64,000 nt of DNA from Sphingorhabdus wooponensis (GTDB lineage: Bacteria > Pseudomonadota > Alphaproteobacteria > Sphingomonadales > Sphingomonadaceae), in NCBI RefSeq assembly GCF_003933235.1, contig NZ_RWJI01000001.1:1060001-1124000 (forward strand), given 5' to 3'. A model generated the notes under the pieces. It was not told where the DNA came from. It did no database searches and saw nothing but the letters and a program-made list of their open reading frames with translations. Positions 1-64,000 of this stretch are shown piece by piece; the first letter of the stretch is position 1, and each line of letters starts with the position of its first letter. The position numbers were made by a program, and so were the translations under genes.

Positions 1-13
1 ATTTAAAAGAAAA

Positions 14-120
14 GCCAGCGCCTCCCGTGCAAGGAGATGCTGGCCAAGAAGGTATCTTACAATGAAATTTATAGCAAATAAATCTGCTGGTTACCAGCAG
101 AACCTTACACATGGTGTAAG
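14..120 (+). promoter_or_regulatory. Leader with three consecutive hairpins before the replication operon
   Basis: Three inverted repeats follow one another. The first is GCCAGC (14-19) with GCTGGC (39-44), with an inner CTCC/GGAG pair. The second is CTGCTGG-TTA-CCAGCAG (84-100). The third is CTTACAC-ATG-GTGTAAG (104-120), which ends three bases before the ATG at 124. The last two are perfect 7-bp stems with 3-base loops. No T-run follows, so they are not ordinary terminators. An operator pair or a translational control structure for the coupled small genes and the primase is likely, but this is inference. Confidence 0.5.
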
Positions 121-127
121 AACATGA
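62..127 (+). CDS. Possible 21-residue leader peptide
   Basis: An ATG at 62 opens 21 codons, and the TGA at 125-127 overlaps the next start codon (ATGA). A purine-rich stretch (GAAGG, 49-53) lies about 9 bases upstream and could serve as ribosome binding site. The peptide runs through both perfect hairpins at 84-120, so ribosomes translating it would melt them. That arrangement suits an attenuator-like or translationally coupled leader. The peptide itself resembles nothing I know. The reading frame could be accidental. Confidence 0.3.
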   Translation: MKFIANKSAGYQQNLTHGVRT

Positions 128-357
128 CCCGGTCGAAAGCAGTGCGCATGCGCGCAAAACGGAAGATACACGCCCAAACGCGGGTAAGGGTCGGTAGTCA
201 CACGCTCGAAGTCACGATCTACAAAGTCGACGGATTAACGGTTATTCAAAAAGAGTGGTCACCGACCAAACCGAGCGCCGCCGAGTTGCGGAACATGAAC
301 TCTGCTCTCCACAAGTCACTTCTGGAAGCCACTTGGAAAGCCGGAGGTGCCGTATGA
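124..357 (+). CDS. Small conserved-looking protein, first of two tandem paralogues
   Basis: This is a 77-residue protein with a very basic N-terminus (Arg/Lys-rich for about 20 residues) and no signal peptide or membrane segment. Residues about 22-75 align with the next gene product: both share TR-x-R, a VxI strand, DG, I-x-K-x-W-x-P, PSAxE, then a C-terminal helix with LEA and AG. The two genes are therefore diverged tandem duplicates. It ends in an ATGA overlap with the downstream gene, so the three genes up to the primase form one coupled operon. The function is unknown; a role with the replication protein (loading, regulation or accessory DNA binding) is only suggested by position. Confidence 0.7.
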   Translation: MTRSKAVRMRAKRKIHAQTRVRVGSHTLEVTIYKVDGLTVIQKEWSPTKPSAAELRNMNSALHKSLLEATWKAGGAV

Positions 358-629
358 CCGCCTTCGAAGCAATCGGCCCGCTAGAGAGCGGCCCGGGCGC
401 GGGTCTTCCGGTAATCATGCGCACCCGTCACCGCATGTCGCCAGATTACGTCGTCCAGATCACGCTGTTCGACGGCGACGGCGTATTCACGATTGGCAAG
501 AGCTGGTATCCAGATGTCCCCAGTGCGCCTGAGATGGAGGTATTTGAAAAGAAACTGGCCAAGGTTTTGGCACCCTTCCTAGAGGCGGCGCTCCAATGCG
601 CTGGATTGATGGAAGGTGACCTATGGTGA
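354..629 (+). CDS. Small protein, second tandem paralogue, coupled to primase
   Basis: I place the start at the ATG at 354, which overlaps the TGA of the previous gene and has GGAGGT at 342-347. A longer frame from 255 lies inside the previous gene and is unlikely. The product has 91 residues, no signal peptide and no membrane segment, and is more acidic than its neighbour. Its core (roughly residues 21-80) is similar to the preceding protein, with the same I-x-K-x-W-x-P-x-x-PSAxE pattern and a helical C-terminus. Its end overlaps the primase start by 7 bases. No function can be named. Confidence 0.75.
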   Translation: MTAFEAIGPLESGPGAGLPVIMRTRHRMSPDYVVQITLFDGDGVFTIGKSWYPDVPSAPEMEVFEKKLAKVLAPFLEAALQCAGLMEGDLW

Positions 630-2836
630 ACCTTCCCCAAACAGCGCCTGCGCCTCTGCGTGATATGCCGAACTGGGTGGTTTATCGGTTGGAAAAACAC
701 CCAAACGAAGACAGGCAGGAAAAAATACCACACTGGGCCGATGGTACACAGAGGTTCGGCACACAGGGCGGACCAGAGGATCGCGCACGCCTAGTGACGT
801 TTGAGGTGGCGCGTGAGGCTGCGATACGCATGGGCTTCGATGGCGTCGGCTTTGCCCACACTGAAGGGTGCGGCATTGTTACGCTCGACTTTGACAAATG
901 CGTCGGGCCTGACGGCAAGGTGCGGCAGGACGTTCTTGACCTCGTGACCATGACGTACGCCGAATACAGTCCGAGCGGCAAAGGCATCCACGCGATCTTC
1001 ATTGGTGACGCGGATATATTGGGTAACCAAAAGGCGAACGTCAGCGAGGGGCTGGACTTCTCTGTCGAGGCATTCAGCTCAAAATTGTTTACAACTTTCA
1101 CTGGCAACACGCTGGATTACGTCGACGTACTTTACGGTGCGGACTACCTAGCGCCTTTGCCAGACATCACAATCGCCGCATGTCAGAAGCGTTTCGGTCC
1201 ACAGAAAGCCAAGGACGACCCCGACGACTTCATGATCGGACATGAGCCGAAGACTGGCCTTTCCGTGTCGCAGATGGAGGGGATGCTCGCTGTTCTCGAC
1301 CCTGACATGTCACGTGAGGACTGGATCAAGCCCGGCATGGGTCTGCATCACGAGACCGACGGCGACGACACCGGCTTCGAGATCTGGAACGACTGGTCGG
1401 CGAAGGGGTCGAAGTACCCCGGTGAGGAAGAGCTGCGGAAGCAGTGGGACAGTTTTGACCGCCGTAAAAGCTCCGGGCAGGCTAACATAACAATGCGCAC
1501 CGTTAAGAAAATGGCGAAGGAGGCTGGCTACCAAGATCCTGGCATCGACATTTCCGCTGTGCAGCCCGCAGACGTGCCGAAGGTAGACGCCACGCCGTCA
1601 CACCCCCTTCTCGACCCGTTTCCCGGCTTCATGGCGGATGTGGTATACCTCGCGCTGGCGACAGCACATAAACGCCAACCGGCTATGACGTTGCTAGGAG
1701 TGTTGGTCGCCATGGCATCAGCCTGTGGGTCGAAGATCTACCTACCGGATGGGATGCGCCTTAATTTGTACGGCCTCTGCGCTGCACCCACAGGCTCAGG
1801 CAAAGACCACATCCTCCACGTCACCGGCGAGATTGCGCGCGCGGCTGGCGCACGCAGGCTCGGTGAGTTTGCATCGGGCGCAGGCCTCGAAGATGCGCTT
1901 TGCGAGGGTGGTATTTTCGCAAGTATCGACGAAATCGCGCATGTGCTCTCAGTCCGCGGAGATAACGGCGGCCAGCATGTGAGGGAAGTCGAGAAGATGC
2001 TGCTGAAGCTGTTTTCGGCGAGCAAAGCAGATTACCATACCCGAGTGAAAGCTGGCACAGCCTCGCGCTGTGTTGCCAACCCTTCGTTGAACCTGATGGG
2101 CTTCGCCGTTCCATCCAAACTCGGCGAGGCTTTAACCGAAGGTGATATTGCCTCGGGATTGCTCAACCGGATGCTGATTGCGGTCGGAGATGGTGCGGCT
2201 CGTCCTCAGCCCGGATTGCGCGAGAAGTTCGAGCTTGATGCAACGATGATCTCAAAGCTGGAAGCCCTTCGTTTCGCATCGGGAGCGATAACATTCAGCG
2301 CCGAAGCCGAACAGCGCGTCGAAGAACTGAATGTCGAGTTGTATGATGCCGAGCAACGCTTGCCCGAGGAGGCGCCAGAACGGCTTCTTCTGTCTCGGAA
2401 ACTGGAGAAGACACTCCGCATAGCTGGCGTGCTATCCGTCTTTGACTTGCCCGGTAGCCCCCAAATTAAAATCGCACACCTCGATTGGGCTATCAATTTC
2501 GTGGAGGTAAGCGACGGCATGCTTCTTCAGTTTATCGAGCGACATATGCACGGCGGCAAGGTTCAGGCAAATGCTGCGAAGGTGAAAGACATTGCGCGCT
2601 CACTCCTACTCACGCGGCCAGAGAAGTGCCGCCCGACTGAGGCACACGCTCTGGCGAAGGGCTATGCGCCCGTATCGCTGGTTGCCAAGCGGTGTCATCT
2701 AAATGTGTCGGACATGAAAGACGCGATAGCTCAGTTGGAAATGTGTGGGGATATGCAGAAAACTACTTTTGCGCACGCGCCAACTCACGGCAGAGGCGGC
2801 AAATGCGACGTCATCTATTTTCCGAATGATTTGTGA
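623..2836 (+). CDS. Replication protein: PrimPol-like primase fused to a helicase-type ATPase
   Basis: The protein has 737 residues in three parts. Residues about 1-190 look like a mobile-element primase-polymerase domain of the NrS-1/DUF-type, with catalytic acids in LDFDKC (D89, D91) and the SPSGKGIH motif near 117-124. Residues about 205-305 match the PriCT-2 linker domain (W-x-x-x-G-M-G-L-H-H, WNDWS, W-x-S-F). Residues about 330-737 are a DUF3987-like ATPase domain with Walker A APTGSGKD (about 386-393) and a Walker B-like FASIDEI near 430. Such proteins prime and unwind DNA for replication of plasmids, satellites and integrative elements. The gene overlaps the preceding small gene and lies just before the iteron palindrome at 2847-3071, its probable binding site. 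No frameshift is seen. Confidence 0.85.
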   Translation: MVNLPQTAPAPLRDMPNWVVYRLEKHPNEDRQEKIPHWADGTQRFGTQGGPEDRARLVTFEVAREAAIRMGFDGVGFAHTEGCGIVTLDFDKCVGPDGKVRQDVLDLVTMTYAEYSPSGKGIHAIFIGDADILGNQKANVSEGLDFSVEAFSSKLFTTFTGNTLDYVDVLYGADYLAPLPDITIAACQKRFGPQKAKDDPDDFMIGHEPKTGLSVSQMEGMLAVLDPDMSREDWIKPGMGLHHETDGDDTGFEIWNDWSAKGSKYPGEEELRKQWDSFDRRKSSGQANITMRTVKKMAKEAGYQDPGIDISAVQPADVPKVDATPSHPLLDPFPGFMADVVYLALATAHKRQPAMTLLGVLVAMASACGSKIYLPDGMRLNLYGLCAAPTGSGKDHILHVTGEIARAAGARRLGEFASGAGLEDALCEGGIFASIDEIAHVLSVRGDNGGQHVREVEKMLLKLFSASKADYHTRVKAGTASRCVANPSLNLMGFAVPSKLGEALTEGDIASGLLNRMLIAVGDGAARPQPGLREKFELDATMISKLEALRFASGAITFSAEAEQRVEELNVELYDAEQRLPEEAPERLLLSRKLEKTLRIAGVLSVFDLPGSPQIKIAHLDWAINFVEVSDGMLLQFIERHMHGGKVQANAAKVKDIARSLLLTRPEKCRPTEAHALAKGYAPVSLVAKRCHLNVSDMKDAIAQLEMCGDMQKTTFAHAPTHGRGGKCDVIYFPNDL

Positions 2837-2846
2837 TTTCCGAGGC

Positions 2847-3071
2847 ATCTGTCCGCAACTGTCCGCAGTGATTTGCGGACAGATAAACGTCTGATTTCCG
2901 AGGGGTTGAGGGGTAAAATGCTTACTGTCCGCAAATACCCACCCTCACAAAATATACCTCTCCTCGTACGAGTTAGGGGGGCAAACTGCGGACAGCTCGT
3001 TTTTCCCCTGTGACCCGCATAAATCCAACATTTATCTGTCCGCAAATCACTGCGGACAGTTGCGGACAGAT
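2847..3071. repeat. Iteron-rich giant palindrome, candidate replication origin
   Basis: A perfect 41-bp inverted repeat lies at 2847-2887 and 3031-3071. Inside and between the arms are eight copies of the 9-mer CTGTCCGCA: forward at 2849, 2859, 2925 and 3036, reverse at 2874, 2987, 3051 and 3061. The copies at 2925 and 2987 mirror each other around nearly the same centre (about 2960) as the arms, so the whole 225 bp is one imperfect palindrome. The centre holds an AT-rich patch (about 2948-2956) and the palindrome CTCGTACGAG (2963-2972). A 12-bp direct repeat (TGATTTCCGAGG) occurs at 2834 and 2892. Iterons next to a primase-helicase gene are typical of satellite and plasmid origins, P4 being the classic case. 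Confidence 0.7.
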
Positions 3072-3286
3072 AGCCCCCTCGTAAAATTTTACGTGCACTC
3101 CAAACTGCCCAGCTTCTCCCGCGGAGCGTGTCACATTGCAATTTTTTACAAGTTACAGAACCATGGCTCCTCCGGGGAAGTGATCTGAAAAAACTACCGG
3201 TTGCCATAACCGCAACCGATATATCGACAAAAACGATGAAATATGCCATTTGCGCAGAGTATTTCGATTAATCTGCGGAGGCAAGC
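3072..3286. other. Non-coding stretch with a hairpin before the next gene
   Basis: Together with the iteron palindrome this makes a 450-bp gene-free region. The remainder contains AAAATTTTACG-type AT-rich DNA near 3082-3092 and a 7-bp stem hairpin CGGTTGC/GCAACCG at 3198-3218. A GGAGG ribosome binding site (3276-3280) precedes the ATG at 3287. The promoter of the next gene should be here, but I cannot pick convincing -35/-10 boxes. Confidence 0.4.
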
Positions 3287-3907
3287 ATGGGCGGACACGG
3301 ATCTGGGCGACGCAGCAACCGTTGGACCACGGACGACTGCCTCCGCATCAACCTCTCGAACCTAAAGCAGCTCGGCAATTTGCAACGGAATTGGATGGCC
3401 CGACATGAGGAAGTGAGGAGCCAATACGGCCAGACCACCGCAAGGCTAACGGTGGTAACCGACGTTCACTGCCTTGAACCTTCGCCATGTCTGAGGGTCA
3501 CGGGACACGCGTTCGGCAAGGTCATTAACTGCGTGGTGTATCTGGAAGAGCAGCCCTTGCCTTATGGCGGGGAGCGTTGGTTCGCATTGTGCCCGCATAC
3601 GGGCCGCAGGTGCACCGCGCTGGTGCTACCGCCGGGTCAGACCCACTTTGCCTCTGTAAAGGGCTGGAACGTGGCCTACGGCTCGCAACGAGAGTGCCCG
3701 ATACACCGAGGCCACCGCGCCATATACAAGGCTCAGGAGCGCCGAAAGGCGCTGTCCAAGTATACGCGTAAGCCAACGCGAGAAAGGCTGTTGGACAAGC
3801 TGATCGAGCGGCAGGTATTCGTTGATGAGCAGATCGACAAGCTGATGGAGATGGTGTTTCGATGCGATGCCGCAGCGGGTGCACGCCGACGCGGGAACGG
3901 TTGGTAG
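3287..3907 (+). CDS. Conserved hypothetical protein of the MGGHGSGRR type
   Basis: The 206-residue product begins with MGGHGSGRR, a signature of a proteobacterial protein family that usually carries a zinc-ribbon-like cysteine core. Here the core is seen as FALCPHTGRRC followed about 36 residues later by ECPIH, so the usual Cys pairs are partly replaced by His. The C-terminus (about 160-190) is a basic-then-acidic helix, TRERLLDKLIERQVFVDEQI. The same helix is encoded again at 3889-3957 in another frame, so the gene has an internal duplication with a frameshift; the present stop at 3905 lies inside the second copy. GGAGG precedes the start. The biochemical function is unknown. Confidence 0.7.
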   Translation: MGGHGSGRRSNRWTTDDCLRINLSNLKQLGNLQRNWMARHEEVRSQYGQTTARLTVVTDVHCLEPSPCLRVTGHAFGKVINCVVYLEEQPLPYGGERWFALCPHTGRRCTALVLPPGQTHFASVKGWNVAYGSQRECPIHRGHRAIYKAQERRKALSKYTRKPTRERLLDKLIERQVFVDEQIDKLMEMVFRCDAAAGARRRGNGW

Positions 3908-4029
3908 ATCGGTTGATCGAGCGTCAGGTCTTTGTTGAGGAGCAAATCGACAAGCTGGCACAGATGGGCCGTCGGGTTGTCAGTCTTGGTATTCCTGATA
4001 TCGCGAGCTTAACTTGTAACATCGGTTAG
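3862..4029 (+). pseudogene. Frameshifted second copy of the C-terminal helix, or a 55-residue overlapping ORF
   Basis: An ATG-initiated frame at 3862-4029, shifted -1 relative to the preceding gene, encodes TRERLVDRLIERQVFVEEQI, almost identical to the helix at the end of that gene. The two DNA copies (about 3778-3852 and 3889-3963) are clearly a tandem duplication. It could be the lost tail of the 3287 gene, a separately translated small protein, or the product of a programmed frameshift. No slippery heptamer is obvious. It ends at TAG 4027-4029, overlapping the convergent regulator gene. Confidence 0.45.
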
Positions 4030-4272
4030 CAGCGCAGACGGCGTTGTGTTCAGTGCCACAGCTATCGAAGTTATAACTTTCAGTGATGGGTTTCTTTGGG
4101 CGCGCTCGATCCCGCCTAAATACCTGACGTCTACCCCTACTCGGTGGGACAGCTCTTCCTGAGACATGCCCATCTGACGCCTCTTTTGGAGGACGTTGGT
4201 TGCAAAAACGCTAACCCAGTTCACCTCGCTATTCACCTGAGCGCTTAGGCGCTGTTGTAATAATTCAAACAA
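4009..4272 (-). CDS. XRE-family HTH transcriptional regulator
   Basis: A short protein (87 residues from a TTG start at 4272; 71 from an internal GTG at 4224, which gives the more usual N-terminus before the first helix). It is almost entirely one Cro/C1-type helix-turn-helix: QKRRQMGMSQEELSHRVGVD, then YLGGIERAQRNPSLKVI and a final helix. Such small regulators act as dimeric repressors on operators near their own promoter. A perfect 14-bp palindrome (4273-4286) sits immediately upstream and would control this gene and the divergent exported-protein operon beginning at 4349. Its tail overlaps the frameshifted ORF on the other strand. Confidence 0.85.
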   Translation of the reverse strand: MFELLQQRLSAQVNSEVNWVSVFATNVLQKRRQMGMSQEELSHRVGVDVRYLGGIERAQRNPSLKVITSIAVALNTTPSALLTDVTS

Positions 4273-4286
4273 GGAACTATAGTTCC
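4273..4286. promoter_or_regulatory. 14-bp palindrome, candidate operator
   Basis: GGAACTATAGTTCC is a perfect palindrome between the divergent XRE regulator and the exported-protein operon. A related half site, GGAACTA, occurs at 4340-4346 just before the start codon at 4349. The size and position fit an operator for the XRE protein, but binding is inferred. Confidence 0.5.
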
Positions 4287-4348
4287 CATCAATGATATTT
4301 GCTGGTCGAGCGCGCTGGAGAATTCTTCGCGCTTGAGGGGGGAACTAG

Positions 4349-5038
4349 ATGAAAAAATTGATAACATTCGGCGTGGCGTTTTTAGCTGCCACAGGATCGC
4401 ATGCTCAGCAGCAGGTAAGCACCGCTGAGCAAGTAGTTTCTGCTAATGCCCCGGTCGCTTTAGAGCAGTGTGAATTGCGGGTTTTCCCAACGCTTGAAGC
4501 AGGCGCCGACACACGGACCCTTGTAGGTAGCTTTGGACTAATAGGTGCGCTTGTCGATGCCGCCGCTACTGAAAAGCAAGATGCCACTGATGGTGCGTAT
4601 CTGAAAGAAGCCCTTGCACCACCGCAGCAGGTAAAAGCTCTTTCCAGCTTCGATCTTGTTGGGGCGTTAAAGTTGCCGTCGTCGAACGTGGTGTTCGAAG
4701 AACCGCTGGCTAACAAATCTCTTAATTCTAAGCAAAGGCTAACCGGTTCAACAGTCAATTGTTACTTTGAATTGGTGATCACTAAAAATCAGTACATGAA
4801 AGCGCCTCTTAGCGGCGGTTCGTTGTCAAACAGCTTTGTTCTAAGGGACTTCCGCGCAGTGAAGCCACGAGCTGGGGTGCACGCAGGCCGCGTTGGCAAG
4901 GTATACAAGGGCCGTGGAGACACGGGCCTCAAGGTCTTCCCGCCGGAAACCACTTACATGACCGAAGAGGCTGAAAAGGAGCTTCACGGAGCGTTCGCTG
5001 CCAACGTGCGGGAATTTGCGGCGAAAATAAAAAAATAG
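4349..5038 (+). CDS. Exported hypothetical protein
   Basis: The 229-residue protein begins with a clear Sec signal peptide (MKK, hydrophobic core, cleavage after SHA near residue 19). The mature part has two cysteines (CELRVFP near residue 41 and NCYFEL near 137), which could form a disulfide in the periplasm. No membrane segment follows. It has a strong GAGGGGGGAAC ribosome binding region. It is the first gene of a same-strand run (4349-7806) of exported proteins that leads into the TbpB-like lipoprotein and Slam, so a role at the envelope is likely. I do not recognise the family. Confidence 0.75.
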   Translation: MKKLITFGVAFLAATGSHAQQQVSTAEQVVSANAPVALEQCELRVFPTLEAGADTRTLVGSFGLIGALVDAAATEKQDATDGAYLKEALAPPQQVKALSSFDLVGALKLPSSNVVFEEPLANKSLNSKQRLTGSTVNCYFELVITKNQYMKAPLSGGSLSNSFVLRDFRAVKPRAGVHAGRVGKVYKGRGDTGLKVFPPETTYMTEEAEKELHGAFAANVREFAAKIKK

Positions 5039-5109
5039 CAACACTTAGGCAGGGTTGGCGGCTGTCGACACTGTGAGACTTACTTTGGCCGTTAACATTG
5101 GGGTGATAT

Positions 5110-5661
5110 ATGAAAAAAGTTGTGACTAGCATTATGATGCTAATGATTTCCACGAACGCTTTGGCACAGGGCCAAGCAAGTGTCGTTCAAACCCCGTCAG
5201 GCGCCGTCGGTGTTGCTAGCCAATCGGAGGTCACGCTACCATCCAACACAGAAGTCATTCTGCGAATGACGGATGATTTGACAACCAAGGGTGGAAAAAT
5301 CGAAGTAGGGCACGTGTTCCGGCTGACGGTTGCATTTGACGTTCGAGCACAGGGTGTTGTGGTTATCCCTGCTGGCACGCCAGCAACTGGAGAAGTAACC
5401 ATGCGAACCGGCAAGGCCGTTTTCGGCAAATCGGGAAAAATGGACGTAGAGCTGCGCCAAATCGATTTGTATGGCCGCCGCATCCCTGTGACTGGGAAAT
5501 ACCGCCAAGAGGGTGAAGGCAACACGCTAGCTGCCGTGGGTGCTGTTTTCTTAGCCGCTGGCTTGATGTTTGTTACCGGCAAGAGCGCCGTGATCCCTAG
5601 AGGCCGCGAACTTGTTGCGTACACAATCACCCCTGAACCATTTCCTGTACCCAGCAAATAA
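5110..5661 (+). CDS. Exported hypothetical protein with hydrophobic C-terminal segment
   Basis: The 183-residue product starts with a signal peptide (MKKVVTSIMMLMISTNALAQ). The mature domain is beta-rich (TEVILRMTDDLTTKGGKI, GHVFRLTV, VVIPAGTPATGEV) and resembles the conserved domain of uncharacterised alphaproteobacterial envelope proteins; the wording is reminiscent of TrbI/VirB10-type beta domains but too weak to claim. A hydrophobic stretch, AAVGAVFLAAGLMFVTG, at about 138-154 could be membrane-inserted. It lies 71 bp after the previous gene and 26 bp before the lipoprotein gene, so it is probably cotranscribed with them. Confidence 0.75.
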   Translation: MKKVVTSIMMLMISTNALAQGQASVVQTPSGAVGVASQSEVTLPSNTEVILRMTDDLTTKGGKIEVGHVFRLTVAFDVRAQGVVVIPAGTPATGEVTMRTGKAVFGKSGKMDVELRQIDLYGRRIPVTGKYRQEGEGNTLAAVGAVFLAAGLMFVTGKSAVIPRGRELVAYTITPEPFPVPSK

Positions 5662-5687
5662 TTTAGTTTCGAAGTTAGGAACGTTCT

Positions 5688-6650
5688 ATGGATAGACGTA
5701 TTGCAGTTGGCTCTGCCATCGTGTTTTCGTTGCTATCAGCCTGTGGCGGCGGCGGAAGCGGCGGCGGTGTGAGTTCAACACCAGCGCCTCCAATAAACAC
5801 TCCTCCACCTCCACCTCCACCTCCACCGCTACCACCTCCTCCTCCGCCGACTACTTTCACAAATTGGCAGTCAGCGCCTACCAATGGTGTAGTTAGGCTG
5901 TCTGGGAGCACGGTTGAGGCGCCTAATACTAACCCAACCGGATTAAGTATTTCTGGCGCTCCAAATATATTTGGCACTTTGGGCACTGTCAGTGCTGGGG
6001 ACCTCACCTTAGATATTACCTACGCGGCAAATGCCCAGACCGGTTTTGCGGTGCGAGGTGGGCTGTCATCTGTGAACTTTACTAATTCCGACGGCTCAAC
6101 GAAAATACGGCTCGCAGACAGCCCGAGTATCATAAAATATTCATCCCCCAGCGGGACAACCACGTTGTATGTGGCGGACCCAACTGTGGCTGGCTACTCC
6201 TACATGACTTATGGAGCTTGGGGTGGAAAAACTGCAACCGGAGGACTTAGTAACGGGTTCCATGGCGGCAGCGTCACACCGTCCGGATCAGTTCCTACAT
6301 CTGGTTCTGTTACATATACGGGCGCGGCAGTTGGCTATTACGCCGACGAAGGTGGAAATAGAATTCGTGAATTTACTGATCGTGTAACTTTAGCCGCAAA
6401 TTTTGGATCAAGGTCGCTGCTTTTTTCGGCACCGGGCATAGTCGGTACATTAACATACAGCTCGGGTTCGAGTACATTTTCTGGACCAATTTCGTCTAAT
6501 ACAAATTTCGGTTGGTCTGGAACCGCCACAGGTAGCTTTTATGGCCCGGGTGCTCAAGAAGTTGCGGGGACATTTTTTATGAGGAGTATCTTCGGTACTT
6601 GCAGCCCCGGATGCCAATTCGTTGGGGCGTTTGGAGCTAAGCGCCCTTAA
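5688..6650 (+). CDS. TbpB-like surface lipoprotein, predicted Slam substrate
   Basis: A 320-residue lipoprotein: the signal peptide ends in the lipobox LLSAC with Cys19 as acylation site, followed by a Gly/Ser linker and a proline-rich spacer (about residues 36-57). The C-terminal half has the hallmarks of the 8-stranded barrel of transferrin-binding-protein-B-like lipoproteins: alternating Gly-rich strands, GTATGSFYGPGAQEVAGTF near 283-301 and a terminal FVGAFGAKR. Such barrels (TbpB, LbpB, HpuA, fHbp families) are displayed on the cell surface by Slam translocons. The next gene encodes a Slam homologue 13 bp downstream. The ligand is unknown; an iron or heme source is possible by analogy only. 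A CSPGC pair lies in the last strands. Confidence 0.8.
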   Translation: MDRRIAVGSAIVFSLLSACGGGGSGGGVSSTPAPPINTPPPPPPPPPLPPPPPPTTFTNWQSAPTNGVVRLSGSTVEAPNTNPTGLSISGAPNIFGTLGTVSAGDLTLDITYAANAQTGFAVRGGLSSVNFTNSDGSTKIRLADSPSIIKYSSPSGTTTLYVADPTVAGYSYMTYGAWGGKTATGGLSNGFHGGSVTPSGSVPTSGSVTYTGAAVGYYADEGGNRIREFTDRVTLAANFGSRSLLFSAPGIVGTLTYSSGSSTFSGPISSNTNFGWSGTATGSFYGPGAQEVAGTFFMRSIFGTCSPGCQFVGAFGAKRP

Positions 6651-6663
6651 CAGGGCTATTTGA

Positions 6664-7806
6664 ATGACACCCGTGGATGTCAATGCCCAGGTAATCGTTA
6701 CCTCCCCTGCGGAGATCGACAGCCAGTTTCAATCGGCACTACGCTTGATCGATATCGGTCAGGCACAGTTAGCTGTGCCAATCTTGCAAGAGTTGTCCAA
6801 AAAAACTGCCTCAAATCGTATTCGCCTTGAATTAGCCCGCGCCCTGTCGTTCTCTGGCCAGTATGAAGAGGCCCGACGGCTTTTTGTTTTGATATACAAA
6901 GAAGGGCCGCCCCCAGCGGTGAAGCTAACGATCCTTAGGTTCATCGACCAAATTGACCTGCGGCGTGGAAAATTTACGTTCAGCGTATCCGCAGCGAAAA
7001 TGTCGAACCCACTTAACCAGCCGGATGCAGTGCAGGTCTTCTTTCTTGGTACACCATTCACCATCCAGTTAAACCAAGAAGACCGGAACCTATCGGGCAT
7101 TATCCTAAACGCCGGTTACGAAAGAATTTTCGGCAACGGATACAGTATACGTGCAATCACTTCACACCGTGAAATGCCAAAGCATCCGAACGCAGATCTA
7201 ACAAGTGGCGACTTTTCTGTCGGCAAGCAAATCGCGAGTAAACCGCTGGAAGTAAGGGCTGGCTTTCAATTCCAGCACATGACGAACCAGTCTTCCAATA
7301 TGCCCTATGTGGAAATCGGCTATCGAAAAGAGCTTGCTCCTGAGATTGACGTCCAGCCAAGGTTGCAGGTTGGATATCATAGCTTTCAAGGTGGAGCAGG
7401 ATTGTCAGGTATGAGCTACCGGGTCCATGCCCCTGTTACATATTCACCAAAACCGACACTAGGCGTGTCTATTGGACCACGCATAGAGTTCAGAGACACG
7501 GCTTTTGCCGAACAGCGCTTTGTTAGTGCGGGGTTAGCATTAGATGCCGCCTACACTGCCAACGATTTCACGATCTCAGCGACGGTATTTCCATATACCA
7601 CTCAGTTCCAAGCGACTGACCCTTTCTGGGGAAAAAGGCGTTCTGATAAGGCGTTGTTCGTAGGCGCTGTTCTCAGTTCCGACTATTTGAGAGTTGGAGG
7701 TTTCATCCCCACCTTAAGCCCCTATTGCGGGTTTAACAGCTCGAATATCACCTACTATAAGGTTAACAACTGCGGGATCAGTTTTGCTGCTCGTAAGATT
7801 TTCTGA
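6664..7806 (+). CDS. Slam-type surface lipoprotein assembly modifier (DUF560 barrel)
   Basis: The 380-residue protein has a short TPR-like helical N-domain (about 14-80, with LELARALSFSGQYEEARRLF) and a beta-barrel C-domain (about 100-380) ending in a terminal phenylalanine (ARKIF), as expected for BAM-inserted outer-membrane proteins. The final region FWGKRRSDKALFVG ... LRVGGFIPTLSP ... SSNITYYKVNN follows the conserved Slam/DUF560 C-terminal pattern. Slam proteins move TbpB-like lipoproteins across the outer membrane, and the adjacent upstream gene is such a lipoprotein. Oddly, no signal peptide is seen: an in-frame TGA lies directly before the ATG at 6664, and the protein starts with what looks like mature sequence. 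Confidence 0.8.
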   Translation: MTPVDVNAQVIVTSPAEIDSQFQSALRLIDIGQAQLAVPILQELSKKTASNRIRLELARALSFSGQYEEARRLFVLIYKEGPPPAVKLTILRFIDQIDLRRGKFTFSVSAAKMSNPLNQPDAVQVFFLGTPFTIQLNQEDRNLSGIILNAGYERIFGNGYSIRAITSHREMPKHPNADLTSGDFSVGKQIASKPLEVRAGFQFQHMTNQSSNMPYVEIGYRKELAPEIDVQPRLQVGYHSFQGGAGLSGMSYRVHAPVTYSPKPTLGVSIGPRIEFRDTAFAEQRFVSAGLALDAAYTANDFTISATVFPYTTQFQATDPFWGKRRSDKALFVGAVLSSDYLRVGGFIPTLSPYCGFNSSNITYYKVNNCGISFAARKIF

Positions 7807-7883
7807 TCTGCCACGCGGCTGTAAGTCGCTTACTGTCGAAGAACGTTTAACCGGGGGATAACCTTTTCCTTCGTTCTATCGCC

Positions 7884-8168
7884 TTAATGCGACCTCTGCC
7901 AAGCTTCGACCTGCGCCCTGCTGATCTCTTCAGGATAACAAATCGGCGCAGCTCCTCCAGCTCGGCTCCACGCGCTGCGTCGACCACATGAAGAACCATT
8001 GCGAGCGCTATTGTAAGGGCAAGCGCAACTACCGGGATACGACGCAATCGATGCAGAGATGATCTGCTGCCGAATTTGAGCATCTGACAGCCTGCTTCTC
8101 GCTTCAGTGACCGAAGCCGTTGCAGCTAATGCGCAAATTCCAATGATTATCGCGGTAAAGCTTCTCAT
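7884..8168 (-). CDS. Small secreted Cys-rich protein of the SYPGxCACPYN family
   Basis: I start it at the ATG at 8168 (94 residues), preceded by GAGGGG; a longer frame to 8210 is less likely. It has a signal peptide (MRSFTAIIIGICALAATASV ... EA) and a conserved pattern seen in many proteobacterial small secreted proteins: IRQQIISASIASYPG, CACPYN, CGRRSAWSR and GGAAPICYP. Four cysteines in the mature part suggest disulfides. The family is often found near secretion or mobile-element genes, but its function is unknown to me. It is convergent with the Slam gene. Confidence 0.75.
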   Translation of the reverse strand: MRSFTAIIIGICALAATASVTEARSRLSDAQIRQQIISASIASYPGSCACPYNSARNGSSCGRRSAWSRAGGAAPICYPEEISRAQVEAWQRSH

Positions 8169-8291
8169 TCTAAGCCCCTCATGGTGCATCAACCAAATCG
8201 GCACCCTCACCGGCTCCTTTTTGAAATAGAAGTCAGCTTGCCTTCAATTAGACAGGTCCGTAACATATTAAATGGATGGAGAGAGGTAACT

Positions 8292-8585
8292 ATGAAGTCA
8301 AGAAATTGGATATTACCGATACTTTTAGCCTTGTCCGCTTGTGGTGATGAATGCAGTTCATACTCAGATTACAGCTGCAAACAGATATCCAAAGCTAACT
8401 ACAATGTGTATTTCTATATGCCAAACGGGGATCAGATTTACCTCGGCGAAACCGAAGGGCTTAAATCATGCGGCAACAGTGCATGGGGCTATGCAACACA
8501 AAAAAATATAAGCGAGAATACCGACTGGGGCTACATTTGCTGTATGATTGCAAAAGGCTCATCTTGTTATGAGAAGCACAGATAG
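8292..8585 (+). CDS. Small Cys-rich lipoprotein
   Basis: The start at ATG 8292 is preceded by GGAGAGAGG and gives 97 residues; an upstream in-frame ATG at 8181 would bury the signal. The signal peptide ends in the lipobox ALSAC. The mature part has seven further cysteines and the pattern NYNVYFYMPNGD, LGETEGLKSCG, WGYICCMIAKGSSCYEKHR, which I recognise as a conserved uncharacterised family (the Y-CC ... EKHR ending is typical). It lies opposite the 7884 gene, which is also a Cys-rich exported family. Confidence 0.75.
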   Translation: MKSRNWILPILLALSACGDECSSYSDYSCKQISKANYNVYFYMPNGDQIYLGETEGLKSCGNSAWGYATQKNISENTDWGYICCMIAKGSSCYEKHR

Positions 8586-8668
8586 AATGAAGTCAATCCA
8601 GCAGGCAGCGCATTGGCCTGCGATCCGTCTGCATAGGAAGTATCGTTAATCGATTGTGGACTTGAAAC

Positions 8669-9238
8669 TCATTTAGATGACTTCAAACGTAGCTCGATGC
8701 TAGTTATCGCTTTTGCACTCTCCAGCGTTGACATTTTATCTATCGCAATCAGCTCAGCCTTATGTTTGGCCAGATAGTAAGCAATATCAGCCGCATAATC
8801 ACTGCCGGACATCATCTCGATAATACGTTCACTAAACGGAACATCGGATGCAAAAATCACATTATCAAAGTCAGCAAACAGGTGCATCCGCGGCTGGGCT
8901 GCTACCAACCATTTCTCAATAGTTTGGTTTAGAGTTGAAGGTGAGCTAGTAGCGGATGCGTCCCCTGCCCCAGCCGATGGAACATAGGGAGGCGTGTTGT
9001 CACGGCGCATGTAATCAGTCTGCTGTCTTATACGCTCGGCTTCGGCCCTGTCCCGCTCTGCTCTTGCCCTTGAAGCTTCCATCGCCTCAAGTCGTTGCAT
9101 CTGTAATATTGGGTCAGGCATTTTTATCTGAGGGGGGCGAACCTTTAACGCCACCATGGGATCGAAGCCCTGTCCAAAGGCACTATTGGGTACGAGCACA
9201 ATAAGTGACGCGGTAAATACAAAACGCAGAATTTTCAC
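8669..9238 (-). CDS. Exported hypothetical protein with coiled-coil region
   Basis: The frame is open up to a GTG at 9304 that overlaps the stop of the upstream gene (GTGA), but a GTG at 9238 puts a normal signal peptide (VKILRFVFTASLIVLVPNSAFG) at the very N-terminus, and I prefer it (189 residues). After a Pro-rich stretch comes a charged helix rich in Arg, Ala and Glu (MQRLEAMEASRARAERDRAE), likely a coiled coil, followed by a Ser/Ala linker and a C-terminal helical domain. The gene appears co-transcribed with the gene at 9301-9630. Function unknown. Confidence 0.65.
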   Translation of the reverse strand: MKILRFVFTASLIVLVPNSAFGQGFDPMVALKVRPPQIKMPDPILQMQRLEAMEASRARAERDRAEAERIRQQTDYMRRDNTPPYVPSAGAGDASATSSPSTLNQTIEKWLVAAQPRMHLFADFDNVIFASDVPFSERIIEMMSGSDYAADIAYYLAKHKAELIAIDKMSTLESAKAITSIELRLKSSK

Positions 9239-9300
9239 AGTCGCATACCTTAATTCGTGAGCTTCGATAATCTTGACAAGTTGCATAGGCCCTATGCCAT

Positions 9301-9630
9301 TCACCTTACCTGATGGACTTTGTCTCCGACGATCATTACCATACTACTACTGCCGTTGGATAAAATTAATGCACGTGGACGAAGGGCATATTGATAGCCG
9401 TAGCTCGAACAAGTTACGTATTTCCCGTCATCAAAAACAATGACACGACCAAAGCGGCATCCTCTAAAGGATGTTTCTTCCCCATCATCGTCGATACTCT
9501 TCGAAATGGTTTTAACAGCTACGATTGTATACCCAACGTAAGACGAAAGGTCATCTGCCAGATCTGCCTTTACCGGTGGTGTCCACAGAGCGAGAATAGC
9601 TATCAGTGTTGCAACCTTGGCAAATCTCAT
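9301..9630 (-). CDS. Exported hypothetical protein
   Basis: A 109-residue protein with a signal peptide (MRFAKVATLIAILALWTPPV, cleavage near KA) and a compact beta-rich mature domain: YVGYTIVAVKTI, FRGCRFGRVIVFDDGKYVTC and a final MVMIVGDKVHQVR. Two cysteines could pair. It is the first gene of the leftward pair with the coiled-coil protein and the last gene before the tRNA boundary. The ribosome binding region is AAGGAACG. I do not recognise the family with certainty. Confidence 0.7.
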   Translation of the reverse strand: MRFAKVATLIAILALWTPPVKADLADDLSSYVGYTIVAVKTISKSIDDDGEETSFRGCRFGRVIVFDDGKYVTCSSYGYQYALRPRALILSNGSSSMVMIVGDKVHQVR

Positions 9631-9908
9631 TTTCGTTCCTTAGGTAACCCTTTTGACCGGCCACCACTAAATGGCCCGAGTTGATTGCTAGAACGTAATG
9701 CCATCTTTGGCCAGTGTTGGTCGCAGGTGGAGCATCATGGGGCCGCAGGGTCACACTAGCAAAGGAGCGGCGTGTAGGATGCGGATGTGCGTTACTCCTG
9801 CCCTGCTCCTACTTGCATCAAACAGGCTTGCTGTTTTCGTCAAAGTGGTGGGACAAGTGGTGGGATAAACCGCATCTATTCCAATAATTAACGTATTTGC
9901 GTTGTAAT
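9631..9908. other. Element end region with tandem 12-bp repeat, probable attachment arm
   Basis: No gene is supported here. A tandem repeat AAGTGGTGGGA(C/T) occurs at 9843-9854 and 9855-9866, 43 bp from the tRNA 3' end. AGGAGC (9763) and GCTCCT (9805) form an inverted pair. Short direct repeats near an attachment site are typical arm-type binding sites for tyrosine integrases, which supports this as the right end of the element. This is inference from position. Confidence 0.5.
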
Positions 9909-9998
9909 TGGCGGAGAGATAGGGATTCGAACCCTAGGTACCGTCACCGGCACGCCGCATTTCGAGTGCGGTGCTTTCGACCACTCAGCCATCTCTCC
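9909..9998 (-). tRNA. tRNA-Ser (anticodon CGA)
   Basis: The reverse strand folds as a class II tRNA: acceptor GGAGAGA paired with TCTCTCC, D-loop with GGCTGAGTGGTCGAAAGC, anticodon stem CCGCA/TGCGG around the loop CTCGAAA (anticodon CGA at 9962-9964), a long variable arm, and the T-arm GGGTTCGAATCCC. The discriminator G is followed by an encoded CCA (9909-9911). It reads UCG serine codons. The gene remains complete at the junction, as expected when an integrated element restores the tRNA 3' end. Confidence 0.95.
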
Positions 9999-10130
9999 GC
10001 AATTCATAGGGACTGGTCATTGCCGTAAAAACGGCGCATCCCCATGACAGAGCGGGGCCATTAACCCAAGTTTTTCGCTTTGCCAAGCCACAAGGTTGAT
10101 TTGCGCGCCAGAAGATATGATATTGTAGCC

Positions 10131-10481
10131 ATGATTGACCAAATAGCTCCTCCCGACATTGTCGAAACGAAGTTTTCTATCGGTGATGTTGTGCGCCATC
10201 GCATATTCGATTTTCGCGGTGTCGTGTTCGACATTGATCCTGTGTTTGCCAATAGCGAAGAATGGTATCAGTCCATCCCCGAGCCGGTAAGGCCAGCAAA
10301 AGACCAGCCATTTTACCACCTATTCGCCGAAAATGCCGAGAGCAGCTATATCGCTTATGTGAGCCAGCAGAATTTACTGCCCGACCATCAACAAGGGCCC
10401 ATCAACCACCCCGGCATTGATGCGGTTTTTGAAGGGTGGGATGGCGACCAATATCAATTGAAGCGGCTTATGCGTCAGTAA
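10131..10481 (+). CDS. hspQ: Heat shock protein HspQ (YccV-like hemimethylated-DNA-binding fold)
   Basis: The 116-residue product contains the HspQ/YccV signature: KFSIGDVVRHRIFDFRGVVF, DIDPVF, then QPFYHLFAENAESSYIAYVS and QNLLPD. HspQ influences DnaA stability and acts as a Lon-protease specificity factor in enterobacteria; its role in alphaproteobacteria is less studied. The ATG at 10131 gives the usual short N-terminus; upstream in-frame codons from 10080 belong to the tRNA leader side and are unlikely. It is the first core gene beyond tRNA-Ser. Confidence 0.85.
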   Translation: MIDQIAPPDIVETKFSIGDVVRHRIFDFRGVVFDIDPVFANSEEWYQSIPEPVRPAKDQPFYHLFAENAESSYIAYVSQQNLLPDHQQGPINHPGIDAVFEGWDGDQYQLKRLMRQ

Positions 10482-10514
10482 ACTTTGCGTGACCGGCGAG
10501 TGATGCCAAAAGGC

Positions 10515-11213
10515 TTATGCTGCGTCCGCAAGAATCCAATCTACACCTGCGTCGGCATGAATTTCGGCGCTGTCATAGATAGGCAGGACATTGGCTTTGG
10601 TGTCGACGAGCATGCTTAACTCGGTGCAACCCAGCACAACCGCTTTCATGCCTTGCTGATCAATTTCAGTGATGATCGTTTTCAACATGCGTTCGGAATC
10701 GCGTTTTACTACGCCGTGCATCAGTTCGTCATAGATGATACGCTCAACGTCTTGGACATCGTCCATCTCAGCGGGCAGCAAGGATACGCCATGCTTTACG
10801 AGGCGCTGACGATACCAATTTTCCGCCATGACATTTGCCGTACCCAGCAACGCGGCAGACGAAACGGCGTCCGCCTGCATTTTCGCACCAACCGAGTCGG
10901 CAATATGGATGATCGAGATCGAAACAGCCGCGGCCACATCATCAAACACTTTATGCATGCTGTTGGCGCAAATGAGTATCGCGGTGGCACCAGCCTGTTC
11001 CAGACGGCGTGCAGAAGCAATCAGCACGTCTGCCACATGGGCCCAGTCTTCCTGTGTGCTGGCCTTACCGACATCACAGAAATTAAGGCTCTCCATCAGC
11101 AACGGCGCATTGCACGTCCCATTGGTGCGCCGGAGGACCTGTTTATTGATGCGTGCGTAATATAATTCGGTCGAATACCAGCTCAATCCGCCGATCAGTC
11201 CAAGTTTACGCAT
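10515..11213 (-). CDS. Aspartate/glutamate racemase family protein
   Basis: A 232-residue cytoplasmic enzyme of the Asp/Glu/hydantoin racemase superfamily (YgeA/RacX-like). It begins MRKLGLIGGLSW and has the two catalytic-cysteine regions ILICANSMHK (about residue 83) and VVLGCTELSML (about 195), which provide the acid/base pair for cofactor-independent racemisation. I choose the second of two close ATG codons (11213; also 11219) because AAGG lies 8 bases upstream. The exact substrate (aspartate, glutamate or another amino acid) cannot be read from the sequence. It is separated from the pnt operon by a terminator. Confidence 0.8.
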   Translation of the reverse strand: MRKLGLIGGLSWYSTELYYARINKQVLRRTNGTCNAPLLMESLNFCDVGKASTQEDWAHVADVLIASARRLEQAGATAILICANSMHKVFDDVAAAVSISIIHIADSVGAKMQADAVSSAALLGTANVMAENWYRQRLVKHGVSLLPAEMDDVQDVERIIYDELMHGVVKRDSERMLKTIITEIDQQGMKAVVLGCTELSMLVDTKANVLPIYDSAEIHADAGVDWILADAA

Positions 11214-11230
11214 GTTCATTACCTTTGATA

Positions 11231-11264
11231 GAAACAAATACCGCCCCGATTTGGCTCGGGACGG
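11231..11264 (-). terminator. Rho-independent-type terminator after pntB
   Basis: On the minus strand a 9-bp stem (11256-11264 with 11241-11249, one G-U pair) with a 6-base loop is followed by TATTTGTTTC. It lies between pntB and the racemase gene and probably ends the transhydrogenase transcript. Confidence 0.65.
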
Positions 11265-11292
11265 CATTTATCTATCGATAGCTTGAACTGGC

Positions 11293-12705
11293 CTAGTGCT
11301 GCAAGGCTTTGACGATGTCTTCGCACATCTTCTTCGCATCGGCGAGAAGCATCATCGTTTGGTCCATGTAGAACACGTCATTGTCAACGCCGGCATAGCC
11401 AACGCCGCCCATGGAACGCTTCACGAAGAACACGGTCTTTGCCTTATCGACGTCAAACACGGGCATGCCATAAATGGGCGAAGTCTTGTCCGTTTTCGCC
11501 GCGGGGTTCACAACGTCATTGGCGCCAATGATGAAGGCGACATCGGCTTGTGCAAATTCGCTATTGATATCCTCAAGCTCGAAAACTTCGTCATAAGGCA
11601 CGGATGCTTCAGCCAACAAAACGTTCATATGGCCGGGCATACGCCCCGCAACAGGGTGGATCGCATATTTCACCGAAACGCCCTGCTTTTTCAAAACATC
11701 TGCCATTTCGCGTAATATGTGCTGCGCCTGCGCAACCGCCATGCCGTAGCCGGGTACGATGATGACGCTTTCCGCCTGCTGCATCATATAAGCCGCATCT
11801 TCGGCGGAGCCGCGCTTCCAAGGGCGCTGTTCCTTAGCTTCGCCGCCCGATACAGCTGCCTCCGCACCGAAGCCACCCGCGATCACGCTGATGAAGCTGC
11901 GGTTCATGGCCTTGCACATGATGTAGGACAAAATCGCCCCCGACGAGCCGACAAGCGCACCGGTGATGATCATTGCTGTGTTATGCAGCGTAAAGCCCAT
12001 GGCAGCCGCCGCCCAACCCGAATAGCTGTTCAGCATCGACACCACGACGGGCATATCCGCGCCACCGATGGGGATGATGAGCAAGAAGCCAATGAGGAAA
12101 GCCAGCGCGGTAACGGTCCAGAAAATCCAAGGGCTTTGGTCCACAGTGAAGTAACCAATAAGGCCAAGGATTGCCGCCAAAGTGCCCAAGTTGATAACAT
12201 GGCGCAGCGGCAAGAGGATTGGCGCGCCCGACATTTTTCCCGCCAGTTTCAGAAATGCGATGACGGATCCTGAGAAGGTGATTGCACCGATCGCGATGCC
12301 CAAGCCCATTTCTACACGGCTGACGGGGTTAATCAGGCCATCTTCACCAACAATACCAAAGGCACTGGGGTTCAAAAACGCGGCAGCCGCGACCAATACA
12401 GCCGCCATACCGACGAGCGAGTGGAACGCCGCCACAAGCTGCGGCATGTCGGTCATCGCAATCTTACGCGCCGTGACCCAACCAATGCCGCCACCGATGG
12501 CGATAGCCCCCATAATTTCAGGCAGAGACGCAACATCATGCGTGACCAATGTCGTTACCACGGCAATCAACATTCCAGCCATACCGAAGTGATTGCCGCG
12601 TTGCGATGTGGCGGGCGAAGACAATCCGCGCAGCGCCAATATGAAAAACACGCCCGAAATCAAATATGCGAGCATGACCCATGCGGGGGGAGCGATATGT
12701 TCCAA
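11293..12705 (-). CDS. pntB: NAD(P) transhydrogenase subunit beta
   Basis: The 470-residue membrane protein has many hydrophobic helices (residues 1-260) and a C-terminal NADP(H)-binding domain III with VIIVPGYGMAVAQAQH, the fingerprint Gly motif, and GANDVVNPAAKTD. The enzyme couples hydride transfer from NADH to NADP+ to proton inflow and so supplies NADPH. It is the last gene of the pntAA-pntAB-pntB order, separated from pntAB by 1 bp. The split three-gene form is typical of alphaproteobacteria such as Rhodospirillum. Confidence 0.95.
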   Translation of the reverse strand: MEHIAPPAWVMLAYLISGVFFILALRGLSSPATSQRGNHFGMAGMLIAVVTTLVTHDVASLPEIMGAIAIGGGIGWVTARKIAMTDMPQLVAAFHSLVGMAAVLVAAAAFLNPSAFGIVGEDGLINPVSRVEMGLGIAIGAITFSGSVIAFLKLAGKMSGAPILLPLRHVINLGTLAAILGLIGYFTVDQSPWIFWTVTALAFLIGFLLIIPIGGADMPVVVSMLNSYSGWAAAAMGFTLHNTAMIITGALVGSSGAILSYIMCKAMNRSFISVIAGGFGAEAAVSGGEAKEQRPWKRGSAEDAAYMMQQAESVIIVPGYGMAVAQAQHILREMADVLKKQGVSVKYAIHPVAGRMPGHMNVLLAEASVPYDEVFELEDINSEFAQADVAFIIGANDVVNPAAKTDKTSPIYGMPVFDVDKAKTVFFVKRSMGGVGYAGVDNDVFYMDQTMMLLADAKKMCEDIVKALQH

Positions 12706-12706
12706 C

Positions 12707-12988
12707 TTAACGCTCCTTTTTCTTATACATGGCCAGCATACGGGCCGTTACAGCAAAGCCGCCGAAGATATTCACGCTGGCCAATGCTACGGCAATTAGG
12801 CCAAGCCATTTGGCGGTCGGTGAACCACCTGCGGCTGCCGCGATCAAAGCACCAACAATGATAACCGAAGAAATTGCGTTTGTGACCGCCATCAGCGGCG
12901 TGTGCAACGCGGGGGTAACAGACCAGACGACATAATAGCCCACGAAACAGGCCATCACGAAGATGGATAAGATTGAAATAAAGTCCAT
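12707..12988 (-). CDS. pntAB: NAD(P) transhydrogenase subunit alpha part 2 (membrane)
   Basis: The 93-residue protein is nearly all membrane helix (about four segments) and matches the small membrane part of the alpha subunit: a hydrophobic N-terminus, VGYYVVWSVTPALHTPLMAV and GFAVTARMLAMY. With PntB it forms the proton channel. It sits between pntAA and pntB with gaps of 9 bp and 1 bp. Confidence 0.92.
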   Translation of the reverse strand: MDFISILSIFVMACFVGYYVVWSVTPALHTPLMAVTNAISSVIIVGALIAAAAGGSPTAKWLGLIAVALASVNIFGGFAVTARMLAMYKKKER

Positions 12989-12997
12989 TATGCCCCC

Positions 12998-14128
12998 TTA
13001 CGCCGACAGGCGTTCATTCACGACCTTGCCATCTTTGGTCAGGCGAATTGCTGCGGTAATTTCATCTTCATCCGGTAATACAGGCTTGCCAGCTTCCTTG
13101 TCCCAAAAGGCGGAAAGGAAGTTGAACAAATTGCGCGCGTAAAGCGCCGATGCGTCCGCCGCTAAATGCGCTGGCGTGTTGCTGTAGCCGACGATTTTTA
13201 CGCCATGTTTGATGACGATTTCGTCCGCCTTCGAACCTTCAACATTGCCACCTTGAGCAACAGCAAGGTCGAAAATGACCGAACCGGGCTTCATGCTGGC
13301 AATCTGCGCGTCAGACACCAGACGCGGTGCCGGACGCCCCGGGATCAACGCGGTTGTGATAACAATGTCTTGCTTGGCGATATGCGCGGAGACCAGCTCG
13401 GCTTGCGCAACCTTATATTCGTCGGACATTTCGGTCGCATAACCACCAGCGCCCTCACCCTCGATCCCGGCAACATTCTCGACGAAGATTGCTTTTGCAC
13501 CCAGAGATTCGATTTGTTCCTTGGTGGCAGAGCGCACATCGGTTGCCGATACTTGTGCGCCCAAACGGCGCGCGGTTGCAATCGCTTGGAGCCCGGCAAC
13601 GCCAACGCCCATGATAAACGCCTTAGCAGCGCTAACCGTGCCAGCGGCTGTCATCATCATTGGAAAGGCACGGCCATAAACCGATGCCGCCTCAATCACA
13701 GCTTTATATCCGGACAGGTTCGACTGCGAAGACAATATGTCCATCGACTGCGCACGCGTAATGCGCGGCATGAATTCCATCGCCAGAGCTTCTACGCCTG
13801 CCTTGGCATAAGCATCAACGCGCGCACGCTGCCCAAAGGGGTCAAGCCCCGCAACCAGCCACGCTCCGGGCTTCATCCCCTTCAGCGCCTTTGGATCCGG
13901 TCCTTGAACACCAAGGATTATATCCGCGTCCTTCAGGACAGAAGCCAGATTGCCGACTACCGCACCCGCAGTTTCATAATCGCTATCGCCGATGGATGCC
14001 CCGACCCCCGCGTCATTCTCAACCGAAATCGTCGCACCTAATGCGATGAATTTCTTAACAGTTTCAGGTGACGCAGAAACGCGTGTTTCGCCAGCGGTGG
14101 TTTCCCTCAGGACAGCGATTTTCACCAT
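12998..14128 (-). CDS. pntAA: NAD(P) transhydrogenase subunit alpha part 1 (NAD-binding)
   Basis: The 376-residue soluble domain I protein resembles alanine dehydrogenase: MVKIAVLRETTAGETRVSAS at the start, a Rossmann motif VGVAGLQAIATARRLGAQV near 175-193, and the RQD-loop region (TTALIPGRPAPRLV). It binds NAD(H) and hands hydride to domain III of PntB. Its start immediately follows the stop codon of the small oxidase subunit IV gene (14129-14263), so the two are cotranscribed. Confidence 0.95.
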   Translation of the reverse strand: MVKIAVLRETTAGETRVSASPETVKKFIALGATISVENDAGVGASIGDSDYETAGAVVGNLASVLKDADIILGVQGPDPKALKGMKPGAWLVAGLDPFGQRARVDAYAKAGVEALAMEFMPRITRAQSMDILSSQSNLSGYKAVIEAASVYGRAFPMMMTAAGTVSAAKAFIMGVGVAGLQAIATARRLGAQVSATDVRSATKEQIESLGAKAIFVENVAGIEGEGAGGYATEMSDEYKVAQAELVSAHIAKQDIVITTALIPGRPAPRLVSDAQIASMKPGSVIFDLAVAQGGNVEGSKADEIVIKHGVKIVGYSNTPAHLAADASALYARNLFNFLSAFWDKEAGKPVLPDEDEITAAIRLTKDGKVVNERLSA

Positions 14129-14263
14129 TTAAGCCGCGCGGCTTGCGATGATCAAAACCACGATAGCGGTGACAATCGCGGTAACAATTGTACCCCATTT
14201 GAAGAATGTGACGAAACCTTCATATGTTTCTTTTGCGGGTCCAAGATCGTGATTGTTTGCCAA
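14129..14263 (-). CDS. aa3-type cytochrome c oxidase subunit IV-like small protein
   Basis: A 44-residue protein: a short soluble N-terminus (ANNHDLGPAKETYEGF), then one membrane helix (WGTIVTAIVTAIVVLIIA). This is the pattern of the bacterial aa3-type cytochrome c oxidase subunit IV family, which stabilises the oxidase core. It starts with TTG at 14263, with GGAGG 6 bases before it; no ATG is available. Its TAA directly abuts the pntAA start codon. The same family member often precedes pnt genes in sphingomonads, so it may instead serve the transhydrogenase complex. Confidence 0.75.
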   Translation of the reverse strand: MANNHDLGPAKETYEGFVTFFKWGTIVTAIVTAIVVLIIASRAA

Positions 14264-14434
14264 AACAGCCTCCGTATTAAATATAATATTTATAAGCTTT
14301 AACTGGTGATTTTCTAATGCTCAAGCGCGATGAACAAAGAAAATGTCATCACGACAAAAACGGCCCTTTATCGCTTCCGCTTCGCAAAGGTTGTTAAGGT
14401 ATCCCGTTTATTCTCGAGATGGGTGTTCACCAAT

Positions 14435-14854
14435 CTAGATATTCTTGCCTAATAAAGCCTGCGTGATCCAAAAACCGACCAACGACGCCGATCCTGTTAA
14501 GAACGTACCCCAGATGATATCGAGTATGGTGACTTTCGTGCTCCACACTTTCAACGTGGCATAATTGGTCAAATCATATGTCATATAGCAAAAGAAGCCC
14601 ATCAACGCGCCCCAAATGAGCGCGGTCTGCCACTTGCCGGTCAACAATGCTGGCCCGACAGCAAAGATCATCATGCCCAAAATATATAGCAGATAGAAAA
14701 TGATGGCCGGCCCCATGCGAAAACCGCCCTTCATCAGCAATTCGCCAATCTCAGGCTGATATAACCGCGTATACATGCTCCGCAGCCAAACACTGTCGAT
14801 GGCCGCAAAGGCGATGCCGGTTGCGATGTATCCGACGATATATTTTAGTAGCAT
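14435..14854 (-). CDS. DUF2177 family membrane protein
   Basis: I start it at the ATG at 14854 (139 residues), with AGAGGA 7 bases upstream. The protein has four membrane helices and the family pattern: AAIDSVWLRSM in helix 1, a central ILGMMIFAVGP, CYMTYDLTNYATLKVW and DIIWGTFLTG. DUF2177 proteins are uncharacterised inner-membrane proteins. The 171 bp upstream toward the subunit IV gene holds its own promoter region. Confidence 0.85.
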   Translation of the reverse strand: MLLKYIVGYIATGIAFAAIDSVWLRSMYTRLYQPEIGELLMKGGFRMGPAIIFYLLYILGMMIFAVGPALLTGKWQTALIWGALMGFFCYMTYDLTNYATLKVWSTKVTILDIIWGTFLTGSASLVGFWITQALLGKNI

Positions 14855-14926
14855 TTCAAATTCCTCTCCATATTGCCGCAAAACTGCCAAACGAAATAGG
14901 AGGGGTCAAGGCTGTGTATGTAACGG

Positions 14927-16012
14927 CTAGCCCTGCAATGCCGCGTCACGAAGACCACGCCAGACCTTAATTGCCTGTATGGTCTCTGCAGCATCATGAA
15001 CGCGGACAATATGTGCGCCCTGCTCCACCGCTTTAATGGCGAGAAAGATTGAACCGCCAAGGCGATCAGCTGCCTCCGCCTCATTCGAAAGCGCCCCAAT
15101 CAATCTTTTACGGCTAGCGCCAAACAATAAGGCGCAGCCCAGCCCATGATAGATCGCCAGATTGTTGATGATCGCCAGATTATCAGCCAAAGTCTTTCCA
15201 AACCCGATGCCCGGATCAACCAATATCATTTCACGCGACAAGCCTGCCGCTTCGACCGCCGAAACCCGCTGCTCAAGCCAGTCGAACACATCGTACACGA
15301 CATCATCATAAACGCCGTCTTTATGCGGGTCGTTGCTTTGGCTCGGGGCGTGCATCAGCACCACAGGAACATTGCTCTTACGCGCAACGTCTACGGCGCG
15401 ATCGTCATATAAAAGCGCAGAGATGTCATTGATCATCGTCGCACCAGCCTGCAACGCGCCCTCCATCACCGGCGCCTTGCGTGTGTCGATGGAGATTGCA
15501 GTACCGGCTCCTGCGAGCCGCCGGATCAGGGGCGCGACACGATTAAGCTCCTCGCCTTCCGCAATCAAAGGCGCACCAGGCCGCGTCGACTCCCCGCCAA
15601 TATCAATGATGGCCGCCCCCGCGGTGCTCATCGCGACAGCCGCTTTAGCCGCAATATCTGTGTCTAAATTCTTGCCACCATCTGAAAAGCTGTCTGGGGT
15701 AGCATTGATAATCGCCATGACCTGCGGTTGCTCAAGACTAACCCTATGCGTGCCCATCTGCAACGCAGCGCGGGGCGCGGTTATACGTTCGAGCAGCATC
15801 GCGCAGCGTGCGCGCGCGGACTGCGGCAGTGCCGCTACGAAGGCATCCCATTCGCGAACGGCGACCAACTTCCGCTGTGTTGTTGCTGCGTCGCGTGATA
15901 TAAATTCTATTTGCGAGAACCACAGCATGGTTCCCGCCAAGCGCAAGCTATCACCTTCGTGCCGCTGCGGGGTTTCGACAAAACCGGTCGGAAGAAGATA
16001 GATTTTTGTCAC
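14927..16012 (-). CDS. folP: Dihydropteroate synthase
   Basis: The enzyme joins 4-aminobenzoate to 6-hydroxymethyl-7,8-dihydropterin diphosphate in folate synthesis and is the sulfonamide target. Clear motifs: VMAIINATPDSFSDGG, IDIGGESTRPGA, ISIDTRKAPV, MINDISALL, ILVDPGIGFGKT and GASRKRLIG. At 361 residues it is about 80 longer than E. coli FolP because of an N-terminal extension (residues 1-85) with no recognised domain; sphingomonad FolP proteins commonly carry one. It lies 23 bp downstream of ccrM, on the same strand. Confidence 0.93.
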   Translation of the reverse strand: MTKIYLLPTGFVETPQRHEGDSLRLAGTMLWFSQIEFISRDAATTQRKLVAVREWDAFVAALPQSARARCAMLLERITAPRAALQMGTHRVSLEQPQVMAIINATPDSFSDGGKNLDTDIAAKAAVAMSTAGAAIIDIGGESTRPGAPLIAEGEELNRVAPLIRRLAGAGTAISIDTRKAPVMEGALQAGATMINDISALLYDDRAVDVARKSNVPVVLMHAPSQSNDPHKDGVYDDVVYDVFDWLEQRVSAVEAAGLSREMILVDPGIGFGKTLADNLAIINNLAIYHGLGCALLFGASRKRLIGALSNEAEAADRLGGSIFLAIKAVEQGAHIVRVHDAAETIQAIKVWRGLRDAALQG

Positions 16013-16035
16013 GGCTCAGTTGCAAGCAAATAGGT

Positions 16036-17193
<1,158 letters not shown>

Positions 17194-17263
17194 TCAAGGT
17201 TGTTGATGCCACGGGATTCCTTGGATTAATGGGCGTAAAGCATAGATATATGCGGAACGAAAC

Positions 17264-17336
17264 GAGTCCGACACAATATGTGGAGTCTTGCGAATCTCGG
17301 CAGACTCAACCCCTAGTGGTGTTACCCGAAGGACTC
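17264..17336 (-). promoter_or_regulatory. Cluster of five GANTC sites upstream of ccrM
   Basis: GANTC occurs at 17264, 17283, 17292, 17303 and 17332 in the 212-bp gap between rnhB and ccrM. Random expectation is about one per 256 bp. GANTC is the CcrM target, and in Caulobacter the ccrM promoter region also carries GANTC sites that switch with methylation. The promoter itself and any CtrA box could not be fixed by eye. Confidence 0.6.
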
Positions 17337-17351
17337 ACTGCCAAAAAAAAG

Positions 17352-17942
17352 TTACAGCAAAAGCAATTGTGCAACCGGCGCGAAGCTTTTCCGGTGCAAA
17401 GGCGTGGGACCATGCGCCCGCAAAGCAGCCATATGGTCTGGCGTGCCATAGCCTTTGTTCTTTTCCCAACCATAATGCACATGCTGCTGCGCCGCTGCAC
17501 ACATCAACCGGTCCCGATGTTCTTTGGCGATGATGGACGCTGCCGAAATGCAAGGTTCTATGGCGTCACCACCTACTAACGCGCGTGCCGGCCAGCGCCA
17601 TTCGGGACGGCGACCCGCGGGGGTCATATTGCCGTCGATCAATACCTCATTAGGGTCGCTACCAAGTTTTGCGCACAGGGCATCTACAGCCAGCGTCATG
17701 GCCAGCATTGTCGCGCCGAATATGTTCAGGCGGTCAATATCCTCAACCTCGACAACGCCTATCGCCCATTGGCAACGGCGTTTTATGGTAGTTTCCAACT
17801 CCGCACGCCGCGCAGCGGATAGTTTTTTGCTATCGTCCAACCCAGATGGACGCGGCTTGGACAATAACACGGCCGCAGCGACCACTGGTCCCGCAAGCGG
17901 CCCACGGCCCGCCTCGTCAACGCCGAAAATCATATCCGCCAC
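17352..17942 (-). CDS. rnhB: Ribonuclease HII
   Basis: The 196-residue protein shows the RNase HII core: MIFGVDEAGRGPLAGPVVAA (catalytic Asp and Glu), SKKLSAARR, VLIDGN with the third acid, and AASIIAKEHRDRLM with the fourth. It removes single ribonucleotides and RNA primers from DNA duplexes. Its start lies 13 bp inside the end of the thiD-VOC gene, so the glmM-thiD-rnhB genes appear coupled. Confidence 0.93.
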   Translation of the reverse strand: MADMIFGVDEAGRGPLAGPVVAAAVLLSKPRPSGLDDSKKLSAARRAELETTIKRRCQWAIGVVEVEDIDRLNIFGATMLAMTLAVDALCAKLGSDPNEVLIDGNMTPAGRRPEWRWPARALVGGDAIEPCISAASIIAKEHRDRLMCAAAQQHVHYGWEKNKGYGTPDHMAALRAHGPTPLHRKSFAPVAQLLLL

Positions 17943-19072
17943 GCAGAGTAGCGCCGGTTCTCACCCGCTTTGTAAAGGCAGACAATATTGCCCGCAGGAT
18001 CTAACAACCGTGCCTCACGCCAGCCCCAGCTTTCATCCTGTGGCAGCTGCTCAAACGCAAAGCCTTGGCTGGCCAGCGCGGTTACCCACGCATCGAGGCG
18101 CTTGCTTTCAAAATATATTATGGTCGATGCCGCCACATCATCGCTTTGATGAATGGAAAAGGTTACGCCATTGGGCGCCTCAAATCGCGCATAACCGTTG
18201 GATGGGCTATCCACAATGCGCTGAAGCCCAAGCGCCATATAGAAATTGACGGACGCCGCATAATCGCGACACCCCATGGTCACATGGTTGAGCGACGGGC
18301 CAGCGACCATCGCGTCCTCCCGCACCGATTGATGCCCCATCGGGCCATGGCCGTGGCCGAGGCCGGGCGCGTCACGCAGCGCAAGCCGCACGAACAAGCG
18401 CGCGCGCTCTATGGCAGGAACAATCTCCATCCCCTGCCCCAGTCCCGTTGCGATGGCCGACGCCAATGTGCACCCTGTGCCATGTGTGTTATGCGTATTT
18501 ATGCGTGCGTCGCTCCAGCTTTCATGTTGCCCCGGCGCGAGATGCAGCGTGTCTATGATATCATCCCCGTCCGCATGGCCGCCCTTGATAAGCAAGGGAA
18601 TCCGACGCCCAAGCAAAGCATCTTTACCACCCAAAGCCTCCAACTCCGGAAGATTGGGTGTTGTCAGCGTGGCAATCCCCATCAGCCGTTCAAACGCAGA
18701 TATGGTATCCGGATCCGCCAGCACGGCCCCGCTCGTTGCAACCATGACTGGGTCGAATATGATTGGGCATGATAGCTCGGCAAGACTGTCTGCCACCGCA
18801 TGCGCGGTCGCAGCATTGCCAATCATCCCGATTTTGACCGCATCAACACCAATGTCGCTGACAACCGCATTGATCTGGTCAATCACCATTTGAGTTGGCA
18901 CCATATGCACCGCGTCAACACCTAGCGTATTTTGAGCGGTAATCGCGGTCACCGCCGTCATCGCATGGCCACCCAGCATGGTCACCGTTTTGATGTCCGC
19001 CTGAATTCCCGCGCCGCCACCACTATCTGAACCGGCGATAATCAAGATGCGAGCGGGCGCGCCTTTCGTCAT
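17930..19072 (-). CDS. thiD: HMP kinase/HMP-phosphate kinase ThiD fused to a VOC domain
   Basis: Residues 1 to about 250 are ThiD: ILIIAGSDSGGGAGIQADIK, the anion-hole/GTGC region NTHGTGCTLASAIATGLG near 195-212. It phosphorylates hydroxymethylpyrimidine for thiamine synthesis. Residues about 258-380 are a separate glyoxalase/bleomycin-resistance (VOC) domain: LNHVTMGCRDYAASVNFYMA, IVDSPSNGYARFEAPNG and ARLLDPAGNIVCLYKAG. E. coli ThiD has 266 residues and no such domain. The reading frame is continuous with no sign of error. The start overlaps the glmM stop (TGATG). The role of the VOC part is unknown. Confidence 0.85.
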   Translation of the reverse strand: MTKGAPARILIIAGSDSGGGAGIQADIKTVTMLGGHAMTAVTAITAQNTLGVDAVHMVPTQMVIDQINAVVSDIGVDAVKIGMIGNAATAHAVADSLAELSCPIIFDPVMVATSGAVLADPDTISAFERLMGIATLTTPNLPELEALGGKDALLGRRIPLLIKGGHADGDDIIDTLHLAPGQHESWSDARINTHNTHGTGCTLASAIATGLGQGMEIVPAIERARLFVRLALRDAPGLGHGHGPMGHQSVREDAMVAGPSLNHVTMGCRDYAASVNFYMALGLQRIVDSPSNGYARFEAPNGVTFSIHQSDDVAASTIIYFESKRLDAWVTALASQGFAFEQLPQDESWGWREARLLDPAGNIVCLYKAGENRRYSAWRI

Positions 19073-20412
19073 CAGGATGCAGCAATCCTGACCGCGTCGC
19101 AGATGCTATCGACAATACGCTCAACCTGCGCCGCATCATCCCCCTCCGCCATCACGCGGATAACTGGCTCAGTACCCGACGGGCGGATCACCAAGCGGCC
19201 ATTGCCCGTCAACTCAGCCTCAGCCGAAGCAATTACGGCCTGAACATCCGGATTATCTAGCGGCTTGCCGCCGGAAAAACGCACATTTTTGAGCAATTGC
19301 GGAACTGGATCGAACAAGTGCAGTACTTCACTTGCCGGTTTCCCGCTTTCGACAAGCTGAGACAGCACTTGCAAGGCAGCAATGGTACCATCGCCCGTCG
19401 TCGCGTGATCCAACATGATCATATGGCCCGATTGCTCTCCGCCGACATTGATGCCGTGCTTGCGCATTTCTTCCAGGACATAGCGATCGCCGACTTTCGC
19501 ACGAATAAGGCGTAAATCCTGTTTTTGCAGATATCGTTCTAGGCCCAAATTCGACATCACCGTCGCGACAATTCCGCCCCCCGTCAGTTGGCCACTGCGG
19601 TTCATGGCGCCGCCAAGCAATGCCATGATCTGGTCTCCGTCAACGATGCGACCATGTTCGTCTACAACAATCAAGCGATCTGCATCGCCATCAAGCGCAA
19701 TGCCAATGTCGGCGCCCGCTGCGACCACGGTTTCCTGCAATGTCACCACATGTGTTGAGCCGACCTTGTGATTGATATTCTTACCATTGGGATCAATACC
19801 AATGGACGTAACTTTTGCGCCCAATTCCCAAATCGCGGTTGGCGCGACTTGATAGGCCGCACCATTGGCGCAATCGAGCACCACATGCAGACCATCGAAG
19901 CGGATATGTTCCGGCACGGATGCCTTTACCGCATGAATATAGCGGCCCCGGCTGTCTTCAATGCGCCGCGCACGCCCCACATCAGCTGCGTCCGCCAATG
20001 CAAGCGGCGTATCCAGTAATGCCTCAATCGCAAGTTCGTCCGCGTCCGATAGTTTAAAACCATCGGGGCCAAATAGCTTGATACCATTATCTTCATACGG
20101 GTTATGACTGGCCGAAATCATCACGCCTAAATCCGCGCGCATCGAACGCGTGAGCAACGCTACGGCTGGTGTCGGTATTGGGCCAAACTGAACCACATCC
20201 ATGCCAACGCTGGTAAAACCCGCAACCAACGCGTTCTCAATCATATAGCCGGACAATCTTGTGTCTTTGCCAATTACAACCCGATGCTTATGTCCACCGC
20301 GCAGGAAATGCGTGCCCGCCGCTTGGCCGACCTTCATCGCCATTTCCGGGGTCATGGAGCCTGCGTTGCTGCGTCCTCTAATACCGTCTGTGCCAAAATA
20401 TTTGCGCGCCAT
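19072..20412 (-). CDS. glmM: Phosphoglucosamine mutase
   Basis: From the ATG at 20412 the protein has 446 residues, the family length, beginning [16 protein letters not shown]. The phosphoserine loop is [13 protein letters not shown] near 98-110, the metal loop DGDADR near 240, and the C-terminal phosphate-binding [15 protein letters not shown]. It interconverts glucosamine-6-phosphate and glucosamine-1-phosphate for peptidoglycan and LPS precursors. A longer frame up to 20601 has no support. The divergent symporter starts about 97 bp away. Confidence 0.95.
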
Positions 20413-20508
20413 GTGCGTCCCTACCCTTATGCGGTCGTTATTTGATTTTTTCGTGCCGCGAAGCCTCTCCCTTGCATAGGGAGCGACAGGCTGGCAAGAC
20501 CCGATGCT

Positions 20509-21739
20509 ATGTCTAACGCTACACGTATACTCCTCGCCTTGGTCCTTGGGCTTGCTCTTGGGATTTTCGCCGCCGCGCAAGTGCCTGCCATTGGTACGCA
20601 AATTGCCTATTGGCTCGATATTGTCGGCACCTTGTGGCTTAATGGCCTTCGGATGACCGTGGTGCCGCTGGTGGTGGCGCTACTGATTACCGGTATCGTC
20701 AAAAGCGCTGAGGCGGCCCGCGCCGGCCCTATGGCTGCGCGAACAGTCACGTGGATTGTCATCATGATGGGTCTCTCGGCGGCGATGGGCGCTCTATTGA
20801 CACCATCATTGCTATCCATCTGGCCAATGCCATCGGAAAGTGCTGCGGCCTTGCGTGCTGCTCTTACGGGTGTTCCTGCGGTGGCGGAGCAACCACCTTT
20901 GCGTGATTTTATTGTAGCACTTGTGCCGACCAATCCGATAGCCGCAGCAGCCAATGATTCGATTCTGCCTCTTCTGATTTTCACTTTGGTATTCGCCTTT
21001 GCGGTCACACGTCTTGCGCAAGGCCCAAGAGAGCAAATGGCTGGATTTTTCAGCGCACTTGCTGACGCCATGGTCCTTGTCATTGAATGGGTGTTAAAAC
21101 TCGCACCAATTGGCGTATTCGCGCTGGCATTTGTCGTTGGCGCACGTTCCGGCCTCGCGGCACTGGGTGCCGTAGCCCATTATATCGTTACCGTTTCCAT
21201 CGTCGGCATTATCGTTGGCGGCTTCGCCTATCTGGTGGCTGTCTTTGCTGGCAAGGTGCGTTTTACAGACTATGCGCGGCAAATCGCGCCAGTTCAGGCC
21301 TTTGCGGTTTCCACCCAATCCTCACTCGCCAGCTTACCGCTCATGTTGAAAAAGGCCGAGGCGCTTGGCGTAAGGGAATCAACTGCTGGCTTAGTTCTGC
21401 CCATGGCCGTCGCCTTATTGCGCGTGACCGGGCCAGCGATGAACTTGGCGGTTGCACTGTATGTTGCCAACTGGTTTGGCGTGGAACTCAGCTACTTCGA
21501 TTATGGGTTTGCAATCTTCATCGCGGCATTGACCTCTATGGGCGCGGTCAGCCTGCCCGGATCGGTTAGCTTCGTGACATCCATCGCACCCATCTGCTTG
21601 GCGCTTGGTATTCCAATTGAGCCATTGGCGCTGTTGATTGCAGTCGAAACATTGCCCGATATCTTCCGTACCACTGGGAATGTGCAAATGGATGTGGCGC
21701 TTGCTACTGCCATAGAGGCATCTGAAAAGGACAAAGCTG

Positions 21740-21753
<14 letters not shown>
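20509..21753 (+). CDS. Dicarboxylate/amino acid:cation symporter (DAACS family)
   Basis: A 414-residue inner-membrane protein with 8 or more membrane helices. Family features include [21 protein letters not shown] near 40-60, [16 protein letters not shown], the serine-rich re-entrant loop [20 protein letters not shown] (usually SSxATLP), and the final [17 protein letters not shown] with the substrate/cation-binding pattern (RT-x-x-N-V). Such carriers (GltP/DctA type) import glutamate, aspartate or C4-dicarboxylates. The exact substrate is not readable. Its stop overlaps the next gene's start by 14 bp. Confidence 0.88.
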
Positions 21754-22731
<978 letters not shown>

Positions 22732-22735
<4 letters not shown>

Positions 22736-23409
22736 AGGTCGAACCAGCGGAACAGGCCAGCGCCGCCCACGTCCCAAAATGGGTGCGCCCATGTGGCGAT
22801 GATCCAGATCAAAATGCCTGCGCCCCATGGACCGATACCCGCACGCAACAAGGCGACAGGACGGACAAAAAAATGCGTGCGGCGCAGCCACTTTGCCCAC
22901 TGACCGCCCATCAAGTTACGCTTCTTGATTTCTTGGGCCTTGGAACCAGCCAAAGCCAAGAAAACGATGCTCCCTGAGAAGATGAAATTGTCGATGCGCG
23001 GTGCAACAAGAATATGGCCCACACCCCATAAAGCAAAACCCCACATCATGGGATGACGTGTTGCCTTAAATACGCCCGATGGTGATTGTGCGGCTAGCGC
23101 GTCGGGCACGCCAGGAAGCGAGGGGTTGCGGATGAACGAACCTGCAAACAGCACCGCCGCTATCAGCGTAAGCACACTCGCGGCCACCCAGACGATATCA
23201 CCCACCGGCCAAAGACCGTCGGCTTTTGGCGCACGCCCAAAGGCGATAATCATCCACGCGAACGTAATGAGCGAAATGGCAGAATAGACCACCATAAATC
23301 CGTTCGCGCCAAACCGACGGACCAGTGATGTGCGTAACGGATGCGACATCAGAAAATGACTACCAACGAACGACAGGCTCGCTGCTATCAATGCTAGATA
23401 ATCATCCAA
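22732..23409 (-). CDS. NnrU family membrane protein
   Basis: The 225-residue protein has about six membrane helices. It shows NnrU features: HFLMSHPLRTSLVRRFGANG near residue 18, VYSAISLITFAWMIIAFGRAP, the TRHPMMWGFALWGVGHILVA segment near 116-135 and KAQEIKKRN. NnrU was named from denitrification gene clusters and is related to isoprenylcysteine methyltransferase-like membrane proteins; here no nitrogen-oxide genes are nearby, so another role is likely. Confidence 0.85.
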
Positions 23410-23458
23410 AATGCCACACCCTCCCCACGCAACATGCTGTAATTATAGCATAATTTTA

Positions 23459-24751
23459 TCAGCGATCATATGCCTTTGGTAAATCCCCTTCTGTAGGACG
23501 CGCATAACGGTCCCGCAGGCGGTTTTGACGATTGGTAAGCGGTTGTTCGATACCGTCGATGATGACCGTAGTGGCTGCACTGGAAAGCTCGAGCGGGTCG
23601 CCATCCCAGAGCACTACATCCGCGGCCCGACCCGCTTTCAAGCTGCCAAGACGATCGCCAACGCCCATGATATCGGCAGGAACCGAACTGATCGCAGCAA
23701 AAGCTTCATCCCAGGTTAGACCCGTTGCACCGGGCACATATTGAAGGCTCACAATATTACCCGCATATTGGGTTGTGTACCGCAATTGGTGCGAATCCCG
23801 ATCATTGATCATACCAATGGCGACCTGAACGCCGGCGTCCTTCATACGGCCAACATTGCTTTGTGTCGCACCCAGCATTTCAAATGTTGCCGGAAGATCA
23901 TTGAGTGCCGATGCGATAACCGGAATGCCGGCTTTTGCGAGTTCGTGGGCGACCCGCCAACCTTCGCTCACGCCTACAAACACCATTTTAATTGTAGGAA
24001 AATCGCGCTTTAACTCCATAAGCCGGAGCATGTCATTTGCCCCTTCCACATGGATGAGCAAACGGGTTTCACCGCGAAGGACGGACAACAAAGCCTTCGC
24101 ATCCTCAGCCTTCAACAAATCATCATCAAACGTGCCACGGCCAGCGGCATAATCTTGGGCCTCACGCAACATGGCGCGGAAGTGCAGATGCGTTCCCGCA
24201 CGACTTCCCCCCGCAGATGCAGCACCCTCTTCCCCGAACTCGGCAAATTGGAACGCACGGGCTTTGGTAACTGGGTTACTATCTGCGCCAAGGTCCGCAA
24301 TTGCGCCTTGGCCTGCAAAGATATTGTCCCCAGCCTCAGGCGCTACAACAGCGCGTGTTACGCCCGATGAGCGATTTACAGCAAAAGGCGACCGAAACGG
24401 ATCAATGGCAGGCGCAACGTCGATAGCGGCTGAAAACCCACTGCGTCCGCCGCTCTTGTCATTGGTACCGTTGACCGCATCGACTTCAGCTAGGCCAAGC
24501 CGCGAGAAACCGGCAAATACACCCGGTGTCACCCATTTGCCTGTCGCGTCAATCTGACGTGCGCCCGATGGTATGACGACAGTTGTACCGGCGGCAACGA
24601 TTTTGCCGTCACGGATAAGTACAGTGCCCCCTTCGATTGGCGCGCTGCCATCCCCGACCACAACCCGGCCGCCTGTAATGGCGATGGTTTCGGCGGCAAC
24701 AGGCGTTGCAAATGTTGCTAAAGCAGCGGCGGTATAGAGGAAATGCCTCAT
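23459..24751 (-). CDS. Exported amidohydrolase-like protein lacking the HxH metal motif
   Basis: A 430-residue protein with a signal peptide (MRHFLYTAAALATFATPVAA) and amidohydrolase-superfamily architecture: a beta-sandwich start (IAITGGRVVVGDGSAPIEGG), GKWVTPGVFAGFSRLGL where the family has a His-x-His, a barrel, and the C-terminal LGSLKAGRAADVVLWDGDPLEL. Because the HxH is replaced by GFS, the usual metal site cannot form. It overlaps the start of the upstream paralogous amidohydrolase by 4 bp; the pair is probably cotranscribed and may act as a hetero-complex. Catalysis by this subunit is doubtful. Confidence 0.8.
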   Translation of the reverse strand: MRHFLYTAAALATFATPVAAETIAITGGRVVVGDGSAPIEGGTVLIRDGKIVAAGTTVVIPSGARQIDATGKWVTPGVFAGFSRLGLAEVDAVNGTNDKSGGRSGFSAAIDVAPAIDPFRSPFAVNRSSGVTRAVVAPEAGDNIFAGQGAIADLGADSNPVTKARAFQFAEFGEEGAASAGGSRAGTHLHFRAMLREAQDYAAGRGTFDDDLLKAEDAKALLSVLRGETRLLIHVEGANDMLRLMELKRDFPTIKMVFVGVSEGWRVAHELAKAGIPVIASALNDLPATFEMLGATQSNVGRMKDAGVQVAIGMINDRDSHQLRYTTQYAGNIVSLQYVPGATGLTWDEAFAAISSVPADIMGVGDRLGSLKAGRAADVVLWDGDPLELSSAATTVIIDGIEQPLTNRQNRLRDRYARPTEGDLPKAYDR

Positions 24752-26151
24752 TTTACATCTCCTTCACCTGGTTGGCCGAGTTCAAAATCGCTGACCGGAC
24801 GTATTTTGGGGTTGCTTGCGTCAAACATTAAAGCACCATCAATCCAGACCTTGTCTGGACGGGCGTAGACGCTCAACGGATTACCGTTCCACAAAACGAC
24901 ATCGGCCATCTTGCCCGCTTTCAAGCTGCCTGTTTTGTTCGATATGCCTAACGCCTTGGCAGGGTTGTAAGTGAGCCATTTGATAACTTCGGCATCGCTG
25001 ATGTTGAAACCCATGCGACGGCCATCGGCTTGCGCCTTTGCCGCTTCTTGGTTCAAACGCTGGATCTGGTTTTCGTCGTCGGAATGGATGATCACGCAAG
25101 CGCCGGTATTATGCAGGATCGCGGCGTTTTCAGGAATGGCGTCATACGCCTCCATCTTAAAGCCCCACCAATCTGCCCACACGGCGGAGCATACCCCATT
25201 GTCGCGGAGTAAATCAGCGATTTTGTAGCTTTCTACCGCATGGTGGAATGTTGATACCTTATAGCCAAATTCCTTGGCCATATCGAGGACAAGCGCCATT
25301 TCGTCGGCACGATAGCAGTGGTTCTGGATTGAGATGTCACCATCCAACACACCAGCCAATGTTTCCATACCAATGTCGCGGGTAAATTCTTTGCCGCTGT
25401 CGCGCCTTTTCTTATATTCTTGCGCTTTGATCCATGTCTGCCGGTTCACGGCGATATTGCCCATGCGCGTTGATGGCATCCGCCCCTTGCTGCCGTAAAC
25501 CCGCTTCGGGTTTTCACCGCAGGCCATTTTCATGCCATAAGGTGCGTCAGGAAACTTCATGCCCTGTACGGTGCGTGCGTAAACGTTTTTCAGGACAACA
25601 GAGCGCCCGCCCATGAGGTTGGCCGAACCCGGCAATACTTGCAGCGCCGTAACACCGCCATTGGCAAGCGCGCGACTGAAACCTGGATCTTGCGGCCATA
25701 CGCTATGCTCGGCCCAGACTTCGGGCGTTGTGGGCGATGTGGCTTCATTGCCGTCGCTATGCGCCTCAACGGATGGCGTGGGATAGTCACCCAAATGGGA
25801 GTGAATATCGATGATGCCGGGCGTTACAAACTTGCCCTTACCATCGACCACATTCACACCTGCTGGAATGATCGTATCTGCACCACCAACGCTGCTAATC
25901 TTGCCGCCGGTCATGAACACCACGCCATTATCAATCTTGCCGCCTTCGCCATCATATATGGTGACGTTACGAATGGCCGTCGCGACACTGGGATAAGCCT
26001 TATATGTTGACGGAAACGGCACTGGGGCCTTTTCCGCTGGCTTCACCGCAGGGGTTGCGGAAACGGTTTTGGGGCCTTCGGCGTTGGAACACGCCATCAA
26101 GGCCAGTGGCAGCACCAGATATGCGCTGCGCAATGTATTCGAAATTGCCAT
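24748..26151 (-). CDS. Exported amidohydrolase (lipoprotein)
   Basis: The 467-residue enzyme has a lipoprotein signal (lipobox ALMAC near residue 21) and intact amidohydrolase metal motifs: GIIDIHSHLGD (HxH), NHCYRADE, FHHAVESYK and VIIHSDDENQ (catalytic Asp). It ends in KAGKMADVVLWNGNPLSV. These periplasmic enzymes are imidazolonepropionase-like and often cleave dipeptides or cyclic amides. The POT-family peptide transporter upstream (26200-27732) on the same strand fits a peptide- or amide-scavenging module with its degenerate partner downstream. Confidence 0.88.
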   Translation of the reverse strand: MAISNTLRSAYLVLPLALMACSNAEGPKTVSATPAVKPAEKAPVPFPSTYKAYPSVATAIRNVTIYDGEGGKIDNGVVFMTGGKISSVGGADTIIPAGVNVVDGKGKFVTPGIIDIHSHLGDYPTPSVEAHSDGNEATSPTTPEVWAEHSVWPQDPGFSRALANGGVTALQVLPGSANLMGGRSVVLKNVYARTVQGMKFPDAPYGMKMACGENPKRVYGSKGRMPSTRMGNIAVNRQTWIKAQEYKKRRDSGKEFTRDIGMETLAGVLDGDISIQNHCYRADEMALVLDMAKEFGYKVSTFHHAVESYKIADLLRDNGVCSAVWADWWGFKMEAYDAIPENAAILHNTGACVIIHSDDENQIQRLNQEAAKAQADGRRMGFNISDAEVIKWLTYNPAKALGISNKTGSLKAGKMADVVLWNGNPLSVYARPDKVWIDGALMFDASNPKIRPVSDFELGQPGEGDVK

Positions 26152-26199
26152 TGTCTAACTCCGATTTGTTAAGTGAACGCCAAAAGCAGATGCATCTGC

Positions 26200-27732
26200 T
26201 TAGGCATGTCCGTCCGATGGCGCATCGTCACGCAAAGTGTCGAGGTGCATAAGCTTCTTGATAAGTGGCGAGATGACCACGACTGCCAAGCCGACGCCAA
26301 TCGCAATCCAACCAATTTGGCTGTAGACGGCCATGACGACTTCGCGCCCCGCACCTTCTCCAGATGCCGCTTCTGAACCAGTTGCCGAAGCAATCAAGCC
26401 CGCGACAAAGTTCCCAGTGGCCGATGCAAAAAACCATGTTCCCATGATCAAGGATGCGAGATGTGCCGGCGCAAGCCGGTTCATCGCGCTGAGGCCAACT
26501 GGCGACAGGCACAATTCGCCAGTTGTGTGGAACAAATAGATCAGGAAGATGAACAAGACGGGGACCATGCTGTCTGCACCTGCCGCGGCAGAACCCGCCA
26601 CAAGGACAAGAAAGCCGATGCCCAGCTGAACTATGCCAAGACCGAACTTTGCCGCAGCAGATGGTTCAAGTCCCTTGCGACCAAGCGATGTCCAAAGCCA
26701 TGCGAACAAGGGAGCAAGCATAACAATGTAGATGGCATTTAAGGACTGAAATACCGATGCAGGAACGCCAGCGCGATCCACATGACGGTCCGTGAACAAG
26801 TTTAACGACGAACCAGCCTGTTCAAACAAGGCCCAGAAAAGGATTGAACCGATGATAAGGAACATCGCTGCAAAAATCCGGTCGCGATCATGTGGCTCAA
26901 GTTTCCGCACCGCCGTCCATAAAACATATGACACGAGGATAGCACCAACTACGCCAAGCAAAGTGCCGACGACAGCTTGATTTTGCACCAACCACCAGCA
27001 AATGACGACAGCAACAAGGCCGACAAGATACAGCAGCCACTCTAACTTGATGCCCAAAACTGGCTTATTCAAAGCCTCTGGGTTCAAAGGCTCACCACGC
27101 CCCAATAGCAATGGTTTGAATACAACAAACACAATAAGGCCGAGCAACATGCCTACGCCCGCTGCGCCAAAACCATAAGACCAGCCATAGGTTTCGCCGA
27201 GATAGCCGCAAAGCAATGCGCCAAGCGCAGCGCCGAGGTTAATGCCCATATAGAAGATAGTATAGGCTCCGTCGCGACGCACATCAGTACGTGGATAAAG
27301 CTGCCCGACGATAACCGAGATATTCGCCTTCAAAAAGCCCGAACCCACGATGATAAACGCCAAAGCGAGCCAGAAGATGCTCAGCGACGCCGCATCTTGG
27401 CCGCCAGAACCTTCAAAGCCCATGAGAAAATGCCCGAAGGTCAGCAGAACAGCGCCATAGGTCACGGCCTTTCTCTGCCCAAGATAGCGATCTGCAAGAT
27501 AGCCGCCGAGTACGGGGGTGATATACACCAACGCCGTATAAGCACCGTAGATGACGCCGGAATCCTCATCCGAAAACAACCAGTGCTTAGTCAGATAGAA
27601 AATCAGCAGCGCGCGCATTCCGTAATAGGAAAAACGCTCCCACATCTCGGCAAAGAATAATACAAAAAGACCTTTGGGATGACCAAGGAATGTCCCTGCT
27701 GCATCTCCATCTTGCGCATATGATGTTGCCAT
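26200..27732 (-). CDS. Proton-dependent oligopeptide transporter (POT/PTR family MFS)
   Basis: The 510-residue protein has about 12-14 membrane helices. It starts with the POT signature: FAEMWERFSYYGMRALLIFY (ExxER motif), and contains GGYLADRYLGQRKAV and FYMGINLGAALGALLCGYLG (PTR2 signature). It imports di- and tripeptides with protons. It is followed on the same strand by two exported amidohydrolases, 48 bp away. Confidence 0.93.
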   Translation of the reverse strand: MATSYAQDGDAAGTFLGHPKGLFVLFFAEMWERFSYYGMRALLIFYLTKHWLFSDEDSGVIYGAYTALVYITPVLGGYLADRYLGQRKAVTYGAVLLTFGHFLMGFEGSGGQDAASLSIFWLALAFIIVGSGFLKANISVIVGQLYPRTDVRRDGAYTIFYMGINLGAALGALLCGYLGETYGWSYGFGAAGVGMLLGLIVFVVFKPLLLGRGEPLNPEALNKPVLGIKLEWLLYLVGLVAVVICWWLVQNQAVVGTLLGVVGAILVSYVLWTAVRKLEPHDRDRIFAAMFLIIGSILFWALFEQAGSSLNLFTDRHVDRAGVPASVFQSLNAIYIVMLAPLFAWLWTSLGRKGLEPSAAAKFGLGIVQLGIGFLVLVAGSAAAGADSMVPVLFIFLIYLFHTTGELCLSPVGLSAMNRLAPAHLASLIMGTWFFASATGNFVAGLIASATGSEAASGEGAGREVVMAVYSQIGWIAIGVGLAVVVISPLIKKLMHLDTLRDDAPSDGHA

Positions 27733-27864
27733 CGTGCGAACCCCTCATCTTTATTTTGTTTAAAATCCCATTGCATGGGACTATTGCGCCGGAACCTACC
27801 GAAAAAAATGCGCGTGTGAAGAATTATATTGCCGAAGGGAGCGAATTTCGTCGAAGGGTGCGGA

Positions 27865-28434
27865 ATGTTCAACGATCTTTCTTCTGTCACCGCCTATCTG
27901 GAAACCCGCCGTTCCGGCAAGCCACGCGATATGGTTGCGCCAGGCCCCGATAGCGCGCAGCTTGACCGAATCCTTCAAACGGCCATGCGCACGCCCGACC
28001 ATGGGAAGTTATTCCCGTGGCGTTTTGTTGAAGTCATCGACCGCTCTGCCTTTGCCGATTTATTGAAAAAGGCATTCTGCGACGCCAACCCAGATGCCCG
28101 TCCAGTGCAAATCGAAGCGGCGATTGCCCCAGCGCATATGGCCCCTACCCTCATCTTGCTGCTCTTTGCACCTCAACCAAGCTTGAAAATTCCGCTGTGG
28201 GAACAGGAGATGAGCGTGGGCGCTGTGGGTATGAATTTACTGCACGCGGCGCATGCCCACGGCTTTGTCGGTAGCTGGATCACAGGCTGGGCAAGCTACG
28301 ATCCGATTGTGCAAGCCGCCATTTGTCAGGGCGATGAGAAAATAGCAGGCCTATTCTTCATCGGAACACCAGCGCTCGCGCTTGAAGAGCGTCCGCGCCC
28401 CGTTCCAAGCGACATCATTCGCCAGTGGCCATGA
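27865..28434 (+). CDS. Nitroreductase family protein
   Basis: From ATG 27865 the product has 189 residues; the frame is open from 27829 but the shorter start has a better purine-rich site and N-terminus (MFNDLSSVTAYLETRRSGKP). It has the FMN-binding pattern RILQTAMRTPDHGKLFPWRF and WEQEMSVGAVGMNLLHAAHA, GSWITGWASYD and GLFFIGTPA. It resembles the YdjA subgroup, small flavin oxidoreductases with uncertain natural substrate. It diverges from the POT transporter gene. Confidence 0.88.
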   Translation: MFNDLSSVTAYLETRRSGKPRDMVAPGPDSAQLDRILQTAMRTPDHGKLFPWRFVEVIDRSAFADLLKKAFCDANPDARPVQIEAAIAPAHMAPTLILLLFAPQPSLKIPLWEQEMSVGAVGMNLLHAAHAHGFVGSWITGWASYDPIVQAAICQGDEKIAGLFFIGTPALALEERPRPVPSDIIRQWP

Positions 28435-28491
28435 CTGCATAGATTTACCCATGCTTGACGCGCCCTACTGTATTATGGCAGTAAGCATGTA

Positions 28492-28833
28492 ATGAAAAAT
28501 GATGTAAAACCAGTCTATCTAAAATTGCGCGACGTAATCGCTGCGGCGATACTCGACGGCAAATATAAAGAGGGCGAAATGCTGCCCTCCGTTCGCGCAT
28601 TTGCCGCCATTCAGTGCGCGAATCCCCTGACAGTGGCGAAGGCTTATCAGTTATTTCAAGATAGCGGCTTGGTTGACGTAAAACGCGGCGTTGGTTTGTT
28701 TGTAGCCCGCGGAGCCACCGCAAAGTTGCGCAGTTTTGAACGCGACAATTTCGTTCAAAATGTCTGGCCCGACGTAAAGGCACAAATGCAACGCGCAGGC
28801 ATTGATCCGGCAGAGCTGCTCGCTCTGACCTAG
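28492..28833 (+). CDS. GntR-family regulator (YhcF-like, short)
   Basis: The 113-residue protein is a winged helix-turn-helix of the GntR type: KPVYLKLRDVIAAAILDGKY, MLPSVRAFAAIQCANPLTVA, YQLFQDSGLVDVKRGVGLFV. After the DNA-binding domain only about 35 helical residues remain, so it lacks a full effector-binding domain and belongs to the YtrA/YhcF subfamily, which typically controls ABC transporter or membrane genes. No transporter follows here, so the target is unknown. Confidence 0.88.
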   Translation: MKNDVKPVYLKLRDVIAAAILDGKYKEGEMLPSVRAFAAIQCANPLTVAKAYQLFQDSGLVDVKRGVGLFVARGATAKLRSFERDNFVQNVWPDVKAQMQRAGIDPAELLALT

Positions 28834-28852
28834 ATACTATCGGCAGTGGGCT

Positions 28853-30268
28853 TCATGCCAGCTGATCAAAGGTAAAAGGCGACATACCTCTTTCACGTTC
28901 ATTGAACACCAGCACGCGGCCAGTTGGCGGTGCGCTTCTTTGGGGACATTCTGGTCGCGTGCATGCTGAACAGCCAAGGCCGATGGCCGTCGCCACACCA
29001 TTTTTCAGGTCCATACCGCGCGCAGTGGCCAATGGTACGGCAAGCTTTGCATCTAAGCCAAGACAAATCGCAAACTCGGCCTCCACGCCACCGCTGACCG
29101 CGGTTTGCGGGTGCACGGCGCGGGACAAAGTGAACCAGCGACTGCCGTCTTCTAATTCCACCAAATGTGGCAATAGTGTCCCGGGCCGCGCAAATACATT
29201 ATGCACATGCCATAAGGGACAACGCCGGTCGGTCGCCACCAATGGCGATGCGCTTGCGCCCGCATAACGCTTGCTGCTTTGCCCCGCCTTATCAATGCGC
29301 AACATGAAAAAGGGCAAACCGCGTTGGCCAACGCGCTGCAATGTCGTCAGGCGGTGGGCGATCTGTTCAAAGCCTGCGCCAAAACGTCGCTGCAAAAGCA
29401 TGATGTCATAGCCTGTGGCTTCGCAAGCCCTCAGAAAACGCGCATAAGGCATCATCACGGCGGCCGCGAAATAGCTGCTCAAATGGCGACGATACAGCCG
29501 TTCGGCCGCCCGTTCCGTGAAAGATGCTCCTGCAACCAATGCATCAATCTCCGTCTTTGCCTCTAACATACCAAGCTGCAAAGCGGCGGCGAAGGTGCGA
29601 CTTGCGGGGTCAAGCAATTCGGACAATTGTAACTGCCGTGCGTGCAGGTCGAGACGACGGAGCCTGTCCGGCATGACGTCAAACGGCAGTATCCTTATGG
29701 ACAGCTGATGCTTGACGCGCAGCCGTTCGGTAATCGCCCCATACAGATCCGCATTGGCGAGCCTTAGTTCATCGGCAAGAGCCTCAGCCTGCGAGTCCAA
29801 ATCTGCAAAATGGTTACGCCAGCGTTCAATTTCACGCCGTGCCGATGCTATAGCTTCCGGCTCAATCGGCACGCCGCCCGCTGCTGTACTGGCACCGCCG
29901 TGTGAACCACCTGAAAGACGGTCAAACGCGCGCGCAAAAGCCTCGGCCGCATCTGGACTGGCCGCGATCCATTCTTCGACCTGCGCCCGGTCAACCGCTA
30001 AATCTGCGAACATAGGATCGCTGAGCCGACGCCGAATAGCGTCAACGCCGCCACCCGGCGTTGCCCCCGTTAAGGTACGCGGATCAAAGTCATAAGACTG
30101 CGCCAGTTTCAATAACAAGGTCGCCGTCAGCGGCCGCTGATTGCGTTCAATCAAATTGAGATAGGACGGCGAAATCGCCAGCGTATCAGCCATCGCCCCT
30201 TGGGTTAGGCCATAAGCGCGGCGGATCCTGCGCACTGCATGCCCCGCAAATAATTTTTCTTCAGCCAT
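28853..30268 (-). CDS. ScfR/RamB-type transcriptional regulator (XRE + IrrE-like + DUF2083)
   Basis: A 471-residue regulator: an XRE helix-turn-helix (about residues 10-65, LTQGAMADTLAISPSYLNLI), a middle IrrE/ImmA-like region with a degenerate peptidase motif (the HExxH is not present), and a C-terminal short-chain-fatty-acyl regulator domain with conserved cysteines (GLGCSACTRPECPQR near 440-454). Family members control acetate or propionate genes, such as RamB for isocitrate lyase and MccR/PrpC regulators. It is divergent from aceA with 148 bp between starts, a region with repeated AATATTACAAA sites, so it very likely regulates aceA. Confidence 0.9.
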   Translation of the reverse strand: MAEEKLFAGHAVRRIRRAYGLTQGAMADTLAISPSYLNLIERNQRPLTATLLLKLAQSYDFDPRTLTGATPGGGVDAIRRRLSDPMFADLAVDRAQVEEWIAASPDAAEAFARAFDRLSGGSHGGASTAAGGVPIEPEAIASARREIERWRNHFADLDSQAEALADELRLANADLYGAITERLRVKHQLSIRILPFDVMPDRLRRLDLHARQLQLSELLDPASRTFAAALQLGMLEAKTEIDALVAGASFTERAAERLYRRHLSSYFAAAVMMPYARFLRACEATGYDIMLLQRRFGAGFEQIAHRLTTLQRVGQRGLPFFMLRIDKAGQSSKRYAGASASPLVATDRRCPLWHVHNVFARPGTLLPHLVELEDGSRWFTLSRAVHPQTAVSGGVEAEFAICLGLDAKLAVPLATARGMDLKNGVATAIGLGCSACTRPECPQRSAPPTGRVLVFNERERGMSPFTFDQLA

Positions 30269-30283
30269 CGCACAACTGTCAAT

Positions 30284-30346
30284 AATATTACAAAGTTACA
30301 AAAAAATCATAATGATTTACGACGACAACACAACAAATATTACAAA
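30284..30346. promoter_or_regulatory. Direct repeat AATATTACAAA between the regulator and aceA
   Basis: The 11-mer occurs at 30284-30294 and 30336-30346, 52 bp apart (about five helical turns), in the AT-rich divergent promoter region. It is the likely operator for the ScfR/RamB-type regulator. Binding is inferred from the position and the repetition. Confidence 0.5.
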
Positions 30347-30416
30347 ATTGACTGGGCTTTCGCACGCAAAGGTCAGAAGAACGAGGGATAGATACCCACG
30401 AACGAAGGAACAGAAC

Positions 30417-32018
30417 ATGTCATATCAGACACTGATAGCCACCAACAGCGCGGAAATCGCCGCGCATAACGGAACGTGGGATTCCATTAGCGCTGAATCT
30501 GTCGCGCGTATGCAATTGCAAAACCGTTTTCAGACTGGTCTCGATATCGCCCGCTACACCGCCAAGATTATGCGCGACGATATGGCGGCCTATGACGCAG
30601 ACCCCGCGCAATATACGCAATCATTGGGTTGCTGGCACGGGTTCATCGCACAGCAAAAGATGATCTCCATCAAAAAACATTTCGGTACGACCAAGAAGCG
30701 CTATCTTTATCTGTCAGGTTGGATGATCGCTGCATTGCGGAGCGAATTTGGCCCCCTGCCCGACCAATCTATGCATGAAAAGACAAGCGTCCCTGAGCTT
30801 ATCGAAGAGCTTTACACATTTTTGCGTCAAGCCGACAGCCGCGAACTCAACCTCCTCTTCCGCGACCTTGATGATGCGCGTGCGCAGAATGACACCGCGC
30901 GGGCTTCCGCCATCATGGACAAAATCGAAACCCATGAAACCCATGTTGTGCCTATCATCGCCGATATCGACGCTGGGTTCGGCAATGCAGAAGCCACATA
31001 TTTGCTGGCGAAGAAGATGATTGAAGCGGGCGCTTGTGCGCTCCAAATCGAAAACCAAGTTTCAGATGAAAAGCAATGCGGCCACCAAGACGGCAAAGTG
31101 ACTGTACCGCATGAGGATTTCCTTCAGAAAATCCGCGCTTGCCGTTACGCGTTTCTCGAACTCGGCGTGCCAGACGGCATCATTGTTGCGCGCACCGACT
31201 CGCTCGGCGCTGGCCTAACCAAGCAAATCGCCGTTTCAACTGCTGAAGGTGACTTGGGCGATTTGTATAACAGCTTCCTCGATTGTGAAGAAATTGATCC
31301 CGCCACGGCGCAAAATGGCGATGTCATTTTGAACCGCAACGGCAAGTTGTTGCGTCCAAAGCGTTTGCCGTCCAACCTTTTCCAATTCCGCTCTGGCACT
31401 GGCGAAGACCGCTGCGTCCTCGATTGCATTACGTCGCTTCAAAATGGTGCAGATCTCATTTGGATTGAAACTGAAAAGCCGCACATCGAACAGATTGCTG
31501 GTATGGTTGACCGTATTCGTGAAGTCGTTCCCAATGCAAAGCTGGCCTATAACAACTCGCCAAGCTTCAACTGGACACTAAATTTCCGTCAGCAAGTGTT
31601 TGATACTTGGTCTGCCGATGGCAAAGACGTGTCCGCATATGAGCGCGCCAACCTGATGAGCGCAAGCTATGACGAAACGCCTTTAGGTGTTGAGGCAGAT
31701 GTTCGCATCCAGAACTTCCAGCGCGATTCTGCTAAGCGTGCAGGCATTTTCCACCACCTCATCACGTTGCCAACCTACCACACAGCGGCATTGAGCACGG
31801 ACAATCTCGCGAAGGATTATTTCGGCGAAATGGGCATGTTGGGTTATGTTGCAGGCGTTCAGCGCAAGGAAATCCGTCAGGGCATCGCTTGCGTCAAACA
31901 CCAGAACATGTCGGGTTCCGACATTGGTGATGATCATAAGGAATATTTTGCCGGTGAAGCTGCGTTGAAGGCGGGCGGCAAAGACAATACCATGAATCAG
32001 TTCAACCAAGCTGCATAA
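30417..32018 (+). CDS. aceA: Isocitrate lyase
   Basis: From ATG 30417 (GAAGGAAC upstream) the protein has 533 residues, as in the longer alphaproteobacterial/fungal-type isocitrate lyases. It contains the active-site loop with K-K-x-C-G-H reworked as SDEKQCGHQDGKV (catalytic Cys), PIIADIDAGFGNAEATY for Mg binding and LAYNNSPSFNW. It splits isocitrate to glyoxylate and succinate, the first step of the glyoxylate bypass needed for growth on acetate or fatty acids. Malate synthase is not in the window. A divergent ScfR-type regulator probably controls it. Confidence 0.93.
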   Translation: MSYQTLIATNSAEIAAHNGTWDSISAESVARMQLQNRFQTGLDIARYTAKIMRDDMAAYDADPAQYTQSLGCWHGFIAQQKMISIKKHFGTTKKRYLYLSGWMIAALRSEFGPLPDQSMHEKTSVPELIEELYTFLRQADSRELNLLFRDLDDARAQNDTARASAIMDKIETHETHVVPIIADIDAGFGNAEATYLLAKKMIEAGACALQIENQVSDEKQCGHQDGKVTVPHEDFLQKIRACRYAFLELGVPDGIIVARTDSLGAGLTKQIAVSTAEGDLGDLYNSFLDCEEIDPATAQNGDVILNRNGKLLRPKRLPSNLFQFRSGTGEDRCVLDCITSLQNGADLIWIETEKPHIEQIAGMVDRIREVVPNAKLAYNNSPSFNWTLNFRQQVFDTWSADGKDVSAYERANLMSASYDETPLGVEADVRIQNFQRDSAKRAGIFHHLITLPTYHTAALSTDNLAKDYFGEMGMLGYVAGVQRKEIRQGIACVKHQNMSGSDIGDDHKEYFAGEAALKAGGKDNTMNQFNQAA

Positions 32019-32030
32019 GGAGCAATCGAT

Positions 32031-32189
32031 ATGGCTGAGCCCGCACGCGCACGCGCCGTTCTTTCTACTGAGGATCTTACGCTCCTACGGCAGGCATTGG
32101 TGCATTATCTTGAGGTTATTCAGGACAAGCCTGAATCAGTCAAATTCGCACGGCTGTATCACCGCCTTGGCAGTGCCGGCGGCAAATAG
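32031..32189 (+). CDS. Small protein cotranscribed with aceA
   Basis: A 52-residue protein, 12 bp after aceA, with AAGGAG 8 bases before its ATG. It is mostly a single amphipathic helix: LSTEDLTLLRQALVHYLEVI followed by KPESVKFARLYHRLG. No signal or membrane segment. A hairpin terminator follows at 32234, so it ends the aceA transcript. I do not know the family; a similar small protein commonly accompanies isocitrate lyase in sphingomonads. Confidence 0.7.
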   Translation: MAEPARARAVLSTEDLTLLRQALVHYLEVIQDKPESVKFARLYHRLGSAGGK

Positions 32190-32208
32190 AGCAGCTAATG
32201 CATTAGAG

Positions 32209-32263
32209 TTTTCCTGGGGAGGAAAAGCAACTGACCGCCGGCAGCAATGCCGGCGGTTTTTTT
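32209..32263 (+). terminator. Tandem hairpins ending the aceA transcript
   Basis: The first hairpin is TTTTCCT-GGGG-AGGAAAA (32209-32226). The second is a 9-bp GC-rich stem ACCGCCGGC/GCCGGCGGT with loop AGCAAT (32234-32257) followed by seven T residues, an excellent rho-independent terminator. Confidence 0.9.
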
Positions 32264-32289
32264 AGGGCTACAGGACCAAATATTCGCAG

Positions 32290-33075
32290 CTATTGCGCGG
32301 TCCATCCACCATCGACCGACAGGTTTGTGCCGGTAATTGCGCTCGCCTCATCGCGGCACAAAAACACCGCAAGCGCAGCCAATTGCTCCACCTGGACAAA
32401 TTTTTTCTGCGGTTGATTGGCCAGCAGCACATCATTGATTACCTGATCCCGCGTGAGACCGCGTGCCTTCATGGTATCGGGGATTTGGTTTTCGACCAAC
32501 GATGTCCAGACATAACCCGGGCAGATATTATTAACCGTTATGCCCTCTGTCGCCACTTCCAACGCAACCGTCTTGGTAAAGCCCGCAAGGCCATGCTTTG
32601 CCGCATTATAGGCCGATTTGAAAGGCGATGCGACCAAGCTGTGCATCGACCCTGTGTTGATAATACGCCCCCAGCCCTTGGCCTTCATCGCGGGCAAGGC
32701 GGCCTTTGTCGTGTGGAAGGCCGAAGACAGGATGATGGATAAAATCGCATCCCATTTATCCTCCGGAAATTCGTCAACCGGTGCAACATGCTGTATTCCC
32801 GCATTATTGATCAAAATATCAGGCGATCCCAATAGGTTGGTGCATTCAGAGACCATAGCACGGATGCTGTCGGGTACAGTCATGTCGGCCGCGGAATAAT
32901 GCGCCTTTCCGCCGCTCACCTTGCTGAGTTCGGCAACATAGCTTTGTATCAGATCGGCATCGCCGAACCCGTTTATCATCACATTTGCACCTTGCGCCGC
33001 CAGCGCACGGGCATAGCCCAATCCGATGCCGGAGGTTGAACCAGTTATCAGTGCTGTTTTGCCTTTGAGGAACAT
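32290..33075 (-). CDS. bdhA: 3-hydroxybutyrate dehydrogenase
   Basis: A 261-residue short-chain dehydrogenase. From ATG 33075: MFLKGKTALITGSTSGIGLG (NAD-binding TGxxxGIG), NNAGIQHVAPVDEFPEDKWD, the catalytic S (NTGSMHSLVASPFKSAY) with YxxxK (YNAAKHG), and the C-terminal NLSVDGGWTAQ. The close match to the BDH pattern (VDEFPEDKW, LLANQPQKKFV) supports 3-hydroxybutyrate as substrate. It links polyhydroxybutyrate or ketone-body use to acetoacetate. A longer frame up to 33228 has no support. Confidence 0.9.
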   Translation of the reverse strand: MFLKGKTALITGSTSGIGLGYARALAAQGANVMINGFGDADLIQSYVAELSKVSGGKAHYSAADMTVPDSIRAMVSECTNLLGSPDILINNAGIQHVAPVDEFPEDKWDAILSIILSSAFHTTKAALPAMKAKGWGRIINTGSMHSLVASPFKSAYNAAKHGLAGFTKTVALEVATEGITVNNICPGYVWTSLVENQIPDTMKARGLTRDQVINDVLLANQPQKKFVQVEQLAALAVFLCRDEASAITGTNLSVDGGWTAQ

Positions 33076-33210
33076 CAGAATATGCCTTTGCATTTGGGAT
33101 GACCTTATCTTGCGCAATGCTCGGCCAAACGCAATGTTCCATATGGATAATGTACAGCAGCACAACCAAGGGCCAGACGCCGTGTAGCCACAATCCAAAT
33201 AGATGCAATT

Positions 33211-34386
33211 ATGCGCAAGGTCTGTCATAAGCCCGAAATGCGCTTACAAAATTGTCACAATGTCGCAGATTTCCGCCGCTTGGCAAAATCGCGCCTGCCT
33301 TCACCTATCTTCAATTACATCGATGGCGCCGCCGACGATGAACGCACCAAGAACCGCAACACATCGTCCTTTGACGATTGCGATTTGGTGCCCAATGTCT
33401 TGGCGGGCGTGTCAGAAATCGACATGGGGGTAACTGTGATGGGACAGCGGATTGATATGCCGCTGATGCTCTCCCCCACCGCGTTGCAGCGCCTGTTCCA
33501 CTGGCAAGGCGAGCGTGCCGTTGCCTCAGTCGCGCAGCAGCATAACACCTGGTTTGGCATCTCCTCATTAGCCACCGTCAGCATTGAAGAAGTCGGCGCG
33601 ACCATCAAAACACCAAAAATGTTCCAGCTTTACATCCACAAGGATAAGGGGCTGAACACATCGATGATCGAACGCTGCAAGGCGGCAAAATTTGATGCCA
33701 TCGCGTTGACAGTCGATACGATCGTTTCCGGAAACCGCGAACGGTGCTTGCGCAGCGGCTTTACTTCTCCGCCGCGGTTCACGCCTGCCTCGGTGATGAG
33801 CTACGCCATCCACCCCAAATGGGCGCTGAATTACCTGTTTCGGGAAAATTTCGCCCTGCCCAATCTGCAGACGCATGTCGATGCGGGCACCAATGTCGCG
33901 GTATCGGTGGCGGAATATTTCAATACGATGCTCGATACATCGATGGACTGGGCCATGGCCGAAAAGGTCCGTTCGATTTGGGGCGGTGAATTCTGCTTAA
34001 AAGGCATCATGTCCGTTGAGGATGCAAAACGCGCCGTCGACATTGGCGCGACCGCAATCATGGTGTCCAACCATGGCGGGCGGCAATTGGACGGGTCGCG
34101 TTCCCCCTTCGATCAAATCGCCGAAATCGCCGATGCCGTGGGCGGGAAAATTGATATCATTTGTGACGGCGGCGTGCAGCGCGGAAGCCATGTGTTGAAA
34201 GCGCTGGCCGCAGGGGCCACTGCCTGTTCGGGCGGGCGGCTCTATCTATATGCTTTGGCAGCAGCAGGCCAACCCGGCGTCGAGCGCATTGTTGGCAAAT
34301 TGCGCGACGAAATCGCGCGCGATATGCGCCTGATGGGCGTGACATCACCGGCGCAGCTTGATCGGTCCATGCTGCGCTGGCGCTAA
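33211..34386 (+). CDS. lldD: FMN-dependent alpha-hydroxy acid dehydrogenase (L-lactate dehydrogenase type)
   Basis: The 391-residue enzyme has the FMN-dependent hydroxy-acid oxidase fold: FNYIDGAADDERTKNRN, LMLSPTALQRLFHWQGERAV, FQLYIHKD, LTVDTIVSGNRERCLR, LKGIMSVEDAKRAVDIGATA, and the catalytic signature VSNHGGRQLDGS (active-site His and Arg). It oxidises L-lactate or a similar 2-hydroxy acid to the keto acid, passing electrons to the chain or oxygen. Start at ATG 33211. It diverges from bdhA, with about 135 bp between the starts. Confidence 0.88.
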   Translation: MRKVCHKPEMRLQNCHNVADFRRLAKSRLPSPIFNYIDGAADDERTKNRNTSSFDDCDLVPNVLAGVSEIDMGVTVMGQRIDMPLMLSPTALQRLFHWQGERAVASVAQQHNTWFGISSLATVSIEEVGATIKTPKMFQLYIHKDKGLNTSMIERCKAAKFDAIALTVDTIVSGNRERCLRSGFTSPPRFTPASVMSYAIHPKWALNYLFRENFALPNLQTHVDAGTNVAVSVAEYFNTMLDTSMDWAMAEKVRSIWGGEFCLKGIMSVEDAKRAVDIGATAIMVSNHGGRQLDGSRSPFDQIAEIADAVGGKIDIICDGGVQRGSHVLKALAAGATACSGGRLYLYALAAAGQPGVERIVGKLRDEIARDMRLMGVTSPAQLDRSMLRWR

Positions 34387-34997
34387 GCTGTGGTAAAAAG
34401 GAACCAGATAGCGATACCGGCCAACAAAATGGCAGAGACGCGGCGAACAATGTGCGCCCTGTTCCCGGCGGATATCCATCCATGTGCCTGCGCCGCTAGC
34501 GTAACAATGACCAGATGCACAAAGGTGGCAATCGCGACATAGCTTGCCGACAGCAACGCCGTTTGCGGCGCAACTGGCGCATTTTGGGTTATGTTGGCAG
34601 GTAGGACGGTTATGAAGAAAACCGCGGCCTTAGGGTTCAGCAAGTTCAACAGCAGCCCATGGCGAAACCATGCGCCGAGCGCATTGTTGCTTATGCCGTC
34701 TGCAATTGCTTCCTCTTGCCCCGCCCATGTCTTCCACGCCAGCCAGAGTAAATAAGCGACGCCAGCATAGCGCAACAGGCTGAACAAAGCTGGAGAACGC
34801 GTCGCCAACGCCGCAAGACCAACAGCAGATGCCGCAGCCAATATCGCGAGGCCAAGCGCAATCCCGGCTACGGCAGCAAATCCAGACCTTTTACCTTCGC
34901 TGGCACTCGTCAACGCCAACCACGCCATATTTGGACCGGGGGTAAGCTCGATCAGCATTGTTGTTATAAGGAAAGGTATGAAAAGTTCGGTGATCAC
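34383..34997 (-). CDS. LysE family translocator
   Basis: A 204-residue inner-membrane exporter with six helices, starting with GTG at 34997. It has the RhtB/LysE pattern: ELTPGPNMAWLALTSASEGKR near 17-37, GFAAVAGIALGLAILAAASA, LLRYAGVAYLLWLAWKTW and LNLLNPKAAVFFITVLPANI. LysE-type proteins export amino acids such as homoserine, threonine or lysine. The substrate is not determinable here. It converges with the lactate dehydrogenase gene (4-bp overlap). Confidence 0.9.
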   Translation of the reverse strand: MITELFIPFLITTMLIELTPGPNMAWLALTSASEGKRSGFAAVAGIALGLAILAAASAVGLAALATRSPALFSLLRYAGVAYLLWLAWKTWAGQEEAIADGISNNALGAWFRHGLLLNLLNPKAAVFFITVLPANITQNAPVAPQTALLSASYVAIATFVHLVIVTLAAQAHGWISAGNRAHIVRRVSAILLAGIAIWFLFTTA

Positions 34998-35074
34998 ATC
35001 ACCGCATATCGCACGGCGCGGCGAAATAGTCGATTGCGCTTGGCTTTGGAACGATAAGCCACCATTTAAGCGTC

Positions 35075-36082
35075 ATGACATCCTACTCTTTTCTGGATCT
35101 GGTGCCTGTTGTGGAAAGCGGATCGGTCGCAAGCGCGCTCGCCAATGCGGCGGACCTTGCGGCATATGCCGAAAAACTTGGCTTTACCCGTTATTGGGTT
35201 GCTGAACATCACGGCATGCGCGGCATTGCAAGCGCCGCCACCAGCGTGGTGATCGGGCATATTGCCGCCGCAACGCAGACTATCCGCGTTGGCTCCGGCG
35301 GTATAATGTTGCCCAACCATGCGCCCTTGGTCATTGCCGAGCAGTTTGGCACGTTGGACGCGCTTTATCCGGGGCGGATTGATCTGGGCCTTGGCCGCGC
35401 GCCCGGGAGCGACCAGCACGTTGCCGCCGCAATCCGGCGGACGCTCGACAGCGATCCCAATGCATTCCCGCGCGATGAGATGGAATTGCAAAGCTATTTC
35501 GCCGATGATGGCAAAACGGGTATTGTCGCAACGCCGGGTGCAGGCGCTGACGTGCAAATCTACATTTTGGGCAGCAGCCTGTATGGCGCGCAGGTGGCCG
35601 CGGCTTTGGGTCTGCCCTTCGCCTTCGCCAGCCATTTTGCGCCACAGATGCTGGATGAGGCGCTGCATATCTATCGCAGCCATTTCCGCTCAAGCGCCGT
35701 GCTTGACGCGCCGCACGCGATAGCCGCGTTCAACATCATCGCTGCCGACAGCGATGCGGAAGGCGAATTTTTAGCGAGTTCGTTGATGCAAAGCTTCGTT
35801 GCTTTGCGCACCGGTAACCCGCGCCAATTGCCACCGCCTGTGGAGGGCTATGTCGCGTCCCTGCCCCCGCATTTTGCATCGGCGTTGAATGATGTTCTGT
35901 CCGCCAGCGCCATCGGCGCGGCTGACACTGTAAAATCCGCGGTTCAAGCGTTTCAGGCGCGAACGCAGGCCGACGAAATCATCGTCGCCTGTTCGGTTTT
36001 CGACCATGAAAAGCGCAAACGGAGCTTGGAAATTACCGCCACCGTTTTTGCAGAAATCAATACACCCGCGGCTTCGGCTTGA
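35075..36082 (+). CDS. Luciferase-like monooxygenase (LLM) class flavin oxidoreductase
   Basis: The 335-residue TIM-barrel flavoprotein contains [56 protein letters not shown] and [20 protein letters not shown], the pattern of the widespread YhbW-like group (alkanal monooxygenase alpha-like). The natural substrate is unknown for most members. It ends 26 bp inside the end of sdhA (convergent). Confidence 0.9.
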
Positions 36083-37859
36083 TATACTCGGCCTCGTCGG
36101 TGAGCGTGTAATCATGCACCGGGCGGTAGTCGATCTTGACCTTACCGCCGGAACCACCCCAACCGTCAAACCATGACGCCGTGTGCTTCATCCAATTGGC
36201 ATCATCGCGCTCGGGGAAATCTTCGTGCGCATGGGCGCCGCGGCTTTCCTTACGGTTGTTTGCGCTTTCGATCGTGCAGACTGCTTGCGCCATAAGGTTA
36301 TCGAGCTCTAGCGTTTCGATAAGATCGGTGTTCCAGATTAGGCTGCGGTCGGTCACATGCACGTCGGCGAGACGCTTATTGACCTTCTGCATTTCAACGA
36401 CGCCTTCTTCCAACAACGCGGTGTCGCGGAATACGGCAGCATGCTTTTGCATTGTCCGCTGCATTTGCAAACGGATGTCTGCAGTCGGCGATCCACCCTT
36501 TGCATTGCGGAACTTGTCGACACGCGCGAGTGCAAGGTCAGCAGCGTCCGCAGGCAATGCCTTATGCGGCGCGCCGGGGGTCAGGGTCGATTTCAAATGC
36601 AAGCCCGTTGCACGGCCGAACACAACAAGGTCAATCAACGAGTTTGAACCCAGACGGTTGGCGCCATGCACCGAAACGCAAGCGGCTTCTCCAACGGCAT
36701 ACAGGCCCTGAACTATGACTTCAGGATCATCGCCCACCTTGTTGACGACTTGGCCATGATAATTGCACGGAATACCGCCCATATTATAGTGAACCGTTGG
36801 TGTCACAGGCAAAGGTTGGCGGGTCAGGTCGACGCCAGCAAAAATCTTACCGCTTTCGGTGATGCCGGGCAAACGCTGCGCCAATACCGCAGGGTCGATA
36901 TGATCGAGGTGCAGGTAAATATGGTCCTTATGTTCGCCAACACCCCGCCCTTCGCGCATTTCAAGTGCCATCGAACGGCTGACCACGTCGCGTGAGGCAA
37001 GGTCTTTTGCCGATGGGGCATAACGCTCCATAAAGCGTTCACCTTCGCTGTTGGTCAGGTAACCGCCCTCGCCGCGTGCACCCTCGGTGATGAGGACGCC
37101 AGCACCATAAATACCCGTTGGGTGGAACTGGACGAATTCCATGTCTTGCAATGGCAAGCCAGCGCGCAACACCATGCCGCCGCCATCGCCCGTGCAAGTG
37201 TGCGCCGAGGTTGCGGAGAAATAGGCGCGGCCATAGCCGCCGGTTGCCAGCACGACAGCGTGGCTCTTAAACCGGTGGATGCTGCCATCTTCCATGCACA
37301 TGGCGATCACGCCGCGGCATTCGCCATTTTCCATGATGAGGTCGAGCGCGAAATATTCGATGAAGAAATCCGCGTCATATTTCAGGCTTTGTTGATACAA
37401 AGCATGCAACATGGCGTGACCGGTACGGTCGGCAGCAGCAGCCGTACGCTGAACGGGTGGGCCCTCGCCCATATTCTGCATATGGCCGCCAAAGGGGCGT
37501 TGATAGATAGTGCCATCGGCGTTGCGCGAGAATGGCACACCGGCATGTTCCAATTCGTAGACCGCCGCAGGTGCCTCACGCACCATATATTCGATGGCAT
37601 CTTGGTCGCCGAGCCAATCGGAGCCCTTGACCGTGTCATACATATGCCAGGTCCAATGGTCTGGCGAGTTATTGCCTAGCGATGCCGCGATACCGCCCTG
37701 CGCTGCGACAGTATGCGAACGCGTTGGGAAGACTTTAGTAATACACGCGGTTTTCAAACCTGCTTCCGCACTGCCCATGGTGGCGCGCAGACCCGACCCG
37801 CCGGCGCCAACGACGACGGTGTCATATGTGTGGTCGATAATCTTATAAGCGTCTGACAT
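36057..37859 (-). CDS. sdhA: Succinate dehydrogenase flavoprotein subunit
   Basis: The 600-residue subunit binds FAD covalently: [19 protein letters not shown] at the N-terminus, [17 protein letters not shown] with the His that carries FAD near 48, the active-site region [20 protein letters not shown], and [20 protein letters not shown]. It oxidises succinate to fumarate in the TCA cycle and respiratory complex II. Its start overlaps the sdhD stop. Directly downstream is an unrelated convergent gene, so sdhB is not adjacent. Confidence 0.96.
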
Positions 37860-38248
37860 CAGGCGGGAGCTCCGGTAAATGCGAGTTTTGCAACGACGAA
37901 AATGCCGAATACGGCGCTGGCGATGACGTAAAAGTTTAACAGCGCCATGGCCGCGAACTTCAGGCCGTCATCATGGACATAATCCTCAATCAACACCTGA
38001 AGGCCCAAGCGGGCATGCACGAATATATTGGCAATCATCAAGATCATGGGAACGGCAACCAATGGCTGCGCCAACCACTGCGCCAAGGCCGCTTGATCAA
38101 AACTTGGGATCATAAACAACGACGCAACGAACCAAGTGGTCAGCAGGACATTGCCAATCGCTGTCAAACGCTGCTTCAGCCAATGTTCGCCGCCATGCTT
38201 GGCCGAACCTAGGCCACGGACGCGACCGATATTTGTTCTACTGTCCAT
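37859..38248 (-). CDS. sdhD: Succinate dehydrogenase membrane anchor subunit
   Basis: From ATG 38248, 129 residues with three membrane helices: [40 protein letters not shown] and [20 protein letters not shown]. The [16 protein letters not shown] loop with heme-ligand His region is typical of SdhD. It shares base 38248 with the sdhC stop. A longer frame to 38335 lies within sdhC and is rejected. Confidence 0.92.
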
Positions 38249-38691
38249 CACAAAACTCCAAGAAAGCGCGATGCCACAAACAAGGCGACCAATGCAGTTG
38301 CAAAAATGGCTGCAACAAATGCAACCGATGCCCACAGTCGGTTGGTCTTCAATTCATAGCCAGCGCCAATGTCGAGCACGAGGTGACGAAGCCCCGACGC
38401 CAAATGTTGAAAGAAGCTGAAGGTCACGGCCAGAGCCACAAGGCGGAAGAACCAGTTGCTGGCAACTTGCAATACCGTGCCATCGGCACCTGCCGAAACG
38501 ACATATTGCTGGAACGTGGCATAGCTTTCTGCGCCACCCCCGATAGCCGACAGCCACCACAACAAAGTCATCATTCCAGCAGTCGCGAGAACAAAGCCTG
38601 TCGCGCGGTGGAAGATCGAGATGGCCATTTGCGGCGACCAACGATACACCTGCAAATGCGGTGACAGTGGCCGGTTAGGGTTTTTCGCCAT
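38248..38691 (-). CDS. sdhC: Succinate dehydrogenase cytochrome b556 subunit
   Basis: I use ATG 38691 (147 residues; MAKNPNRPLSPHLQVYRW) since the ATG at 38709 lacks a ribosome binding site. It has the SdhC signature SPHLQVYRWSPQMAISIFHR, three helices and the heme-ligating HLASGLRHLVLDIG. With SdhD it anchors complex II and reduces quinone. Confidence 0.93.
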   Translation of the reverse strand: MAKNPNRPLSPHLQVYRWSPQMAISIFHRATGFVLATAGMMTLLWWLSAIGGGAESYATFQQYVVSAGADGTVLQVASNWFFRLVALAVTFSFFQHLASGLRHLVLDIGAGYELKTNRLWASVAFVAAIFATALVALFVASRFLGVL

Positions 38692-38854
38692 AATTTTAGC
38701 GTCCTTCATAAATGCAAGCGGTCGACGTTGCCACGCTCTTTAATCGAATAACGCCGCCTTGCAAGGCCTGCGCATTGCGAAACACGCAATCGGCTGACCA
38801 ATTTCTTCAATAACTTTGGTTGAACTTTCGGCTGCGCTGTGAAAAGCAGCGCGC

Positions 38855-39547
38855 ATGAAAACGCATATTTTGATCACCGGCGCCTCGCGCGGAATTGGCG
38901 CAGCAATCGCCGCAAGCTTTGACCCTGCCACAACGAAGGTCGTTGCCTTGTCCAGCAAGGATGGCGACTTGAATGACCCCGCGGTTCCCGCGCTGCTGTG
39001 GGCACAGGCGCTTGAGCGTTTGGACGGCCGGATTGACGTCCTCATCAACAATGCAGGCGTCTTCGAAGCAAACTTGCTTGCACGGCCCGACGAGGCATGG
39101 CTGGAAAGCTGGAACCGCACGCTGCAGATTAACCTGACGGCCAGCGCGGACCTGTGCCGCCGCGCGGTGCTGCATTGGCAAGCCAGCGGCGCGTCAGGCC
39201 GTATCGTCAACATCGCGAGCCGCGCCGCATATCGCGGCGATAGCCCTGCCCATTGGCATTATGCCGCATCAAAGGCAGGCATGGTCGCGATGACCAAGAC
39301 CATCGCGCGGGCCTATGCCAAAGAGGGTATTTATGCCTTCACCATCTGCCCCGGCTTCACGATGACAGGTATGGCGGAAGACTATCTGGAGAGCCGCGGC
39401 GGCGATAAATTGCTGGCCGACATCCCCTTGGGCAAAGTCGCCGACCCCGAAGAGGTCGCAGTCATGGCGAAATTCTGCGCTTTGGAAGCGCCACCATCGA
39501 TGACCGGCGCGGTGCTCGACGTAAATGGCGCCAGCTATGTCCGGTGA
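38855..39547 (+). CDS. Short-chain dehydrogenase/reductase
   Basis: A 230-residue SDR: MKTHILITGASRGIGAAIAA (cofactor motif), LINNAGVFEANLLARPDEAW, RIVNIASRAAYRGDSPAHWH with the catalytic Ser, HYAASKAG (YxxxK), and a C-terminal MTGAVLDVNGASYVR. Similar to 3-oxoacyl-ACP reductase-like SDRs; the substrate is unknown. Its end overlaps the prmA start by 11 bp, so they are cotranscribed. Confidence 0.88.
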   Translation: MKTHILITGASRGIGAAIAASFDPATTKVVALSSKDGDLNDPAVPALLWAQALERLDGRIDVLINNAGVFEANLLARPDEAWLESWNRTLQINLTASADLCRRAVLHWQASGASGRIVNIASRAAYRGDSPAHWHYAASKAGMVAMTKTIARAYAKEGIYAFTICPGFTMTGMAEDYLESRGGDKLLADIPLGKVADPEEVAVMAKFCALEAPPSMTGAVLDVNGASYVR

Positions 39548-40517
39548 TTGGAAAGTCCAATTTCCCTGCACCCGTGCAGAGGCGGAGGCCATACATGAAG
39601 ACGATGAATGGCTGGCGTCGCTCGACCCCATGCCCTCTATCGTGGCGGATGAAGTTGAGGCGTTTAACGATAATAAATGGCAGTTAAATGCCTATTTTGC
39701 AGGCAAACCGACGAAGGCGGTTATCAAGTCCATTCATGATCGCTTGGCCAGCGCTGCACATGTAAATCCAATCGTCGAAGAACTGCCCGATGCGGACTGG
39801 GTCGTGATGAGTCAACAAGGGTTGGAACCAGTCCATGCAGGCCGTTTTTACGTGCACACCAGTTCGAACAAAGGGAGCGTTCCCAAAGGCGCAACGCCGT
39901 TCCTGATTGAGGCGAGCCGCGCTTTTGGTACAGGTGGCCATGAAACCACGACCGGCTGCCTAAACATGCTCGACAATATGAAGCGCGCAGGCAAGCGCTT
40001 TGACGTCATCGCAGATATCGGCACGGGCACGGGGCTGCTCGCCTTTGCCGCACATCGTCTGTGGCCAAAGGCCTATTTGACCGCGTCCGACATTGATCCA
40101 GTCAGTGTTGAGGTCACAGCGGACAATGCGCAGGTCAATAACGTGCCCTGCGGCGTTTCTCAGGGACAACTGGCGCTTTGTGCAGCCGAAGGCACCGCGC
40201 ACCCACTCATTATCGCACGGGCGCCGTACGACCTTGTTACGGCCAATATTCTTGCTGGCCCCCTGATTGAGCTTGCGCCGTCGATTGCAAATATATTGCG
40301 CGACAATGGTTCATTGATATTAGCGGGGCTGCTGAATACCCAAATAGAGGCTGTATTACGCGCCTACAAACGCCAGGGCTTCCGCCTCGAAAAGCGAACC
40401 GATTTTGGTGACTGGCCGTGCCTATGGCTCGTAAAGCGCCGCACTTATGGTTGGAAACGCCCCGTGCGCGCCACTGGCCGCACGAGCCAGCCCCCTGGAG
40501 ATTTCGGCACATGGTAG
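39537..40517 (+). CDS. prmA: Ribosomal protein L11 methyltransferase
   Basis: A 326-residue SAM-dependent enzyme; the ATG at 39537 overlaps the end of the SDR gene. It contains the PrmA motifs: EASRAFGTGGHETTTGCLNM, IADIGTGTGLLAFAAHRLWP (SAM motif I), TASDIDPVSVEVTADNAQVN and LVTANILAGPLIELAPSI (NxL). It trimethylates ribosomal protein L11 at several sites. A 25-residue Arg-rich tail (WKRPVRATGRTSQPPGDFG) goes beyond the usual end. Confidence 0.9.
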   Translation: MSGDWKVQFPCTRAEAEAIHEDDEWLASLDPMPSIVADEVEAFNDNKWQLNAYFAGKPTKAVIKSIHDRLASAAHVNPIVEELPDADWVVMSQQGLEPVHAGRFYVHTSSNKGSVPKGATPFLIEASRAFGTGGHETTTGCLNMLDNMKRAGKRFDVIADIGTGTGLLAFAAHRLWPKAYLTASDIDPVSVEVTADNAQVNNVPCGVSQGQLALCAAEGTAHPLIIARAPYDLVTANILAGPLIELAPSIANILRDNGSLILAGLLNTQIEAVLRAYKRQGFRLEKRTDFGDWPCLWLVKRRTYGWKRPVRATGRTSQPPGDFGTW

Positions 40518-40528
40518 CGCCAAGTTAG

Positions 40529-41398
40529 TCAGCGACCGGCTTCCAACGCATATGCTTGCGTACCACGCGTGATCAGCACATCATTTGGTAATAGTTCACT
40601 GGCATTTATGTCGGGCAGCGTTTCCAGTTGCGCATAAAGCGGCGCGAAGTCGGTCTCGAGCGTGACGTTCAGCAATTGGTCGATGCTCGAAATCACAAAA
40701 TAGCTCTGCTGAAAATCGTCAATCCGGTAATGCGTACGCATAACCCGAAGCAAATCGAACGCAATCCGGTTCGGGCTTGGATCATCCAATGCAAAGATGC
40801 TTTCGGCATAGCTGGAGAGTATCCCCGCACCATAAATGCGCAGGCCGTCGGCTTGCTGGATTAGACCAAACTCCACCGTATACCAATATAGCCGCGCCAG
40901 ATGGTCGAGCGCACCATAGCCCAACGACCGCAGCCCGCCTTTGCCATAGGCCACCATATAATCGGCAAATACCGGATCGGCGAGCATCGGCACATGGCCA
41001 AATACATCGTGAAAGACATCTGGTTCTTGCAGATAATCCAGCTGGTCTGGTGTCCGAATGAAATTACCGGCGGGAAAGCGGCGGTTGGCCAGATGGTCAA
41101 AAAACACATCATCCGGCACAAGGCCGGGAACCGCCAGTATCTGCCACCCAGTCGCCGCCATCAACCGCGCATTCAATTCGCGATAATCGGGAATGCCGGG
41201 GCGGGAAAGCTTGAGCACATCAATACCGCGCATAAACGCATCGGCCGCTCGCCCGGGGAGCATCGCCGATTGCCTTGCAAACAGACGGTCCCACATCGCA
41301 TGCTCATCCGCGCTGAACTTCTCCCAATTTTGGGGTACCGTCCAATCGGCCTGCGCGCCAGCGGGTGGCGTTTCATAAACGTGGCTAATTGGGTCCAT
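40529..41398 (-). CDS. phhA: Phenylalanine 4-monooxygenase
   Basis: The 289-residue enzyme belongs to the pterin-dependent aromatic amino acid hydroxylases. Iron ligands are seen in EPDVFHDVFGHVPML (two His) and YWYTVEFGL (Glu). It converts phenylalanine to tyrosine using tetrahydrobiopterin or -monapterin and O2. The start at ATG 41398 is at the normal family N-terminus (YETPPAGAQADWTVPQNW). It is a single-gene unit; the 71-bp gap to ligA holds its promoter. Confidence 0.94.
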   Translation of the reverse strand: MDPISHVYETPPAGAQADWTVPQNWEKFSADEHAMWDRLFARQSAMLPGRAADAFMRGIDVLKLSRPGIPDYRELNARLMAATGWQILAVPGLVPDDVFFDHLANRRFPAGNFIRTPDQLDYLQEPDVFHDVFGHVPMLADPVFADYMVAYGKGGLRSLGYGALDHLARLYWYTVEFGLIQQADGLRIYGAGILSSYAESIFALDDPSPNRIAFDLLRVMRTHYRIDDFQQSYFVISSIDQLLNVTLETDFAPLYAQLETLPDINASELLPNDVLITRGTQAYALEAGR

Positions 41399-41469
41399 GA
41401 CAACTGGTTACACTTGAAACCAGATTACAGCAACTGCTGTCGCTTATTCTGCACCGCCAAGAAGCACTC

Positions 41470-44074
<2,605 letters not shown>

Positions 44075-44078
<4 letters not shown>

Positions 44079-45730
44079 ACGGTCTCCAATAATCGCACAG
44101 CCTGCGCCCGTGCCTCATCTGTTATCTCTGCGCCGGACAGCATGCGGGCGATTTCTTGGCGGCGGGCTTCGGCGTCGAGCAAGGTGACTCCAGTGCGGGT
44201 CACGGTGCCTTGGTTCGATTTCGCAATAAAATAATGCGCTTTGCCTTTGGCGGCGACCTGCGGGCTATGTGTGACGGCCAATAACTGTGTGCGTGTCGCA
44301 AGACGCGCAAGGCGTTCGCCAATCGCCGCAGCAACGGCGCCGCCCACGCCCCGGTCGATTTCGTCGAAAATAATCGTGGCAGCGCCGCCCTCTTCGGCCA
44401 ATGCGACCTTCAACGCCAGAATGAAGCGTGACAATTCCCCGCCCGATGCGATCTTCGCCAAGGGTGCGAAAGGTGCGCCGGGGTTGGTCGAAATCAAAAA
44501 TTCGACACGGTCCATACCAAAGGCCGTCCAGCGATCTTCCGGCAATCGCTCAACCGCAGTCTGAAATTGCGCCGCATCCAACTTTAACGGCGCCAGTTCA
44601 TTCTTCACCGCAACGTCCAACTTGGCCGCAGCCGCCGTACGGACCGCAGACAATGCGGTAGCGGACTCGACATAGGCACAGTGCTTGGCCTTGACCTCAG
44701 CCTCCAGCACCGCAAGCCCCTCGCCACCTGCCTGTATCGACTGCAATTGCGCCGTCAGCTTTTCCTGCAAAGCGATAATACCGTCGGGCGCTATATTATG
44801 CTTGCGGGCCAATGCGCGCAGCTCAAACAAGCGCTCCTCAATCTCATCAAGTCGTGCGGGTTCATATTCAATCGCGCGCGCGGCAGCGTTCAATTTACCT
44901 TCGGCCTCGCTCGCCTCAATCACCGCGCGGTCCAATGCGGTCAGCGCTTCGGCCAATAAGGGGTGCGCGTCGGCCAGACGATCCAGTTTGCGCGCCGCAC
45001 CACGGATAAGCGCCAAGCCACTTTTCGGGCCATCAAAGCTTTCCAGCACAGCTTTCAGGTCTTCGGCAATGCGCTCGCCCTTTTGCATGTCGGACCGCTC
45101 ACCCGCGAGCTGCTCTTCCTCGCCCGGTTGCGGATGGAACGCGGCGAGTTCGGCCACGGCATGCTCCAGCCATTCGCGGTCGCGCGCTGCGTTTTCGAGC
45201 GCCTCACGCGCAATATCCAAACGCGATTTGGCATCCTGCCATGCGGCAAAATTGGCCGACACGGTTGCGGTGTCACTCCGGCCAAAGGCGTCCAGCAATC
45301 CGCGATGTCCGCGCGGGTTCAACATGCCGCGATCATCATGTTGGCCGTGAATTTCAACCAATGCCGCGCCCAATTCCCGCAAAAGCGCGGCTGAACAAGG
45401 TTGGTCGTTGATAAACGCCTTGCTGCCGCCATCGGCCTTCACAGAGCGGCGGATGATTAACGGCTCATTGCCATCAATATCAATGTCATTATCGGCCAAG
45501 AAAGCCGCGACATGAGCGGGTGTATCAAAGCTTGCCGTCACCTGTGCTTTTTCGGCGCCGGACCGCACCAAACCGCTATCGGCGCGGGCGCCAAGGGCAA
45601 GGCCAAGCGCATCCAGCAATATAGATTTACCGGCCCCAGTCTCACCGGTGAGCACGCCAAGCCCGCTTGCAAATTCCAAGTCCAGTGCCTCGATCAGCAC
45701 GACATCGCGGATCGATAGCCCCGTTAGCAT
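44075..45730 (-). CDS. recN: DNA repair protein RecN
   Basis: The 551-residue SMC-like ATPase has Walker A GETGAGKSILLDALG near 31-45, long coiled coils with EIHGQHDDRG between, signature SGGELSRFILALKVALAEEG and Walker B TIIFDEIDRGVGGAVA. It acts in recombinational repair of double-strand breaks. It follows bamD after 4 bp. Confidence 0.95.
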
Positions 45731-45734
45731 GGCA

Positions 45735-46529
45735 TTACGCGGCGGGTGCGTTCTTCTGTATCAAATTATAGGCACGCGCATACCATTCGCTGCCGGGATA
45801 ATTGGCACCGAGTACGGCCGCAGCCTTCTTCGCTTCTTCAGGCACGCCCATGGCAAGATAGCTTTCGGTCAGACGATATAGCGCCTCTGGTGCGTGGGTC
45901 GTGGTGTCATATTTGTCGATCACCTCACGGAAGCGCAAAGATGACGCGAGCCACAAGGCACGGCGTTGGTAGAAACGGCCAATTTCCATTTCTTTGCCGG
46001 CCAGATGGTCGCGGACAAGGTCAATCTTCAACGTGGCATCCGACGCATAACGCGAATTGGGGTACCGGCGCTGCACTTCGCCCAAAGCGGCCAATGCCTG
46101 TTCCGAAATCTTCTGGTCACGCGTAACGTCGCTGATCTGCTCATAATAAGACAAAGCGATCAGATAATATGCGTAAGACGCATCCTTATTACCCGGATGG
46201 ATTGACAAGAAACGGCGCGACGATTGGATCGACTCATTATATTTCTGCGCCATATAATAGCTAAACGCGCTCATTAGCTGCGCACGGCGGGCCCATGGCG
46301 AATAAGGATGCTGACGCTCTACCTCGTCAAATAACGCCGCAGCAACTTCATATTGCTTGTTATCCAGCTTGTCCTTTGCCGCCGAATACAGCGTATTTAC
46401 GTCGCGCGCGACATAACGGGTGTTGCTACCCGGCTTTGCTCCGCCACCACCTAGACCGAGCATAGCGCAGCCGGAAAGCAGGGAAGATGCGGCCAATAGC
46501 GCAACGGGCATAAGGAATTTTTTGTTCAT
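45735..46529 (-). CDS. bamD: Outer membrane protein assembly factor BamD
   Basis: A 264-residue lipoprotein (lipobox LLSGC near residue 21) with five TPR-like repeats: TLYSAAKDKLDNKQYEVAAA, FDEVERQHPYSPWARRAQLM, YNESIQSSRRFLSIHPGNKD and LALGEVQRRYPNSRYASDA-like segments. BamD is the essential lipoprotein of the BAM complex that inserts outer-membrane barrels. First gene of the bamD-recN-hypothetical-ligA run. Confidence 0.94.
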   Translation of the reverse strand: MNKKFLMPVALLAASSLLSGCAMLGLGGGGAKPGSNTRYVARDVNTLYSAAKDKLDNKQYEVAAALFDEVERQHPYSPWARRAQLMSAFSYYMAQKYNESIQSSRRFLSIHPGNKDASYAYYLIALSYYEQISDVTRDQKISEQALAALGEVQRRYPNSRYASDATLKIDLVRDHLAGKEMEIGRFYQRRALWLASSLRFREVIDKYDTTTHAPEALYRLTESYLAMGVPEEAKKAAAVLGANYPGSEWYARAYNLIQKNAPAA

Positions 46530-46651
46530 GAATGTTCCCTAGATAATCTTGTCCGCCCCGCCAAGCCTTTTGCTTGGCACGGCACATAAACTCACATCAA
46601 GCGTGGCCGAAATATGCTGTATCGGTGATGAACTACGACCCTAATGGCCAT

Positions 46652-46682
46652 AAAAAAAGGGGCCGCCGAAGCCGCCCCTTTC
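46652..46682 (-). terminator. Rho-independent terminator of pnp
   Basis: On the minus strand AAAGGGGC pairs with GCCCCTTT around an inner GC-TTCG-GC tetraloop hairpin (one G-G mismatch), followed by a run of T. It begins about 20 bp after the pnp stop codon. Confidence 0.85.
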
Positions 46683-46702
46683 CTCTCCAATCGTTTACGG
46701 AT

Positions 46703-49024
46703 TTAATCTTTCAAGAAAGCTGGCACATGGTCGGGATCGCCCCCGCCCTTGTTTTCGCCCTCTGAACGCTCTTGGCGGGGGCCACGGTCGCCGCGGCCTT
46801 CACCACGTCCGCCATCACGGCGTGGGCCACGGTCGCCACGGCCTTCGCCGCGTCCACCACCGCCGCCTTCACGACGGGGACCACGATCGCTGCGCTCGCT
46901 CTTTTCGCGGGGCGGGCGTGTGTCTTCCAGCTCTTCACCGGTTTCCTGGTCTACGACACGCATCGACAGGCGCACCTTGCCGCGTGGGTCGATTTCAAGA
47001 ACCTTGACCTTAACATCCATGCCTTCGCTGACGACGTCCGTCACCTTCTCAACGCGCTCATTGCGCATTTCGCTGACGTGGACGAGACCGTCCTTGCCAC
47101 CCATGAAGTTTACGAATGCGCCGAAATCAACGAGATTGACGACCTTACCGTCATAAATCTTGCCTACTTCTGCTTCTTCAACGATGCCCGAAATCCACTT
47201 ACGGGCCGCTTCGATCTGCGCGATGTCAGACGACGAAATCTTGATAAGACCTTCGTCATCAATGTCGACCTTCGCGCCGGTGGTCGCGACGATTTCGCGA
47301 ATAACCTTGCCGCCGGTGCCGATGATGTCGCGGATCTTCGCTTTGTCGATCTGCATCGTTTCAATGCGCGGCGCATGCGCGGACAATTCGCCGCGAGCTT
47401 CACCCAATGCCTTGGCCATTTCACCAAGGATATGCGCGCGGCCTTCCTTGGCTTGGTTCAATGCAGCTTCAAAGATTTCGCGGGTAATACCGGCAATCTT
47501 AATGTCCATCTGCATCGTGGTGATGCCTTCAGACGTACCAGCTACCTTGAAATCCATATCGCCGAGATGATCTTCGTCACCCAAGATATCCGAAAGGACT
47601 GCGAAATCCTTGCCTTCTAGGATCAAGCCCATCGCAATACCTGAAACCGGACGCTTGATAGGAACGCCAGCGTCCATCATCGCAAGGCTTCCGCCGCACA
47701 CCGATGCCATCGACGACGAACCATTGGATTCGGTAATGTCGCTGGTGATACGGATTGTGTAGGGAAACTCTTCCTTGGAAGGCAACACAGCGTGCAGCGC
47801 GCGCCATGCAAGCTTACCATGGCCGATGTCGCGGCGGCTTGGTGCGCCAAAGCGACCAACTTCACCAACGCTATAAGGTGGGAAGTTGTAATGCAGCATG
47901 AAGTTTTCATAATGCAGACCGCCAAGGCCATCGATCATCTGCTCTGCATCCTTGGTGCCCAAAGTGCAGGTTGCGATGGTCTGGGTTTCACCACGAGTGA
48001 ACAACGCCGAACCATGTGAACGTGGCAAGAAGTGCGTTTCCGCCAAAATTGGACGGATTTGCGAAGTGGTGCGTCCGTCGATACGTGTGCCGTCCTTAAG
48101 GATGGCGCCGCGCACAATTTCAGCTTCCAGCTTCTTCATCAACTTGCCAGCAGCAAGCTGATCTTGCGGTGCAGCATCAACAAACGCTTCCTTGGCCTTT
48201 GCGCGCGCCGCGTTCAACGCGTTGCTACGTGCCGACTTGTCGGTCAACTTGTATGCAGCGGCAATATCCTTGCCGATCAGCTTCTTCAGCTTTTCCTTAG
48301 CGGCAGACAAATCAGCCTGCTCTGCCATCGCCCAAGGCTCCTTCGCAGCTTGCTCAGCAAGCTTGATGATAGCCTTAACGACTTCCTTACACGCATCATG
48401 CGCAAACAGGACGGCACCCAGCATGATTTCTTCCGAAAGCTCATTGGCTTCGGATTCCACCATCATCACCGCGTCATATGTTGCGGCAACAACGAGGTCG
48501 AGGTCGCCTTCGGCAACCTGCGCGTCAGTTGGGTTCAGGATATATTCGCCGTTCAGGTAACCAACGCGTGCTGCGCCGATTGGCCCCATGAATGGAACGC
48601 CCGAAATGGTCATTGCGGCCGACGCGGCAACAAGTGCCAAAATGTCAGGCTCATTCTCGCCATCATAGCTAAGAACCTGCGCAATTGCGTTAATTTCGTT
48701 GTAGAAACCTTCTGGGAACAGCGGGCGAAGTGGACGGTCGATCAGACGCGAAACCAGCGTTTCCTTTTCAGTTGCTCCACGTTCACGCTTGAAAAAGCCA
48801 CCGGGAATACGGCCAGCTGCGGAATATTTTTCTTGATAGTGAACGGTGAGCGGGAAGAAATCCTGGCCATCTTTCACAGACTTTGCGGCGGTAACCGCGC
48901 AAAGCACAACAGTTTCGCCAAGCGATGCCATAACAGCGCCGTCAGCTTGACGGGCAACTTTGCCCGTTTCGAGTGTCAGGGTTTGTCCGCCCCACTCGAT
49001 GGATACAGTCTTCGTATTAAACAT
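46703..49024 (-). CDS. pnp: Polynucleotide phosphorylase
   Basis: From ATG 49024 the protein has 773 residues: two RNase PH domains, then KH ([19 protein letters not shown] near 555-573) and S1 ([20 protein letters not shown] near 619-638). It degrades RNA 3' to 5' by phosphorolysis and is a degradosome component. The last about 80 residues are an unusual Arg/Gly/Asp repeat tail (units such as [12 protein letters not shown]), likely RNA-binding. It follows rpsO, the conserved order. Confidence 0.96.
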
Positions 49025-49085
49025 AAATTTTCCTTTGACCCGCATGCCCAATGCGATGCGGGGCCTCTTGAGTTGCGGAATTACC

Positions 49086-49117
49086 GATCCGCCGCGGATG
49101 GGGCATTTTCGAGCCCC
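49086..49117 (-). promoter_or_regulatory. Hairpins in the pnp 5' leader
   Basis: Between rpsO and pnp the transcript can form GGGGC/GCCCC (49100-49117) and ATCCG/CGGAT (49087-49099) hairpins. In E. coli the pnp leader is a RNase III-processed hairpin used for autoregulation; a similar role here is inference. Confidence 0.35.
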
Positions 49118-49185
49118 GATGACAGTCCAGCCTCATTGCCGGAATGCCCTTTTCATGCGCACCCGAAATTCATTTTTGGAAGGCG

Positions 49186-49216
49186 CAAAACGCAAACGGC
49201 CCGCCGAGGCGGGCCG
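49186..49216 (-). terminator. Terminator-like hairpin after rpsO
   Basis: On the minus strand CGGCCCGC-CTCG-GCGGGCCG (49197-49216) is followed by TTTGCGTTTT. It lies 10 bp after the rpsO stop and may attenuate rather than fully stop transcription into pnp. Confidence 0.65.
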
Positions 49217-49225
49217 AGAGTGAAT

Positions 49226-49495
49226 TTACTTACGAAGGCCAAGCTTCGCGATGAGGGCGGTATAACGCGCCGCATCAATTTTTTTCAGATAGTCGAGAAG
49301 CGAACGGCGCTTGTTAACCATTTGCAAAAGGCCACGACGCGAGTGATTGTCCTTGTGGTGGTCTTTAAAATGGGATGTCAGGGCATTGATACGGTCAGTC
49401 AGGATTGCAACTTGCACTTCTGGTGATCCGGTATCGTTAGGCTCGCGTGCGTGCTCTTTAATGACCTGGGCTTTACGTTCTGCAGTAATAGACAT
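49226..49495 (-). CDS. rpsO: Ribosomal protein S15
   Basis: The 89-residue protein has the S15 sequence: [56 protein letters not shown] and [15 protein letters not shown]. It binds 16S rRNA early in 30S assembly. Normal length and context (truB-rpsO-pnp). Confidence 0.98.
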
Positions 49496-49511
49496 ATTTT
49501 TCCTTCGAACA

Positions 49512-50414
49512 TCATGGAGTTAAGTTAAAGCCACGGACGGTTTTCAATATCCCGTCGACGTTCTCCACCAATGCCAGTGGCCGCAAATCTGCGCCCCTCG
49601 CCCAATGTAGCCCATCTTCCATGGCAATCCCGGTCAAGACGCGGCCCTGCTGGACTGCCCTTGCCTGTTCCGGGGAGAGATTAAGAGCCGGGATGTCGAC
49701 CAGCCCTGCCTCTATCGGCAAGATAATGTCTTCTTGCGCGGCTCCTTGGCCGAATGCATTCAGTTTGTCCAGCGAAATCGCGCCTTGCACGCTGAACGGC
49801 CCTGCGCGCGTGCGGCGTAGCATCGTGACATGCCCGACTGTACCGACTGCATATGCAATGTCCCGCGCCAAACTGCGTATATAGGTGCCTTTGGAGACGT
49901 CGGCGGTGAGCGTGACGGCATTCAAAGCCTCAACGGTCGCAACACTGTGCAAACAAAGGTCGTGCACCGTCACATAACGGGGCTTCATCTCCACAACCTC
50001 GCCTGCACGCGCCAAGTCATACGCGCGCTTGCCGTCAATTTTTATTGCCGAATAAGCAGGCGGAATTTGTTCGATGGGGCCAATAAATTGAGCCAACGCT
50101 GCTTCGACTTGTGCCAAGCTCGGGCGGTGATCGGATGTCGCTACGACCTCCCCTTCGGCATCCAGACCGCTGGTTTCTGTTCCAAAGCAAATGGTAAAGT
50201 CATAGATTTTCGATGCATCCAGCATACGGCCGCACAATTTGGTCGCTTCGCCCAAAGCAATCGGCAGAACACCCGTTGCCAAAGGATCAAGCGTGCCGCC
50301 ATGGCCGACCTTGACCTTGCCAAAGCCCGCTTCACGCAAATTCCGCTTTACCGCAGAAACCGCCTGCGTTGAGCCCAACCCAAGCGGTTTATCGAGGATG
50401 ATCCAGCCATGCAT
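49512..50414 (-). CDS. truB: tRNA pseudouridine-55 synthase
   Basis: The 300-residue enzyme contains [40 protein letters not shown] with the catalytic Asp, [40 protein letters not shown] and [13 protein letters not shown]. It makes pseudouridine at position 55 in the T-loop of tRNAs. Starts 6 bp after tdk and is followed by rpsO. Confidence 0.95.
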
Positions 50415-50420
50415 GCTGAT

Positions 50421-51002
50421 CTATCGCGCTGCCCGCGCCTCATTAAAATGCTTGCGGCACATGGCGATGTAGCGATCATCGCCGCCAATTTCGGTTTGCG
50501 CACCGTCGACCACTGCTTTTCCGAACTCATCCACACGCAAGTTCATTGTCGCTTTGCGTCCGCAATCACACACACCTTTAAGCTCAACGAGACTATCCGC
50601 TATTCCAAGCAAGGCAGCGGATCCGGGAAACAGCTCACCTTGGAAATCCGTGCGCAGGCCGTAACACACAACCGGAATTCCCGCCTTGTCGGCGAGTGCC
50701 GCGGCTTGCCAAACTTGCTCTTTGCTTAAAAATTGCGCTTCATCGATTAAGACACATGCCAGCGGCGTTTCATCATGCTGGGCAAGCACCGCTTTTTCGA
50801 TGTCAGTTGTCGCGTCAAAGCGGCTAGCGTCACCTGCAAGACCAATACGCGAGCTGATAGCGCCATAGCCGGGGCGGTCATCAATCGCGGCGGTCCAAAG
50901 CATGACTTTCATGCCGCGTTCGCCATAATTAAACGCCGCTTGCAGCAAGGTCGACGATTTGCCTGCATTCATAGAGGCATAATAAAAATATAATTTGGCC
51001 AT
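50421..51002 (-). CDS. tdk: Thymidine kinase
   Basis: The 193-residue type II thymidine kinase has Walker A FYYASMNAGKSSTLLQAA, DEAQFLSKEQVWQ (Walker B), VVCYGLRTDFQGELFPGS (lasso region) and a zinc-binding CDCGRKATMNLR with C-terminal MCRKH. It salvages thymidine to dTMP. It overlaps rbfA by one base (TAATG) and precedes truB; tdk is not a normal member of the infB cluster. Confidence 0.94.
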   Translation of the reverse strand: MAKLYFYYASMNAGKSSTLLQAAFNYGERGMKVMLWTAAIDDRPGYGAISSRIGLAGDASRFDATTDIEKAVLAQHDETPLACVLIDEAQFLSKEQVWQAAALADKAGIPVVCYGLRTDFQGELFPGSAALLGIADSLVELKGVCDCGRKATMNLRVDEFGKAVVDGAQTEIGGDDRYIAMCRKHFNEARAAR

Positions 51003-51430
51003 TACACGGCGTCGTCCGCTGGCGCGGCAGCAGCATCCTCGGTCAAGTCTTGCTGGACCTTGGGCGCGCTCAATAAGGTTTCGATATGCGTTGCTTGATC
51101 AAAACTGTCATCCGCTAGGAATTTCAATTTTGCGGCATATTTCATGCTGACCCGTGCGGCGACTTCCTTTTGGAAAAACGCTGTATTCGTGCGCAGTGCC
51201 TTGAGCACCACCGCCTCATTCACCCCAAGCAGCGGTTTAATGAACGCCGTCGCATGGCGCAAATCCGGGGACATGCGCACTTCAGTCACGCTGACGCTGT
51301 GGCTGTTGAGGATATCATCATGCACCTCACCGCGCGCTAGCAGCTCCGACAATATATGCCGGAATTGCTCCCCTACGCGCAGCAGGCGTACTGAACGGCC
51401 TTCGGGGCCCGTATCATTATGTTTAGCCAT
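51002..51430 (-). CDS. rbfA: Ribosome-binding factor A
   Basis: The 142-residue protein carries the KH-like RbfA fold: [40 protein letters not shown] and [20 protein letters not shown]. It matures the 5' end of 16S rRNA in the 30S subunit. A short Ala/Asp-rich tail ([12 protein letters not shown]) ends the protein. It follows infB by 29 bp. Confidence 0.93.
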
Positions 51431-51459
51431 GATATTCCCCGTTCAGGACCGAGCTAAAA

Positions 51460-54012
51460 TCACAACGTCCGTTCACGCTCCTCGATCTCAAAGACTTCGA
51501 GCATATCGCCTGCCTTGACATCGTTGGTATCCGCCAGAACGACGCCACATTCCATACCGGCGCGAACTTCGTCGACATTGTCCTTGAAGCGGCGCAGCGA
51601 CGCAATCGTCGTTTTCGATACGATGACGTCTTCGCGGGTAAGACGCGCGTGCAGACCCTTTTTGATGACGCCCTCGGTGACCAAAAGACCAGCAGCCTTG
51701 TCGCGCTTGCCGGATTTGAACACATCCTTGACTTCGGCGCGTCCAACAACAGTTTCGATGATTTCTGGACCCAATTCGCCCGCCATTTCTTTGGCGATGT
51801 CGGCGGTCAGGTGATAGATTACATCGAAATATTTCAAACGTACGCGGTCACGCTTCGCCAAGGCAGCGGCCTTAGCATTGGGGCGCACGTTGAAACCGAT
51901 AAGCGGCGCATTGGAGGCCGCCGCCAGCAACATGTCGGATTCGGTAATGCCGCCAACGCCGGCCAGCAATACACGGACCTTGATGTCGTCAGTCGAGATG
52001 TTGTTAAGTGCAGTGACAATCGCTTCAACCGAACCTTGCACATCCCCCTTGATAACCACAGGATATTCCATCGCGCGTGACGCAGACAGATTATCAAACA
52101 GATTTTCCAAATTCGGCGTGACTTGCGCTGTGCGCACCTTGGTCGATTGTTCCTTACGATACAAAGCAACCTCACGAGCACGCGCTTCGCTTTCAACAAC
52201 GGTCAGAACGTCCCCTGCCGATGGAACACCGGTCAGGCCAAGCACTTCGACTGGGGTTGCAGGGCCGGCTTCGGAAACTTGCTGTCCCTTTTCGTTGATC
52301 AACGCACGAACTTTACCGCTCTGGGCGCCAACTACGAAGATATCACCGCGCTTCAGCGTGCCGCGCTTCACGAGCACAGTTGCGACAGCACCGCGGCCCT
52401 TGTCGAGTTGTGCTTCGACCACGACGGCTTCTGCCGCGCGGTCTGGATTGGCTTTCAGCTCCATGACTTCGGCCTGCAGAGCAAGCTTTTCAAGCAAAGT
52501 ATCAAGGCCTGTCTTCTTCAGCGCTGAAACCTCAACGTCCTGAACATCGCCGCCCATCGCTTCAACGATAACTTCATGCTCAAGCAAACGCTCGCGCACC
52601 TTTTGAGGGTTTGCGCCCTCTTTATCGATCTTGTTGATCGCAACAATCATTGGCACATTAGCAGCCTTGGCATGCTTAATGGCCTCAATTGTCTGCGGCA
52701 TAAGACCATCATCGGCAGCCACCACCAAAATCACGATATCGGTTACCGATGCACCGCGCTGACGCATTTGCGTGAACGCTTCATGGCCCGGTGTATCGAG
52801 GAACGTGATGACCGAGCCATCCTTTGCCTTCACCTGATACGCGCCAATATGCTGGGTAATGCCGCCCGCTTCGCCGGATACGACATTCGCGCCACGCAAG
52901 GCATCCAGCAAGGACGTCTTACCATGGTCGACATGGCCCATGACAGTTACGACCGGGGGACGCGGCTTCATGGTTTCAGCGCTATCTACATCGTCATCAT
53001 GGAAAATGTCGACATCGGCATCCGACACGCGTGTGATGTTGTGGCCAAATTCTTCGACCAGCAATTCTGCCGTGTCTTGGTCAATGGTTTCGTTGATCGT
53101 GATTGGCATGCCCATTTTGAACAATGCTTTGACCAAATCGCTGCCTTTTTCCGCCATACGGTTGGCAAGTTCTTGCACCGTGATGGTTTCGGGCACGACA
53201 ACGTCGCGGGTTTGCTTCACCTGTGCCTGACGGTTGCCACCGCCATGGAGGCGCTTTTCTTTTTCACGCGCACGCTTCAGCGCGGCCAGTGATCGTGCAC
53301 GGGCGCCGTCGTCGCCTTCCAGCGCGCGGGTAACCGTGAGCTTCCCAGACTGGCGGCGGTCATCGGCTGCACCGCGCGTTGGACGATGCGGTGCCTTTTT
53401 GATTTCCTCACGCTCGCGCTCTGGGCGTTTGGGCGCTTCTACAGGTGTAAAGCGACGCGGCGCAGGCGCGGCACCGTCCCTATTGCTTTCTTCCGCAACA
53501 GCTTCATCCGCATCCATGGACGCAGGAACGACTGTTTCAACGGCGGCGGCGGGCGGTGGTGGCGGCGCTGCAGCAGCCTCCTCACGGTTGGCTTGGGCAC
53601 GCAGGCGTTCTTCTTCGGCGCGTTGCGCACGTTGTTCCGCTTCACGGCGGCTGCTTTCCTCAAGCATCGCCAAGCGCGCCTCTTCGGCTTCGCGTAGCAG
53701 CTTTGCCTGACGCTCCTGACGGCTGAGCATGTCATTGCCCGTGGGGCGTGGCTTAGGCGCTGGCGCGGCCACAGGTGCAGGCGCGGGCGTTACTGGCGCC
53801 GCGACAGGCGGCGGAGGTGGTGGCGGTGCCGCAACTTCGGGCTCCGGCGCATAACCAGGCTTACCGACAAGCTTTTTGCGCTTCACCTCAACCACAACCT
53901 TATTGGTGCGGCCATGGCTGAAAGTCTGTTTCACTTCGCCGGACTCAAGCGAGCGGCTCAAAGTGAGCGGCTTGCGCGTCAAAGTCGGCTTATTATTATT
54001 TTCATCACTCAT
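51460..54012 (-). CDS. infB: Translation initiation factor IF-2
   Basis: The 850-residue GTPase has a variable N-terminal region rich in Pro, Ala and Arg/Glu coiled coil (about 70-170), the IF2 N-domain ([20 protein letters not shown]), then the G domain: [19 protein letters not shown] (G1), [10 protein letters not shown] (G2), [14 protein letters not shown] (G3), AINKIDK (G4). It brings fMet-tRNA to the 30S subunit. Confidence 0.97.
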
Positions 54013-54033
54013 CGAAACAGAACCCGTCCTTAC

Positions 54034-54744
54034 TCAGTCAATTGCGGAGATGTCAGCGTCATTGCCCCGCAAGTCCGCAGCCAAAGCAGCGGAATCGAAT
54101 GGCGCATTACTGCATCCTTTGAAATTTAGCCAGCGTCCAAGATGATGCATCACCCGCTCCGCCGCTTTTTGATTAATCAATGCAACGTGCACAGCATTTT
54201 GCCGTCCAAGCGCTGCAGACAATGCATCCCGGTCCACAGGTAGCTTCACGCCGCCCTTTCCGGTCCCTTCAGCGTCTTCGCCAACGCGCCATGCTTGGTC
54301 GCGCTTGCCGCTGCCATCGGCGCTTGCGTCCGATGCGTGCAACAATAGCTTCACTTGACCACTGCGCGACGCGGAATCGATTTTCTCGGCACCTAAGATA
54401 AGGTGCCCTGCCCGCGCTTCCAAGCCAAGCCGATCCAAAAAGGCCTTCTCCAAGCCGCGATCAATGCGGCCTGTGAGGTCATCGATGATCTCAATCTTAT
54501 CCGTTTTGAACGCACGGCGCAGCAATCCAGCAAGCTTACCCTTGGCGAGCGCCTTGGACAATTCTTCACCGGAAACGCCAATCCAAGCGCCACGACCGGG
54601 CGCCTTTGCGAATAGGTCAGGTGCAATACTACCATCGGGCCCGAGGGCAAGCCTGATGAGCTGGGCACGAGTCCCATGCTCACCTGACAATATGCACTTC
54701 CTTATTGGGGAGTGTCGGTTCTCATTGAGAGTCGTCCGCTGCAA
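54034..54744 (-). CDS. ylxR: YlxR-type RNA-binding protein (DUF448) with L7Ae-like C-part; disturbed start
   Basis: The core IRKCILSGEHGTRAQLIRLA ... KAPGRGAWIGVSGEELSKAL is the DUF448/YlxR signature; the C-terminal part is a L7Ae-like segment (LGRQNAVHVALINQKAAERV). The protein sits between nusA and infB, the conserved position. No ATG fits the reading frame at the expected place; the nearest in-frame option is a TTG at 54744 inside nusA. An ATG that overlaps the nusA stop (54725) would give MRTDTPIRKC if one C of the four-C run (54707-54710, read on the minus strand) were absent. This suggests a frameshift or sequencing error. Confidence 0.7.
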   Translation of the reverse strand: MQRTTLNENRHSPIRKCILSGEHGTRAQLIRLALGPDGSIAPDLFAKAPGRGAWIGVSGEELSKALAKGKLAGLLRRAFKTDKIEIIDDLTGRIDRGLEKAFLDRLGLEARAGHLILGAEKIDSASRSGQVKLLLHASDASADGSGKRDQAWRVGEDAEGTGKGGVKLPVDRDALSAALGRQNAVHVALINQKAAERVMHHLGRWLNFKGCSNAPFDSAALAADLRGNDADISAID

Positions 54745-56332
54745 CCGCGTCCTCCTCTTCGAACCAATGTGCGCGAGCAGCCATGATGATTTCATTACCC
54801 TGCTCTTCAGACAGACCAAAGGTCGCCAATATGCCTGCCTTGTCTTCCGTACGGTTACGCCGCACTTCGCGATCGCTCCGTTCGTTGCGACGTGGCTCGC
54901 GTGCCTTCTGAATCAGTTCATCGGTGGCAAGGTCCGCCAAATCGTCGAGCGTCTTGATGCCGGCCTTACCCAAAACGACCAACATCGCTTCGGTCAATAT
55001 CGGCAGTTCTGCGACAGCATCTTCCACACCAAGCGCGCGGCGCTCGGTCCGGTTCACTTCTTCGCGACGTTCCAGCGCTTCTTGTGCGCGGCTCTGCAAT
55101 TCTTCGGCCAAACCGTCGTCAAAGCCTTCGATGGCAGCGATTTCAGCGGAGTCGACATAAGCGACTTCTTCCAATTCGCTAAAGCCTTCCGCGACCAGCA
55201 ATTGCGCAAGTGTTTCGTCGACGTCCAGCTCTTGCTGGAACATTTCGGAACGCTCGACAAATTCCTTCTGCCGTTTCTCGCTCGATTCCGCTTCGGTCAT
55301 AATGTCGATGCCACGGCCCGTAAGCTGCGATGCCAAACGGACATTCTGTCCACGACGGCCAATGGCAAGGCTCAACTGATCGTCCGGAACGACAACTTCG
55401 ATACGGCCCTCCTCTTCGTCGATGACGACGCGGCTGACCGTTGCGGGCTGCAGAGCGTTCACGATGAACGTCGCGGTATCTTCCGACCATGGAATGATGT
55501 CGATTTTTTCGCCCTGCATTTCCTGCACGACGGCCTGAACACGGCTACCCTTCATACCGACGCATGCGCCAACGGGGTCAATGCTGCTGTCATAGCTGAT
55601 GACGCCAATCTTGGCGCGGCTTCCTGGGTCGCGCGCAGCTGCCTTGATTTCGATGACACCGTCATAGATTTCGGGCACTTCTTGCGCGAACAATTTCTTC
55701 ATGAAATCCGGATGCGCACGGCTCAACAGTATCTGTGGCCCGCGATTTTCGCGCTGAACCTTCATGATAAGTGCACGGACGCGGTCGCCACTGCGCACAA
55801 CTTCACGCGGGATTTGTTGGTCACGGCGAATAACACCTTCTGCGCGGCCAAGGTCCACGACGACATGTCCGAATTCAACGGACTTCACAACGCCCGTGAT
55901 AATTTCGCCAGTACGGTCCTTAAATTCTTCAAACTGGCGCTCACGCTCTGCATCGCGCACCTTTTGGAAGATGACTTGCTTAGCGGACTGCGCATCAATA
56001 CGGCCCAAATCCACAGCAGGAAGCGGATCGACGATGAAATCGCCGACAACAGCGCCCTTTTGTAACTTGTCCGCCTGCTTCAGGTCGACTTGCTTGAAAT
56101 AATCTTCGACATTTTCAACGACCTCTACGACGCGCCACAGACGCAAGTCACCAGTTTGGGTGTCCAGCTTCGCGCGAATGTCGTTTTCGGCACCATAACG
56201 TGCCCTTGCCGCACGCTGGATAGCTTCTTCAAGCGCTTCGATAACAATCGACTTGTCGATCATCTTTTCGCTGGCGACCGCGTTGGCGATTGCGAGCAAC
56301 TCAGCCTTGTTGGCGGCAATACTACTGGCCAT
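54722..56332 (-). CDS. nusA: Transcription termination/antitermination factor NusA
   Basis: The 536-residue protein has the N-terminal RNA-polymerase-binding domain, S1 (GEIITGVVKSVEFGHVVVDL near 130-150), two KH domains (PVGACVGMKGSRVQAVVQEM and SLAIGRRGQNVRLASQLTGR) and acidic C-terminal helix-hairpin-helix repeats (VAEGFSELEEVAYVDSAEIA). It follows rimP by 3 bp. Confidence 0.97.
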   Translation of the reverse strand: MASSIAANKAELLAIANAVASEKMIDKSIVIEALEEAIQRAARARYGAENDIRAKLDTQTGDLRLWRVVEVVENVEDYFKQVDLKQADKLQKGAVVGDFIVDPLPAVDLGRIDAQSAKQVIFQKVRDAERERQFEEFKDRTGEIITGVVKSVEFGHVVVDLGRAEGVIRRDQQIPREVVRSGDRVRALIMKVQRENRGPQILLSRAHPDFMKKLFAQEVPEIYDGVIEIKAAARDPGSRAKIGVISYDSSIDPVGACVGMKGSRVQAVVQEMQGEKIDIIPWSEDTATFIVNALQPATVSRVVIDEEEGRIEVVVPDDQLSLAIGRRGQNVRLASQLTGRGIDIMTEAESSEKRQKEFVERSEMFQQELDVDETLAQLLVAEGFSELEEVAYVDSAEIAAIEGFDDGLAEELQSRAQEALERREEVNRTERRALGVEDAVAELPILTEAMLVVLGKAGIKTLDDLADLATDELIQKAREPRRNERSDREVRRNRTEDKAGILATFGLSEEQGNEIIMAARAHWFEEEDAVAADDSQ

Positions 56333-56335
56333 GTT

Positions 56336-56896
56336 TTAGTCTTCCTGTGCTTCGTCGTGAATGGGTTCCGCCTCTACTTCGTCGGCACCATCGCTATTGA
56401 TGGGGGCAGTCGACGCAATGAGGCGGTCTGTCAAGAGCAGCTTGGCATGGCCAAGTGCGGAAAATGAAAAGGTTAAACGCCCTGCCTTGCGGTCATCGAC
56501 ATGAATATTTTCACCATCGACACCAGCAAGATCACCGCGAATATTTTTGCGGCCATCCATAGGCTCGCTCAGTTCAATCTTGGCTTCATGCCCTACCCAA
56601 TCGGAAAAGTCGGCAAGACGCGTCAACGGCCGGTCAATTCCGGGCGAGCTAACTTCAAGGCGATAGGCCTCAACGATTGGATCAAGTTCGTCAAACAAAT
56701 CGGAAATGCGGTGCGAGAGCGCCGCACAATCATCAATATTCAGTTGCCGTGTCTCTGGACGCTCGGCCATAACTTGCAAGGTCGGCTCGTCGCTACCCTG
56801 CGCGCCATTGGAAAACCACGCCACGCGCACCAAGGCGAAGCCAAGCGCTTCCGCCTCAGGCGCAATCAAACTGCTTAGTTTATCCAGATCAGGCAA
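56336..56896 (-). CDS. rimP: Ribosome maturation factor RimP
   Basis: The 186-residue protein starts with TTG at 56896 (LPDLDKLSSLIAPEAEALGF). It contains the RimP pattern: LQVMAERPETRQLNIDDCAA, VEAYRLEVSSPGIDRPLTRL and a C-terminal SH3-like domain, then an acidic tail (ADEVEAEPIHDEAQED). It assists 30S assembly. First gene of the nusA-infB operon; divergent from the sugar dehydrogenase gene. Confidence 0.93.
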   Translation of the reverse strand: MPDLDKLSSLIAPEAEALGFALVRVAWFSNGAQGSDEPTLQVMAERPETRQLNIDDCAALSHRISDLFDELDPIVEAYRLEVSSPGIDRPLTRLADFSDWVGHEAKIELSEPMDGRKNIRGDLAGVDGENIHVDDRKAGRLTFSFSALGHAKLLLTDRLIASTAPINSDGADEVEAEPIHDEAQED

Positions 56897-57083
56897 AATC
56901 AGACTTTCTTATTCGACATGCAATAACGTTCCGCGCCGGCCCCAGTGGCGCCAGCCCTTCCAAGTTCTCACAATGTAAGGATGATGGCCGTATAGCCCCG
57001 TAAACTTTCATATGCAAGTGTCTTGCACATCACGCCTTCACCTACCAATTGGGTAAGGTAGTTATAAAATGGAGCTTTGGATC

Positions 57084-58217
57084 ATGTCAAAATTGTCTTT
57101 TCTGATGGGCGCATCCTTTCTGGCCGCCGCCTGCCAGTCTTCGGTCAGTGACGCCGCCCCCGCAGACACCAGCTCTGTGCCATTTGATGTTGCGGTGGTT
57201 GCCGATTTCGAAGAGCCTTGGGCCATGACATTCGTCCCGGGGACGCCTTATGCGCTCGTGACGGAGAAAAAAGGCAAGCTCAAGCTGTGGCAGAATGAAG
57301 GCGCTGTTGTTGACGTCGAAGGCGTTCCGGCCGTTGCTTATGGCGGTCAAGGTGGACTTGGTGATGTGATCCTCCACCCCGACTTTGCCAAAAACAAATT
57401 GGTCTATCTCAGCTTTGCAGAGGCCGGCGAAGGTGGTTTTGGCGCAGCAGTGGTCCGTGGAAAGCTGGACCTCACAACCGCAAAGCCGATGCTGACCGAC
57501 GTCCAAATCATCTGGCGTCAGGAACCAAAGGTTTCAGGGCAAGGCCATTATGGCCATCGCCTCGCCTTCGGTCCGGACGGTATGCTGTATATCAGCAGCG
57601 GCGAACGGCAGAAGTTCGACCCCGCGCAGGATCTCAACCAAAATCTTGGCAAGATTGTGCGCTTAACCGATAGTGGCATGGTCCCATCGGACAATCCCTT
57701 CTACGGCCAAGGCAGCGTAAAGTCGCAAATCTGGTCTTACGGACATCGCAACCCCCTGGGCATTGCTTTTGACGCAAAGGGCCGTTTATGGAACCAAGAA
57801 ATGGGCCCTGCCGGTGGCGATGAGTTAAACCTTGTCAAAAAGGCCGCCAATTACGGTTATCCAACCGTGTCCAATGGTGACCATTATGATGGCAGGAACA
57901 TTCCCGACCATGCAGCAGGTGACGGTTTTGAAGCACCCAAAGTTACATGGAACCCCGCAATTTCACCCGGCGGCCTTATGATTTATTCTGGCGACATGTT
58001 TAAGGCTTGGAAAGGCAGCGCGTTTATCGGCGGCCTTGGCGCAAAGGCGTTGGTCCACGTGAAGCTGGACGGCGAAAATGCAACGAAGGCAGACCAATGG
58101 AACATGGGCGCGCGTATCCGCGAAGTCGAACAGGGCCCCGATGGCGCTATCTGGCTATTGGAAGATGAACGCGCTGGCTCACAGGGCCGCTTATTGAAGC
58201 TGACCCCGAAGAAATAA
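57084..58217 (+). CDS. PQQ-dependent sugar dehydrogenase (lipoprotein, YliI/Asd type)
   Basis: The ATG at 57084 has GGAG 9 bases upstream and yields a 377-residue lipoprotein (lipobox FLAAAC). It is a six-bladed propeller of the soluble aldose dehydrogenase type: LEEPWAM-like start (ADFEEPWAMTFVPGTPYALV), GGLGDVILHPDF, GHYGHRLAFGPDGMLYISSG with the catalytic His, YGHRNPLGIAFDAKGRLWNQ and EMGPAGGDELNLV. It oxidises sugars with bound PQQ in the periplasm. The upstream 57013-57027 has a TGCAAG/CTTGCA hairpin. Confidence 0.9.
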   Translation: MSKLSFLMGASFLAAACQSSVSDAAPADTSSVPFDVAVVADFEEPWAMTFVPGTPYALVTEKKGKLKLWQNEGAVVDVEGVPAVAYGGQGGLGDVILHPDFAKNKLVYLSFAEAGEGGFGAAVVRGKLDLTTAKPMLTDVQIIWRQEPKVSGQGHYGHRLAFGPDGMLYISSGERQKFDPAQDLNQNLGKIVRLTDSGMVPSDNPFYGQGSVKSQIWSYGHRNPLGIAFDAKGRLWNQEMGPAGGDELNLVKKAANYGYPTVSNGDHYDGRNIPDHAAGDGFEAPKVTWNPAISPGGLMIYSGDMFKAWKGSAFIGGLGAKALVHVKLDGENATKADQWNMGARIREVEQGPDGAIWLLEDERAGSQGRLLKLTPKK

Positions 58218-58236
58218 AGATCTTCGCGGCGGCGCC

Positions 58237-59082
58237 TTACTGCGCCGCCGTCACTGTCCCCGTTAAATCAGCCAAAAATGACCGGACGCGCTTGGCGTTC
58301 ATGCCCAAGTCGCTCTGCCCAACTCGGCTGACAGAGCGCATATCGACAATGCTGCCCTCGCCCGTATCCGACGGACGGACGCGCAGCACGACATCATCCT
58401 TGAACTGGAAAAATGCGCTGGTTTCAGTTGCTTCCAAACGCCCTTCTTCGGGCGACGAGATAGCCACATTCCAACCACGGGTTTTGGCTAAACGCTCTGC
58501 TTTGGCAATGACCGTTGGCACCGGTGCGTCAACACGCACCGAGCGGATGTCGCCATAAGCTTTTTGATGCACCATCGCCCAACGTTGTTCTGGCGTCAGT
58601 CCGCGCATCTTCGCATCGTCAGCACCCGGAACATTGTCAGTATTATCGGCACGCAATTGTAATGTTTGGAAAGCTGGCGGATCGGCAAGATCAGTCGATA
58701 CATCGTGGATCGCAGGGACAGTGAGCGCCTTGACAAGGAACGTTCCGACCCAACCGACATAGACCAAAGCAACCAGCATCCCAACCCAGCGCCGCGCGCG
58801 CAATGGCGGGGTGGTGGATTTACGAATGCGCCACTCTTGCACCAACCCAATCAAAATGGCCAATATGCCTAAAAGGAAAGCGGCAGCGACACCCTTCAGC
58901 CCCGATGTATAGGCCCAAAAACCCCAACCTGTGCCAACCGCCGCAACCGTGCCCCAGACCAAAGCGCCAAGGCCCGCAATCAAAACCAAATAGCCCCAAA
59001 TATCTTTTTGGGCACTTGGTTGCGCCGAAGCTAGTGTTGATGTTGCGTCTGGTGCCGCATGGGGCGCTTGCTGATCGGTCAA
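58237..59082 (-). CDS. DUF1499 domain-containing membrane protein
   Basis: I start at TTG 59082 because AGGAGA lies 7 bases upstream; an ATG at 59109 is possible. The 281-residue protein has three or four N-terminal membrane helices (DIWGYLVLIAGLGALVWGTV, VAAAFLLGILAILIGLVQEW, WVGMLVALVYVGWVGTFLV) and a C-terminal DUF1499 domain (RLAKTRGWNVAISSPEEGRL, EATETSAFFQFKDDVVLRV, DMRSVSRVGQSDLGMNAKRV). Function unknown. Confidence 0.88.
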   Translation of the reverse strand: MTDQQAPHAAPDATSTLASAQPSAQKDIWGYLVLIAGLGALVWGTVAAVGTGWGFWAYTSGLKGVAAAFLLGILAILIGLVQEWRIRKSTTPPLRARRWVGMLVALVYVGWVGTFLVKALTVPAIHDVSTDLADPPAFQTLQLRADNTDNVPGADDAKMRGLTPEQRWAMVHQKAYGDIRSVRVDAPVPTVIAKAERLAKTRGWNVAISSPEEGRLEATETSAFFQFKDDVVLRVRPSDTGEGSIVDMRSVSRVGQSDLGMNAKRVRSFLADLTGTVTAAQ

Positions 59083-59252
59083 ATTCTCTCTCCTGCATGA
59101 CGAAACCATCTAAGTGGCACATGCTAATGGATGTTCCGTCGAAAGGCAATTTGCGGCGGTTTAATTGTAAGCGAAAACATATTCGATTGGACAAATAACC
59201 TCTGCAATGACAGGGAACGCCGTTATTGTGTCCCTCATTCCGGCAAGTTTAT

Positions 59253-59732
59253 ATGCATAAAACGCCCCTCTCACGCATATCTGCAGAAGCGTTGAACGCT
59301 TTGCTTGATGATGCGTTTGGAACGGACAGGCATATGCGTACAGCCTATTTACTGCGCAAAGGCATGGCGGCCATCGACCATCTGTCCTTTGGCATTTTGG
59401 AAAATAGTGCGCTTCTGGCAAGCATTCAGTGTTGGCCGGTGCGCGTGGATCATGCCGATTTGATCTTGGTCGGGCCAGTCGCCGTTGCCAGTCATCGCCA
59501 GAATGAAGGCCTTGGAACACAATTGATGCAATTGATGCTGAACGCCGTAACACCTCAGGATGCGCCAATGGTGATGATAGGTGATCCTGAATATTATGGC
59601 CGTTTCGGTTTTGAGGCTGAGGGCACATCTGGCTGGACCTTGCCGGGCCCTTGGGAACCACGGCGTTTGCTTCTGCGCAATAATGATAGGGTTGCGTTGC
59701 CAACGCACGGCATGCTCGGGCCAAATGACTAA
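59253..59732 (+). CDS. GNAT family N-acetyltransferase
   Basis: The 159-residue protein has the GNAT fold: DLILVGPVAVASHRQNEGLG with the acetyl-CoA-binding Q/R-x-x-G-x-G pattern, TQLMQLMLNAVTPQDAPMVM, and the YYGRFGFEAEGT segment typical of YhbS/predicted acetyltransferases. The acceptor substrate is unknown. ATG 59253 is chosen; an upstream ATG at 59226 gives a poorer N-terminus. Confidence 0.87.
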   Translation: MHKTPLSRISAEALNALLDDAFGTDRHMRTAYLLRKGMAAIDHLSFGILENSALLASIQCWPVRVDHADLILVGPVAVASHRQNEGLGTQLMQLMLNAVTPQDAPMVMIGDPEYYGRFGFEAEGTSGWTLPGPWEPRRLLLRNNDRVALPTHGMLGPND

Positions 59733-59770
59733 GCTTTGACGATTGGCCTGATTGGACCTATCGCGTTTCT

Positions 59771-60322
59771 ATGCCTTATGAAGCACCCGATCTAGCAAAG
59801 CTGACGCTATCCGATATTGCGGACCTTGTTGCGGCGCGAAAATTGCCACCAGTGGAAAGCTGGGAACCCGCAAATACGGGCGATAGCGAAATGCGGATCG
59901 CGTCGGACGGTACATGGTTTCATCAGGGTGGAGAAATTACGCGCCCCGCCATGATCCGCGCCTTTTCCAGTCTCTTGCGCCGCGACGCCAACGGCCAATA
60001 TTGGTTAGTGACGCCGCAACAAAAGCTGTCAATCATCGTCGACGACGTTCCATTTATCGCGGTAGAATTGCAAAGTGAGGGCGAAGGAGCAGAACGCAGC
60101 TTGGCATTCCGGCTGAACAGCGACGACCTGATTTTCGCTGATGCCAATCACGCCATCGAAATGCGCGGCGGTATGTTATATGTGCATGTGCGCGGCGGTA
60201 TGTACGCAAAACTTGCACGCCCCGTTTATTACGAACTCGCAGATTTGGCGCTTTCGGAAAATCCCGATAGCCCCAGCATCTGGAGCAGAGGCGCGCAATT
60301 CAAGCTGGATTCATCTGCATGA
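59771..60322 (+). CDS. DUF1285 domain-containing protein
   Basis: The 183-residue protein has the DUF1285 pattern: VESWEPANTGDSEMRIASDG, TWFHQGGEITRPAMIRAFSS, LLRRDANGQYWLVTPQQKLS and an internal YVHVRGGMYAKLARPVYYEL. It is conserved in proteobacteria without known function. Its end overlaps the NUDIX gene start (4 bp), and cca follows, so the three genes form an operon. Confidence 0.92.
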   Translation: MPYEAPDLAKLTLSDIADLVAARKLPPVESWEPANTGDSEMRIASDGTWFHQGGEITRPAMIRAFSSLLRRDANGQYWLVTPQQKLSIIVDDVPFIAVELQSEGEGAERSLAFRLNSDDLIFADANHAIEMRGGMLYVHVRGGMYAKLARPVYYELADLALSENPDSPSIWSRGAQFKLDSSA

Positions 60323-60891
60323 ACTGGCGGCAACGGCTGCAAACGGCGCTTGATCCTGCGCTAAGTATAGAAATTGAGGACGAACGGCACTTTGCCGTTG
60401 GTACCCACCGCGCGGCCGCCGTGCTCATCCCCATAACCAATCGGGCAGAACCTGGCGTCATCTTGACCCAGCGCCCCACATGGCTGCGAAGCCATGCGGG
60501 CCAAGTAGCCTTTCCTGGAGGCAAGGTCGATGACAGCGACGAAAATGCAATCGCGGCGGCCCTAAGGGAGGCGCATGAAGAATTGAACATTCCGCCCGCG
60601 ACAGTTGAAGTCATCGGTGTAGCGGATACCTATTTTTCGGGCAGTGGCTACAGCATCGCGCCCGTTGTTGGCATTATCCCACCGGACCTTGCGCTTCAGC
60701 CCAATCCCGAAGAAGTCGATGCTTTTTTCGAAGTGCCGCTTGCCTTCTTGCTTGACCCTGCCAATTCGGTGCGAAAAGAGGCGGCTTGGAATGGGCAGCA
60801 ACGCAATTATTATGACATGCAATGGGGCGAACGACGAATATGGGGCGTAACGGCGGGGATCATCGCCAATCTCGTGCGGCGGATGGCGTGA
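60319..60891 (+). CDS. CoA pyrophosphatase (NUDIX)
   Basis: A 190-residue NUDIX hydrolase of the CoAse group: VILTQRPTWLRSHAGQVAFP followed by the Nudix box GGKVDDSDENAIAAALREAH-EEL. The LRxHAGQVAFPGG motif is the CoA-pyrophosphatase signature (E. coli NudL-like). It splits CoA to phosphopantetheine and 3',5'-ADP. Its stop shares a base with the cca start. Confidence 0.92.
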   Translation: MNWRQRLQTALDPALSIEIEDERHFAVGTHRAAAVLIPITNRAEPGVILTQRPTWLRSHAGQVAFPGGKVDDSDENAIAAALREAHEELNIPPATVEVIGVADTYFSGSGYSIAPVVGIIPPDLALQPNPEEVDAFFEVPLAFLLDPANSVRKEAAWNGQQRNYYDMQWGERRIWGVTAGIIANLVRRMA

Positions 60892-62120
60892 TGCCGGTGC
60901 AATTGCCCGACGCCGAATGGCAGCATAATCATGGCCTAAAAAGCGTCTTGGCTGCGCTCGACGATGTTTATGGCGGCCCACGTTATGTCGGTGGCGCGGT
61001 GCGCGACACGCTGCTGGGTTTGCCGGTATCTGACATTGATATCGCAACGGCCTTATTACCAGATGACGTGATCAACCGTTTGGAAGCAGCTGGTATCAAG
61101 GCCATACCCACAGGCGTTGAACATGGCACGGTTACGGCGGCCTTAGCAGGCAAAAATTACGAAATCACAACATTGCGGCGCGATGTTGCAACCGATGGTC
61201 GGCGCGCCACGGTGGCCTTTTCCACCGATTGGCAGGAAGACGCAGCGCGCCGCGACTTCACAATCAACGCTTTATATGTCGATCCCCAAAGCGGGGAAGT
61301 CTTCGACTATTTTGATGGACTGAGCGATCTCGAAGCGCGCAGACTGCGGTTCATTGGCGATGCCAACCAACGGATCGCTGAGGATTTCTTGCGCATATTG
61401 CGCTATTTCCGCTTCCTTGCCCGATATGGCGGCGGACAGATTGATGCAGGCGCCATTGAAGCATGCGCAAATGGCGCGCATGGGCTGACAGCCTTGTCGC
61501 GCGAACGCATAGCGCAGGAGCTGTCTCGCATATTAGGATTGAAAAATCCGGTCGCGTCGGTTGACCTCATGATCCAAAACGGCATCTTTACGCCCTTTTT
61601 GCCTGAACTGTCCAAAAGCGCGGCTGATCATTTGAAACAACTCGTGCAGCGCGAAGCACAATTTAAGCAGCCCGTTTCACTGCCGGCGCGCTTTCTGGCG
61701 CTATTAACCCGTGACATTGTTGCCACTGATAAGGTTGCGGCGCGGTTGAAACTGTCCAACAAAATGCGCGAGGGCTTTGGCCATAGGTTGCGCGCAGGCG
61801 TCCCAACCCCTTTTAATGTTCGAGCCATCGCTTATGGGGCCGATATCGACACTGCGCGCGATGCCGCGATGCTATATGCTGTCGATGAGGATGTGCCGGA
61901 ATGTCTCGCGCAGCTGGAGCAATGGGACATTCCTACGCTTTCGATCAAGGGCGGCGAATTGATCAGCATGGGTTTACCGCCCGGTCCGCTCGTGGCAAAA
62001 ACGCTGCAAGCCATCGACGCGGCGTGGATAGAACAGGACTTCCCAGATACCGCACGCCAGCGCGAGATAGCAGTGCAAATGGTCAACGCGGCTTTAGCCG
62101 TGGATAATCAATCAAATTGA
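60891..62120 (+). CDS. cca: CCA-adding tRNA nucleotidyltransferase / poly(A) polymerase family
   Basis: From ATG 60891 the product has 409 residues. It has the class II nucleotidyltransferase head: YVGGAVRDTLLGLPVSDIDI with catalytic DxD, FTINALYVDPQSGEVFDYFD and ADNQRIAEDFLRILR-like ERxRxE region (DANQRIAEDFLRILRYFRFL). It repairs or adds the 3' CCA of tRNAs. The TGATG overlap couples it to the NUDIX gene; it ends convergently with parC. Confidence 0.93.
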   Translation: MPVQLPDAEWQHNHGLKSVLAALDDVYGGPRYVGGAVRDTLLGLPVSDIDIATALLPDDVINRLEAAGIKAIPTGVEHGTVTAALAGKNYEITTLRRDVATDGRRATVAFSTDWQEDAARRDFTINALYVDPQSGEVFDYFDGLSDLEARRLRFIGDANQRIAEDFLRILRYFRFLARYGGGQIDAGAIEACANGAHGLTALSRERIAQELSRILGLKNPVASVDLMIQNGIFTPFLPELSKSAADHLKQLVQREAQFKQPVSLPARFLALLTRDIVATDKVAARLKLSNKMREGFGHRLRAGVPTPFNVRAIAYGADIDTARDAAMLYAVDEDVPECLAQLEQWDIPTLSIKGGELISMGLPPGPLVAKTLQAIDAAWIEQDFPDTARQREIAVQMVNAALAVDNQSN

Positions 62121-64000
62121 TTGTTACGCGGAAAACCCTGCGGCGGTAATCGGCCAGCGGCGCCCCGCGCGACACGCCATAATGACATGTCATTCTCCGT
62201 CCGCATCCGTCCGCTGTCGCCGCCCATGGTCCAACTCAGCCCCTCGCTCATGCGGAAACACACCGCATCTGCAAGCCCACCGTCCTTATAACGTTGCAAA
62301 GTTACGCCCTGCCCTTTGGACATTTCGGGGATCTCGGTCATCGGGAAAACGACTAATTTTCGGTTATCGCCCACTACGGCAACATATTGATCGCGCAATA
62401 CCGCTTCATCCGAAGTTTCCGGCGGCGCTAGGCGGACGACCTTTAAGCGCGTGCCAGGCTTCAATGTAACAACGCCGCGTCCTTTGCGTGTCTCGGCGAT
62501 AACCTCACTAATGCGCGCAATGAAACCTTTTCCAGTAGTGGCAGCCAGCAACATCCGGCCATCGGCAACCGCTGGGAAAACGGCCACAATATCGTTACCC
62601 GCTTCAATGTCGATCATCGTACTCACAGGTTCACCGAACCCGCGCGCACCGGGAAGTTTATCCGCACCCAAGGTGTAAAAACGGCCATTCGCTGTAGCGA
62701 TAAGGATCTTGTCTGTCGTTTGGGCATGGAAGGCGAAAGCGGGGCCGTCCCCTTCTTTGAACTTGAAGTCCGCGCGCGCAGACAGATCGGCATGGCCCTT
62801 CATCGCCTTGATCCAGCCGCGCTTTGACATGATGACGGTCACGGGCTCGCGCTCCACAAACGCCTCAAGCGAAATCTCGCGCGCTTGCCCTGCTTCTTCC
62901 AAGCTTGTCCGGCGGCGACCAAGCGCCGTTTCTTCGGCGTAATTTTTACGCAGTGCCGACAGGTCTTTCTTCAACCGCTTCTTTTGGAGCGCTGGACTGT
63001 CGATCAACTTTACAAGATCTTCCCGCTCAGCCTCTAACGCCTCAAGCTCGCGTCGCAGCTCCATTTCCTCAAGCCTGCGCAACGACCGCAAACGCATGTT
63101 CAAAATGGCCTCTGCCTGACGGTCATTCAAATCGAATTCCGCCATCATGACGGGCTTGGGCTCGTCCTCCGTGCGGATAATCTCGATAATGCGGTCAAGA
63201 TTAAGGAAGGCAATGATATAGCCCTGAAGCAACTCCAGCCGCGCGTCGATCTTCTCAAGCCGATGCTGGGATTTACGCACGAGCACTTCAATCTGGTGTC
63301 GCAACCAATGCAGCAGGACTTCGCCCAAGCCCATAACCTTGGGCGTGCGGTCGGAATCCAACACGTTCATATTCAAAGAGAAGCGCGTTTCCAAATCGGT
63401 AAGGCGGAACAAGGCGTTCTTCAGATCTTCGGGGTCAACATTGCGGCTTTTCGGTACAAGCACAATGCGGACATGCTCGTCGCTTTCATCGCGAATGTCA
63501 TCGAGAATGGGCAACTTCTTATCGGCAATAAGCTGTGCGATTTGTTCAATCAGCTTGCCCTTTTGCACTTGATAGGGAATTTCAGACACGACCAACTGCC
63601 ATGTCCCACCGGGTAGTTTTTCAACGCCTGTCGGTTCCCAGGCGCTGTCATCCTGCCAACCGTTTGAGAAACGTGCGCGTACGCGCATCGCGCCTCGACC
63701 GGAGGCATAGGCCGCGCTGATCACTGATGGGCTATCGACTAACACACCACCTGTTGCAAAATCGGGGCCACGCACGATTTCCATCAATTGGTCATGGCTG
63801 GTCTGCGGATTGTCAATCAACAGCATCGCCGCATCGATAATCTCGGCGGCATTATGCGATGGTATGCTTGTCGCCATGCCCACGGCAATCCCGCTGGCTC
63901 CATTGGCGAGCAAATTCGGGAACAGGCCAGGCATGACCTCTGGCTCTTCATCCTCGCCATTATAGGTTGGCCGAAAATCAGTCGCGTTTTCGTCGAGCCC
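62108..64000 (-). CDS. parC: DNA topoisomerase IV subunit A (3' part, 5' end outside window)
   Basis: The open frame runs to the right edge of the window, so only the C-terminal about 630 residues are seen. It includes RPTYNGEDEEPEVMPGLFPN, NGASGIAVGMATSIPSHNAA, PTGVEKLPGGTWQLVVSEIP, and the long coiled-coil tower (about residues where LRRLEEMELRRELEALEAER lies), then a C-terminal beta-pinwheel. ParC and GyrA are alike; a short C-terminal domain and the PGLFPN-LLANG-type context favour ParC. It decatenates daughter chromosomes. Confidence 0.9.
   Translation of the reverse strand, partial: GLDENATDFRPTYNGEDEEPEVMPGLFPNLLANGASGIAVGMATSIPSHNAAEIIDAAMLLIDNPQTSHDQLMEIVRGPDFATGGVLVDSPSVISAAYASGRGAMRVRARFSNGWQDDSAWEPTGVEKLPGGTWQLVVSEIPYQVQKGKLIEQIAQLIADKKLPILDDIRDESDEHVRIVLVPKSRNVDPEDLKNALFRLTDLETRFSLNMNVLDSDRTPKVMGLGEVLLHWLRHQIEVLVRKSQHRLEKIDARLELLQGYIIAFLNLDRIIEIIRTEDEPKPVMMAEFDLNDRQAEAILNMRLRSLRRLEEMELRRELEALEAEREDLVKLIDSPALQKKRLKKDLSALRKNYAEETALGRRRTSLEEAGQAREISLEAFVEREPVTVIMSKRGWIKAMKGHADLSARADFKFKEGDGPAFAFHAQTTDKILIATANGRFYTLGADKLPGARGFGEPVSTMIDIEAGNDIVAVFPAVADGRMLLAATTGKGFIARISEVIAETRKGRGVVTLKPGTRLKVVRLAPPETSDEAVLRDQYVAVVGDNRKLVVFPMTEIPEMSKGQGVTLQRYKDGGLADAVCFRMSEGLSWTMGGDSGRMRTENDMSLWRVARGAAGRLPPQGFPRNNQFD

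Follow-up and report, generated by a model that had tools for sequence, protein, structure and literature searches.

A candidate replication origin with eight iterons and a 41-bp inverted repeat, behind the PrimPol-helicase gene of an element integrated in tRNA-Ser(CGA)

Beginning 10 bp behind a gene for a primase-helicase is a 225-bp segment that carries copies of CTGTCCGCA in both orientations and is bounded by the arms of a long inverted repeat, which raises the question of whether this segment is the replication origin at which the product of the preceding gene acts. The gene and the array have the following positions within the window, as we call the whole 64-kb stretch of DNA that was analyzed (G000:C1:1060001-1124000):

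623..2836, + strand: initiator gene, 737 aa, with PrimPol, PriCT-2, DUF3987 MCM-like AAA+ and a C-terminal winged helix
2847..2887, + strand: left arm of the 41-bp inverted repeat
2849..2857, + strand: iteron 1, CTGTCCGCA
2859..2867, + strand: iteron 2, CTGTCCGCA, 10 bp after iteron 1
2874..2882, - strand: iteron 3, reverse
2925..2933, + strand: iteron 4
2934..2986, no strand: center between the innermost iterons, 49% GC, a candidate melting region
2987..2995, - strand: iteron 5, reverse
3031..3071, - strand: right arm of the 41-bp inverted repeat
3036..3044, + strand: iteron 6
3051..3059, - strand: iteron 7, reverse
3061..3069, - strand: iteron 8, reverse, 10 bp after iteron 7

A first-pass annotation of this DNA had described perfect 41-bp arms with four forward and four reverse iterons, and both descriptions held. 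The arms (2847-2887 and 3031-3071) are fully complementary, and they were the sole pair returned from the window by a scripted search for perfect inverted repeats of at least 14 bp with arm starts at most 300 bp apart, whereas the longest inverted repeats in 20 mononucleotide shuffles of the window reached 11-13 bp at most. All eight exact copies of CTGTCCGCA were mapped, forward (+) at 2849, 2859, 2925 and 3036 and as the complement at 2874, 2987, 3051 and 3061, so that each arm holds three sites and the other two lie between the arms, the outer iterons forming doublets with 10-bp spacing. No further exact copy was found in the 64 kb, and 200 whole-window shuffles contained 0.58 copies on average. 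On the other hand, the same annotation had portrayed the entire segment as a near-perfect 225-bp palindrome with an AT-rich center, and here it erred: 144 of the 225 positions are self-complementary, 82 of them in the arms and 62 among the 143 positions elsewhere, so that only the arms are palindromic, and the GC content is 49% in the arms, in the center (2934-2986) and in the two stretches between, compared with 54.6% for the window.

Folded as DNA, the strand reaches -80.3 kcal/mol (z = -14.1 against 200 shuffles), and BLAST found the segment as a single copy in its own genome. Among 249 genomes of the same family, only that of the window contained the doublet CTGTCCGCAACTGTCCGCA; an IMG/VR contig with a lone CTGTCCGCAACTGTCCGCA doublet and no array was taken as chance. 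No DnaA box was found in 2601-3400 with one mismatch allowed, nor any promoter in 2600-3500 by a search confined to the sigma-70-like type.

The putative initiator comprises a PrimPol domain (residues ~4-195), a PriCT-2 domain (221-298), a DUF3987 MCM-like AAA+ domain (~334-640; PF13148, 6.8e-15) and a winged helix (~646-732). Its N-terminus is an NrS-1-type PrimPol, an archaeo-eukaryotic primase, and the predicted model of its ATPase has the MCM fold of MCM-type AAA+ helicases, family and fold thus agreeing with the initial description of a PrimPol-type primase fused to a helicase ATPase. A sequence search of the PDB with a profile of five sequences (A2) returned primase chains and nothing else, aligned to the N-terminal part. 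PMC5862659 describes, in its passages on initiators of mobile genetic elements, a PrimPol-PV1/PrimQH type that combines an AEP primase, PriCT, a P-loop ATPase (DUF3987 included) and a winged helix. All four parts are present here, but the AEP part resembles NrS-1, which the same passages group with pRN1-like PrimPol proper. Using the primase as query, tblastn returned 244 phage and 56 plasmid records, all below 60% identity, and the 56 plasmid records all fell short of 80% coverage. Relatives of residues 321-737 (E 1e-20) were found in three of 397 same-family genomes, including the window's own and the metagenome-assembled genome (MAG) that holds locus L011, and the alignment of close primases yielded two loci in the genome collection and none in IMG/VR.

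The gene and the array belong to an integrative element, of which four further features fall within the window:

357..629, + strand: small gene before the primase, 90 aa, no family match
3287..3907, + strand: MGGxGSGRR protein gene after the array, no Pfam or PHROG match
9906..9922, no strand: attR, 17-bp direct repeat AATTGGCGGAGAGATAG, with its partner outside the window at G000:C1:1057654
9909..9998, - strand: tRNA-Ser(CGA), the integration site

The 17-bp direct repeat AATTGGCGGAGAGATAG bounds the element at C1:1057654 and C1:1069906, its second copy lying at the 3' end of tRNA-Ser(CGA), and in a genome of the same genus (G389) the flanks join over a single copy of the repeat. From the two repeats and this empty site, the element measures 12,252 bp (~12.25 kb), the last 9.9 kb of which are inside the window. 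A related 16-kb element with the same repeat occupies the same tRNA in the MAG Sphingomonadales bacterium 28-55-16, which is of one genus with the window's genome; the repeat was found in L024. The genes are, from the left, a tyrosine integrase (PF00589, 4e-12, and related domains), a gene that overlaps int by the four nucleotides ATGA (GCGCATGATTG at the int stop), an AlpA-like gene (PF05930, 4e-4, at 20.7 bits just below the cut-off of 21), two small genes and the primase-helicase, to the right of which come the palindrome, the MGGxGSGRR gene and cargo. The ATGA overlap recurs in L011, the locus of the 28-55-16 element, and in a second element of the window's own genome, and of the ten sphingomonad loci that were compared, five have an MGGxGSGRR gene behind the primase. 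No terminase, capsid protein or relaxase was found by Pfam (16 element proteins) or PHROGs (15), PADLOC gave no match for nine element proteins, and the tRNA was the only Rfam match in 1-12000.

The last 88 residues of a 211-aa cargo protein without a Pfam family (8669-9304, - strand) match PHROG 8865, 'head scaffolding protein' (E 6e-8), which may tie the element to phages. Also among the cargo, 5688-6650 encodes a putative lipoprotein whose beta-barrel domain is of the TbpB type (PF01298, 3e-9) and the next gene, 6664-7806, a SlipAM protein (surface lipoprotein assembly modifier, Slam-like; 1e-6), so that the two look like a substrate/exporter pair. In another genome (L028, G269:C1:2292001-2310000) tRNA-Ser(CGA), in the same gene neighborhood, adjoins a different element, whose integrase is broken up over several frames and which has a primase-like gene of 507 aa, and this tRNA looks like an integration hotspot.

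Taken together, we consider it highly probable that the palindrome serves the 12.25-kb element in tRNA-Ser(CGA) as its replication origin and is bound by the element's own initiator in two opposed assemblies. Following excision of the element, the PrimPol-MCM-like AAA+ initiator would bind the CTGTCCGCA iterons via its C-terminal winged helix, the two oppositely oriented sets of iterons would each position a helicase assembly, the pair pointing in opposite directions, the duplex in between would open, and the PrimPol would prime both strands for bidirectional replication. This reading draws support from the position of the array, which starts 10 bp past the initiator gene much as the origins of PICI lie immediately 3' of rep (PMC6092414, in its description of PICI replication), from the iterons kept in L011, from the way in which iterons follow the helicase/winged-helix half in three lineages, from the enrichment of arrays behind homologous primases described below, and from the att repeats with their empty site. 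Against it count the many related loci that have no array, the center that is not AT-rich and the DnaA box that was not found.

In the locus of the 28-55-16 element (L011), seven of the eight iterons are exact (four forward, three reverse) and the eighth has one mismatch, and the center 2934-2986 differs only in how long a G run is. Seven of the 41 stem positions are mismatched, six of which correspond to a flipped inner 6-nt spacer in the right arm; because the array was kept with these seven positions unpaired, the iterons are conserved more than the perfect stem. The inner hairpin of that arm (L011:10408-10431) points the opposite way from the window's, which would fit a flip or a copy made from the other strand.

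Further relatives carry other repeats. In a Sphingomonadaceae MAG (L012), three forward and four reverse sites, seven in all with up to one mismatch, are of the CTGTnCGAC type and resemble the window's iterons; they stand behind a primase whose helicase/winged-helix half matches the window's at 55% and whose PriCT-2 part (163-316) does so at 47%, the first 160 residues being different. The second element of the window's own genome (L006, G000:C1:880001-900000), which comprises an integrase, HTH_17, a YdaS-like gene, a PriCT_2-AAA_25 primase and an MGGxGSGRR gene, bears ATGCTTCA-type repeats, a head-to-head array of TGCTTCA behind its primase; that primase shares 54% identity with the window's over residues 9-311 (PrimPol and PriCT-2), and no similarity was detected beyond them. 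No att repeat longer than 12 bp was found for this second element, nor were its borders. L012 and the second element, as opposite cases, suggest that the iteron sequence is chosen by the helicase/winged-helix half and not by the PrimPol, as judged from the sequences of three lineages and five loci. An array similar by eye to that of the second element was seen in G269, where locus G269a scores 0 with both of the detectors described next.

To see how general such arrays are, we scanned 320 bp around and behind the primase stop at 50 loci, namely 40 of the 61 phylum-wide DUF3987 matches (398 genomes) and ten from sphingomonads, six of which came from a family search, the others being the window, L011, L012 and the second own element. 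A detector of exact 7-9-mers with at least two copies per orientation scored 14 of the 50 loci, none of the 50 stretches upstream of these genes, and 67 of the 3792 windows that served as background. Leaving out the window, its relative L011 and the second own element gave 11 of 47; 36 of the 50 loci, L012 and G269a among them, had no array by this detector. A tolerant detector at a minimum of five copies scored 11 of 50 loci as against 9 among 403 stretches at the 3' ends of other long ORFs (P = 8e-7; because the loci are related to one another, this and the following P values are too small). As both detectors were written after five loci had been seen, the tolerant counts were also taken without these five, giving, out of 45 loci, 16 at four or more copies, 8 at five or more and 6 at six or more. 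Thirty of the 40 phylum loci had already been run in the first pass of the exact detector; among the other ten, the exact detector scored one (L096) and the tolerant one, at four or more copies, three (L085, L096, L098). No Fis gene was found, by one motif, beside any of the 50 loci.

A fresh test set of 80 loci was drawn from IMG/VR, of which 75 were kept (four lacked a stop or had less than 300 bp behind it, and one was a duplicate). The tolerant detector scored 21 of 75 loci versus 14 of 173 controls at four or more copies (P = 1e-4) and 8 of 75 versus 3 of 173 at five or more (P = 0.004), with no significant difference at six or more (2/75 versus 0/173; P = 0.09); 54 of the 75 loci had no array at four or more copies. 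The exact detector scored 9 of 75 versus 5 of 173 (P = 0.013), with 2 of 67 upstream stretches and 27 of 1563 background windows, and among the 20 closer relatives the counts were 3 (exact) and 7 (tolerant). The inverted-array layout is thus over-represented behind such primases, yet far from universal. The refuting outcome named in the first-pass annotation, homologous primases elsewhere without any palindrome behind them, did not occur for L011, the nearest relative with available DNA, nor, with other repeats in place, for L012 and the second own element; distant loci gave mixed results.

Nine plasmid-borne DUF3987 loci, hand-picked from hit lists, two of them on replicons as large as 187 kb and 1.7 Mb, gave an array in six cases. 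Strong arrays were found on an 18-kb plasmid of Streptomyces NBC_00562 (3+5), on the 17-kb Priestia plasmid p3 (2+3) and on Paracoccus pTAV4. L127 and L129, both small plasmids, have arrays behind their DUF3987 genes; L123, L126 and L128 scored 0. Plasmids pBT01 and pDSM110093_d carry other replication genes. In RHOAph a 24-bp perfect inverted repeat directly follows the DUF3987 gene, and it is this repeat alone that counts, since the detector match stems from a self-complementary 8-mer; pSR11 has a 46-nt inverted repeat at 80% near its DUF3987 gene. RHOAph (L125, NZ_OW485609.1) is a 10.7-kb extrachromosomal molecule encoding a prohead protease/major capsid fusion, a DUF3987 protein, ParA and toxin-antitoxin genes, and looks like a satellite. 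At L069 the iterons lie inside a reading frame that directly follows the primase gene (7587-9101, - strand) and that, translated by eye, consists there of short repeats such as ATSATSAT and KVAKVAEVA.

Among the alternatives, the one that survives best, though we think it unlikely, is a stem-loop (cruciform) origin in which the initiator recognizes the extruded structure and not the duplex iterons. The strong fold (-80.3 kcal/mol, z -14) and the inverted repeats of RHOAph (24 bp, perfect) and pSR11 (46 nt at 80%) are consistent with it, and pRN1 depends on a stem-loop of 100 bp located 3' of the gene for its PrimPol-helicase-winged-helix protein (PMC4234260, in the part on that origin). However, L011 keeps its iterons with 7 of 41 stem positions mismatched, and several related arrays consist of short tandem iterons with no long perfect stem. 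Cruciform extrusion, raised as a possibility in the first-pass annotation, is weakened as the key feature by L011, and the long palindrome is read as an extreme of the inverted-iteron layout and not mainly as a cruciform.

Repeated inverted sites beside genes are typical of operators, and the array does lie upstream of the gene at 3287-3907, so that it might autoregulate the initiator or control the MGGxGSGRR gene instead of serving as an origin. That is very unlikely, as eight sites are spread across 225 bp behind, rather than before, the initiator gene, a search of 2600-3500 confined to sigma-70-like promoters returned nothing, and arrays also occur behind the DUF3987 genes of the two small plasmids L127 and L129. 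Highly improbable, too, is a rolling-circle or transfer origin (dso/oriT) or a phage packaging site: palindromes occur in nic sites, but a nick site does not need eight iterons, and neither relaxase nor terminase was found among the element proteins (16 by Pfam, 15 by PHROGs). In favor of rolling circle, concatemers of PICMI, the minimalist satellites of Vibrionaceae, are called consistent with that mode in a passage of PMC10803314. Chance, or a decaying functionless repeat, would fit the many related primases without an array and is next to negligible given 41 bp against 11-13 bp in shuffles, conservation in L011 and a single copy in the genome by BLAST.

The preferred reading, an iteron origin bound by its own initiator, has a close parallel in layout, here read from sequence, in PICI, where the region immediately 3' of rep is described as the origin with two sets of iterons (PMC6092414) and where SaPI Rep reads the iterons with its C-terminal domain (PMC7581432, in its account of Rep). 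The array likewise stands immediately 3' of the initiator gene in two sets; unlike in PICI, the initiator is a DUF3987 PrimPol fusion, the region between the sets is 49% GC and not AT-rich, the sets are joined into a 41-bp perfect palindrome, and there is no known helper. With pRN1 of Sulfolobus, whose protein needs a palindrome 3' of its own gene, the element shares PrimPol, helicase and winged helix in a single protein and a palindrome behind the gene, whereas pRN1 is an archaeal plasmid with an SF3 helicase and an origin that the relevant passages of PMC4234260 present without iteron structure. The window thus joins features of PICI and pRN1, its iterons being laid out as a long palindrome, and its candidate origin is best read as laid out like that of PICI but lacking an AT-rich middle, having a palindrome of unusual length and depending on a PrimPol-MCM-like initiator.

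As to gene content, PICMI are outlined in PMC10803314 with int, an ATGA-overlapping gene, an AlpA regulator (PF05930 or PF12728), one or two small genes and a primase with DUF3987 or DUF5906. The order here resembles theirs, the AlpA-like gene staying just under the PF05930 cut-off, and no capsid or terminase gene was found; the differences are a tRNA-Ser(CGA) site instead of fis, a sphingomonad host, a length of 12.25 kb with cargo, no known helper phage, and an overlap gene that is comparable to iolg in its ATGA position. The word 'iteron' is absent from the main text of the PICMI paper (PMC10803314), literature searches returned no published origin description for int/AlpA/DUF3987-primase elements and no paper mentioning both DUF3987 and iteron, and the window now offers a concrete 225-bp candidate origin for such elements. 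We did not file the element as PICMI because fis is not used and no helper is known. The CP4-57 element of E. coli K-12, which uses a different integration site (ssrA), shares the gene order (intA, alpA, yfjI, the last with DUF3987) but lacks an array behind the primase, both detectors scoring 0 behind yfjI.

Origin function in an integrative element, as first proposed, is thus favored by the anatomy, the att repeats with their empty site, the relatives and the array enrichment, all at the level of sequence, and weakened by the mixed distant loci. A bolder extension, which we regard as possible but rather doubtful, is that a PrimPol-MCM-like initiator loading two head-to-head hexamers on a dyad of inverted iterons right behind its own gene defines a widespread class of bacterial mobile replicons, with an iteron specificity that resides in the C-terminal winged helix and shifts when domains are swapped and, in such a dyad, the missing origin of PICMI-type satellites; if true, bacteria would have their own equivalent of the MCM double hexamer known from archaea and eukaryotes. 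The comparison initially drawn with satellite phage P4 stands as an analogy only. P4 combines a primase-helicase and its cognate ori with an integrase and Vis, a relative of AlpA (PMC6092414, in its remarks on P4), and the element resembles it in having a primase-helicase beside a candidate ori, an integrase and an AlpA-like gene, but the P4 alpha primase is described as Toprim type (PMC4234260, where P4 is mentioned) whereas the one here is an archaeo-eukaryotic NrS-1-type PrimPol. Membership in the P4 group was rejected on these grounds, PICI, PICMI and pRN1 being closer.
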